IMG/VR virus record: IMGVR_UViG_3300008220_000032
Span: 1-34,702 of that record
DNA from: a virus
Strand: one strand, 5' to 3'
DNA: 34,702 bases
In this document: one piece after another, positions 1-34,702 of the stretch
Layout of the letters: each line of letters starts with the position of its first letter
Numbering within the stretch: the first letter of the stretch is position 1
Program-made: the position numbers and the translations under genes
The notes under the pieces: generated by a model
The model's database searches: none
The model's input: only the letters and a program-made list of their open reading frames with translations
Told to the model about the DNA's origin: nothing

Positions 1-42
1 AGACCCCGAGGGCTGGAAGAAGCCTAGAAATAGGGTGGGGGG

Positions 43-141
43 TCATTGGTCGCCCGCGTGCTGGGCGAAACGCATCGCCCCGAAGGACCAGTCGCGCCAG
101 ACATCTACATCGCAACACAAAGCATTCTCGCAGTCTTTCAT
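43..141 (-). CDS. possible 32-aa ORF at the left edge
   Basis: A short ATG-to-TGA frame lies 29 bases beyond the stop of the preceding minus-strand gene. A purine-rich GAGAAG precedes the ATG at short spacing and could act as a weak ribosome binding site. The product would be a cysteine- and tryptophan-containing peptide beginning MKDCENALCCDVDVW. I recognise no family. It could be the last gene of the minus-strand early operon or chance; the window ends shortly after it. The remaining bases 1-42 show nothing I can name. Confidence 0.25.
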   Translation of the reverse strand: MKDCENALCCDVDVWRDWSFGAMRFAQHAGDQ

Positions 142-170
142 GTCTTCTCTTATGATTACGGGAACTTAGG

Positions 171-575
171 TTAGATCAGAGAGGAAACATCGGCTGTGTC
201 GCCGTATCTCCAGTGGGCTTCCTCCCAGTCATCAACCAGCCGTCTGGGAAGATCGAGCCAGATCGGACGTGATCGAAGAAAGACAGCCTTAAGAAAGCTG
301 GCTTGTCTGAAGTCAGCTCTCTTAGATCGATAGCAATGCCACCACCACAGAACCTCGAGATACATTCGAAGTCGGTCGGCATCGTGAACGCTGATGGTTT
401 CGTCGCCGTCCATCGCTGCCATTAACTTCTCGACGGTGACCTGGAGAACACAAGCGGTCTCCGCAGCTGTACTGCCCATCGCGCCACACATCTTGATCAG
501 GTCCAAGAAAGGTCTCCCGCTTCTCGGGGTTTGCCCCGTCTTTAATGCCTCACGCACCCACGATAGCCTACCCAT
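171..575 (-). CDS. hypothetical protein, possible HTH segment
   Basis: A 134-residue product of unknown function. The ATG shares one base with the TGA of the resolvase gene upstream (TGATG), so it should be translated by reinitiation in the same operon. Residues about 33-65 (GSTAAETACVLQVTVEKLMAA) have the alternation expected of a helix-turn-helix, but the fit is not strong. The second half is rich in tryptophan and arginine. No membrane segment or signal peptide is visible. I infer a small phage accessory or DNA-binding protein from its position at the end of the replication and recombination operon; the function is not known. Confidence 0.6.
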   Translation of the reverse strand: MGRLSWVREALKTGQTPRSGRPFLDLIKMCGAMGSTAAETACVLQVTVEKLMAAMDGDETISVHDADRLRMYLEVLWWWHCYRSKRADFRQASFLKAVFLRSRPIWLDLPRRLVDDWEEAHWRYGDTADVSSLI

Positions 576-1030
576 CAGTGCACCCCCAAATGAATTCTTC
601 TCGCGTACTCGGCGATCAGAAAGGCATCGGCGTTCTTGTGTATGATCTTCGGGCTGTCCAAGAAGAGCTGTTGTGCCGCCGCCTTGTTGACCTTCTTCTT
701 CTCAGCGTTCGACATCTTAGAACGAATCAATCCGAGCTTCTTCTGCCACTTCTGAGGAGAATGCAGCTCGAACCTAATGCCTGCATAGGTGAGTAGACCG
801 AAGGCGAACCCATAGAGCTCACCGAATTTGAAGCTGCTCGAGGCTCCATTGCCCGGCCTGGCCCAGACCTTCTCGAGGATGGCAAAGTCTACAGCTGGCG
901 CATACAGCTTCACGAACTTGCAGACATCGTGCGGCGTTTCACAGAAGCCAATCCAGTCCATCGTAAAGCCATCGCTGTCAACCATTGCAATGGCGCCACC
1001 CTTGCCGGGGTCAATGCCTAGAAACGCCAT
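575..1030 (-). CDS. RuvC-like Holliday junction resolvase
   Basis: A 151-residue RNase H-fold nuclease of the phage RuvC type. It would cut four-way DNA junctions made during recombination-dependent replication, or debranch DNA before packaging. The N-terminal strand LGIDPGKGGAIA carries the first metal-binding Asp (D7). E53 sits in ILEKVWARPG, followed by the serine/glycine-rich ASSSFKFGE segment usual in phage RuvC homologues. The C-terminal helix NADAFLIAEYARR supplies D135 and E141. The length matches the family (about 150-170). The ATG overlaps the previous stop as TGATG. It belongs functionally with the YqaJ exonuclease, RecT and SSB genes further up the operon. Confidence 0.88.
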   Translation of the reverse strand: MAFLGIDPGKGGAIAMVDSDGFTMDWIGFCETPHDVCKFVKLYAPAVDFAILEKVWARPGNGASSSFKFGELYGFAFGLLTYAGIRFELHSPQKWQKKLGLIRSKMSNAEKKKVNKAAAQQLFLDSPKIIHKNADAFLIAEYARRIHLGVH

Positions 1031-1236
1031 CAGATCACCACCCCAGAGCTTAGGTCGAACGCCTCATCCCTTTGAAACCACCCACTGTTAAAGCCTTCGT
1101 TGTAGGCTTCATGCATGTGCTTGAGAACAGCCGACGGCATCAACGCTACTGGCCCACAGGGCAGAAGAATTACGTAATGCATTTCAGCCGCCCATTGCAC
1201 AAAGGTCTCATCGCTTACCCACATTGCCTCAGTCAT
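1030..1236 (-). CDS. small hypothetical protein (68 aa)
   Basis: I place the start at the ATG at 1236 because it overlaps the methyltransferase stop as ATGA, as nearly all neighbours do; a second in-frame ATG lies four codons later. The product begins MTEAMWVSDETFVQWAAEMH and has no recognised domain. Residues about 40-55 (KHMHEAYNEGFNSGW) resemble short helices found in small phage proteins but give no function. It lies between the cytosine methyltransferase and the resolvase. The three stop/start signals of this junction (frame A stop, frame B stop, this start) fall within 8 bases. Confidence 0.6.
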   Translation of the reverse strand: MTEAMWVSDETFVQWAAEMHYVILLPCGPVALMPSAVLKHMHEAYNEGFNSGWFQRDEAFDLSSGVVI

Positions 1237-2380
1237 CGGTGAGCTCGCTTCCAGAGAAGGCTGAACGCAACTCCGCTTTGTAGCGGACAAACCGCGTTGC
1301 CGAGACTTCGCAATCTGTCCACCCGATTGGCAGTCCCATCAGCGCCTCGACGAACCGCGGGTTCAGCATTAGGGTTTCGCTCGAGGAATCTTCTCCAGCC
1401 TTCTCGGTCGTTTGGTCTTGGGGGGAACAGGGCCAGCGAACGCTGGCCCTTCCTAGCAGTCCATTCGTGGGCACGTTCGCGTTGGCGCAGCTCCCGTCCT
1501 TCCAGTCCCTCGATGTTGGTGTGGGCCATGCCGCTGATGCCACCGTCAAGGGAATTCCCGCCCTTGTCGCGCCTTCTCCCTTGTTCGCGTGATGTCTCCA
1601 CCTGTCGAGCCATGTCTCTGGGCTCTCGCCGTCGTTGCAAATTCTCGCCGCCGGAGTCGGCCAGGTTGTCAGAGCTGCAATGATCAGATCGTTCGGAGAG
1701 CCCTTTCTTCTCAACTCTCTGTTCGCTCCTCGAGTCGTTCGGGTGTTTTTGTCTGCCAGAGCTGCGGTCGAAGTGGGCCATGCTTGAGCCTTTCCGACTA
1801 ACGATGGTCTCGGCTTTGTCTTGTCTCCTTGATCGTAAGTGTATCCTCTCCCCTTCGCGTCGATCGTTGTTGGCGTGGGCCAAGCAGAACCATCGAAGAC
1901 GCCGCATGGGGGCTCCAACGGCTCCCGCCGGGAGCAAACACCAGTTTGCATCGTACCCCATCTCGGAAAGCCCTCCGAGTACGACTCCGGCTCCCATAGA
2001 AAGGATGCCTGCAACGTTTTCCAGGAACACGATTCGCGGTCCCACCTCGCGAATGATGCGGGCAACATCATCCCACAGCCATCGATCGTCGGCTCTGCCT
2101 TTTCGTTTTCCCGCGTGGGACACGGGCTGACAGGGGAATCCGGCAATGATCGAATCCACTTTTCCACGCCAAGCTGTGCCGTCGAAGGTCGTGAGATCGT
2201 CCCAAATAGGCGCCTCATCCAGACTCTTTTCTTCCATCCTGGCCACGAGAGTGGACGCGGCAAAGCCTTCGCGTTCGATGTAACAAACAGTTCGGGCTCC
2301 GGTTGCGAGCTGAAATCCGAGATCGAGCCCTCCGATTCCTGAACAGATTGAAATTGTGCTTTTGGGCAATGCAGCCACAT
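1229..2380 (-). CDS. overprinted second frame inside the methyltransferase gene (WPTPT-repeat protein)
   Basis: An open frame of 383 codons, shifted relative to the methyltransferase and ending four bases beyond it. From about residue 107 it reads like a protein: SFARWDRESCSWKTLQ, then FPRWGTMQTGV, then four spaced repeats (WPTPTTIDAKGRG, WPTSTAALADK, WPTPAARICNDG, WPTPTSRDWKDG), and near the end LNPRFVEALMGLPIGWTD. I recall phage proteins with these WPTPT and LMGFPIGWTD features annotated on their own or as methyltransferase-like; this is memory, not a search. The same bases encode motif VIII and motif X of the methyltransferase in the other frame. The ATG at 2380 has GAGGG about 6 bases upstream. 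The first hundred residues look like a shadow, and translation could start at an internal ATG. Whether it is translated is unproven. Confidence 0.45.
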   Translation of the reverse strand: MWLHCPKAQFQSVQESEGSISDFSSQPEPELFVTSNAKALPRPLSWPGWKKRVWMRRLFGTISRPSTAQLGVEKWIRSLPDSPVSPCPTRENEKAEPTIDGCGMMLPASFARWDRESCSWKTLQASFLWEPESYSEGFPRWGTMQTGVCSRREPLEPPCGVFDGSAWPTPTTIDAKGRGYTYDQGDKTKPRPSLVGKAQAWPTSTAALADKNTRTTRGANRELRRKGSPNDLIIAALTTWPTPAARICNDGESPETWLDRWRHHANKGEGATRAGIPLTVASAAWPTPTSRDWKDGSCANANVPTNGLLGRASVRWPCSPQDQTTEKAGEDSSSETLMLNPRFVEALMGLPIGWTDCEVSATRFVRYKAELRSAFSGSELTDD

Positions 2381-2399
2381 TTGTCTTCCCTCGCTTCAC
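1233..2399 (-). CDS. C5-cytosine DNA methyltransferase (Dcm/M.HhaI type)
   Basis: A 388-residue enzyme that transfers a methyl group from S-adenosylmethionine to carbon 5 of cytosine in DNA. Motif I is SGIGGLDLGF (residues 20-29). Motif IV GFPCQPVSHAGKRKG holds the catalytic Cys at 90. Motif VI FLENVAG is near 125-131, motif VIII RRLRWFCLA near 166-174, and motif X DRLRSLGNAVCP lies close to the C-terminus. The region between VIII and X is unusually arginine-rich, with repeated MAH/LAD phrases. The GTG at 2399 overlaps the QueC stop (GTGA). A downstream GTG at 2378, preceded by GAGGG, is an alternative start that would leave all motifs intact. It probably protects phage DNA from host restriction. 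A second long frame covers nearly all of this gene. Confidence 0.9.
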   Translation of the reverse strand: MKRGKTNVAALPKSTISICSGIGGLDLGFQLATGARTVCYIEREGFAASTLVARMEEKSLDEAPIWDDLTTFDGTAWRGKVDSIIAGFPCQPVSHAGKRKGRADDRWLWDDVARIIREVGPRIVFLENVAGILSMGAGVVLGGLSEMGYDANWCLLPAGAVGAPMRRLRWFCLAHANNDRREGERIHLRSRRQDKAETIVSRKGSSMAHFDRSSGRQKHPNDSRSEQRVEKKGLSERSDHCSSDNLADSGGENLQRRREPRDMARQVETSREQGRRRDKGGNSLDGGISGMAHTNIEGLEGRELRQRERAHEWTARKGQRSLALFPPRPNDREGWRRFLERNPNAEPAVRRGADGTANRVDRLRSLGNAVCPLQSGVAFSLLWKRAHR

Positions 2400-3025
2400 T
2401 TGGTTGCTCTGTTCGTGGCGGCGTCGATATCGCGCATCGTTTGAAAACCTCTTGATCGAACCTTACACGCAAGACAGGACCCACATGCCACAGCCCTTCT
2501 GGTTCGTTCAGATGTGATCCAGTCGGGGTAGTAACAACTCCACGTTTCGTTTTCGGAAATCTCAAAGTCTCGAGCTCGAAATATGATTTCGTTTTTTCTC
2601 ATCTTCAACAACGGAGCAACCACATCCACCTTATATCCCGCCGAAAGCGCCCGTGACATAGAGGACAGAAACGCCTCGCCGCAGTCAGGAAACATATCGA
2701 AGTCTTCTCTTGTTGCACCGAACCAAACGCTCCCGCCGCCACCAGCTGCCGCAATCGCAGCTGCATGGGCGATGAAGATTGCGTTTCGACCTGCCACAAC
2801 CGGACTCGCTCGATCTGCCAAAAGACCGGTGCTGGGCATTGTCAGACGCACCGAATCAAACTCTATCTCTCTCTTTAGACAAAACTTCTCCGCATATTTG
2901 GTTTCGATTGTTTGCGGTTGCCCATAGTCGAAAATCACCGCTCTTGCGTCTGGGTCAATGTCTCTCGCCATCATCATGCAAACGGCGGAATCCAGACCGC
3001 CCGAAAAACAAACCACGATCATCAT
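2396..3025 (-). CDS. queC: QueC-like 7-cyano-7-deazaguanine (preQ0) synthase
   Basis: QueC converts 7-carboxy-7-deazaguanine to preQ0 using ATP and ammonia. The 209-residue protein starts with the PP-loop SGGLDS (residues 8-13). It ends with a zinc site made of C164, C181, C184 and C187 (CGSCLACK), both diagnostic of the family. The motif FGATREDFDMFPDCGEAF matches the substrate region. It is slightly shorter than bacterial QueC (about 220-230). The ATG overlaps the stop of the DpdA-like gene as ATGA, so the two should be co-translated. No FolE, QueD or QueE is in the window, so the earlier precursors presumably come from the host. Together with DpdA this implies deazaguanine insertion into phage DNA rather than tRNA queuosine. 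Confidence 0.92.
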   Translation of the reverse strand: MMIVVCFSGGLDSAVCMMMARDIDPDARAVIFDYGQPQTIETKYAEKFCLKREIEFDSVRLTMPSTGLLADRASPVVAGRNAIFIAHAAAIAAAGGGGSVWFGATREDFDMFPDCGEAFLSSMSRALSAGYKVDVVAPLLKMRKNEIIFRARDFEISENETWSCYYPDWITSERTRRAVACGSCLACKVRSRGFQTMRDIDAATNRATK

Positions 3026-3672
3026 TCACCCCCGATCAAAACAAGTTGACGCCGCGCCATTTCTAAGCGTGGCAAAGAAGACGCAAAGCGGCTCGCGCTC
3101 GTGCCGTCGAATGAGTCAACAAAGACCGAGCTGCATAGGTTAATTCTCTTTTTGGTGTTGACCCGCGCAACATGAACCCAACATCGACGTTTGATTCCGA
3201 GGGCGGCCCAGCGTGGAATCGACCGAAGCTTCCACTCCGTAGAGCCGCCTACAAAAATGCCGATTCGCGGGCCAAGCAGTGCCTGAACGTCTTCGTCGAC
3301 CATCCCGTCCTGTACGGGGATCAACGCTCGCGTGGTTCTACCTAGCACGAAAGGAACCCAGGCGATTGATCGTCGGAGCGATGAAATCCCGCCGCAAACA
3401 ACATCGGGAAGCGCAACCCAATCGGCATCGCGCCCCATTTTTTTTAACAGCTTCTCGAACAACTCTTGATCCCATTCTTCCTTCTTTTGGTATGCGCTCC
3501 AGGCCCCGTTGTCGATCGCATATCGAAACCCATGATGGCGCAGATACTTGACAGTGGATGGGCGCCAGCTTTCTGGAGTAAGTAAAATCCGCCACTGCGC
3601 CGCTGCCAACGCGGCCAGATTTCGCTTTGTTCCAGTATAGGTGGCATATCCCATCATGATTTCTCGCTTCAT
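3022..3672 (-). CDS. dpdA: DpdA-like DNA deazaguanine transglycosylase
   Basis: DpdA proteins are relatives of tRNA-guanine transglycosylase that exchange guanine in DNA for a 7-deazaguanine base. In this 216-residue protein I see YAIDNGAWSAY (51-61), DWVALPDVVCGG (84-95), LIPVQDGM (117-124), IGIFVGGSTEWKL (137-149), HVARVNTKKRI (167-177) and SFDGTSASRF (187-196). This order of Asp- and Gly-rich barrel motifs is what I know from phage DpdA-family proteins. I chose the ATG at 3672, which overlaps the upstream stop as ATGA; a longer frame runs 40 codons further upstream but lies within the previous gene. It is directly followed by queC. The subfamily and target motif cannot be decided from sequence alone. 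Confidence 0.82.
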   Translation of the reverse strand: MKREIMMGYATYTGTKRNLAALAAAQWRILLTPESWRPSTVKYLRHHGFRYAIDNGAWSAYQKKEEWDQELFEKLLKKMGRDADWVALPDVVCGGISSLRRSIAWVPFVLGRTTRALIPVQDGMVDEDVQALLGPRIGIFVGGSTEWKLRSIPRWAALGIKRRCWVHVARVNTKKRINLCSSVFVDSFDGTSASRFASSLPRLEMARRQLVLIGGE

Positions 3673-3845
3673 CGCGTTACTTTCTTCATCCCAGCTGCGA
3701 TTTTGCCGGTCATTCGATCGCAGCTCGGGCAACGGAATTCTGAATCTGGATATCGAAATTCCGCTGTCCACGTGGCTTTGCAGTGCCAGCATCGAAACCT
3801 GGCTTGATAGATGTTCGCCTTCTTCATGAAAATCACATCTCCCAT
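3669..3845 (-). CDS. zinc-ribbon small protein (58 aa)
   Basis: The product starts MGDVIFMKKANIYQARFRCW and contains two CxxC knuckles, CWHC and CPSC, spaced about 18 residues apart, which is a typical zinc ribbon. The ATG at 3845 shares a base with the upstream TGA (TGATG). A longer open frame exists upstream but would run through the helicase-loader gene. An alternative start is the Met six codons later. It sits directly before the DpdA-like gene with an ATGA overlap, so it may assist DNA modification or bind nucleic acid, but that rests only on position. Confidence 0.7.
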   Translation of the reverse strand: MGDVIFMKKANIYQARFRCWHCKATWTAEFRYPDSEFRCPSCDRMTGKIAAGMKKVTR

Positions 3846-4510
3846 CAGGCTTGTTTGAGCATCTCGGGCGACGGCATCCGCCTCGCCAGGTTTAGAAGTT
3901 TTTTGCCTGCTTCCGCCGGGCTGGTTTGACACTCGCCGACATCGATTCGATCTGCGATTTGATCAGCGTTAACCAGATTCATCATCGTCGCCGATTTGCC
4001 CAGCTGCATGAATGTCTGATGCATTTCCGAGGTCCAAACATATCGATCCCAGTCTTTCACCGACTTCACGCCCATTCCGTCGATCGATCGTTTCGCGACA
4101 ATCCCGGCGAGGATCACCCCATAGGCATCTGCCATCCCATCCTCTGCGCTCATCAAAGGCGGGTGGCTTTGCTCAAGCGGGTGGTTGCAACGACAGCGAA
4201 CGCTTTTTCGATTCACGTAATTTCGAAGACCGTTCAAGCAATGCGTTCGATCGATCTTGATCCACCCCGCGTTTCTACACTGCGAACACTCTCTTTTGGT
4301 ATCGATGTGTCGATTCGAGAAAACCAAGTCCTTCGCGAGAGCTCGAGGGTTTGGAAGGTTCTCATACTGAGCGATCAGATTCTTAACCGAATTCAAGATC
4401 TGTTCATTCGAATAGGTCGAACACACCTCGAGATAATTGGTCAGCGTTTGATCGTCCGCTCTCCGATTGTACATTTTCAACAACTTTATGATCGCCATTT
4501 CTCTGTTCAT
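3845..4510 (-). CDS. putative helicase loader / replisome organiser (lambda P position)
   Basis: A 221-residue protein. The N-terminal part, with RRADDQTLTNYLEVCSTYSN and IAQYENLPNPRALAKDLV, resembles the all-helical N-terminal domains of phage replisome organisers and helicase loaders. A cysteine-rich centre (CSQCRNAGW and a later CRC, with other Cys/His) could bind zinc. The start ATG at 4510 is preceded by TTATCACGGAGAAGAG, a strong Shine-Dalgarno sharing its TATCACGGAGAA core with three plus-strand leaders. It begins 107 bases before the initiator gene ends, so the two overlap out of frame. Position straight after an O-like initiator supports a role in bringing the host replicative helicase to the origin. 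I am fairly sure it is replicative but not of the exact family. Confidence 0.6.
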   Translation of the reverse strand: MNREMAIIKLLKMYNRRADDQTLTNYLEVCSTYSNEQILNSVKNLIAQYENLPNPRALAKDLVFSNRHIDTKRECSQCRNAGWIKIDRTHCLNGLRNYVNRKSVRCRCNHPLEQSHPPLMSAEDGMADAYGVILAGIVAKRSIDGMGVKSVKDWDRYVWTSEMHQTFMQLGKSATMMNLVNADQIADRIDVGECQTSPAEAGKKLLNLARRMPSPEMLKQA

Positions 4511-5558
4511 CTCTCTTCTCCGTGATAAGTTTTTTCCAGTAGGCAAGCGCATGCTCAACGGCTCTCCCTTCCACGAGAATCGCGTCTTCGGCTCTCAGCT
4601 CGAGCACAAGTCTTTCTCTCCACTTCTCCCACCAATCTTTGATTTGCGTTTCGCCCTTCTCCATTTTCTCATTCAAAGCCATTCGAGTTCGAACGCGAAT
4701 CAACCCAAGAACACTGTTGAGTCGGGCTTGTTCTTGAAAGTCATTCGAGAAGTCCACGCCGTTGGTTCGTGCATCGTATTTGCCCTCATCGAGCTTATCG
4801 AGAAAACCAGGCACAACCATGTTGTCGATGTCCATCCCGTTTGGGGCCTTCGGGACACGGCCCAAACACCACGGCGATTTCGCCGCACGCTGAAAAGCTT
4901 GAATCCACATCTCTTCGGTGGGTCGCTCTTTGATTCTCGCCTTCAGCTGGCGCCACGTTTGAGTTTTCGATCCACGTTTGCACGGTCGGGACTTCGGCTT
5001 CTTCACCGAATGAAAATGCTCATTGTAAAGCTCCATAACCCTAGCTGGTTTAAGAGTCGAATCGGTTTTTGATTTTCCCTTTTTACTAATAGTTAAATTA
5101 CTTAAGGTTAAAGTCTTCTCGTTAATTACATTATATAAGGGGGGATTTTGAGATCCCACCCCTGGGATGCTGAGATCTGGGGGGTGGGATTCTGAGGCCC
5201 CACCCCGGGGGGATTTTGAGGCCCCGGGGGGATTTTGAGATCCCATCCCTTTTTTGTGTCTATTCTTCTTCTCCTTTTTGAAATTGGGAAGGTCGATAAT
5301 GTATTCGGTGGATGACCCGATTCGGGCGTTTCTCTGAATGAGACCCAAGGATTCGAGCTCGGCAACCGCTGATCTCGCCGTTCTTCGATCGCACCCGATC
5401 AACGATGCGATTCGCTTGATCGACGGGAAGCAGGCGCCGGTCCTGCGATTTCGATGCAGATAGAGAAACATCCAAGCATAAGCCACGCTTCGTTTCGTGG
5501 TTGGCTTTAGCAGCTCACCGGGAAAAATGATTTGTTTATACCCTTCGTGATCGATCAC
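4404..5558 (-). CDS. replication initiator-like winged-helix protein (lambda O-like)
   Basis: A 384-residue protein starting at GTG with AGGTGG upstream. Residues 20-95 form a winged helix: KRSVAYAWMFLYLHRN, then FPSIKRIASLIGCDRRTARS and AVAELESLGLIQRNARI, as in phage replication proteins and RepA/DnaD-type initiators. Residues about 104-140 are a low-complexity stretch with repeated GSQNPP/KSP/SHPP units, encoded by G-rich DNA repeats that look like iterons. A basic linker and a helical C-terminal half follow. The arrangement (DNA-binding N-terminus, iterons inside the gene, interaction domain at the C-terminus, loader gene downstream) is that of lambda O. The last 107 bases also encode the start of the loader in another frame. 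Confidence 0.75.
   Translation of the reverse strand: MIDHEGYKQIIFPGELLKPTTKRSVAYAWMFLYLHRNRRTGACFPSIKRIASLIGCDRRTARSAVAELESLGLIQRNARIGSSTEYIIDLPNFKKEKKNRHKKGMGSQNPPGASKSPRGGASESHPPDLSIPGVGSQNPPLYNVINEKTLTLSNLTISKKGKSKTDSTLKPARVMELYNEHFHSVKKPKSRPCKRGSKTQTWRQLKARIKERPTEEMWIQAFQRAAKSPWCLGRVPKAPNGMDIDNMVVPGFLDKLDEGKYDARTNGVDFSNDFQEQARLNSVLGLIRVRTRMALNEKMEKGETQIKDWWEKWRERLVLELRAEDAILVEGRAVEHALAYWKKLITEKRDEQRNGDHKVVENVQSESGRSNADQLSRGVFDLFE
5083..5240. other. candidate replication origin: AT-rich tract plus G-rich iterons inside the initiator gene
   Basis: Three exact copies of GGGGGGATTTTGAG start at 5139, 5207 and 5226 on the plus strand. Two of them continue as ATCCCA, and a diverged copy (GGGGGGTGGGATTCTGAG) lies between them near 5179. 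Directly beside them, 5083-5138 is almost all A and T (for example TTAAATTACTTAAGG and ATTACATTATATAAGG), unlike the rest of the genome. Iterons next to an AT-rich unwinding region inside an O-like gene is the architecture of lambda ori. This is inference from layout; no binding data exist. Confidence 0.6.
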
Positions 5559-5566
5559 AGCGCCAC

Positions 5567-5995
5567 CTAGAACGGAATATCATCGAACGTTTCGATCGAC
5601 TTCGGTTGTGCTGGCTTCGGGCTTGATTGAACTGGCTGGGGAGCCCTCGTTTCCGCAGCTGGGGCGGGTCGCTCGCCATCTCGAAAGACAGACCCAAAGT
5701 TGACCGCCTGGCCGACAACCACGGTTTCGCGAACCTCGATCCCGTCCTTTCGGGTGTAGGTGTCGTAATCTAGTTCGCCCGTGACAACGCACCCATCTCC
5801 CTTCTTCAAGAAGGAATAGACGTTCTCGCCCGACTTCCCGAACAGAAGAACCTTGTGCCAGATCGTCGTTTTTTCCCCTCGCCGCGTTCGGTTCGTGGCA
5901 ATAGACATCGTGGTCATCTCTGCGCCATTTTGTGTCGTTCGCTTTTTAGGGTCCGCTCCCAAGCGACCCACAAGAATTACTGTCGCGTTCATCAT
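5567..5995 (-). CDS. ssb: single-stranded DNA-binding protein
   Basis: A 142-residue OB-fold SSB. The N-terminus NATVILVGRLGADPKKRTTQNG and the strands TTIWHKVLLFGKSGENV, FLKKGDGCVVTGEL and KDGIEVRETVVVGQ match bacterial SSB. The C-terminal tail is short, rich in Pro, Ala and Gln, and ends with the acidic peptide FDDIPF, the tip that recruits host replication and repair partners. It overlaps the transglycosylase gene upstream by ATGA (two ATGs in tandem; the first is given). It should coat single strands during replication and during YqaJ/RecT recombination. Confidence 0.96.
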   Translation of the reverse strand: MMNATVILVGRLGADPKKRTTQNGAEMTTMSIATNRTRRGEKTTIWHKVLLFGKSGENVYSFLKKGDGCVVTGELDYDTYTRKDGIEVRETVVVGQAVNFGSVFRDGERPAPAAETRAPQPVQSSPKPAQPKSIETFDDIPF

Positions 5996-6405
5996 TCACC
6001 TCCCAGTTTTTTGGATAATCTCATTACACTGCGAGCCCAACGAAACGATCGCTCGCCGGGCTTGTTCCCTCCGTTGTACATCGCAACCGCCCTTATTACA
6101 TCTCGGGACTTCTTCAACCTCAGCTTTAGAATTTGAACACCCGCCTTGATCTGTCCCCGCGTGTTTCTCGGTACGTCTTTTGGATAATACCTAGGCATTA
6201 CCTGGAGCGGCCCGATCGCCCCAACACGAGAAACAACGAAACGCCGCAGTCCGCTTTCATGGAACGCGAGCGCCACGACAAGAGTGGGATCGACGCCTTG
6301 CGCCTCAGCCTCCCAAACCACCATTTCGCAGACATCGTAAGCTTCGCTTTTGTCGGGGAACCGATACATTCCGACGATGGTTGTGCAGATCATAAAGGCG
6401 ATCAT
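5992..6405 (-). CDS. lytic transglycosylase (SLT/lysozyme-like fold)
   Basis: A 137-residue muralytic enzyme of the soluble lytic transglycosylase type, cleaving the MurNAc-GlcNAc bond. The catalytic Glu is E50 in ALAFHESGLR. The next conserved block, GAIGPLQVMPRYY, is the GAxGLMQ motif of the family. AGVQILKLRLKK and AVAMYNGG complete the domain. The N-terminal 15 residues are hydrophobic and could be an export signal or membrane anchor. Its place between recT and ssb in the replication block is unusual, because such enzymes normally lie with lysis or tail genes. The ATG overlaps the RecT stop (ATGA). Confidence 0.85.
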   Translation of the reverse strand: MIAFMICTTIVGMYRFPDKSEAYDVCEMVVWEAEAQGVDPTLVVALAFHESGLRRFVVSRVGAIGPLQVMPRYYPKDVPRNTRGQIKAGVQILKLRLKKSRDVIRAVAMYNGGNKPGERSFRWARSVMRLSKKLGGE

Positions 6406-7157
6406 TGAACCGTCTCAGCATCGAGAACCATGTCGATCTCTTCTTCAGGCTGGTTGATTGGCTCGGGCTCCATCTCTATCAGTTCGCTCGCCTTCACCTC
6501 CTCATCTGTTTTTTGCTCCACGCCGTCGATCGTTAAAGCTGTCTGAAGCCGCGAGCTCACCGGCAGGTTTTTGACCAATCGCCGAATCGCTGTCTTTTTC
6601 CCCATCTCAACAAAGTTCTCGCTCCAGCTCTGATTCGACTTCGCGAAACGATCGCGAATCTCCGCAACCTCCCCAGCTGTCATCACCACAAAAACCTTGT
6701 CAGAAAACTGACCTTTTCGAATCGTGGCAATCGCATAAAACGCCGTGGGATCGCCGCCGTCGAAGGACGGCTGATGCACCAGTGCTTTTGACGTGCCCTG
6801 CATCACTTCGAATCGATCTCCCTCGCGAACAACTTCCGCCTCGATGGGCCAGATGTTCGATTGATGAGCGAGCCAAATATAGCCGCGGTATCCCATCTCG
6901 AGCGATGCCCGCCGCCCGCGGGGAATCAGATAGCAATGACCGAGCGATCCTGGAATTAGACCCAATCTCCCAGCCTCAACCAGCGCCCGCAAGATCGTCG
7001 AAGGTTCACACCGGCTCAGAGCTGGGTTTTCGTACATCGCCAACCGCGCAGCCTGCATCAGCTTGTCGGTTGTATCAGGGTTTTTGGTCGCAGCTGCGAT
7101 TGTTGATGAATGCAGCTCAAGATAACCATGAGCTTCTTTTCTGCCTTGCTTAGTCAT
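6402..7157 (-). CDS. recT: RecT-family single-strand annealing protein
   Basis: A 251-residue annealase that pairs complementary strands after exonuclease resection. Typical RecT features are the N-terminal helix NPDTTDKLMQAARLAMYENP, the segment CEPSTILRALVEAGRLGL, then SLGHCYLIPRG and LEMGYRGYIWLA, the DRFEVMQGTS block and KTAIRRLVKNLP. The C-terminal tail is acidic. I start at the ATG at 7157, which lies within the end of the exonuclease gene and follows GGAGAAGAAAA. It works with the YqaJ exonuclease immediately upstream and the SSB downstream, as in Red/RecET systems. Confidence 0.93.
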   Translation of the reverse strand: MTKQGRKEAHGYLELHSSTIAAATKNPDTTDKLMQAARLAMYENPALSRCEPSTILRALVEAGRLGLIPGSLGHCYLIPRGRRASLEMGYRGYIWLAHQSNIWPIEAEVVREGDRFEVMQGTSKALVHQPSFDGGDPTAFYAIATIRKGQFSDKVFVVMTAGEVAEIRDRFAKSNQSWSENFVEMGKKTAIRRLVKNLPVSSRLQTALTIDGVEQKTDEEVKASELIEMEPEPINQPEEEIDMVLDAETVQ

Positions 7158-8148
7158 TTTTCTTCTCCTTTTTGATTGTGATAGTGAGCCGTCTATCTGG
7201 CTCGGTTTTCTTGGTGAACTTCGACAGCTCACCGGGTGAAAGCTCCAACGACTCCACCAGCGCCTTGTAATCGATCTTCATCTTGGTTCTAGGTTTTCGA
7301 TAACTCCCCGACCAGCTGTCGCCGCGAACCCGCGTTGAACTGCCCAACCAGGCGCGAAGATCGTTTTTTATCAAACCGCGTTCTTCCTCGAGAGACCGAA
7401 TCGTTTTCGTGATTTGGGCATAGTGATCCATCTTCTTGTCGATCTCTGGGGTGGACTGTAGGGCCTCATCAATTTCGTTTTGAAATCTTCGATTTAGGCT
7501 TCGGGTGTCGGTCTTTCGGGCGGTATAGGGAGGGGGGATCTCCGCCAAAACGTGATCCTCCCAAAAGCGCCGCAGCCTTTTCTCATACTTGGCAGCACGC
7601 TCTTCATCCCAGCCCACGCGATAATAGCGGGTGTCATAGCCGCCAAGCATCGCCACGATCCACCAACAATCCAAATTGTGCCCGCGAGCTCGAGCGACCC
7701 ACAAATAGTGAAACGCTTGAGCCCAAAAGTGCTTCGGATAATTCACGGTAGGCGCATCTGCCTCGGACCATCGGGCTCGATCGTTGTTGTTGACCCACTT
7801 GCATTCGTACCCGGCGAGCCACTTGCCCGAAGACTTCTCGATCAGAATTCGATCTGGGTTCCCGAAGGCCCACCCGTTTGGGTGCCAAAGCATTTCTTTG
7901 GGCTCGATCAACCTTCTCCCACGATATTCCTTGCGGGCTCGCAGATCGTGCCAGATTCGAGCGGCGATCATTTTCTCGCCCTCATTCCCATACCAGTAAA
8001 TGTCCTTTGGCTCATCGGGCAGCTCTAAAAGCTTCGAGTCGTAAACGGACAGCGGCGTGCCGTTCGGAGAGATGCCCAAAATCGCAGCTGCATCGCTCCC
8101 GCCCAACCCGCCTTTCCGCTGTTGTCGAATCGCACGGGTGATTGTCAT
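7150..8148 (-). CDS. YqaJ-family (lambda exonuclease-like) recombinase exonuclease
   Basis: A 332-residue PD-(D/E)XK nuclease. It would digest one strand of duplex DNA from ends to expose a tail for RecT. The N-terminal GGSDAAAILGIS, the helix YGNEGEKMIAARIW, the metal site in NPDRILIEK and GYECKW, and the helix YPKHFWAQAFHYLWVA match the YqaJ domain in order. The C-terminal third (from about 225) is a coiled-coil-like and basic extension, KKMDHYAQITKTIRSLEEER. The ATG overlaps the upstream HTH gene stop as ATGA. Confidence 0.92.
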   Translation of the reverse strand: MTITRAIRQQRKGGLGGSDAAAILGISPNGTPLSVYDSKLLELPDEPKDIYWYGNEGEKMIAARIWHDLRARKEYRGRRLIEPKEMLWHPNGWAFGNPDRILIEKSSGKWLAGYECKWVNNNDRARWSEADAPTVNYPKHFWAQAFHYLWVARARGHNLDCWWIVAMLGGYDTRYYRVGWDEERAAKYEKRLRRFWEDHVLAEIPPPYTARKTDTRSLNRRFQNEIDEALQSTPEIDKKMDHYAQITKTIRSLEEERGLIKNDLRAWLGSSTRVRGDSWSGSYRKPRTKMKIDYKALVESLELSPGELSKFTKKTEPDRRLTITIKKEKKND

Positions 8149-8339
8149 TCATCCACCCAATCGAGCTGCATCAGATCATATAAGGCTTTGAGCTCCGATT
8201 CTTTGATGTACCAACGCCCACGCGGAACGTTCTGATAGCCCTTGAGCTTTTTCGAGACCAGCCACTTATGAACAGCTTGCGGAGAAACGCCCCGCATCCT
8301 GGCCACTTCTTCTTTCGTGTAAACACGTTCATTTTCCAT
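8145..8339 (-). CDS. excisionase-like helix-turn-helix protein
   Basis: A 64-residue winged helix of the MerR/excisionase type: VYTKEEVARMRGVSPQAVHKW is the helix-turn-helix, and VPRGRWYIKESELKAL is the wing with final helix. It is the first gene of the leftward operon, with GGGAGA just upstream of its ATG, so it could be an early regulator of the divergent promoter region next to it. No integrase is present in the window, so true excision activity is unlikely or would need a partner elsewhere. Confidence 0.85.
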   Translation of the reverse strand: MENERVYTKEEVARMRGVSPQAVHKWLVSKKLKGYQNVPRGRWYIKESELKALYDLMQLDWVDE

Positions 8340-8438
8340 CGAGATCTCCCTTGTTTTTTACACTCTGCCACAGAAGCAACCCTGACAACAAGAGAAAAGA
8401 TAAACACTTCTATTAGTGGTTTTCAGACGGGAATTGCG

Positions 8439-8466
8439 TGACTTAGGGGTTGCTAGGGTGTATACT
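8439..8466 (+). promoter_or_regulatory. candidate sigma70-type promoter for the rightward block
   Basis: TGACTT (8439-8444) and TATACT (8461-8466) are separated by 16 bases, with transcription expected to start near 8473. The first plus-strand gene follows with AAGGAG at 8482 and ATG at 8494. This is the only spacer between the two divergent operons, so promoters in both directions are expected. On the minus strand I see no convincing -35/-10 pair. The phrase GGGTTGCT occurs on both strands here (plus at about 8447, minus near 8380), perhaps as a regulator site. Confidence 0.45.
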
Positions 8467-8493
8467 TTAAGAGTAACAACCAAGGAGTCAGAG

Positions 8494-8730
8494 ATGACAA
8501 CACAGATCAAAGACACTCCCGAAATGTGGCGAGCTGCGCTTAAAGAAGTCGCGGAGACAACTTCGCGAACTCGGTCTCATTACTTCAAAACGGTGGAAGA
8601 GGCCCAGTCGTTTTCGAACAAGATCGATTGGTCAGACCGCGATCAGGTTTTGAGCTTCAACCGAACCGTCAGTCACAAGGGAAACTACATCGTGACTGTC
8701 CTTCACGGCGCCACGGAGGAAGGAAAATGA
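8494..8730 (+). CDS. small hypothetical protein (78 aa)
   Basis: First gene of the plus-strand block. The ATG at 8494 is chosen because AAGGAG stands 6 bases before it; a longer frame upstream would start before the predicted promoter. The product starts MTTQIKDTPEMWRAALKEVA and is hydrophilic, with no membrane segment or known motif. Its stop overlaps the next ATG (ATGA). Early-expressed small phage proteins in such positions often act on the host, but nothing in the sequence shows what this one does. Confidence 0.65.
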   Translation: MTTQIKDTPEMWRAALKEVAETTSRTRSHYFKTVEEAQSFSNKIDWSDRDQVLSFNRTVSHKGNYIVTVLHGATEEGK

Positions 8731-9008
8731 CAACGACTCAAAAAAGCCGCCGCCCTCAACCAAGTCAAATCGAAGCGAGACTTACAGATGCCCTCTCGTT
8801 TAACCCCGGAGTTTGCCCGAACTGTGTCATTCCGCGAGGGCGGGCCCCGATGCTCGAGGAAGACACATACAGCGATGAGCAATGGATTCTAAAAAGCTAT
8901 CTATGCGAAACGTGCGGGCTTCAGTGGGTTGAACACTACAGAATGCGCCCGAAGAAAGTCACAATCATTCGAACAGAGTGGGAGCGTGGGCGCGACAATC
9001 TTGACTAG
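8727..9008 (+). CDS. small zinc-ribbon protein (93 aa)
   Basis: The 93-residue product has two CxxC pairs, CPNC near residue 31 and CETC near 61. This spacing suits a zinc ribbon. The N-terminus is basic (QKSRRPQPSQ) and the C-terminus is rich in Arg and Trp. The ATG overlaps the previous stop (ATGA) and GGAAGGAAA lies just upstream. It could bind nucleic acid or a host protein. I do not recognise a family. Confidence 0.65.
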   Translation: MTTTQKSRRPQPSQIEARLTDALSFNPGVCPNCVIPRGRAPMLEEDTYSDEQWILKSYLCETCGLQWVEHYRMRPKKVTIIRTEWERGRDNLD

Positions 9009-9084
9009 GAATGAAACCGCGGGTTCTCGATCAATTCGGGGATCCGCTGATTCATTTCTGAATCACTATCACGGAGAAGAGATT
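9009..9084 (+). promoter_or_regulatory. 5' leader module, copy 1
   Basis: A non-coding leader of about 75 bases carries a weak stem (CTCG/CGGG) and then a clear stem GATTC (9049-9053) paired with GAATC (9060-9064). It ends in CACTATCACGGAGAAGAG with the Shine-Dalgarno just before the ATG at 9085. Copies at 9358 and 10720 share the same plan and the same TATCACGGAGAA end, so the module probably controls translation or processing of each gene. Confidence 0.5.
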
Positions 9085-9357
9085 ATGACTAACCCGCAAA
9101 TCATTGTGAAATCGAACTACGTTTCTGTCCCGTTTACAGGCAGGAGCAGCGAGGAGTTGGACGCTTTATATAAGAAACATGTGAAGCACCCTAAGGGACA
9201 CTGGAAGGGGCCGGCGGTTGCTTACGTCAAGCCCGAGCTGGTTCCCGCTGTAACCGAAGCGATGGATTATTTCGGGTCCATCGTAGATAGCGAGCGCCTT
9301 CTGAAGTCGGGTCTCGTGAAGCTTTATTCGCGCGGATACTGGGCCCACGGGTTTTAG
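9085..9357 (+). CDS. hypothetical protein (90 aa)
   Basis: The start is fixed by GGAGAAGAG at the end of the repeated leader; the frame is open further upstream but that part is non-coding leader. The protein starts MTNPQIIVKSNYVSVPFTG and has the look of a small alpha/beta fold (SSEELDALYKKHVK, then KPELVPAVTEAMDYF). No motif allows a function to be named. Its own leader suggests separate control from its neighbours. Confidence 0.65.
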   Translation: MTNPQIIVKSNYVSVPFTGRSSEELDALYKKHVKHPKGHWKGPAVAYVKPELVPAVTEAMDYFGSIVDSERLLKSGLVKLYSRGYWAHGF

Positions 9358-9433
9358 AAGCTAAACCGGGGATCTCCGACTCCTGTCGGGGCTCCTCTGA
9401 TTCGCTTCTGAATCGCTATCACGGAGAAGAAAA
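9358..9433 (+). promoter_or_regulatory. 5' leader module, copy 2
   Basis: Same design as copy 1. A stem CCGAC/GTCGG with loop TCCT is followed by GATTC (9399-9403) paired with GAATC (9410-9414), then CGCTATCACGGAGAAGAA before the ATG at 9434. The second stem is exactly 350 bases from its counterpart in copy 1, and the 3' part (TGATTC, CTTCTGAATC, CTATCACGGAGAAGA) is nearly identical to it. Confidence 0.5.
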
Positions 9434-9997
9434 ATGGACACATACGATAAAGTTCTTGAGAGGTTCAAGGGCCGAGTGACCGTCAAAAACTGCAAGATCA
9501 TGACAAGCATGTCCGAGGAGACCTTGTGCTTCACGGCATCAGTCTATTTCGACGGCAAGAAAATCGGAACCGCGGACAATCGCGGACACGGGGGGCCGGG
9601 AAACTTTGACCCAAAAGACGCATCGGTTTCCGAGACACTGTTGGCACTTGAGCATTTTGCAGTTGGTCTGGACTGCACCTATTTCACAAGTCGATGGGTG
9701 ATTTTGGAGGTACTAATTGACGATGCGGTTCAAAAGTTCAGTGAAACCAAGCAGGTCAAGCGAGACATCAAAAACGGGAACATCGTGTTCACTCAACCGG
9801 ACGGGAGAACCTATCTCGTGAAGTGGCCCGAACTCGCGAACAGCTGGCATCTCAACCCAAAGTCTCGAGAGATCTTCATGATGGCTGCCGCAAATAACAA
9901 GTGGGCGATTGTCGAGATCTTGAACGATCGCTTTCCATCAGGAACGAAATCGCTCAAACGCTTCCCAAAATCCGATTCAGTCGCACAAGGAGCGTAA
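9434..9997 (+). CDS. hypothetical protein (187 aa)
   Basis: Starts MDTYDKVLERFKGRVTVKNC. The first third has beta-rich segments CFTASVYFDGKKIGTADNRG followed by the glycine-rich turn HGGPGNFDP. The C-terminal half is mixed and ends in a basic segment. I do not recognise the family. It is preceded by leader copy 2 and followed two bases later by the next gene, which has its own AAGGAG. A role in early takeover of the host is a guess from its place in the plus-strand block. Confidence 0.65.
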   Translation: MDTYDKVLERFKGRVTVKNCKIMTSMSEETLCFTASVYFDGKKIGTADNRGHGGPGNFDPKDASVSETLLALEHFAVGLDCTYFTSRWVILEVLIDDAVQKFSETKQVKRDIKNGNIVFTQPDGRTYLVKWPELANSWHLNPKSREIFMMAAANNKWAIVEILNDRFPSGTKSLKRFPKSDSVAQGA

Positions 9998-9999
9998 CA

Positions 10000-10719
10000 A
10001 TGAAAGTGTTCAAATCCGATTACATGGAGCCAGATTTCGCTCTCAACTTCAAAACATCTCGGACGGGCGGCCTGATTTGTCATATGAAAATCGTTCCCGC
10101 CCACATGGTCGCTATTTTTGGAACAGCTGGGCGAGGGGTTTCCCTAGATCACAAAGTCACCGGCGAGTGGGTGTTTCACTGCGTTGAAGATCCCAACATC
10201 GTTTTTTGGGTGTACGACTACAAGCAGACCTTCTACTATCACGAGTCTCAAATGACCCACGATCAATTTTGGGCTCAAACCGAGGTTGCAGATCTGCATG
10301 TTGGGTGCTCCGGTAAGGCCCACGATCATCTGCCGCGATTTCGTCGCTGGCTGTCCTATTTTTTGGACGAATATCTCCCGCCCTCTGGCGTAACAACCAT
10401 GCACGCTCAAAGAATGGATCGCGCCCGAGAAATGATTCGCGAATCAATCGACCATTTGTGGGAAATGATGAAGTTTGAGGTAGACGATTTGGATGCAGAC
10501 CCATCGCACCCGATCACTCGACTCTATAGTCATCTGGTTCAGGCGAATCGTCTAATGGGCGGCGTGCTGACATCGCACGAAGTGGAGTGGCAGAAACACT
10601 TTCCCTATACCGGGCGAACGATCTGTTGTGATGCACAAGTGGATCAAAACGAAGATGGGAAAACGATTTGCTTGGGTTGCAATGAGCCCGTGTTTCTCGC
10701 CTCGCTTAGTGATTTCTAA
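10000..10719 (+). CDS. hypothetical protein with C-terminal Cys pairs (239 aa)
   Basis: The ATG at 10000 has AAGGAG nine bases upstream and lies just after the previous stop. The protein begins MKVFKSDYMEPDFALNFKTS. The C-terminus has ICCDAQ and ICLGCNEPVF, which could make a small zinc site. The middle is rich in aromatic residues, His and Asp (YHESQMTHDQFWAQ; RRWLSYFLDEYLPP). No family is recognised. A hairpin-bearing leader follows it. Confidence 0.6.
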   Translation: MKVFKSDYMEPDFALNFKTSRTGGLICHMKIVPAHMVAIFGTAGRGVSLDHKVTGEWVFHCVEDPNIVFWVYDYKQTFYYHESQMTHDQFWAQTEVADLHVGCSGKAHDHLPRFRRWLSYFLDEYLPPSGVTTMHAQRMDRAREMIRESIDHLWEMMKFEVDDLDADPSHPITRLYSHLVQANRLMGGVLTSHEVEWQKHFPYTGRTICCDAQVDQNEDGKTICLGCNEPVFLASLSDF

Positions 10720-10793
10720 GAGGGTGCCAACCTGTCCCCGAATTCGTTCGGGGATAGTGTGGCCCGCTTTTGGGTCTATCACGGAGAATCAGT
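10720..10793 (+). promoter_or_regulatory. 5' leader module, copy 3 with UUCG hairpin
   Basis: A perfect 7-bp stem CCCCGAA (10736-10742) and TTCGGGG (10747-10753) closes a TTCG tetraloop. A second small stem CCC/GGG follows (CCCGCTTTTGGG), then TCTATCACGGAGAATCAG before the ATG at 10794. There is no U-tract, so it does not look like a terminator. It ends with the same TATCACGGAGAA as copies 1 and 2. Confidence 0.5.
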
Positions 10794-11147
10794 ATGAGTA
10801 ACAAAGACATCACACAACAAGAATTGGAGACGATTCAAGAGCAGGCTGATGATCTGCTTGCGATCTGTCGAAACTCGTTTGATGTTCTCGGCAATGACGA
10901 TCGCTTGCCGATTGCAGAGCTTAAAGACCTTGGGTTTCGTTTGGGACAGTTCGCGTGGGAGCACCCATACGCGGAAGAGCGTGACATCGCCCTTTGTGCT
11001 CTGGGTCAAATCAGCGATTTGATTTTGCGATGCGAGAACATTGTTCTGCGGGCGATTGGATCGCCGAAGAATCCCAACACGATCGCGGGGACCATCGCGC
11101 GAATCAAGACCAGGGACATCGTTGAATCGGGGGGGCCCAGCTCATGA
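10794..11147 (+). CDS. hypothetical helical protein (117 aa)
   Basis: Starts MSNKDITQQELETIQEQADD, preceded by the repeated leader with GGAGAA. The sequence is acidic and mostly helical, with heptad-like spacing in the first 60 residues and a continuous helix around LILRCENIVLRAIG. No known domain. Its stop overlaps the start of the DUF932-like gene (ATGA), so the two are probably made together. Confidence 0.65.
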   Translation: MSNKDITQQELETIQEQADDLLAICRNSFDVLGNDDRLPIAELKDLGFRLGQFAWEHPYAEERDIALCALGQISDLILRCENIVLRAIGSPKNPNTIAGTIARIKTRDIVESGGPSS

Positions 11148-11986
11148 GTCATTTTTTCACAAAAAACCCGGTTCCGTTTCAACGGCTACAGCTGGTTCAA
11201 ATACCCGAAGAAACCGAGACTCATGTTCCAGTCGGGCACGATTGGGTTGCGCTTCAGAGTAAAGAGATCGGCTGCGCCTATCTGGGCGACTACAAGGAAT
11301 CCCAGTACGGACTGTCAAAAGACGGAATGCAGATGTTCGGCATTCATCGCTTCTCGGTTCAACATGCCCTCAAGGGCGAGGTTGAGGTGGCGTTAGGTTT
11401 TCGCAATTCCTACAACAAAACGCTTTCCATCGGAATCGTTGGCGGGCTCTGTGTTCTTGTCTGCGATAATCTGATGCTGACTGGCGAGGTAAAGAGGACA
11501 CGAAGGCACACTGGGTCTGGAGTGTGGCAAACCGCTCTCAACAACATGGAGTTTGTTGCCAGAAGCCTCGCCGCAGATCAAACGGTCGGCTTTATCGGGT
11601 TCGTTGAAGAGATGAAGTCGATCCAGCTGTCAGATCGTGAAGCGTTTCAGTTTCTCGGGCTCGCTCGAGGCGAGAAGGTTCTTCGGTCGACTCAAGAAAC
11701 CAACGCTTTCAAAGAATGGGGAAAGCCGAGACATCAATGTTGGGAAGACCGAACCGCGTGGAGTCTTTACAACGCATGCACGGAGGCCCTGAAGAGCTGC
11801 GGAATTCAAGAAATCACAGATCGATATCTTGCTCTGAACAGCTTGGCGATGTCAGAGTGGGCCCCACAGTTCAACGGCCAGGTCACGCCGGTTTCTGGCG
11901 CCGATGATACTGTGGCTGCGATCATCGGAGATGTCAGCTCAGATCGATCTGAACGTTTCCGCTCGATTTCTGTTGAAATGGACTAA
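11144..11986 (+). CDS. DUF932-like phage/plasmid protein
   Basis: A 280-residue protein with the hallmark of the DUF932 phage/plasmid family: VALGFRNSYNKTLSIGIVGG followed by LCVLVCDNLMLTGE. A His/Thr-rich loop and a helical part with WSLYNACTEALK near the C-terminus come next. The family is common in plasmids and phages but its biochemical role is not settled. The gene is the last of the plus-strand block and is followed 17 bases later by a strong terminator. Confidence 0.75.
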   Translation: MSHFFTKNPVPFQRLQLVQIPEETETHVPVGHDWVALQSKEIGCAYLGDYKESQYGLSKDGMQMFGIHRFSVQHALKGEVEVALGFRNSYNKTLSIGIVGGLCVLVCDNLMLTGEVKRTRRHTGSGVWQTALNNMEFVARSLAADQTVGFIGFVEEMKSIQLSDREAFQFLGLARGEKVLRSTQETNAFKEWGKPRHQCWEDRTAWSLYNACTEALKSCGIQEITDRYLALNSLAMSEWAPQFNGQVTPVSGADDTVAAIIGDVSSDRSERFRSISVEMD

Positions 11987-12003
11987 AACCAAGGTGGTTT
12001 TAA

Positions 12004-12026
12004 GGGGCCTTCGGGCCCCTTTTTTT
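12004..12026 (+). terminator. rho-independent terminator ending the plus-strand block
   Basis: GGGGCC (12004-12009), loop TTCG, GGCCCC (12014-12019), then a run of seven T. A perfect GC stem with a UUCG loop and U-tract is a very strong terminator. In the minus direction the stem is followed by TTAAAACC rather than a U-run, so it mainly stops rightward transcripts where the two blocks converge. Confidence 0.92.
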
Positions 12027-12028
12027 AT

Positions 12029-12084
12029 GGGGCGCCCCCTCAAGCAACAGATCAACACAACCAAGAGGCAAAAGAGGGCGCCCC
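12029..12084. repeat. inverted repeat around GGGCGCCC palindromes between convergent operons
   Basis: GGGGCGCCCCCTC (12029-12041) and GAGGGCGCCCC (12074-12084) are near-perfect inverted copies, with one extra C in the left arm, separated by 32 bases. Each arm is itself palindromic (GGGCGCCC). It lies in the 132-base gap between converging transcripts and has no U-tract. Possible roles are a backup stop for minus-strand transcripts or a protein site; nothing decides between them. Confidence 0.5.
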
Positions 12085-12118
12085 GATCGCCGGAGCGACA
12101 AGCTCGATCAGCGTAGCA

Positions 12119-12544
12119 TCAGCGTGCGACCCAAATCAAGGACCCCGCCGTAACCGCGCCAAGCGTAAACCACAGAATCTTGTTGTCGTACCAGGGGGAT
12201 TCGATCCCAGCTGATTCTCGCGTTAGCTTTTCGAGCTCGATGAGCTGCGCTTTGTAGCTGGCTTCCTTCGCCTTCCATGCCGATTCGTTTCTCAACGACA
12301 GCATCGAGCAGAGCTCATGCTTCGTTTTGTACATCGGCAAATCGACGTCCATGCAGTTCACGCACTGAAAGGCCCAGCTCTGCGGGAAAACAACGCCGGC
12401 GCATCTCGCGGTGTCGCCCACTCGAATCGGCGCCGAACTGCCACACTCTTGCGCTTGCGTATCGTTCGTGATCGCAATTAGCATCAAAGACAATAGCAAC
12501 ACGGCGAGCAAAATCACGAGTAGCTTGATGAACCTATCGATCAT
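12119..12544 (-). CDS. membrane-anchored periplasmic protein, spanin-like
   Basis: A 141-residue protein with an N-terminal hydrophobic segment (about residues 6-25, LVILLAVLLLSLMLIA) ending in TQAQEC. A cysteine-rich periplasmic part follows (Cys at about 34, 48, 61, 64 and 78), then a helical stretch ESAWKAKEASYKAQLIELEK, and a C-terminal membrane segment ILWFTLGAVTAGSLIWVA. The architecture resembles spanins, which join inner and outer membrane at lysis, but the residues before Cys (AQEC) do not form a good lipobox. It is the last gene of the late operon and overlaps the preceding gene (ATGA). Confidence 0.6.
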   Translation of the reverse strand: MIDRFIKLLVILLAVLLLSLMLIAITNDTQAQECGSSAPIRVGDTARCAGVVFPQSWAFQCVNCMDVDLPMYKTKHELCSMLSLRNESAWKAKEASYKAQLIELEKLTRESAGIESPWYDNKILWFTLGAVTAGSLIWVAR

Positions 12545-12867
12545 TGGTGCTTCCCAAAAACGCGGTTCGCGAGCGCAGCTGTGCCCTCAAGAGTCCGCGA
12601 TTCCTCGACGTTTTTCTTTTTTCGCGCCTGGAGCATCGTCATCTTCAGAGCTGATCGCTTGTTGATCGCGGCAATTTCCGCAGCTCTCTTGTTTTCGAAC
12701 TTCGCGCGGGACCGTTGATAAGACAGTCGAAGATCTCGAATCTGTTTCTCGATTAGAAGCCGTTTTTGCGCGACTCGCATCGAGCGAAAAAGGTTCCAGG
12801 AAAGAAGCGCCAAGAGAATAATCGCGCCGATCAGCCAGCCGATAACTGGTATTCGGGCGATTCTCAT
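12541..12867 (-). CDS. candidate inner-membrane spanin (TM plus coiled coil)
   Basis: The start at the ATG at 12867 overlaps the stop of the small Lys-rich gene (ATGA); an upstream in-frame ATG at 12900 would lie inside that gene. The 108-residue protein has one N-terminal membrane helix (IGWLIGAIILLALLSWNLF). A long charged coiled coil follows (QKRLLIEKQIRDLRLSYQRS onward). This is the layout of i-spanins (Rz-like), which span the periplasm and work at the last step of Gram-negative lysis. Other small coiled-coil membrane proteins have the same layout, so the call relies on position after the endolysin. Confidence 0.65.
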   Translation of the reverse strand: MRIARIPVIGWLIGAIILLALLSWNLFRSMRVAQKRLLIEKQIRDLRLSYQRSRAKFENKRAAEIAAINKRSALKMTMLQARKKKNVEESRTLEGTAALANRVFGKHQ

Positions 12868-13004
12868 TTCTTCTTTTTTTTCTTCGGTTTCGGCAGCCAT
12901 CCCATTTTTCGCATCGTCCCGTAGACATATGCATCTGAGGCTTTCTTGCCCAGCTTTTTTCGCTTGGCGGATCTTTTCAAGGCATCCTCAACTGATTTCG
13001 GCAT
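12864..13004 (-). CDS. small Lys-rich protein (46 aa)
   Basis: A 46-residue frame starting MPKSVEDALKRSAKRKKLGK and ending in six Lys. It shares TGATG with the upstream holin-like gene and ATGA with the spanin-like gene, so it fills the space exactly and is almost certainly translated. The segment KASDAYVYGTMRKMGW resembles short basic virion or DNA-associated peptides of other phages, but I cannot name a family. It contains no membrane segment. Confidence 0.7.
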   Translation of the reverse strand: MPKSVEDALKRSAKRKKLGKKASDAYVYGTMRKMGWLPKPKKKKKK

Positions 13005-13417
13005 CACTTACCCCTGATTCTCGCTTTGAGCTGTTGCACGATTATCGTCGCCAAGGCGCCGCCGCAGCCGCCAATGATGAGCCCCCAATATTTGACCCCA
13101 TCGGCTCCCATCGGGTCAAAAAGCAGCCACCCCGCCAAAGCTCCCACGCCGATGCTTAGTCCGCGCAAAGAAGCCGAGAGCCACCAAGGGCTTCCCTTTT
13201 TCTTTTTGGACGATCTATAGCCCTTTACGCCCGTCTTAACGACTTGCACAATTCCCCATGCCACCACTGCGGCGAGAACTGCGATCAAAGCGATGTTGTG
13301 AACTGATGGGACCGAATGCCCCTGGTCTGGCTCGGGGGAGGCTATTTCTTGAGGCACAGTGACCTCAATAGTCTGACCAGGGACATTCGATGTTTTCGTG
13401 ATTGTTACGTTAGCCAT
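13004..13417 (-). CDS. holin-like membrane protein
   Basis: A 137-residue protein; I use the ATG at 13417, which lies in the end of the upstream gene after GGAGGTCAAA. The first 40 residues are soluble (MANVTITKTSNVPG). Membrane helices follow: NIALIAVLAAVVAWGIVQVV, a charged loop with KKKKG, then LSIGVGALAGWLLF and YWGLIIGGCGGALATIIVQ. The C-terminus is short and basic (QQLKARIRGK). Several helices, a small size and position next to an endolysin fit a holin that opens the inner membrane. It is not a recognised holin family. Confidence 0.6.
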   Translation of the reverse strand: MANVTITKTSNVPGQTIEVTVPQEIASPEPDQGHSVPSVHNIALIAVLAAVVAWGIVQVVKTGVKGYRSSKKKKGSPWWLSASLRGLSIGVGALAGWLLFDPMGADGVKYWGLIIGGCGGALATIIVQQLKARIRGK

Positions 13418-13688
13418 TTTTGACCTCCAGAGCTGCAACCCGTTCGCGCATACTGTTAATCTCTTGCCACATTTCGGCTCGTGCTTTTCGAGCTGCTTTC
13501 AGCTCATCATGAATGGCACTCATTCGAACTTCGATGACTTTCAGATTCGCGCAGATTTCAGCGTTTATGCGAGCTGTGTCGCCCGCGATTTTTTGTATTC
13601 GTGTTCCCAGGTGCCATACAGCTGGGATGATGCAGCTGAACACGGCGACCGCCAAAGAAACAAAGTCTGTTAATTGATCAAGCTCCAT
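13410..13688 (-). CDS. small TM plus coiled-coil protein of the lysis cassette
   Basis: A 92-residue protein with one N-terminal membrane segment (FVSLAVAVFSCIIPAVWHLG). A coiled coil to the C-terminus follows (RINAEICANLKVIEVRMSAI, then RARAEMWQEINSMRERVAAL, with heptads). It overlaps the endolysin gene upstream by 11 bases and the holin-like gene downstream by 8. It could be a second holin or antiholin, or one half of a spanin pair. The residue pattern does not decide. Confidence 0.6.
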   Translation of the reverse strand: MELDQLTDFVSLAVAVFSCIIPAVWHLGTRIQKIAGDTARINAEICANLKVIEVRMSAIHDELKAARKARAEMWQEINSMRERVAALEVKNG

Positions 13689-14388
13689 CGTCCAGCTCCC
13701 AAAGGGCAGCCCAAACGTCGGGCATTAAGGGGAATTTGCGTTTTGATACCAGGTGAAACTCGATCGATCTTGAAGCGCAAAACCCGGCAATTGCGTTCCT
13801 GGTCTTCGGTCCCCAAACACCATCAAGACCGCCGGGGTTGAAGTCTGCTTTTTTGACCAACCGTTGAGCCTCGAAAACACAGCACTTCGAGCTTAGTTGA
13901 ATGTGAGGCCCATCGAAAAACTTCGGCAGCTTCCACCGGTCTAACTTCTCTGCTTCCTTCCAGCTGCCACCCCAAATCAGTCTTGCGTCCTTCAGCCAGT
14001 AGGCGTCCGGAAAGCTCTGCGCTTCATAACCCCACCTGCGATATTCACTTGTAATTTCAGCCGATGAAAACCTGTCATTGGGAGACAAAATCAGCTGTGC
14101 CGAAACCGGCGGCTTCGTTTGCCAGAAGCCGAACTCCGGTTGATCTTTCGGCGCAACCTGGTAAATCCAAACGTCAATCGCCAGAGACGGATTGAAAAGA
14201 TGCATGCTCGGGACCTTTCTGGGGTCAAGCTTTGATGTCCCTTTCAAAAAGGCGTTGAGCTGCTCCGATAACCCTCGCGTCGATTGACGAACCCGCAGAG
14301 CTCGATCCCGATTCTTTTCGGCATACGCTTTTGCGGCTGCTTGAAAGCGTGCCCGCAAAATTGGGTGGGCGTCATCAAGAATTGGCAA
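13678..14388 (-). CDS. endolysin: M15-type peptidase with C-terminal peptidoglycan-binding domain
   Basis: A 236-residue endolysin cutting peptide cross-bridges of the cell wall. Zinc ligands of the M15 peptidase fold are visible: H63 and D72 in SMHLFNPSLAIDVW, and H162 in FFDGPHIQL, with WGGSW about 20 residues before it. From about 165 a peptidoglycan-binding domain follows (AQRLVKKADFNPGGLDGVWG, then PKTRNAIAGF). The start is TTG directly after the stop of the preceding gene (TAATTG), with no clear Shine-Dalgarno, so translation is likely coupled and may be held low. No signal peptide is seen, so a holin should release it. Confidence 0.9.
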   Translation of the reverse strand: MPILDDAHPILRARFQAAAKAYAEKNRDRALRVRQSTRGLSEQLNAFLKGTSKLDPRKVPSMHLFNPSLAIDVWIYQVAPKDQPEFGFWQTKPPVSAQLILSPNDRFSSAEITSEYRRWGYEAQSFPDAYWLKDARLIWGGSWKEAEKLDRWKLPKFFDGPHIQLSSKCCVFEAQRLVKKADFNPGGLDGVWGPKTRNAIAGFCASRSIEFHLVSKRKFPLMPDVWAALWELDDGA

Positions 14389-14748
14389 TTAGGTCAGCCA
14401 TTTGACGGCGGTTTTGGCGCTGCCGAAATGAACGGTTCCCGTAAATGCGCCATCGAAGATCACAACAAACCCGACTGACCCGAAGGTCTCAAAGGGAAAA
14501 CAGAAGCTCTGGTTATCGCCGGTAAACTCTACGGTTGCTCCCGTATACCCGTTTGCGCCCATCACCGTGTATTGTGCCCCGCCCGCCGCAGCTGGATAAA
14601 GCCGAATTGTCGCCTTGATGCTGCCCAGGTCGCTGAACGAAATTTGGTGATCCATGTAGTCATAGGTAGACCAAGGGATGTTTGCCTTGCTCGCGCCAAG
14701 CGCCAGGTTTGTTACTGCGGAAACCGCCACCGATTTTCTTTGTGCCAT
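14389..14748 (-). CDS. hypothetical beta-rich protein, probably tail fibre or tip related (119 aa)
   Basis: A 119-residue product starting MAQRKSVAVSAVTNLALGAS, with GAGGAG upstream of the ATG. It is made of short beta strands rich in Gly, Thr and Phe (YTVMGANGYTGATVEFTG; GFVVIFDGAFTGTVHFG), typical of small receptor-binding or decoration beta-sandwiches. It lies between the tail-tip genes and the endolysin. A virion surface role is inferred from fold-like composition and position only. Confidence 0.6.
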   Translation of the reverse strand: MAQRKSVAVSAVTNLALGASKANIPWSTYDYMDHQISFSDLGSIKATIRLYPAAAGGAQYTVMGANGYTGATVEFTGDNQSFCFPFETFGSVGFVVIFDGAFTGTVHFGSAKTAVKWLT

Positions 14749-14809
14749 TGTTCAACTCCTCGGGTTTTGCTTGATGGTAGCAGAGCGATCGGAATTTGTC
14801 TGGGCTATG

Positions 14810-15346
14810 TCAGGCGATAACGTGAATCGGCACAATCGTGCAACCGTAGATTTTCAGATCCGAAGTGCTTATGATTTTAATAACACAGGTGTCCCAGACC
14901 CAACCGGCTCCCGAGCTCACCGTCAAAACCCTTCCCTCGGCAGCTGTGGCCCCTGGAACAGTGTTCGATATCGCGAAAGGCAACGCCTTCTCTGGACCAT
15001 CGTTATCGGTGCCCGTATCGATGTCGTCAATGATGCTCCCGGTTGAGTCGATCGCCGACCCAGCCTCATCCTCAACGGTTACCGTGATTCGGCCATTTCC
15101 AGCCGCAAAGACGACAAGCCCACACTTCGTGATCATCGGGGGCACGTTGTAATGACAATGGGCATAGTCGTTGGAGGCTCCACCCAAATAATACCAAACA
15201 GGGGCCCCATAGAAGCCGGTCGCCAAGCTGTGCTGTTTTTGGTCGATCTCCGCAAGCAGCTGATAGGACGCGATTGTTCCGTTGTCGATTTCAGGTTGAG
15301 TGAGCTGATCAAGCGGCATGTTGATCGGTTTTTTGTTGATGCTCAT
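14810..15346 (-). CDS. probable tail-tip or fibre protein (178 aa)
   Basis: A 178-residue beta-rich protein beginning MSINKKPINMPLDQLTQPEI, overlapping the previous gene by ATGA. Segments such as GLVVFAAGNGRITVTVEDEA and GRVLTVSSGAGWVWDTCVIK look like strands of a carbohydrate-binding or fibre-tip domain. No known family is recognised. It is followed by 61 bases in which I see only the ribosome binding site of the next gene. Confidence 0.6.
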   Translation of the reverse strand: MSINKKPINMPLDQLTQPEIDNGTIASYQLLAEIDQKQHSLATGFYGAPVWYYLGGASNDYAHCHYNVPPMITKCGLVVFAAGNGRITVTVEDEAGSAIDSTGSIIDDIDTGTDNDGPEKALPFAISNTVPGATAAEGRVLTVSSGAGWVWDTCVIKIISTSDLKIYGCTIVPIHVIA

Positions 15347-16287
15347 TCAGCTCTCCGAAAAAACAAGGTGCCAAGGCCCGCAGGCGAAGACCCACTTACC
15401 CTGCGAAGCTCCACCCGAAATGGCTCATAAAGCCCATGCGAAGAAGAGCCCGCGAGCTCGAATGTGCTATCCACCCAACCGGGGCCAGTCAAGGTGATGA
15501 CCTGGTTGGCGATCGTGACTCGAGTTTCCGGAACCACTGTTCCTGGGCCCTGAAAAACACTAACCGTGTAATTTCTTGTGATGGTGTCGGGAACACAGAT
15601 CTGCCCACAATAAGCCGTGGCGAAAGAAGCACTTGTGCTTTGAAAGTCCGCTCGCGGCGCAATCGCGTTATCCATGACCGTCCCGAGCGTAAGAAATCGA
15701 TCTTTGGCGATTCTGATCGGGCCATCTCCCACCCGCTGAACGTATTCCGTCGCGATCGGGGCGCCCGTCGGAGACTCTGCGGTTGAGCTGAAGGACACAA
15801 AATCGCTTGCAAGTGTTCCCGACCCGGGAGCTGCGCCAACGATATAGGCGTTCAGCGCATAGAGCTGCACAGAATGCGATGCATTGCTTGTCTTCAGAAA
15901 CACATAAACCACGCGGTTCGTTGAGGAAGTGGTTAACGTGACATCGACCGTAACCCATTCCGCGGTGGTCGATGTGGTTGTCGCCGTGGCTGTGTCGGTT
16001 CCGTCCACCTGCACCAAGATCGTGCCAGTCGCCGCGGCGTTCGCCACATTCATCCTGGCCTTCACTCGAAGCTTGTTATTGTCTAAATTCTTGTAAAGCA
16101 GAAATGAAAGACTCGGTGTCGCCGGATAGGAAGTGGCGGTCGTACTCATGGAGGTGAAATATCCCGATCCCGCTAGATGACAAACCGTGTCTTCATACAG
16201 CTCGTTATGATTTAGTGCGGGCTTTCCCCATGTGTTCGCAAAGACACCGGGCTTCAAGTTGTTGTAGGAAATCGGGTCATAGGGCAT
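15343..16287 (-). CDS. probable tail-tip or receptor-binding protein (314 aa)
   Basis: A 314-residue beta-rich protein beginning MPYDPISYNNLKPGVFANTW. The part around residues 60-130 (LRVKARMNVANAAATGTILV; TTAEWVTVDVTLTTSS) reads like a jelly-roll carbohydrate-binding module. The C-terminal part repeats a similar pattern (TVVPETRVTIANQVITLTG). It follows the large tail protein with no gap (TAA then ATG). I infer recognition of the host surface from composition and location. Confidence 0.6.
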   Translation of the reverse strand: MPYDPISYNNLKPGVFANTWGKPALNHNELYEDTVCHLAGSGYFTSMSTTATSYPATPSLSFLLYKNLDNNKLRVKARMNVANAAATGTILVQVDGTDTATATTTSTTAEWVTVDVTLTTSSTNRVVYVFLKTSNASHSVQLYALNAYIVGAAPGSGTLASDFVSFSSTAESPTGAPIATEYVQRVGDGPIRIAKDRFLTLGTVMDNAIAPRADFQSTSASFATAYCGQICVPDTITRNYTVSVFQGPGTVVPETRVTIANQVITLTGPGWVDSTFELAGSSSHGLYEPFRVELRRVSGSSPAGLGTLFFRRAE

Positions 16288-18837
16288 TTATCCGCTCCAT
16301 TTGTAATCCGTATTCTTGAAGAAAAAATCGTCCTGAACGGCCGTGGCAGCTGATACGTTCGGGAAGGTTATTCTCGTGTTAGCCCCAACGAAAGCCGATG
16401 GCGATGTCGTAAAGCTGATGTCATCGCCGCTGACAGCATCGATCACAAGCGTTTCGATTTCGGTGGGCTCACCCAAATTATACAAAATTACAGAATCGCC
16501 ATCTGTGAACCATTCCACCCCGCTGGTCATCGTAACTGTTCCGCCCGACTCGCTCGCGACCACGCCAACCGGACAAAGCAAACCAGCCTGGGCTCCAGGC
16601 CCATCGAGAAGAACCGTCAAGCTCTGCTCATTGGTAACCAAATCACGAGACCAACCAACCACGCGGCCCGAGACAGAGCTGGGCCCCGTAGTTCCGTTTT
16701 CCCAGTCATAAATCCCTGGATGAGAGATAGCCAAAACAACGGGGTCGCCAGCTTGAACGTTGACCCAAGGGCCAACGCCGATCGTGATGGCATATTGACC
16801 GGACCCCAAATAAATAAAATCTCGACCCACTTGGATCGCCGTATCAGAGCTCATGCCGGGACATTTCAACGTCATGGGATGAGATCCTTGCTCCTGAACA
16901 GCCATCGAATCGCGAACTGTGATCTTGGCGCCTTCGTTCAACATGCAGCCAGTATCGACGATCACCGGGTTTGGCGGCTCAACAACCTCGGCTTGTTCCA
17001 GGGCGCCTAACAGAACATCAGCTGCCGTTATGGTTTCCACTTCGTTTTGCAGAGCTGAAAACTTCGCCAGCTTCGTGTTGACCATTGTCAGCTTAATCAA
17101 GCCCGAGCTGTTGTTTCTGCGATCAATAAAGCAATTGCTACTTGCCGCGATCCAGCCGCCGATGATTTCCGACGCCGCCGCCTTCGAGGTCTGAACCATG
17201 TCCGCGCCAAAGTTGGCGAATTTCAGTTCGGCGATCGTGTCTAGGTCCATCAAAGTCTCTGGAATCCCCAGACCGAAACCAAGCGGAAGCGTGTCATAGG
17301 TGCCTCGCGAGGAAGTGGTGCCGCTGCTCTCGAGAATCGTTAGCATGTTTTTTTGAACAGTTAGAACATCTCCAACGGCTGCCTCGAGCGTCCATCCCTC
17401 CTTGATGATATCGACTCGTGGCGAAACGCCCACACCTCGAGCTGATAGTCTAATGGCGATCTTCGATGTGAACGTGTCAGCATCGACCACCGAATCCCAG
17501 CGAACAATTTCGGAGTTGTCGCCCTCACTCAAAACTCCAATGCCAGGAACGATCACGTCAAAATCTTGTGCCCCTTCACCAGCCAGCTTTTGAACAATCA
17601 AATACGGGAAATCATTTTTTGCATCGAGCTTTTCTTTGAATGGCACATTAACATAGGTTCCACGCCAGCTTTCATCCCACAGCTGGAGAGAACACGGCTG
17701 CAAAAAATAGGGGCCTTGAGCTGGCGAAACGCTGAAAAGGATTTGGGTTATCGTGACAGCTCCCCCCGAATCAGTAAAAAACAACCGGCCCCCGACGGCG
17801 CTCATGGGGTCGAAAAGATAATCAATGCCTTCGAATCGAAACTCCGGTAGGTCCGCCTGGACGGCCGACCGGATATCTTCTCCCAGTAATTGCAGATAAA
17901 GCGTGGGATCTATGAAATAGTTTTGCTGGGTCTGCGCCACCGAGGCTTTATAGGGGGAAATCGCCGAGCCAGCCGAAGATCCCGTGAAGGTGATCTCCAG
18001 CTCAACGGTCCCCGTCCCGTCATCATAGAAGCCTGGAAAGGGTGTGCCTGCCGGGTTCGTGGATGAAAACGGAAAATGAAGTCGATCGTCTTCCCACTTG
18101 ACGCTATAGCCGATATCGTTTGCCAACAGCCGACACATCGGCAGACACTCAATACCCATCCCGATCGGGCCGGGTTTGGGTGGCTTGTCGATATATCCTC
18201 GCCAGATCTCTCGGGTGTAATCGCCGGTTCCAAATTGGCTATCGAGCACCCGACCGGAGCGATCGACGATCGATTCATAAAGAGTTACGAACCGCCCTCG
18301 CCAAATTAGGGGGCGAGCTTGAATCCATCGACTTTGAGAAACAGAGCTCAGCTCATGCTTGTAAGTGTAGCCGACCACACCACGAGTGCATCCGGTGAAG
18401 GCTGTTCCCGATACGCCAGTGTAGGTGATGTATTCGCGCCCGAAATAGATTGCGCCGCTTGCGTCAAAGCCGGTTGTGTCGGCGCTGATGGTCGTAGCTG
18501 TGGCAGTTGCATCAGCTGTCATCTCCGTTTGAAGCGTGGCCCGAGCGAAAATGGCATCCAAAAGCCCGGCTTCTTCCAGGTCTTTATAGGCAAGCGTGAA
18601 ATTCACAGCTGCGCCGCGCCCGATTCCAGATGCGCGATCTGTCTCCATCGAAATGCGCGAGCTGTTATCGATTATCAGGCCCTTCGTGGTCGTTCTGCCG
18701 GCGGCTGCGGTTGCGATTGCATCGTCATCCACGCGAAGCGGCGTTTGCTCGGTGAAGGTGTACGGAATGCCTTCGATCATCAGATAATAGATCGAGGAAT
18801 AGCCACGCTTGAATGCAAGGTTTAATGGTGTGGCCAT
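16288..18837 (-). CDS. large tail-tip/hub protein (849 aa)
   Basis: The ATG at 18837 shares a base with the upstream TGA (TGATG), which I prefer over an in-frame Met 20 codons earlier. The 849-residue protein starts MATPLNLAFKRGYSSIYYLM. It contains beta-rich regions, a small Thr-rich segment (ADATATATTISADTTGFDAS) of the kind that folds as a short beta turn domain in tail hubs, and the pattern VVGYTYKHELSS. The region of about residues 300-620 resembles tail-hub domains by length and position after the tape measure. It probably forms the distal end of the tail. Family membership is not certain. Confidence 0.65.
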   Translation of the reverse strand: MATPLNLAFKRGYSSIYYLMIEGIPYTFTEQTPLRVDDDAIATAAAGRTTTKGLIIDNSSRISMETDRASGIGRGAAVNFTLAYKDLEEAGLLDAIFARATLQTEMTADATATATTISADTTGFDASGAIYFGREYITYTGVSGTAFTGCTRGVVGYTYKHELSSVSQSRWIQARPLIWRGRFVTLYESIVDRSGRVLDSQFGTGDYTREIWRGYIDKPPKPGPIGMGIECLPMCRLLANDIGYSVKWEDDRLHFPFSSTNPAGTPFPGFYDDGTGTVELEITFTGSSAGSAISPYKASVAQTQQNYFIDPTLYLQLLGEDIRSAVQADLPEFRFEGIDYLFDPMSAVGGRLFFTDSGGAVTITQILFSVSPAQGPYFLQPCSLQLWDESWRGTYVNVPFKEKLDAKNDFPYLIVQKLAGEGAQDFDVIVPGIGVLSEGDNSEIVRWDSVVDADTFTSKIAIRLSARGVGVSPRVDIIKEGWTLEAAVGDVLTVQKNMLTILESSGTTSSRGTYDTLPLGFGLGIPETLMDLDTIAELKFANFGADMVQTSKAAASEIIGGWIAASSNCFIDRRNNSSGLIKLTMVNTKLAKFSALQNEVETITAADVLLGALEQAEVVEPPNPVIVDTGCMLNEGAKITVRDSMAVQEQGSHPMTLKCPGMSSDTAIQVGRDFIYLGSGQYAITIGVGPWVNVQAGDPVVLAISHPGIYDWENGTTGPSSVSGRVVGWSRDLVTNEQSLTVLLDGPGAQAGLLCPVGVVASESGGTVTMTSGVEWFTDGDSVILYNLGEPTEIETLVIDAVSGDDISFTTSPSAFVGANTRITFPNVSAATAVQDDFFFKNTDYKWSG

Positions 18838-19511
18838 CAGATTGCTCCCGCCAGGACAATAGACAGTTCCGCGTATTCTGCGGTTGGCCCGAGCCATTTG
18901 ATGTCTTGAATTCCAAGAACGTGGCCCACCAGCTGGCCGTCAGGATCAGAGTCCGAAATAGGCGAAGACTCCCCCGCGTAAATCGTGATTTTCCCAGTAG
19001 ATGCCCATCCGCCATCGAACGCGGCCAGGCTGTCCTTGTGCATGGTAAGCGTACACCGAAAGATTCGGTTGCCCCCAAAACGATATCCGTATCCTCGGCG
19101 GTGTCGAAAGATTTGCAGCTCTTGATCAGCTGCGATTTCAATTTCTTCCCAAACCGCGCCGATCAACCAAACCATCCCAGGCGGAACAACCCGCGAGCTC
19201 AAGCTGGTAAACGTTTCGATCACCGTGGGCTCTCGGTCAAACCCACAAATGTATCCCGTTTGATCGGCCCATTCACAGGCGACCGACGATCCCAAAGTCA
19301 GAGTACAAAGCCCCGTCGAAGTGGAAAAAGCGATAGCATGCCCGCCCGCTCCGATAGCCGTGTTCAAAAGACCGATCCACGCATCAGCTTGAACGTAATT
19401 TTCTGCCGCCGTGTAATCGACGCCATCAATTGTCATTTTTCTGGCACCTGGTAAACCAGTGTCTATCCAGGCGTAAACGAAGCCGTTGGGAGCTGATGCC
19501 GTAATCGTCAT
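18837..19511 (-). CDS. tail protein, paralogue-like to the next gene (224 aa)
   Basis: A 224-residue protein starting MTITASAPNGFVYAWIDTGL. The central part (AWIGLLNTAIGAGGHAIAFS; GLCTLTLGSSVACEW) parallels the gene before it (SVWLALLKECRLVHGGVWNG; SGILTIQHSVSFTLASS). This suggests two diverged copies of one tail domain. It lies between tape measure and hub, where distal tail proteins are found. Starts overlap the previous stop (ATGA). Confidence 0.6.
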   Translation of the reverse strand: MTITASAPNGFVYAWIDTGLPGARKMTIDGVDYTAAENYVQADAWIGLLNTAIGAGGHAIAFSTSTGLCTLTLGSSVACEWADQTGYICGFDREPTVIETFTSLSSRVVPPGMVWLIGAVWEEIEIAADQELQIFRHRRGYGYRFGGNRIFRCTLTMHKDSLAAFDGGWASTGKITIYAGESSPISDSDPDGQLVGHVLGIQDIKWLGPTAEYAELSIVLAGAI

Positions 19512-20146
19512 GATGCGACACCCGCCAAGCCGACCTTCAACATCGCATAATCAGCTAAAATCCCCGGCTTGGTCATTATCGCGCTTTCAACGATGTATCG
19601 CCCGAAGCCTCGACCGCCCATCCAAAAATCCATCGTGAACAGCTCGGTCGAATCCATCAGCGATTCGTGCAAATTGTAATTGTTAACCCACGTATCCAAA
19701 ATCTCCAAATCTCCCTTTCCGCTTCCCCAAATCAAAGGAGTTGCTCCGCTGCCATCAGCTGCGGACACGCCATCTTCCTTCGCTCGATCGTGACCAGTAA
19801 AATTGATGGCGAGAGGATAGAAGCCATACTGATGAGGCCCAGTGCCGGTGACTGTTGTTCCAGTTGCCGATGTCGCTAGGGTGCATCGCGATTTTGTCGA
19901 AAGCGAACTCGCCAAAGTGAAGCTCACCGAATGCTGAATAGTCAGAATCCCCGATGTATCGACCCAGCCGTTCCAAACGCCACCGTGAACCAAGCGACAC
20001 TCTTTCAAAAGCGCCAACCAAACGGATGCTGGAGAATCCACATCGGGCGTAACTGTCGCCACAGCTGCGCCAATAGTGACCGAAACAACGCCGGTCCAAC
20101 CTGAGCTGACCTTGGCAAATCCTGGTATGGAGTCAGGTAATGGCAT
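19508..20146 (-). CDS. tail protein following the tape measure (212 aa)
   Basis: A 212-residue beta-rich protein starting MPLPDSIPGFAKVSSGWTGV. It is the first gene after the tape measure, the usual place of a distal tail or minor tail protein. The internal pattern WLALLKECRLVHGG and LTIQHSVSFTLASS recurs in the next gene. The start shares TGATG with the tape-measure stop. Confidence 0.6.
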   Translation of the reverse strand: MPLPDSIPGFAKVSSGWTGVVSVTIGAAVATVTPDVDSPASVWLALLKECRLVHGGVWNGWVDTSGILTIQHSVSFTLASSLSTKSRCTLATSATGTTVTGTGPHQYGFYPLAINFTGHDRAKEDGVSAADGSGATPLIWGSGKGDLEILDTWVNNYNLHESLMDSTELFTMDFWMGGRGFGRYIVESAIMTKPGILADYAMLKVGLAGVAS

Positions 20147-22743
20147 CAGAATGCGCTCGCCATTTGGCCCGTTTTGCTGATGGACCCGTTCGCTGCCGCA
20201 ATCGCCCGAGCGATGCTTTGTTGCCCACCCATCACGATTCCGGAGTTGTAATTAACCACAACCTGCGCCTGACCGCCAGCCCCACCGGCTTCTCTCATTC
20301 TCTTGTCCTGTTCTCGTTGAGCCTTTTCTCCAGCTGCGCCGCCTGCCGATTTCCCGCCGCCACCGATAACACCGCCGGCGACCAAGCCGAACATCGCGGC
20401 AGCGGCAAAGTGTGAAGCCATTGCGGCTGCATTGGGGAAGGACGCGAAGGCTTGAGCTGTTTCCATTAAGGCCAAAACAGCCGCCTTTTCTTGCTCGCCT
20501 TCAATGAATGACGCCACCCCAGTCCCGATCATCCCGATCCCTTGTTCCACGGCAGCTGATTCTTTCATGGTTCCGTCGGTGACCTGGCCGATCATGCCTG
20601 CGAGGTTTCCCGTCATGGTCATGAGCTGCGAGGTTTGTTGGCTGAACTGACCCATAGCACTGGCCGATGCCGATAGAGCTGAGGCAAGATCGAAATACTT
20701 TTGCGCTTCGTTCTGACGCTTTTCATCCAAAACGACCTGCTTGCCAGCGATATCCAACAGCTCTAACTCGGTCTTAATCTGCTCCTGTTTTGCCTTGTTG
20801 GTTTCTGCGGCGAGCTGTAGCCGAAGCGCATCTCCCTTGAGCTTGAATCCGATCAGCTTTTTCTCGAGCTCGCTTTCCGTCAGCATCTGTTGAATTTTGA
20901 GCTTCCGAATTCCCTTTTCTTTTTCGGTGTCGACCACTTCTTGCGCTTTGACGCCTGCGGCTCCGGTAGACTCCGCAACACTCACAGCTTCGGTTTTTGC
21001 CTCGGCTGCGATCTGGCCCATTTCATAATTCAGCGTGTAGCGTTGTTGTTCAATTCCCAGGAGCTTGATCTGTCCCTTGATTGTTTCTCGGTTCGCCTTG
21101 TTCTTGGTCTCCTCGAGCTTTTGCTCCAGTTCGATTCTACTGATTTTGAACTGAAACAGTTTCGCTTCATGCTTATCGACCATTGTTGCCAGTTGGATTT
21201 TTGCTTCCGCCAACCATTTAGCAAGCTGGATTTGTTTCTTTGTCGCCCCCTTTGGGCCTTTTTCATTTTTTGCGAATTCACCCGTTCCAGCCATGAAGCG
21301 GTCGAGCATCTGATTCAACCCGTCCATCGTCTTTCCGACTTCGAACAATTGAAACAGAAACCCTTCGGCTCCTGCGGTTGCTTGCTCCCAGGCTTCTTGC
21401 TCCCATTTCGCGTGTTGCTTTATTGTCTGAACCAGATATCGCTCCTGATCGATTGCGTCCTGTATCAGAATTTTGGCTTTTTGCTTAAAACTAAGGAATT
21501 TCGGATATTCTTCCTGGAGTTGCCGCAAAAGAACAACCTCTCTCTCAAACTCGCGGTTCAAATGGAATTGTTGCGCTGTCACATCTTTGGCGCTTAGTTC
21601 GTAGGCTTTAATATCCTCATTCATTCGCTTCACTTGGTCGGCAAGTTCCTTCGCCCAATCACCACCACCAAGACCAATGAAGTCGAACGCATAGGAAACT
21701 CCGGTCACCCGGGCCAGCTCACTTCCGGCATCTGCGACGAAACCGACAACGTTGCCCACTTCATCCATCACGTAGCCGCCGAATTCGATCACATCGCTCG
21801 CGATCTCCTTGACCTTCATAATGGCGCTAACCGCAACCTCAACGACGGCGGCGATTTTATCGATCGCCACCGCCACAACATCCGCGATCGTTCCAAGGAG
21901 GTCGATTAGAACTGTAAACGCTGGAATCATCTTTAGTGTGATTCGCTTCAGCTTCATCATCACATCCGCCAGCTTCGCGTTCATTTGCATGGACGCCCGG
22001 GTTGCAGCTGGGATTTCTGCGTTTTGGCTGTTGAGCTGTCTTTGCGCCTCGCCAACCACAGCCAGCTTTTTCTCTTCTTCGGTTAACTCTTTGGTCGTTT
22101 TCCCAATGGATGCCGCATAGTTAGAGTAGACTTCGGTGGCGTTATAGGTGATTCCGAGGTTATCCAGGATCATCTTAGAATTTCGAGCCAAACCAGTTGC
22201 GAGGCTATCCATAGCGTGTTCGGTGGAGATCCCCATCCTGGCAGAGCTGGCCGTGACAGCCTTCAACAACTGCGGAGTGAGCTTCAACGGAACACCCATC
22301 GCTTTCAGCTTTGCCTCAGCCGATGCAAGTGACTCGAGAGAAAACAGATGTTCCGATGCTGCTTGCAGCTCACGAAGCCGGGTCTCGGTCGCTTTTATGT
22401 CTGGACCGAGAGATGCAAGCTTGCCCTCGAATGCCGCCGCATCGTCGATCGCGCTTTTCATCACCTTCAGAGCTGCTACCGCCGCCAGACCCATCATGGC
22501 GTTTTTCATCGTCGCCATTTTCTGAGTTGTTTTATTGAATCGCCTGCCTAGCCTTTTGAGCTTGAGACCGACGTTCTTGAAGCTTGTCTGAAGCCTGCCG
22601 GATACAGATTGCGCTTTTTCGGAGGCTCTGACCTGGGCTCGCAGCTGGTCGGTCAGGTCCTCCATCTCCTTGGTCACCTTTTTGACCACGGCAGAAGCCT
22701 CATCGATGGCTTTCAGTCTAATATCCAGTTGTTGCTCTGCCAT
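20146..22743 (-). CDS. tape measure protein
   Basis: An 865-residue protein that sets tail length and is ejected with the DNA. I prefer the ATG at 22743 (TGATG with the chaperone stop) over a GTG one codon earlier. It starts with a coiled coil (EASAVVKKVTKEMEDLTDQL). A segment typical of phage tape measures follows (MGISTEHAMDSLATGLARNS). Hydrophobic segments lie near residues 265-340 (MIPAFTVLIDLLGTIADVVA), then a long Gln/Lys/Glu-rich helical rod, and a glycine-rich C-terminus with AAAMFGLVAGGVIGGGGK. At about 0.15 nm per residue the tail would be near 130 nm. The tail chaperone with frameshift directly before it supports the call. Confidence 0.93.
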   Translation of the reverse strand: MAEQQLDIRLKAIDEASAVVKKVTKEMEDLTDQLRAQVRASEKAQSVSGRLQTSFKNVGLKLKRLGRRFNKTTQKMATMKNAMMGLAAVAALKVMKSAIDDAAAFEGKLASLGPDIKATETRLRELQAASEHLFSLESLASAEAKLKAMGVPLKLTPQLLKAVTASSARMGISTEHAMDSLATGLARNSKMILDNLGITYNATEVYSNYAASIGKTTKELTEEEKKLAVVGEAQRQLNSQNAEIPAATRASMQMNAKLADVMMKLKRITLKMIPAFTVLIDLLGTIADVVAVAIDKIAAVVEVAVSAIMKVKEIASDVIEFGGYVMDEVGNVVGFVADAGSELARVTGVSYAFDFIGLGGGDWAKELADQVKRMNEDIKAYELSAKDVTAQQFHLNREFEREVVLLRQLQEEYPKFLSFKQKAKILIQDAIDQERYLVQTIKQHAKWEQEAWEQATAGAEGFLFQLFEVGKTMDGLNQMLDRFMAGTGEFAKNEKGPKGATKKQIQLAKWLAEAKIQLATMVDKHEAKLFQFKISRIELEQKLEETKNKANRETIKGQIKLLGIEQQRYTLNYEMGQIAAEAKTEAVSVAESTGAAGVKAQEVVDTEKEKGIRKLKIQQMLTESELEKKLIGFKLKGDALRLQLAAETNKAKQEQIKTELELLDIAGKQVVLDEKRQNEAQKYFDLASALSASASAMGQFSQQTSQLMTMTGNLAGMIGQVTDGTMKESAAVEQGIGMIGTGVASFIEGEQEKAAVLALMETAQAFASFPNAAAMASHFAAAAMFGLVAGGVIGGGGKSAGGAAGEKAQREQDKRMREAGGAGGQAQVVVNYNSGIVMGGQQSIARAIAAANGSISKTGQMASAF

Positions 22744-23074
22744 CACTTAGACCTTTTCATTTCGTTCGCGAGCTTCTGATTCCGGATTTCTTTCAGTGCT
22801 CCAAGCAAGTCTACCACCCAAGCGGCATATTCGTCAGGCCAACCAGAAATAGATCCCATCTCCATCTGATTCTCGAGGGTCAGAACGAACATCAGGCTGA
22901 AATCGTCCATTGCCACTCGAATCGGGCAGCTGGAGAATTCGCGCCGCAAATAGGTTCCCGCCTTGCTATCGCAAACCGATCGATCGCCGGAGCAACCACT
23001 TGTGTCGCCGCTCGCGCATTCCAGGCCGTGAATCTTGGAGAGCAGGTCCCTCCAAACAATCACCCTTATTTTTT
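22743..23074 (-). CDS. -1 frameshift extension of the tail assembly chaperone
   Basis: After the slippery run the -1 frame continues for 108 more residues (IRVIVWRDLLSKIHGLECAS onward, ending NQKLANEMKRSK) up to the tape-measure start. The frame opens upstream of the 0-frame stop and has no good start of its own, the usual sign of a G-GT type tail chaperone pair. The full fusion would be about 246 residues. The short form binds the tape measure; the fused form links it to the tail tube protein, as known for other siphophages. A separate start at the ATG at 23120 is the alternative. Confidence 0.7.
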
Positions 23075-23482
23075 GCCGCCTAAAGGGTCCGTCTTTACAC
23101 TGCTTTGGTCGGAAATCCATGCGGCCAAAAGCATAACCACTTCAGGATTGCACGATAGAAGCAGATCTGTGATTTGCTCATGGCTCTCGTAAACCTTCGG
23201 CTTTCCGTCCTCGGTCCAGCTCTCCACTTTGCAAATCGCCTTCTCGGCAGCTGTAAAAAGCGCCTGGGTTTGCGACAGAGATGCGGCTTCCGCCATCTGC
23301 ATGCGCTCCCGAGAATTCAAAAGCCGCACGGTAAACACGGTGGGCTTTTCTTCTCCAGTCAGCTCAGCTTCGGATAGCAATAGAACCTTGCCATCCTTTT
23401 TGTCTTTTTTCGAAGCCTTGACCGAGCTGTCATTCGAAAACACAACTCGAGCCCGCTCCTTAAGCGAGATCATTTTTAGCAT
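23066..23482 (-). CDS. tail assembly chaperone, short form
   Basis: A 138-residue protein between the major tail protein and the tape measure. It starts MLKMISLKERARVVFSNDSS and ends DPLGGKK. The middle (TVFTVRLLNSRERMQMAEAA) is of the TAC type. Its stop is preceded by six A and followed in the -1 frame by another long open stretch, as expected. The Shine-Dalgarno GGGAGG at 23493-23488 is part of a small stem (GGGAG/CTCCC), so translation may be tuned. Confidence 0.8.
   Translation of the reverse strand: MLKMISLKERARVVFSNDSSVKASKKDKKDGKVLLLSEAELTGEEKPTVFTVRLLNSRERMQMAEAASLSQTQALFTAAEKAICKVESWTEDGKPKVYESHEQITDLLLSCNPEVVMLLAAWISDQSSVKTDPLGGKK
23069..23077 (-). other. predicted -1 ribosomal frameshift site
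   Basis: On the minus strand the 0-frame reads GGC AAA AAA TAA, so six A stand directly before the stop codon. Slipping back one base changes the reading to ATA AGG GTG ATT and opens the 108-codon extension. The slip run is good for the A-site tRNA, while the P-site would re-pair with CAA, so efficiency may be modest. Confidence 0.6.
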
Positions 23483-23488
23483 AGGCGC

Positions 23489-23502
23489 CTCCCAACCGGG
23501 AG
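23489..23502 (-). promoter_or_regulatory. hairpin overlapping the ribosome binding site of the tail chaperone
   Basis: On the minus strand CTCCC, loop GGTT, GGGAG forms a 5-bp stem whose right arm is the Shine-Dalgarno of the chaperone gene (ATG at 23482). It could lower or regulate initiation. There is no U-tract, so it is not a terminator. The 48-base spacer 23483-23530 holds nothing else recognisable. Confidence 0.4.
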
Positions 23503-23530
23503 AATGCCTAATTATCGCGCATTTTGCAAG

Positions 23531-24742
23531 TTACAACCACGCAACTCGAAACGCCTTGTTTCCCGCTTCATCCGACGCCGCATCGCTTGTGTACTTCGCT
23601 GTCACGATCGCGTTGTTGGTGGCGATCACTCCATCGTTGTCTCCGATCGTTTCCATTTCAGAAACAACGGCATTCGGCACCAAAATCGAAAAGCTTTGAC
23701 CTGGCGATGACGCTAGATCCAGCTGAATCGCACCAAGAACCTGGCCGGGTGATTTCAGACTGAAATTGTTGTCGGTCGGCAGTAGAAGCGTTCCAGTTAC
23801 CACGCGGTTGGTGGAGACAAACTCGGCGAGACCTTGGCTTTTCGAGAGCTGTGGGATCTCGGCGACCGAGTTTTCGATCGTGAATTCTCCGCTGAACGCG
23901 GGGGTTCCACCGGCAGCTGTAATAAACCTGGCCCCATTCACGCCAAGAAGTGGGTTGAGCTGGGTATAGCTGTAGGTGAAAGAATCAGTCAAACCAGATC
24001 CCGTGATATCCCAACCGCCAGCTGAAACCTCGCAGCTCAGCTTGGGTTGTTCCTTCGGGTTGATCGTAATCGTGGCTGATGTGACAACACAATCAAAAAG
24101 CCGAATTGTTGCGCCGTTCCCGGTGGCTCCGGCTACGCTTGGGCCTTGATAGAAGATCGTCAAGGGGCTGACTGGCGCTTTGGTCAAATATGCCGTTGCA
24201 CTTCCCCAGGTTGTCGATCCCGTGGGATCGTTCGACAAGCTCTTGACCATCGTGATGTCGGTCCCGGTCGCGTTTTGAACCCAACCAGCGGAGTAGACCG
24301 AAGATCCCAAGTCATAGAGCTGGGCGTTTCCGATCCAGCCTGCGCTTAGAGATGAATTCGTGGGCGTTTCCGCAGTTCCGCCGGTTGCATCGGTGGAATA
24401 ACCGGTAGCAACAAGACCGCCGAGAGCTGACTTCAATAAAAGCATTTCGGGGTTTACGGTGATCAACGGATCTGCCGCCGGGGTGCTTCCCGAAGTGTTC
24501 CACCCGTGAAGAACCATCGACAGAGAAAACGTTGCTCGCTTCGCGCCACCGACAACCGTATCCGCGTGAAAGTTGCCTTTCATGGACTCTTGTACCAACG
24601 CTTCCTGTTCCGTGGTGGGATAAGTGAGTTCGCATTCCACGGTGCCCGTATCAGCGATCGGCACGCTTTCAGCGGTTCCCCAGGCTGATTGACTTACGAC
24701 GGCGACCCGACCGATTCTTGATTCCATGTAATTGCCAGCCAT
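23531..24742 (-). CDS. major tail tube protein
   Basis: A 403-residue protein made largely of Thr, Ser and Gly-rich beta strands, starting MAGNYMESRIGRVAVVSQSA. It sits before the tail chaperone and after the tail-terminator-like gene, the standard place of the tube subunit. FTIENSVAEIPQLSKSQGLA and ATITINPKEQPKLSCEVSAG resemble tube-protein beta sandwiches. It is longer than minimal tube proteins, so an extra surface Ig-like or spike domain may be included. The ATG has GGGAGT upstream. Confidence 0.78.
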   Translation of the reverse strand: MAGNYMESRIGRVAVVSQSAWGTAESVPIADTGTVECELTYPTTEQEALVQESMKGNFHADTVVGGAKRATFSLSMVLHGWNTSGSTPAADPLITVNPEMLLLKSALGGLVATGYSTDATGGTAETPTNSSLSAGWIGNAQLYDLGSSVYSAGWVQNATGTDITMVKSLSNDPTGSTTWGSATAYLTKAPVSPLTIFYQGPSVAGATGNGATIRLFDCVVTSATITINPKEQPKLSCEVSAGGWDITGSGLTDSFTYSYTQLNPLLGVNGARFITAAGGTPAFSGEFTIENSVAEIPQLSKSQGLAEFVSTNRVVTGTLLLPTDNNFSLKSPGQVLGAIQLDLASSPGQSFSILVPNAVVSEMETIGDNDGVIATNNAIVTAKYTSDAASDEAGNKAFRVAWL

Positions 24743-24743
24743 T

Positions 24744-25169
24744 TCAAACTCCCGCAGTTAATCTGTATGTGGTGGTTAAGGAAATACTACCAACGATTTG
24801 CCCATCTGTCAGAGTTAGATCAGCTGGGCCAACCATGATCAGTTGAATTTCGAGGCTATCGCGAGCGAGCGCCTCCAACTTTTGACTGATTCGTTCGGTG
24901 TCTAACATGATTCGATCTTGAATCCCTGGCACATCGGTATAGAAGACATTCAGAGTCCAGGCGCATTCGTAAAGGTCGTTCACGAATATTCGCTTTGCTC
25001 GCAGTGGCGGATCGACCACATCAACCGTGAAAACACGATCTCGGGCCATTGCAACCTCTCGCAAACCCGGCTCCAGGTATTTGAAAACATCCGTTGATGA
25101 TGCCTTCGAATCTACCGCCGTGGCTTCTACGGCTGCAACAATGGCATCTCTGACTTCATCAGCTCTCAT
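24744..25169 (-). CDS. putative tail terminator or tail completion protein (141 aa)
   Basis: A 141-residue protein starting MRADEVRDAIVAAVEATAVD. The pattern of an N-terminal helix, a long Ile/Leu strand region (CAWTLNVFYTDVPGIQDRIM) and a terminal strand (GSISLTTTYRLTAG) is like the small alpha/beta tail terminators. Its location just ahead of the tail tube gene supports this. The ATG overlaps the previous stop (TGA at 25166). Confidence 0.6.
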   Translation of the reverse strand: MRADEVRDAIVAAVEATAVDSKASSTDVFKYLEPGLREVAMARDRVFTVDVVDPPLRAKRIFVNDLYECAWTLNVFYTDVPGIQDRIMLDTERISQKLEALARDSLEIQLIMVGPADLTLTDGQIVGSISLTTTYRLTAGV

Positions 25170-26056
25170 TGCCTTACAGCTCTAACGGTGAACGGCTTTC
25201 GAACTTCGTCCAGTTCCACCGAATTGTCATCGTTTTCGTCGATCCACATCAAGCCGCGAACCGTTTCCGCGATTGCCTGGGTCAGTCCGCGGTGGGTTTG
25301 ATCGATGTACAGGTTCAGATCGTCCGTTCCCTGAAACAGCCCATCCAACGCGAGCTCGAGGCGAAGAGCATAAAGCCCAGCTGAGATTTGAAAAGCTTCT
25401 GGGTCGCCCATTAGATCGGGATAGGCCCCGACATTTCGAACCATCAGCTTGACCTTGTTCGATGCTCTTTTCGCGATTTGCTCGAAATAGCCAGCATCTC
25501 GACCAACCGACCAGCTGGGAAAGTTCGCCGTGATGTAGCGTTTCGCCTGATAGGCGGGCATCGCCGGGGCAAATTGACATCTCACAACATGAACGCACTG
25601 TCGAAGCTTTTCTGATGTGCTCCCGTCCGCATAAGTAAGCAGCCATAAGGCGCTGTAATTTCTGCCGCGATCTTGAGTGTTGGCAGCTGTCAAAGCGTAG
25701 GAAATCTCAAGCGGATAGATGTTGTCGCCGGTTTCAAGCGTTCCAGGTGGCGGCTCCACGAGAGTGATGGTTGTGCCATCAACCTCGGAAATACAGAGCC
25801 GAGAGCCCTTCGAGTCTGCGCTGTCCATCCAAACCACATCGCCTGGGTTTAGGTTTGAGGCATCATAGACCACAAAAACGGTCTGCGATGTCACCGAGCT
25901 GATGTTGGCAACCCAGCTCGCCACCGTTGCAGACCCCGATGCCACGGGGTTATCGCCGTCGGTTGGTTTGTAAAACTGAACGCTCGCCGCAGTCACTCTT
26001 TTTGGGGGCAGGAATTTCAGAGATACCGCAGTGTCTTCCAAGAGATCGACAGCCAT
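25166..26056 (-). CDS. head-tail region protein of unknown class (296 aa)
   Basis: A 296-residue protein starting MAVDLLEDTAVSLKFLPPKR. The N-terminal half is beta-rich (VFVVYDASNLNPGDVVWMDS, like a small barrel). The C-terminal half is helical with an acidic loop DENDDNSVELDEV. It begins right after the capsid terminator with a strong GGAGG. Position suggests a head completion or adaptor protein with an added beta domain, but I do not recognise the family. Confidence 0.6.
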   Translation of the reverse strand: MAVDLLEDTAVSLKFLPPKRVTAASVQFYKPTDGDNPVASGSATVASWVANISSVTSQTVFVVYDASNLNPGDVVWMDSADSKGSRLCISEVDGTTITLVEPPPGTLETGDNIYPLEISYALTAANTQDRGRNYSALWLLTYADGSTSEKLRQCVHVVRCQFAPAMPAYQAKRYITANFPSWSVGRDAGYFEQIAKRASNKVKLMVRNVGAYPDLMGDPEAFQISAGLYALRLELALDGLFQGTDDLNLYIDQTHRGLTQAIAETVRGLMWIDENDDNSVELDEVRKPFTVRAVRQ

Positions 26057-26067
26057 TTTTTACCTCC

Positions 26068-26094
26068 AAAAAAAAAGGGGGGATTTCTCCCCCC
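26068..26094 (-). terminator. rho-independent terminator after the major capsid gene
   Basis: On the minus strand GGGGGG (26094-26089), loop AGAAAT, CCCCCC (26082-26077) is followed by nine T (26076-26068). It lies 27 bases past the capsid stop and just before the next ribosome binding site. It would end much of the transcription at the capsid gene and reduce expression of the tail genes. Confidence 0.88.
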
Positions 26095-26120
26095 TCTCAC
26101 CTATCACGGAAAGGACTTTC

Positions 26121-27014
26121 TTAAACGCTCGAGCCCACCACCCCATCTGGTTGGGGGCCCAAGCCGGTTGCCAGGGCAAAATCGACGGCGATTTTCAGCT
26201 GGCGATTATCCTGGTCTTCTCGAATGGTGTACATTGGGGCCGAACGCTCCCAGAGCTGATACGGCGATTCCTCGGTAACACCAGTGCAAAGAAACCAATC
26301 GTCGGTGTCGGAGAGAAGCGGAGACACAACCAGAGATATTCGCCTTCCAGCGAACATGTTGATCTGATTGTCGGCGCCACTAAGCGATGATCCCAGAACT
26401 TCAATCGCCGTTTCTTCAAGGGCGGGGGGAACAATCAACACAAGCGGAAGATCCGCGAAATTGGTAAACTGACCCTGGAAATTTGGGAAAAGTCGCATGG
26501 CGGATAATGCAGCCGCGAGAGCCGACCGATCCAACGCGGTACTTAGGGCGTTCCCGCCAACACTTCGAACCGAGCCACTTTCAATCTTGTGATTGGCAGA
26601 GCACAAATTCTCACCGTCCACAATGGTTGTGGTGAACGATGCCGCCACGCTGGCGAATGCCAGCTGTTGGTACTTGTAGCCAACCGCCTGACCGAGTTTC
26701 CGACTCGTTTTCTCAACGATTCCGGGGACATCCATAATGTCATATTTTGGCAGCTTCACGTTCACGCCGTACCCTTGATAGGAAAGCGACAATCCGTTCG
26801 TGCCAGGACTGCTAATCGACGCCGGTGTAATGTCTGCCGAACCGTCCCAGTCTGGGATGTTGCCGATGCCGGTTAGGGCCGCTATTTGCAACTTCCCGGC
26901 ATTTTCTTGATGGTAGTTCGTAAAGAGCCGATAATCGTCATTTATGAGGTTAATTCCCTCAAAAAAAGACCTGACGGCCGTGGTTTTGACATTTGTGGTG
27001 GCGAGATCGGCCAT
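26121..27014 (-). CDS. major capsid protein
   Basis: A 297-residue protein starting MADLATTNVKTTAVRSFFEG, with AAGGAG eleven bases before the ATG. The layout (N-arm, DIMDVPGIVEKTSRKLGQAV, then the helix-rich part, and the domain LPLVLIVPPALEETAIEVL) resembles the Mu gpT-type HK97-fold capsids. The end (NRQLKIAVDFALATGLGPQP) also fits them. It follows the scaffold-like gene and is followed by a strong terminator, both expected of a capsid gene expressed at high level. The family assignment is from pattern memory. Confidence 0.82.
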   Translation of the reverse strand: MADLATTNVKTTAVRSFFEGINLINDDYRLFTNYHQENAGKLQIAALTGIGNIPDWDGSADITPASISSPGTNGLSLSYQGYGVNVKLPKYDIMDVPGIVEKTSRKLGQAVGYKYQQLAFASVAASFTTTIVDGENLCSANHKIESGSVRSVGGNALSTALDRSALAAALSAMRLFPNFQGQFTNFADLPLVLIVPPALEETAIEVLGSSLSGADNQINMFAGRRISLVVSPLLSDTDDWFLCTGVTEESPYQLWERSAPMYTIREDQDNRQLKIAVDFALATGLGPQPDGVVGSSV

Positions 27015-27074
27015 TTTTGTTTCTCCTTGAGGGTTCAGAGACTAGGCTACCGCAAAACTTTCGCTTTGTCAGAC

Positions 27075-27521
27075 CTAGCGGGTTCGATGATCGATTTCGA
27101 GCTCACCTTCGATTCGCGAGAGGTGTCCACCGAAATCTTTTTTCATCAACTTGAACCGTTGAGCAATCTTTCTTTTGCGATCTTGTAGGCGCCACTCTCG
27201 AATCTCGGGAGGGCAGCACAAATACAATCTGTTCTCGCCATCTGACTCGAAGCCCATGCATCGAACCATCGCCGCCACTTCTTCACACTTAAAATATCCC
27301 TGTGACAGCATGAGAGCTGACACCTCTCGATGATATGGCACGGACTTATTGAATCGAACAAAGTGCCAGTCCTTCATCGACTCGGGCACGTTAACCCAAT
27401 GCCCAACACCGTGCTGCTCGCCAGTCTCAAACGCCTGGATGTGCTTATTCAGCTTCGCGACAGCTTTAGCCCGAAGCTCTTTGGTGTCCGGTGTTTTTCC
27501 AGCTGCGGTTTTCGTAGCCAT
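27075..27521 (-). CDS. small protein between scaffold and capsid (148 aa)
   Basis: A 148-residue protein starting MATKTAAGKTPDTKELRAKA, overlapping the scaffold stop (TAATG). Lys-rich at the N-terminus, it has a basic helix near the C-terminus (REWRLQDRKRKIAQRFKLMK). It lies next to the capsid and scaffold genes, so it may be a head assembly factor, but no domain is recognised. The 60-base spacer before the capsid gene holds at best a weak CTGACA/TAGCCT promoter-like pair and the ribosome binding site. Confidence 0.6.
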   Translation of the reverse strand: MATKTAAGKTPDTKELRAKAVAKLNKHIQAFETGEQHGVGHWVNVPESMKDWHFVRFNKSVPYHREVSALMLSQGYFKCEEVAAMVRCMGFESDGENRLYLCCPPEIREWRLQDRKRKIAQRFKLMKKDFGGHLSRIEGELEIDHRTR

Positions 27522-28099
27522 TATTTCCCTGCCAATCTCTGGAGTGTTCGAATCATCAGATCTTTGCCAAACGTGCCATGCTCCGATCCCTTAAAGTCTG
27601 CGGCGATCGACTCGATGTCGATCTCGCTCGCCTCTTGTTTCACAAAAAGACGTTCGTTCGCTTCTTGATTGCGCCATTCATCGATCACAACCTTCCCCTC
27701 GGGGGTTTCCACATCTACATCGGGCGACAGCTGCAAAATATGTTCGTCGCTCATAATCTCGGTGTTTATCCCGAGGCGCTTCAAATAAACGAGTCGCTCC
27801 TTTTTCAGAGCTCGATCCACCAGCTCTGCATAGCGGTCTTGCGACAGCTCACGCTTTGCCGGTGGGCTTTCTTCTGGCTTCGTCTTTTGAATCGGAGGCT
27901 CCGCCTTCATCTCGGGCGGCGCCTGTGGAATGGGCGGCGGTTTCACATCCGACACAACATCTGGCGCGACAACTGGTTCCACCAATGCTGGCGCAGCTGT
28001 AGAATCCGATGCAAACTTGAGAACGGCTTGATCGGTTTGCACTATGTTCGATGTGTCGTTTGTCGCTTCCGCCACTGAGGCGGATTCTGTTTCACTCAA
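27521..28099 (-). CDS. scaffolding-like protein
   Basis: A 192-residue acidic protein starting at TTG (TTGA overlap with the upstream stop, GAGG a few bases before). The N-terminal half is low complexity with Pro, Ala and Glu (EPVVAPDVVSDVKPPPIPQA). A helical charged C-terminal part follows (RYAELVDRALKKERLVYLKR). Such disordered acidic proteins two genes before a capsid gene are usually the scaffold that shapes the procapsid. It has no sequence motif specific to one family. Confidence 0.68.
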   Translation of the reverse strand: MSETESASVAEATNDTSNIVQTDQAVLKFASDSTAAPALVEPVVAPDVVSDVKPPPIPQAPPEMKAEPPIQKTKPEESPPAKRELSQDRYAELVDRALKKERLVYLKRLGINTEIMSDEHILQLSPDVDVETPEGKVVIDEWRNQEANERLFVKQEASEIDIESIAADFKGSEHGTFGKDLMIRTLQRLAGK

Positions 28100-28332
28100 T
28101 TTGATGCCTCATATTTTCGATTCGCCGCACCATCGGCAACGACTTCGCAAATTTCTCCCTGGTCGGATATTACTCGGAATTCGAAGTTCTTGACAAGCTT
28201 TGCCGCTTCGGTTTTTGGAACTCGCATCTTTCGAACGGTCGCGCCGTATGCCCTGGTTGGGTTCGCGGGGAACGGTTCTTCCTTCTTTGGAGCTGCTTTT
28301 TTCTTGGTGGTTTTTTTCTCTTTTCCGCTCAT
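28096..28332 (-). CDS. small basic protein of the head region (78 aa)
   Basis: A 78-residue protein starting MSGKEKKTTKKKAAPKKEEP, with GGAGGCTCAA before the ATG. The first 20 residues are Lys-rich, followed by a short alpha/beta part (NFEFRVISDQGEICEVVADG). It is located between the morphogenesis and scaffold genes. A DNA-contact or assembly role is possible; no family is recognised. Confidence 0.6.
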   Translation of the reverse strand: MSGKEKKTTKKKAAPKKEEPFPANPTRAYGATVRKMRVPKTEAAKLVKNFEFRVISDQGEICEVVADGAANRKYEASN

Positions 28333-28341
28333 TTGAGCCTC

Positions 28342-29145
28342 CTATGAAAGTTGGGGGTCTGATGTGCCGGTGCCTTGCCCAGCCTTTGCCATAATTTTCT
28401 TTATCTGCCGATCGAAGCTTTTTTTCTTTTTCTGTAGCTTCACATCGAGCTGCTTAATTTTGAAACCGCGTCTTTGTGCATTCAAATCTTCCAAGACCGC
28501 AGAGCCAACGAATTCGCTCATTAAATCCAAATACAATTTCGCCTCCTTGTTGTTGAAGGCGAGCAAATCCTGTCCTTCGCGCTTCGCGCTTCCCTTTGCC
28601 TTTGCTCGGTTCTGCATCTTCTGAAGAGACGGCGATTTAACACCTAAATCATCTTTTTCTTTCTGCTTCGTTAAAAACGCTCGGGTGACCTTCATTCGTG
28701 GCGAAGATCCCGCGAAATGCACCCGAATCCAACCGGGAGCCATCGCTTTTGCCTGAAGCCCCTTCCACATCCCGCCAGAGGCAAAGAAGTTCTTGAAGGG
28801 TGGCAACTTGCGCGACAGCTGATAATCGTATCGGCTGGCGTACCAGGCGTATGGGTTTCTCGCCTTATGAGCTCGAGCCAGCCGCCCTTTGCGTGGCTGA
28901 GGATACCAAGGTGGCACTGCGATTTTGCTGGTCTTGTTGTATTGCGAAAACTTCCCGCCACTCGCGTTGATGCCTTTAGTCATCACCCGATGCTTGATCG
29001 CCATCGTAACTGTGGTGGCTACCTTCATCAGCTGCGCCGTGCTTTTCAGCATATCTTCGTTCCACAGCTTCAGGCGGTCGCGGGTGCCTCCCTTGCCATC
29101 GCTCTGATAGCCCTCCCACCGAGTCCTTATTTGTGGCGCAATCAT
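28342..29145 (-). CDS. head or neck morphogenesis protein candidate (267 aa)
   Basis: A 267-residue very basic protein starting MIAPQIRTRWEGYQSDGKGG. The N-terminal half has the look of virion morphogenesis proteins (MLKSTAQLMKVATTVTMAIK; KRWDYQLS-like aromatic/basic mix), and the C-terminal half is a Lys-rich helical tail (KLQKKKKSFDRQIKKIMAKA). It overlaps the portal stop (ATGA) and so is made next to the portal. I infer a head-tail junction or neck role. Confidence 0.6.
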   Translation of the reverse strand: MIAPQIRTRWEGYQSDGKGGTRDRLKLWNEDMLKSTAQLMKVATTVTMAIKHRVMTKGINASGGKFSQYNKTSKIAVPPWYPQPRKGRLARAHKARNPYAWYASRYDYQLSRKLPPFKNFFASGGMWKGLQAKAMAPGWIRVHFAGSSPRMKVTRAFLTKQKEKDDLGVKSPSLQKMQNRAKAKGSAKREGQDLLAFNNKEAKLYLDLMSEFVGSAVLEDLNAQRRGFKIKQLDVKLQKKKKSFDRQIKKIMAKAGQGTGTSDPQLS

Positions 29146-30560
29146 AGAACCGACAATTCACGCTCGGATTCAGGCGTTCGACCTTGAGCCACCCTTTCGT
29201 CCGGCTCCAAGATCTCAAGCGTTTCCCGCGTTTCCTCAAGGTTCAGTCGCACCTGCTCTCGGGCTTCTTCCATCGAGATGCCGCTTCGTTTTGCCAAAAT
29301 CTGAGCTGCGGTCAAGGTGCCATCGTGAATCTGCATTCTCTCGGCTTGAGCTGTATGCAGAACGTCCACGGGAATCGCCGGCTCGAAGTATTCAACTTCC
29401 ACCCGAGCAAATGGATAAATCACCTGGCCGTTGCCTCGCAGCTCGTTGATCCAGCCACGAATAAACTCCCATGCCTTGTTCTCGGCATCTTCGAACATGA
29501 TGACAAATCGCTGTCGTTCAGCTTCGCGATCGATCAGATCAACCTGTTTCGCAATGGCTGACACAGATGCGGTCTTCAAAAAAGTCTGAGGGTTCAGACC
29601 CAGGTGGGCCAGCATCGTGTTCATGTATTCGATGAGGTTCTCGAGGTTGTCTTTCAGAGGCGGTTTGCCACCCACATAATTGAAGCTCTGATCTTCCATT
29701 AAGCCGATGATCGACTCTGGGCCAACCTCGAGAGATTCGGCTTGTTGTTGGGTCATATTCGTCATTACGCCCTGCATGTATCCCTGAAGCCGCGCGATCT
29801 GACCTAGATCGGTGAAGCCAAGCGAAATCGCCCGCTGAGCTGCAAGCAAATCATCATCGGTTGGAGCTGTCCACTCGCCAGGCTTCGGCTCAGTTCCCCG
29901 AAGATAGATCGCGGGGATTCTCCCGAGTGGATTGCTTTTGTCTGCGAACCAAAGGCCCTGACCAATCAAAGATTGATCCGGCGCATCCTCCCAATAAGCT
30001 TGCGTCTCGGTTATCACAGCTACGCCATAGTTGATCATTCCCGTGGTCGCATCCGTATGAACTGGCAGCTTCAACCAAACTCGCTCCACGTCAAGCATGT
30101 CGAGAGACATCGCTTGTCCCTTTTTCATCTGAAAACGAGTGTGATGCGGCGGAATTATGACAGGTTGCACCCCCTGAAAATCCCGCTTAACCACCGGGAA
30201 AAAGAACATACAAGCGTTGTTCAAAGCCACCAGGTTCTCTTGCAGAGTACGCATCTTGAGATCTAGGTCGAGAGCTCGATAGATGTCCCGAATTCTGTCT
30301 TGCATTTCTGGCGTGATCGCCTCGCCGATAAACTCTCGGTTTGGTCTTTTGCGATAAAGTGTCGCGAGCTCGCGGGCCACTCGCCAAACAAATGGCACGG
30401 GCCGCAAGGTATGTGATGACCAGGTTCGCGGGTAAAGCATCTTGAGCTGCTCCAAAGTGTCTTCGTGATTTCGACGAAGATACTTATTCAGAGCCTCAAC
30501 GTTTTGCTCCCATGCGGTTCTATCGATGACGGCGAGGGTATCGGAAAAAATCCACTGCAT
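29142..30560 (-). CDS. portal protein
   Basis: A 472-residue protein. The N-terminal helices and the PRTWSSHTLRPVPFVWRVAR segment, the central beta-rich wing (IIPPHHTRFQMKKGQAMSLD; DVERVWLKL), and the long C-terminal helix (LIDREAERQRFVIMFEDAEN) fit the SPP1/HK97 style of portal. It begins inside the end of the terminase gene (41-base overlap). Portal is the dodecameric ring through which DNA enters the head. Confidence 0.82.
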   Translation of the reverse strand: MQWIFSDTLAVIDRTAWEQNVEALNKYLRRNHEDTLEQLKMLYPRTWSSHTLRPVPFVWRVARELATLYRKRPNREFIGEAITPEMQDRIRDIYRALDLDLKMRTLQENLVALNNACMFFFPVVKRDFQGVQPVIIPPHHTRFQMKKGQAMSLDMLDVERVWLKLPVHTDATTGMINYGVAVITETQAYWEDAPDQSLIGQGLWFADKSNPLGRIPAIYLRGTEPKPGEWTAPTDDDLLAAQRAISLGFTDLGQIARLQGYMQGVMTNMTQQQAESLEVGPESIIGLMEDQSFNYVGGKPPLKDNLENLIEYMNTMLAHLGLNPQTFLKTASVSAIAKQVDLIDREAERQRFVIMFEDAENKAWEFIRGWINELRGNGQVIYPFARVEVEYFEPAIPVDVLHTAQAERMQIHDGTLTAAQILAKRSGISMEEAREQVRLNLEETRETLEILEPDERVAQGRTPESERELSVL

Positions 30561-32001
30561 CTTGAGAGCCTACCATGAAAGGATTCCGTTTGTCAGAGGC
30601 AAGTGCAACACAGAGCATTCGAGCGGAATCCATTGCGTGGTCCGTTACGTTGTCTTTGAACGGCTCATCGGTAATCAAGCCCTCTCGGTCAACACGCCAT
30701 CGATAATTGTAGAATGAATGCATCAGAGATCTGGGAACCTTCTCGTTTTGAGCGAGATGCGCGGCAACGAAGAACCGAGGGGTTCCCACGATGGGATCCA
30801 ACAAAGCTCGAACGGTTTCCACGCCTGCCAAAACGCTCTGCTCCTTTCGTGACTTCATCCGCACAACCTTGGTCCGCGGAAACTCGTGAATCAAAAATGA
30901 CATCATGTCTCTGATCGCTCGGTCTCCCACGGCGCAGCTGGGATCTTTCCCCAACTTTTTACAGCGGTTGATAATTATCTGCTTCTGTAAGCCAATCGGA
31001 ACCTCGTTGTCATGAAATTCATCGAATACGGTAAAGCTTTCGTCGGGATGCTCCTGGACCCACATAAAATATGGGTGAGCATATCCCCAGTCGCAGCTGA
31101 TGTGGTACGGCAGCGAACGATCGTAAGCCCACGGTCGAACGTGATCTGCCTTGTTGAATTCTGGGAAAACCAGGTTGTCTGGCTGTAAAATCATCCCCTC
31201 CACTTCCTCGGCGAACGATCGCTTGCTATGACCTGATTTCAAGCTGTCGATAAAACCAGGCGGCAGATGCGGGTTGGCTGAAGTCGGCGCGCGAGCTGCC
31301 CACCAGTCTGGCTTTTCGAGCTCATCCATTCTCTTCTGATGATAAAGTCGTGGGATTCCCCGATAGCCTTTCGGCGTGGTTGTGTGATGAATTTGATGAA
31401 CGTAGGCTTTGGTTTCACGCAACCGCCCGTTCACGGTGTTGTGAACGTAGAGGGGATCCGATCCAACCATCGCTTCCGTCTCATCAATTGCGGCATGGCT
31501 CAACGTCCAGCCGCGGCATGAATCGATTCGACTCGCAGAGCGCCAGAAACAAGATCCGCCGCCCACCAGGTCAGCTCGAGCCATCGATCGCGAATACGAT
31601 CTTTCGATTGGGCAGCCGATTCGGGCCATCGCGTCCACAGCTTCCTCCCACGCGGGCCGCAGAACATGACAGACAGCATCGAACGTGGGAGCGAAGAACG
31701 CGGATGAACAGCCTGGATTCAAGATGGTCAGAATCAACATCTCCATCACGCTGAAATACGTTTTTCCGCTTCCGACGCCACCCAAAAGCAACTTGTGTCT
31801 CGCGCCGCTTCGGTGGGCTCGCAGCTGATGCGGCAGCGGTTGATATCCCGTCGCCGCGCAAATGAGGCGCAAAACAGCCATTCGGTCTTTTCGCTTCCCA
31901 GCCCAATGCCGAAATTCTTCCCAGCTCATCGTCCCTTTTCCAGGTCGAACGCTATTCATCCCCAGGTCTGCCTTGGGGCCGATTTTGCTTGGGCCGCTCA
32001 T
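30520..32001 (-). CDS. terL: terminase large subunit
   Basis: A 493-residue DNA packaging motor. Walker A is LLGGVGSGKTYF (72-83). Walker B with catalytic Glu is AAIDETEAM near 170-178. The nuclease domain has the Asp ligand in ISCDWGYAHP (D304), a second in VGDRAIRDMM, and a final Asp in DHAMDSARM. It converts ATP energy into DNA translocation and cuts the concatemer. The start overlaps the TerS stop (ATGA). The length is usual for headful or cos terminases; the packaging type cannot be told from it. Confidence 0.95.
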   Translation of the reverse strand: MSGPSKIGPKADLGMNSVRPGKGTMSWEEFRHWAGKRKDRMAVLRLICAATGYQPLPHQLRAHRSGARHKLLLGGVGSGKTYFSVMEMLILTILNPGCSSAFFAPTFDAVCHVLRPAWEEAVDAMARIGCPIERSYSRSMARADLVGGGSCFWRSASRIDSCRGWTLSHAAIDETEAMVGSDPLYVHNTVNGRLRETKAYVHQIHHTTTPKGYRGIPRLYHQKRMDELEKPDWWAARAPTSANPHLPPGFIDSLKSGHSKRSFAEEVEGMILQPDNLVFPEFNKADHVRPWAYDRSLPYHISCDWGYAHPYFMWVQEHPDESFTVFDEFHDNEVPIGLQKQIIINRCKKLGKDPSCAVGDRAIRDMMSFLIHEFPRTKVVRMKSRKEQSVLAGVETVRALLDPIVGTPRFFVAAHLAQNEKVPRSLMHSFYNYRWRVDREGLITDEPFKDNVTDHAMDSARMLCVALASDKRNPFMVGSQDAVDFFRYPRRHR

Positions 32002-32747
32002 CGTGGCATCAGCTCATCGCCAAGATCTGGCGCGGTCTTGTCGAACAGATTAGCTGGGATCAAGAAGTGTTGGTTTGACAGCTCTGTTGGCGGGTTGGCT
32101 TCGGCGATCCGATAAAGCAGGTTTAGGAAGCTGGTCACCCGCCCGACATCTGGCCCGTGCTCTGCCTCGAGCTCGCGTCGAAGCAGAAGGGTGGTCATGC
32201 CCACGATGTCACCGAACCCGACAGCTCCGTTGTCGGCGATCTGGTTCAAGAGATTTTGAAATTCTTCATGAGCATGCGTGTTCCGTGCAATCTCCATTTC
32301 TGCTTTGACCGCCTGAAACCGCGTAAGCCTGATTCGCTCCTTGGTCAATTCTTCTTGCGCGGACTGCAACCGAAGCTTTTGTGCCTCGAGGTTGAGCTGC
32401 ATCGCCTTAGCTGATCGGTTCCCGTAGATATTCAGGAGCAGCTCATCAGCTCGATTCCCCACCGAGTCCTCGCGCTGGGATCGCTTCTTGAGTCGATCGA
32501 CGGCGGCACAAATCTCTGCCTCGATTGCGCCTTTATCGTCTAAATATCCCTGGGCATACTTCCCGAGTTCGCGAAGGTATTTCGCAGCTGTACGATCATG
32601 AACGCCATACTTGGCTGTGATGACCCGATAAACCTCGGCAACTGGAACGCCTTTCCGCAAAAGCCCCGCGATGAATCGCAGCCGTTCGCTTTTGATCGCA
32701 GCTCGCCGGGTGTCGATCTTCTTTCCCTTGTTCGTTGGTGGACTCAA
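31998..32747 (-). CDS. terS: putative terminase small subunit
   Basis: A 249-residue protein starting at TTG with GGAG seven bases upstream and a TTGA overlap with the stop of the ABC-GNAT gene. Residues about 28-62 contain a helix-turn-helix (RKGVPVAEVYRVITAKYG, then DRTAAKYLREL). A long coiled coil follows (KAMQLNLEAQKLRLQSAQEE). This layout and the position immediately before TerL are those of small terminases that bind the packaging start site. No strict family motif is seen. Confidence 0.75.
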   Translation of the reverse strand: MSPPTNKGKKIDTRRAAIKSERLRFIAGLLRKGVPVAEVYRVITAKYGVHDRTAAKYLRELGKYAQGYLDDKGAIEAEICAAVDRLKKRSQREDSVGNRADELLLNIYGNRSAKAMQLNLEAQKLRLQSAQEELTKERIRLTRFQAVKAEMEIARNTHAHEEFQNLLNQIADNGAVGFGDIVGMTTLLLRRELEAEHGPDVGRVTSFLNLLYRIAEANPPTELSNQHFLIPANLFDKTAPDLGDELMPR

Positions 32748-33883
32748 CGTTTACTCCGCATTTTGGATCCCCCTGGTACCGTTATCAGCTGCGCCGCCCT
32801 TTCTCGCTCGAGAGCTGGCCCAACGTATTCGAAAACCGCGCATGGGCGGCAGACACCTTTGTGCCGCCTAAACTTGTCTTGCTTTCGGTTCATGTTTGCC
32901 AGCGGTGTTCGCACCATCTTCCAGCTCTTCGATTTTGCCAGCGACCGAATGAAACTTGGGTGCGCCGGGTAATGATGCAGCCGATAGCCAAGCGCCTTGT
33001 ATCCAGCGCCTATTGTGTCGTTCAAAATGAAAGTTAGCCCTAGACCTTGCCAGTCTGGGAGCGTAACCGTCCTGGAGATTCCCACCAGGTTTCGCGTTCG
33101 CGGGTGGGGCCGATACAGAATGCCGGTGAACGCCACCGGGTGTTTTGTCCCTTCTACGAACAACGCATAACATCTTGCCGCCTTGTTCATTTCTGCGCTC
33201 AAATAGTGATAGGGAGCGAACAGCTGCCAATGCTCATAACCGACTCGCTTGACCCATCCTTTAAGGGTTGGGCGTTGTTGAACCGACCTCCTTTCGAAAG
33301 CCATCGTTGCCGGCTCGAGCACCCAATCCGGCTGAAGCCAATCGACGATATCGAAATGGCAGCTGACGGCGACGAACTTTCGATTGTTTCGCCGCGTCCA
33401 TTTTTGAACAGCATGAGAAGCGATTCGAGCAACCTGTCGATCGACAACGCTTGAAAACTCATCGACCACCACCGGGTCCGACAGCTCAAGCATTCGCCTG
33501 GCGAGATCAACCCGAAACCGTTCTCCATTCGAGAGAACCCGGTGAGCCCGAAGCCATGCCGGGATTGTGTTGAAGCCTACAGCTCCACAAATCTTTGCGA
33601 TTTGCTCCACCGTCAGATTGTCGGCGAAGTCATCTATAACGCTGTCTTGGTCCCAGCGCAGATCTTGAAACTCACCGAACAATTGCCGGGCAACCGTGGT
33701 CTTGCCGCAACCACTTGGCCCGACGATAAGGCCGATGTTCCAGGCGAAGTCTTCAATGGGAACGCTCCCTTTCCACTTCAGCTTGCATGAGCTGTCGGCT
33801 GGCACATCGAACATCGATCGCACCTGGCGAGCTCGAATGCTGTTGGACAGTCCCGGCTCGATTACGAAATCAACGGTTGGCAC
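32744..33883 (-). CDS. ABC-type ATPase fused to a GNAT-like acetyltransferase domain
   Basis: A 379-residue two-domain protein. The ABC ATPase part has Walker A GPSGCGKT (55-62), signature LSNGE (118-122), Walker B PVVVDEFSSVVD (137-148) and the H-loop VAVSCHFDI. The second part from about 217 (WQLFAPYHYLSAEMNKAARC; RTVTLPDWQGLGLTFILND; HPSFIRSLAKSKSW) is a GNAT-fold domain like that in the COG2401 fusion proteins. It starts with GTG after a strong GGAGG and overlaps the ParB-like gene. The function of this fusion is unknown; GNAT-fold enzymes include Mu Mom, which modifies DNA bases. An 86-bp piece encoding residues 78-106 is repeated at the right edge of the window. Confidence 0.88.
   Translation of the reverse strand: MPTVDFVIEPGLSNSIRARQVRSMFDVPADSSCKLKWKGSVPIEDFAWNIGLIVGPSGCGKTTVARQLFGEFQDLRWDQDSVIDDFADNLTVEQIAKICGAVGFNTIPAWLRAHRVLSNGERFRVDLARRMLELSDPVVVDEFSSVVDRQVARIASHAVQKWTRRNNRKFVAVSCHFDIVDWLQPDWVLEPATMAFERRSVQQRPTLKGWVKRVGYEHWQLFAPYHYLSAEMNKAARCYALFVEGTKHPVAFTGILYRPHPRTRNLVGISRTVTLPDWQGLGLTFILNDTIGAGYKALGYRLHHYPAHPSFIRSLAKSKSWKMVRTPLANMNRKQDKFRRHKGVCRPCAVFEYVGPALERERAAQLITVPGGSKMRSKR
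33567..33652. repeat. 86-bp direct repeat, internal copy
   Basis: Identical over 86 bases to the last 86 bases of the window (34617-34702). This copy lies in the ATPase domain of the ABC-GNAT gene. The copies are 1,050 bases apart and identity stops abruptly on the left side (GATTGTGTT here against GGCCGTGTT there). The right side cannot be compared because the window ends. Confidence 0.95.
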
Positions 33884-34422
33884 TTGTATCCCTCCGTTTC
33901 AAGCTTTTGCATCAGCTCTGTCTGAGCTGCTTCATCGGGCACATCTACGATCACTCGGTATTCCAGGTTCTCGATAAAGTCCTCTTCATCGATGTCGGCC
34001 TCCACATCTCCGATCAGCTTCTTGAGCTCTGCATCAGAAAACCCGAGCGATCCCCAATCCTCATCTGGCATGTCCTGGATCATCTGCGCCAAGAACGCCT
34101 CATCCCAGTCTGCGATCTCAACCAATTTGTTGTCGGCGATCGCCAGCTTTTCGGCTTCATCTTTGGTTAGATTTAAGAATCGGACCGGGACTTTATCTAG
34201 GCCCAGCTGTCGAGCTGCTTTGACTCGAGTGTGGCCCGCTATGATCTGGGCATCCTCAGCTCGCGCGAGAATGGGCGCCCCAAACCCGAATCGCTGAATC
34301 GAATCCACGACCAGCTGAATGGCGCCATCGTTCTTCCGCGGGTTCTGATCCCACGGCGACAGCATATCAATGTCCACCCATTCAGCCGCGATGCCCCGTG
34401 GGTCTTCGGTTTTTTCACTCAT
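33862..34422 (-). CDS. ParB-like (ParB/Srx fold) protein
   Basis: A 186-residue protein with an N-terminal ParB-like domain: EWVDIDMLSPWDQNPRKND, then IQRFGFGAPILARAEDAQII and AGHTRVKAARQLGL (the GHxR box), followed by VPVRFLNLTKDEAEKLAIAD, EIADWDEAFLAQMIQDMP, and a C-terminal part with an acidic stretch (DVEADIDEEDF). Phage ParB-like proteins act as CTP-binding clamps or nucleases; which applies here is not visible. The ATG has AAGGAG upstream and overlaps the truncated paralogue. It precedes the ABC-GNAT gene with a 22-base overlap. Confidence 0.85.
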   Translation of the reverse strand: MSEKTEDPRGIAAEWVDIDMLSPWDQNPRKNDGAIQLVVDSIQRFGFGAPILARAEDAQIIAGHTRVKAARQLGLDKVPVRFLNLTKDEAEKLAIADNKLVEIADWDEAFLAQMIQDMPDEDWGSLGFSDAELKKLIGDVEADIDEEDFIENLEYRVIVDVPDEAAQTELMQKLETEGYKCQPLIS

Positions 34423-34552
34423 TGGTCTTCTCCTTGATTAACTGTGCCTTTTGGCCTGCGGCGTCATTTACTCGAGGGTTATCGTGCCACGGCTTTAGAT
34501 CGTCGAGTGACATCCATACAGCGGCAATCTCTGGTCCGGTTCGGTTTTCCAT
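34415..34552 (-). CDS. truncated ParB-like paralogue (45 aa)
   Basis: A 45-residue frame starting MENRTGPEIAAVWMSLDDLK. Its core, IAAVWMSLDDLKPWHDNPRVND, parallels IAAEWVDIDMLSPWDQNPRKND of the next gene but then ends, lacking the GHxR box and the rest of the fold. AAGGA stands eight bases before the ATG, and the stop overlaps the full ParB gene, so it may still be translated. It looks like a remnant of a tandem duplication; the alternative is a short decoy or regulator of the intact protein. Confidence 0.65.
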   Translation of the reverse strand: MENRTGPEIAAVWMSLDDLKPWHDNPRVNDAAGQKAQLIKEKTNE

Positions 34553-34616
34553 CTTTTGGTTCCTTGGTTTGGTTTGGTTCGGTCCGGTCCCCAATCCGCC
34601 GTGCGACTTTTGGGCC

Positions 34617-34702
34617 GTGTTGAAGCCTACAGCTCCACAAATCTTTGCGATTTGCTCCACCGTCAGATTGTCGGCGAAGTCATCTATAACGCTGTCTTGG
34701 TC
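34617..34702. repeat. 86-bp direct repeat, window-end copy
   Basis: The last 86 bases duplicate 33567-33652 exactly. In the minus-strand reading it encodes the same residues (DQDSVIDDFADNLTVEQIAK onward, ending GFNT) and then runs into unrelated sequence leading to the truncated ParB frame. The 64 bases between this repeat and the small ParB start are rich in ACC/AACC repeats and otherwise featureless. Confidence 0.95.

Follow-up and report, generated by a model that had tools for sequence, protein, structure and literature searches.

Lee, Kam and Shaw (1995) reportedly traced the second chain of the methyltransferase M.EcoHK31I to an overlapping frame of its gene. Enzymes of this kind built from two polypeptides, M.EcoHK31I and M.AquI, are established among the C5-cytosine methyltransferases, and split fragments of others can complement each other (PMC3404938). 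In M.EcoHK31I the large chain holds motifs I-VIII and X and a smaller second chain holds motif IX, while M.AquI has motifs I-VIII in one subunit and keeps motif IX together with the recognition sequence in its partner (PMC3404938).

The window, meaning the whole stretch of 34,702 bases of the virus record analysed here, contains a methyltransferase gene (frame A) that is overprinted along nearly its entire length by a second frame (frame B), +1 relative to the first. Both frames are open and conserved in relatives, the frame under selection switches along the gene, and B has a conserved start and is homologous to the recognition/motif IX region of C5-methyltransferases. A sequence-only reading had described frames of 388 and 383 codons over the same DNA, four WPTPT-like repeats and a LNPRFVEALMGLPIGWTD block in B, and coinciding starts at an ATGTG behind a single GAGGG; all of these are present (Table 1).

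Table 1. Positions of the two frames, their parts and neighbouring features in the window.
Feature	Positions	Strand	Remarks
Frame A	1233-2399	-	C5-cytosine methyltransferase with motifs I-VIII and X joined by a linker; proposed catalytic subunit; 388 aa
Frame B	1229-2380	-	Overprinted on A; proposed to be the target-recognition subunit, with WPTPT modules and motif IX; 383 aa
Catalytic half, motifs I-VIII	1875-2378	-	Frame A mainly under selection; B kept stop-free
Variable region	1380-1882 (end approximate)	-	Selected as frame B; linker in A
WPTPT-like modules of B	at 1882, 1780, 1663, 1528	-	B residues 167, 201, 240, 285
Motif IX-like block of B, LNPRFVEALMGLPIGWTD	1313-1366	-	Overlies EPAVRRGADGTANRVDRL of A; constraint in both frames
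Motif X of A, LGNAVCP	1284-1304	-	Selected as frame A
ATGTG double start	2376-2380	-	ATG of B 2380-2378, GTG of A 2378-2376
GAGGG, Shine-Dalgarno-like	2388-2392	-	7 nt before ATG, 9 nt before GTG
QueC-like 7-deazaguanine gene	2396-3025		Upstream of the methyltransferase; profile match

Frame A matches the profiles PF00145 (1.6e-35) and phrog_363 (1.6e-62). Motifs I, IV (PCQ), VI (ENV), VIII and X of PF00145 are all found in A, with the invariant columns kept. The earlier description of A as a complete set of methyltransferase motifs stands as far as these go, motif X included, but neither a motif IX nor a recognition domain can be recognised in A, and both are located in B. In a profile search frame B matched phrog_1008, a 'DNA methyltransferase' family, at 9.1e-31 over B residues 78-362; against Pfam it matched no family.

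Motifs I-VIII evolve as an ordinary frame A gene, and the WPTPT region evolves only as a frame B gene. Substitutions were counted in ungapped homologous blastn segments, so that no alignment favours either frame; this avoids an alignment bias towards A, and a version of the test aligned on the frame A protein left the sign unchanged in close pairs. At 80–90% identity, differences at A codon positions 1/2/3 number 1066/639/2330 over motifs I-VIII, and 884/288/200 over the variable region. In the variable region of such pairs, A has an NN/SN of 1.20 (unconstrained) and B an NN/NS of 0.19 (strong constraint), the overall ranges being 1.2–1.5 and 0.19–0.32, respectively. The pattern is consistent from segment to segment: at 75–97% identity, position 1 of A exceeds position 3 in 95 of 97 variable segments, and position 3 exceeds position 1 in 128 of 133 catalytic (motifs I-VIII) segments. 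Around motifs IX-X both frames are constrained (0.35 and 0.39). In a finer profile, selection on B falls on its N-terminus (in the group of loci to which the window belongs), the variable region and the LNPLFVEWLMGWP block, and selection on A falls on the catalytic motifs and motif X. Purifying selection acts in both frames, on A in motifs I-VIII and X, on B in the variable region, and on both at the IX block. Over motifs I-VIII, the NN/NS of B is 0.72–0.87 and that of control genes is 0.44–0.81; because the controls are similar, the ratio is not diagnostic there and no strong constraint on B is claimed. Beyond staying open, the N-terminal half of B is only weakly constrained, its first residues excepted. 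The relatives of the window are distant (33–48% identity in A), so the substitution tests describe the family rather than the window itself.

Stop codons give a second view of the overlap. When the A protein was held fixed and its codons permuted, 462 ± 14 stops were expected in B over motifs I-VIII of 172 loci, and 193 are found; the +2 frame of the same region has 1005 where 1006 were expected. A general avoidance of out-of-frame stops is ruled out by 253 flanking ORFs (loci shared), which in their +1 frame have 1865 stops against an expected 1867. With the B protein fixed in the variable region, A has 0 stops against 441 expected, a figure that is conditional, as loci were chosen with A open to motif X. 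For the window alone, synonymous permutation of A predicts 4.6 stops in the +1 frame, and shuffling of B codons in the variable region predicts 4.7 in A; both have 0 (p = 0.005 in each case).

Only frame A queries were used to retrieve related loci, and the sources were viral contigs and bacterial genomes. B is open across the variable region in about 190 of 205 related loci, all with motif X in A. Within the CHFF group (N15/BcepC6B-like) the variable region is open in B at 93/95 loci and in the +2 frame at 0/95, and at the remaining loci the values are 100/110 and 7/110. The earlier suggestion that the overprint may be conserved is borne out by these counts. In nearly all loci the +1 frame is open over most of A and shows WPTP motifs and LNPxFVEWLMGxP, and the +2 frame is closed. 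Several of the exceptions (L004, L005, L202, L218, L225, L246) encode a single-chain enzyme, and their repeats or motif IX are read in frame A. A single-protein scan of viral contigs with B found nothing, and searches of rhizobial genera gave few close pairs. Some loci have individual features. At L003 (1517-3703) B runs without a stop into the downstream ORF, giving an open frame of 729 codons. Komagataeibacter phage phiKX1 (L011) has an HNH-like sequence in the B frame, inserted between motifs IX and X at about 2128-2400, and frame A reads through this insertion. The related Xanthomonas phages PhiXhv-1 (L252) and PhiXhv-5 (L253) have the same WPTPT modules in different order.

The relationships of B are clearest in actinobacterial relatives, some with a single chain and others naturally split, in which LPTPT repeats and motif IX match B and not A. 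In the single-chain enzymes L222, L236 and L246, the repeats and LSPRFVEWLMGL (motif IX) are read in the catalytic frame, and blocks of the LNPRFVEALMGLPIGWTD type are read in-frame in L004, L202, L224 and L225; hhalign also supports the motif IX-like character of this block. By hhalign, B residues ∼167–355 align to the LPTPT/motif IX half of the relatives (E 3.1e-16), and by profile comparison A aligns to the second half of the split relatives only at motif X. When translations of the variable region were compared by blastp with the recognition domains of single-chain enzymes, matches were found in B for 175/202 loci, in A for 21 (which include single-chain enzymes) and in the +2 frame for 2; the variable region of the window matches in B (6.5e-5) and not in A. 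In the AF2 model of A, residues 1–175, mostly with pLDDT above 90, form the large (catalytic) domain of a methyltransferase, with M.HhaI and M.HaeIII as the best Foldseek matches, followed by a disordered linker of 125 residues (192–302 with pLDDT below 50) and then the motif X helix; the model contains no recognition domain. Modelled alone, B has a mean pLDDT of 52, is confident only in its motif IX/C-terminal part, and is too poor for a fold search, as would be expected if the protein depends on a partner or consists of repeats and its alignment is shallow; a profile search of the PDB with B gave chance matches only. Taken together, B most likely carries the DNA-recognition part of the enzyme. 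The WPTPT units recur across phages, at different positions and in both A-type backgrounds, and three units of the window belong to clusters common to both groups. Among coliphage relatives the flanks are ∼94% identical and the middle is replaced. Modules common to unrelated phages suggest a shuffling of recognition units as cassettes, and the WPTPT units behave as exchangeable recognition domains do; they may set specificity.

Frame A could start as early as the GTG at 2399, but it is the GTG within ATGTG that sits behind GAGGG. The sequence ahead of this start site is gcGAGGGaagacaaATGTGG. Across the 45 loci of the window's group, the B start takes the form [AG]TGTGG with the peptide MW[LIV][YHF][VIL]P (W in 45/45, P in 44/45), over bases at which frame A shows no conservation. 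A Shine-Dalgarno-like stretch lies ahead of the B start in 41/45, and in 32/45 an [AG]TG of frame A lies four bases before it (TGAATGTGG). The CHFF group uses a different arrangement, with the B start at an internal ATG ∼30 codons into A, mostly 18, 12 or 20 codons ahead of CHFF. Here AGGAG is restricted to loci that have an ATG 8 nt later (17/45 vs 0/39, Fisher 5e-6). AUGUG sites in Escherichia coli have been shown to initiate both frames (PMC9841429). The ambiguous AUGUG/GUGUG starts described there, in pqiA, tamA and narQ, likewise combine ATGTG with one Shine-Dalgarno sequence for two frames (PMC9841429), whereas the present site has been kept throughout a family of phage genes.

The best explanation, given a probability of roughly 80%, is that the locus would express an active heterodimeric C5-methyltransferase, with the recognition/motif IX subunit overprinted on the catalytic subunit. 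Both proteins would be made from one mRNA at separate starts, that of B being the ATG of ATGTG in the window's group and the internal ATG in the N15/BcepC6B-like group. A would carry the AdoMet and catalytic motifs (I-VIII) and, beyond a long unstructured linker, motif X, and B would contribute motif IX and the WPTPT units as modules for target recognition. The two would bind to give one working methyltransferase, in which B would determine the sequence that is methylated. It would function in the manner of M.EcoHK31I and M.AquI, with recognition placed in the overprinted chain. The likely role would be to shield phage DNA from host restriction. Counting against this explanation, natural splits place motif X with the recognition half, while here it is in A; the poor model of B alone and the distance of the window's relatives also weigh against it.

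A programmed +1 ribosomal frameshift after motif VIII would account for the change of selected frame from A to B at the end of that motif by producing a fusion of A (I-VIII) and B (WPTPT, IX), with no separate start for B, and the presence of both halves in one protein in the single-chain relatives agrees with it. No fixed run of bases that could act as a slippery site was found at the junction, however, and a single +1 shift would lose motif X, to which A stays open. B also remains open over motifs I-VIII (193 vs 462 stops) and begins with a conserved peptide preceded by a Shine-Dalgarno-like sequence, or at an internal ATG. Because motif X is retained in A, and B retains both a start of its own and an N-terminal half that stays open, such a fusion is unlikely. 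Slightly less probable again is that both proteins are made and that B acts outside the methyltransferase, for example at the replication fork or against restriction. The argument for this comes from the C-termini of B proteins, 33/45 of which in the window's group end in QxxLF (QLALF, QLSLF, QHSLF, QADLF; examples are L078:1511-2692, L176:1505-2728 and L021:1511-2659), a tail resembling the peptide that binds the beta sliding clamp. The window lacks this tail, and the recognition/IX part of methyltransferases, which A is missing, has its homologue in the core of B. That B is a non-coding shadow in a GC-rich methyltransferase gene, its motifs recurring because A is conserved, is very improbable: its motifs do overlie conserved motifs of A, and its N-terminal half has an NN/NS near that of control genes, but its modules are homologous to in-frame domains elsewhere and, for the WPTPT/IX part, the codon-phase substitution pattern, with A unconstrained and B strongly constrained in the variable region, refutes it. 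The sequence-only reading had left the choice between dual coding and a shadow frame open, and had looked to stops or a lack of constraint in the relatives as the mark of the latter. Instead, B is open in relatives and is the sole constrained frame in the variable region, which supports dual coding for the WPTPT/motif IX part.

The methyltransferase gene lies within a replication/recombination block. The QueC-like gene ends at the methyltransferase start region, where its stop codon and the GTG at 2399 share bases (GTGA); further upstream are replication-initiation, SSB, RecT and RecE-like genes, and a Holliday junction resolvase is encoded downstream. B ORFs have been annotated before, as phrog_1008 or 'Mte8-like protein', and PhiXhv-5 is annotated in both frames. 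Some deposited records have B as the gene and not the methyltransferase frame, as in Mycobacterium phage XFactor (L008, 1438-2166), L010 (1156-2085) and L011 (1519-2127). In an E. coli 23713 prophage (L362:1129-2298), the annotation has a pair of partial pseudogenes, each named 'DNA cytosine methyltransferase', which may be an artefact of the overprint. Gene callers retain only one of the two frames, and some prophage copies are even broken up into 'partial pseudogenes'. The overlap runs on one strand for nearly 390 codons, selection passes from one frame to the other along it, and it recurs in hundreds of phages and prophages. Should B prove to be the recognition subunit, the search for what gives many phage methyltransferases their specificity has looked at the wrong frame, and a codon-recoded A expressed heterologously would give a dead enzyme. 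The chances seem about even for the broader proposal that a large share of the C5-methyltransferases of phages and prophages now annotated as single proteins are heterodimers, that an overprinted protein built of exchangeable WPTPT modules sets their specificity, and that one branch is tethered to replication through the clamp. The pair is present in the laboratory phages N15 (gene 58), K1G and K1ind3, and so is directly testable.

In the literature searched, no description of the A/B pair as dual coding was found. Among the closest annotated proteins are those of phrog_1008 and the 'putative Mte8-like protein' of K1G-group coliphages, which are of the B type and, in K1G and K1ind3, lie beside an A-type 'C-specific methylase'; they are annotated as hypothetical or as methyltransferases in their own right, and the same literature held no selection test or role for them. 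The split genes of actinophages (Upyo gp54/53 and Float294 gp62/61 of Gordonia; Kingsley gp70/71 and Ovechkin gp69/70 of Mycobacterium) have the catalytic gene first and after it, in the +1 frame, a gene for the LPTPT repeats and motif IX, but the two are adjacent or slightly overlapping rather than overprinted, and the second also has motif X. A monomeric enzyme has its recognition domain and motif IX in one chain with the catalytic motifs, which is not the case for A. M.AquI resembles the present pair in separating motifs I-VIII from the recognition sequence and motif IX, but its beta chain also holds motif X, whereas here motif X is selected in A and the genes overlap over almost their whole length. 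The nearest relative in kind is M.EcoHK31I, compared here by description: as in that enzyme, the large chain contains motifs I-VIII and X, and the second chain contains motif IX. The recognition domain of M.EcoHK31I reportedly belongs to the large chain, while here it is in the overprinted chain and is built of WPTPT units; in addition, B spans nearly all of A, the start site is common to both frames, and the pair is phage-borne and very widespread.
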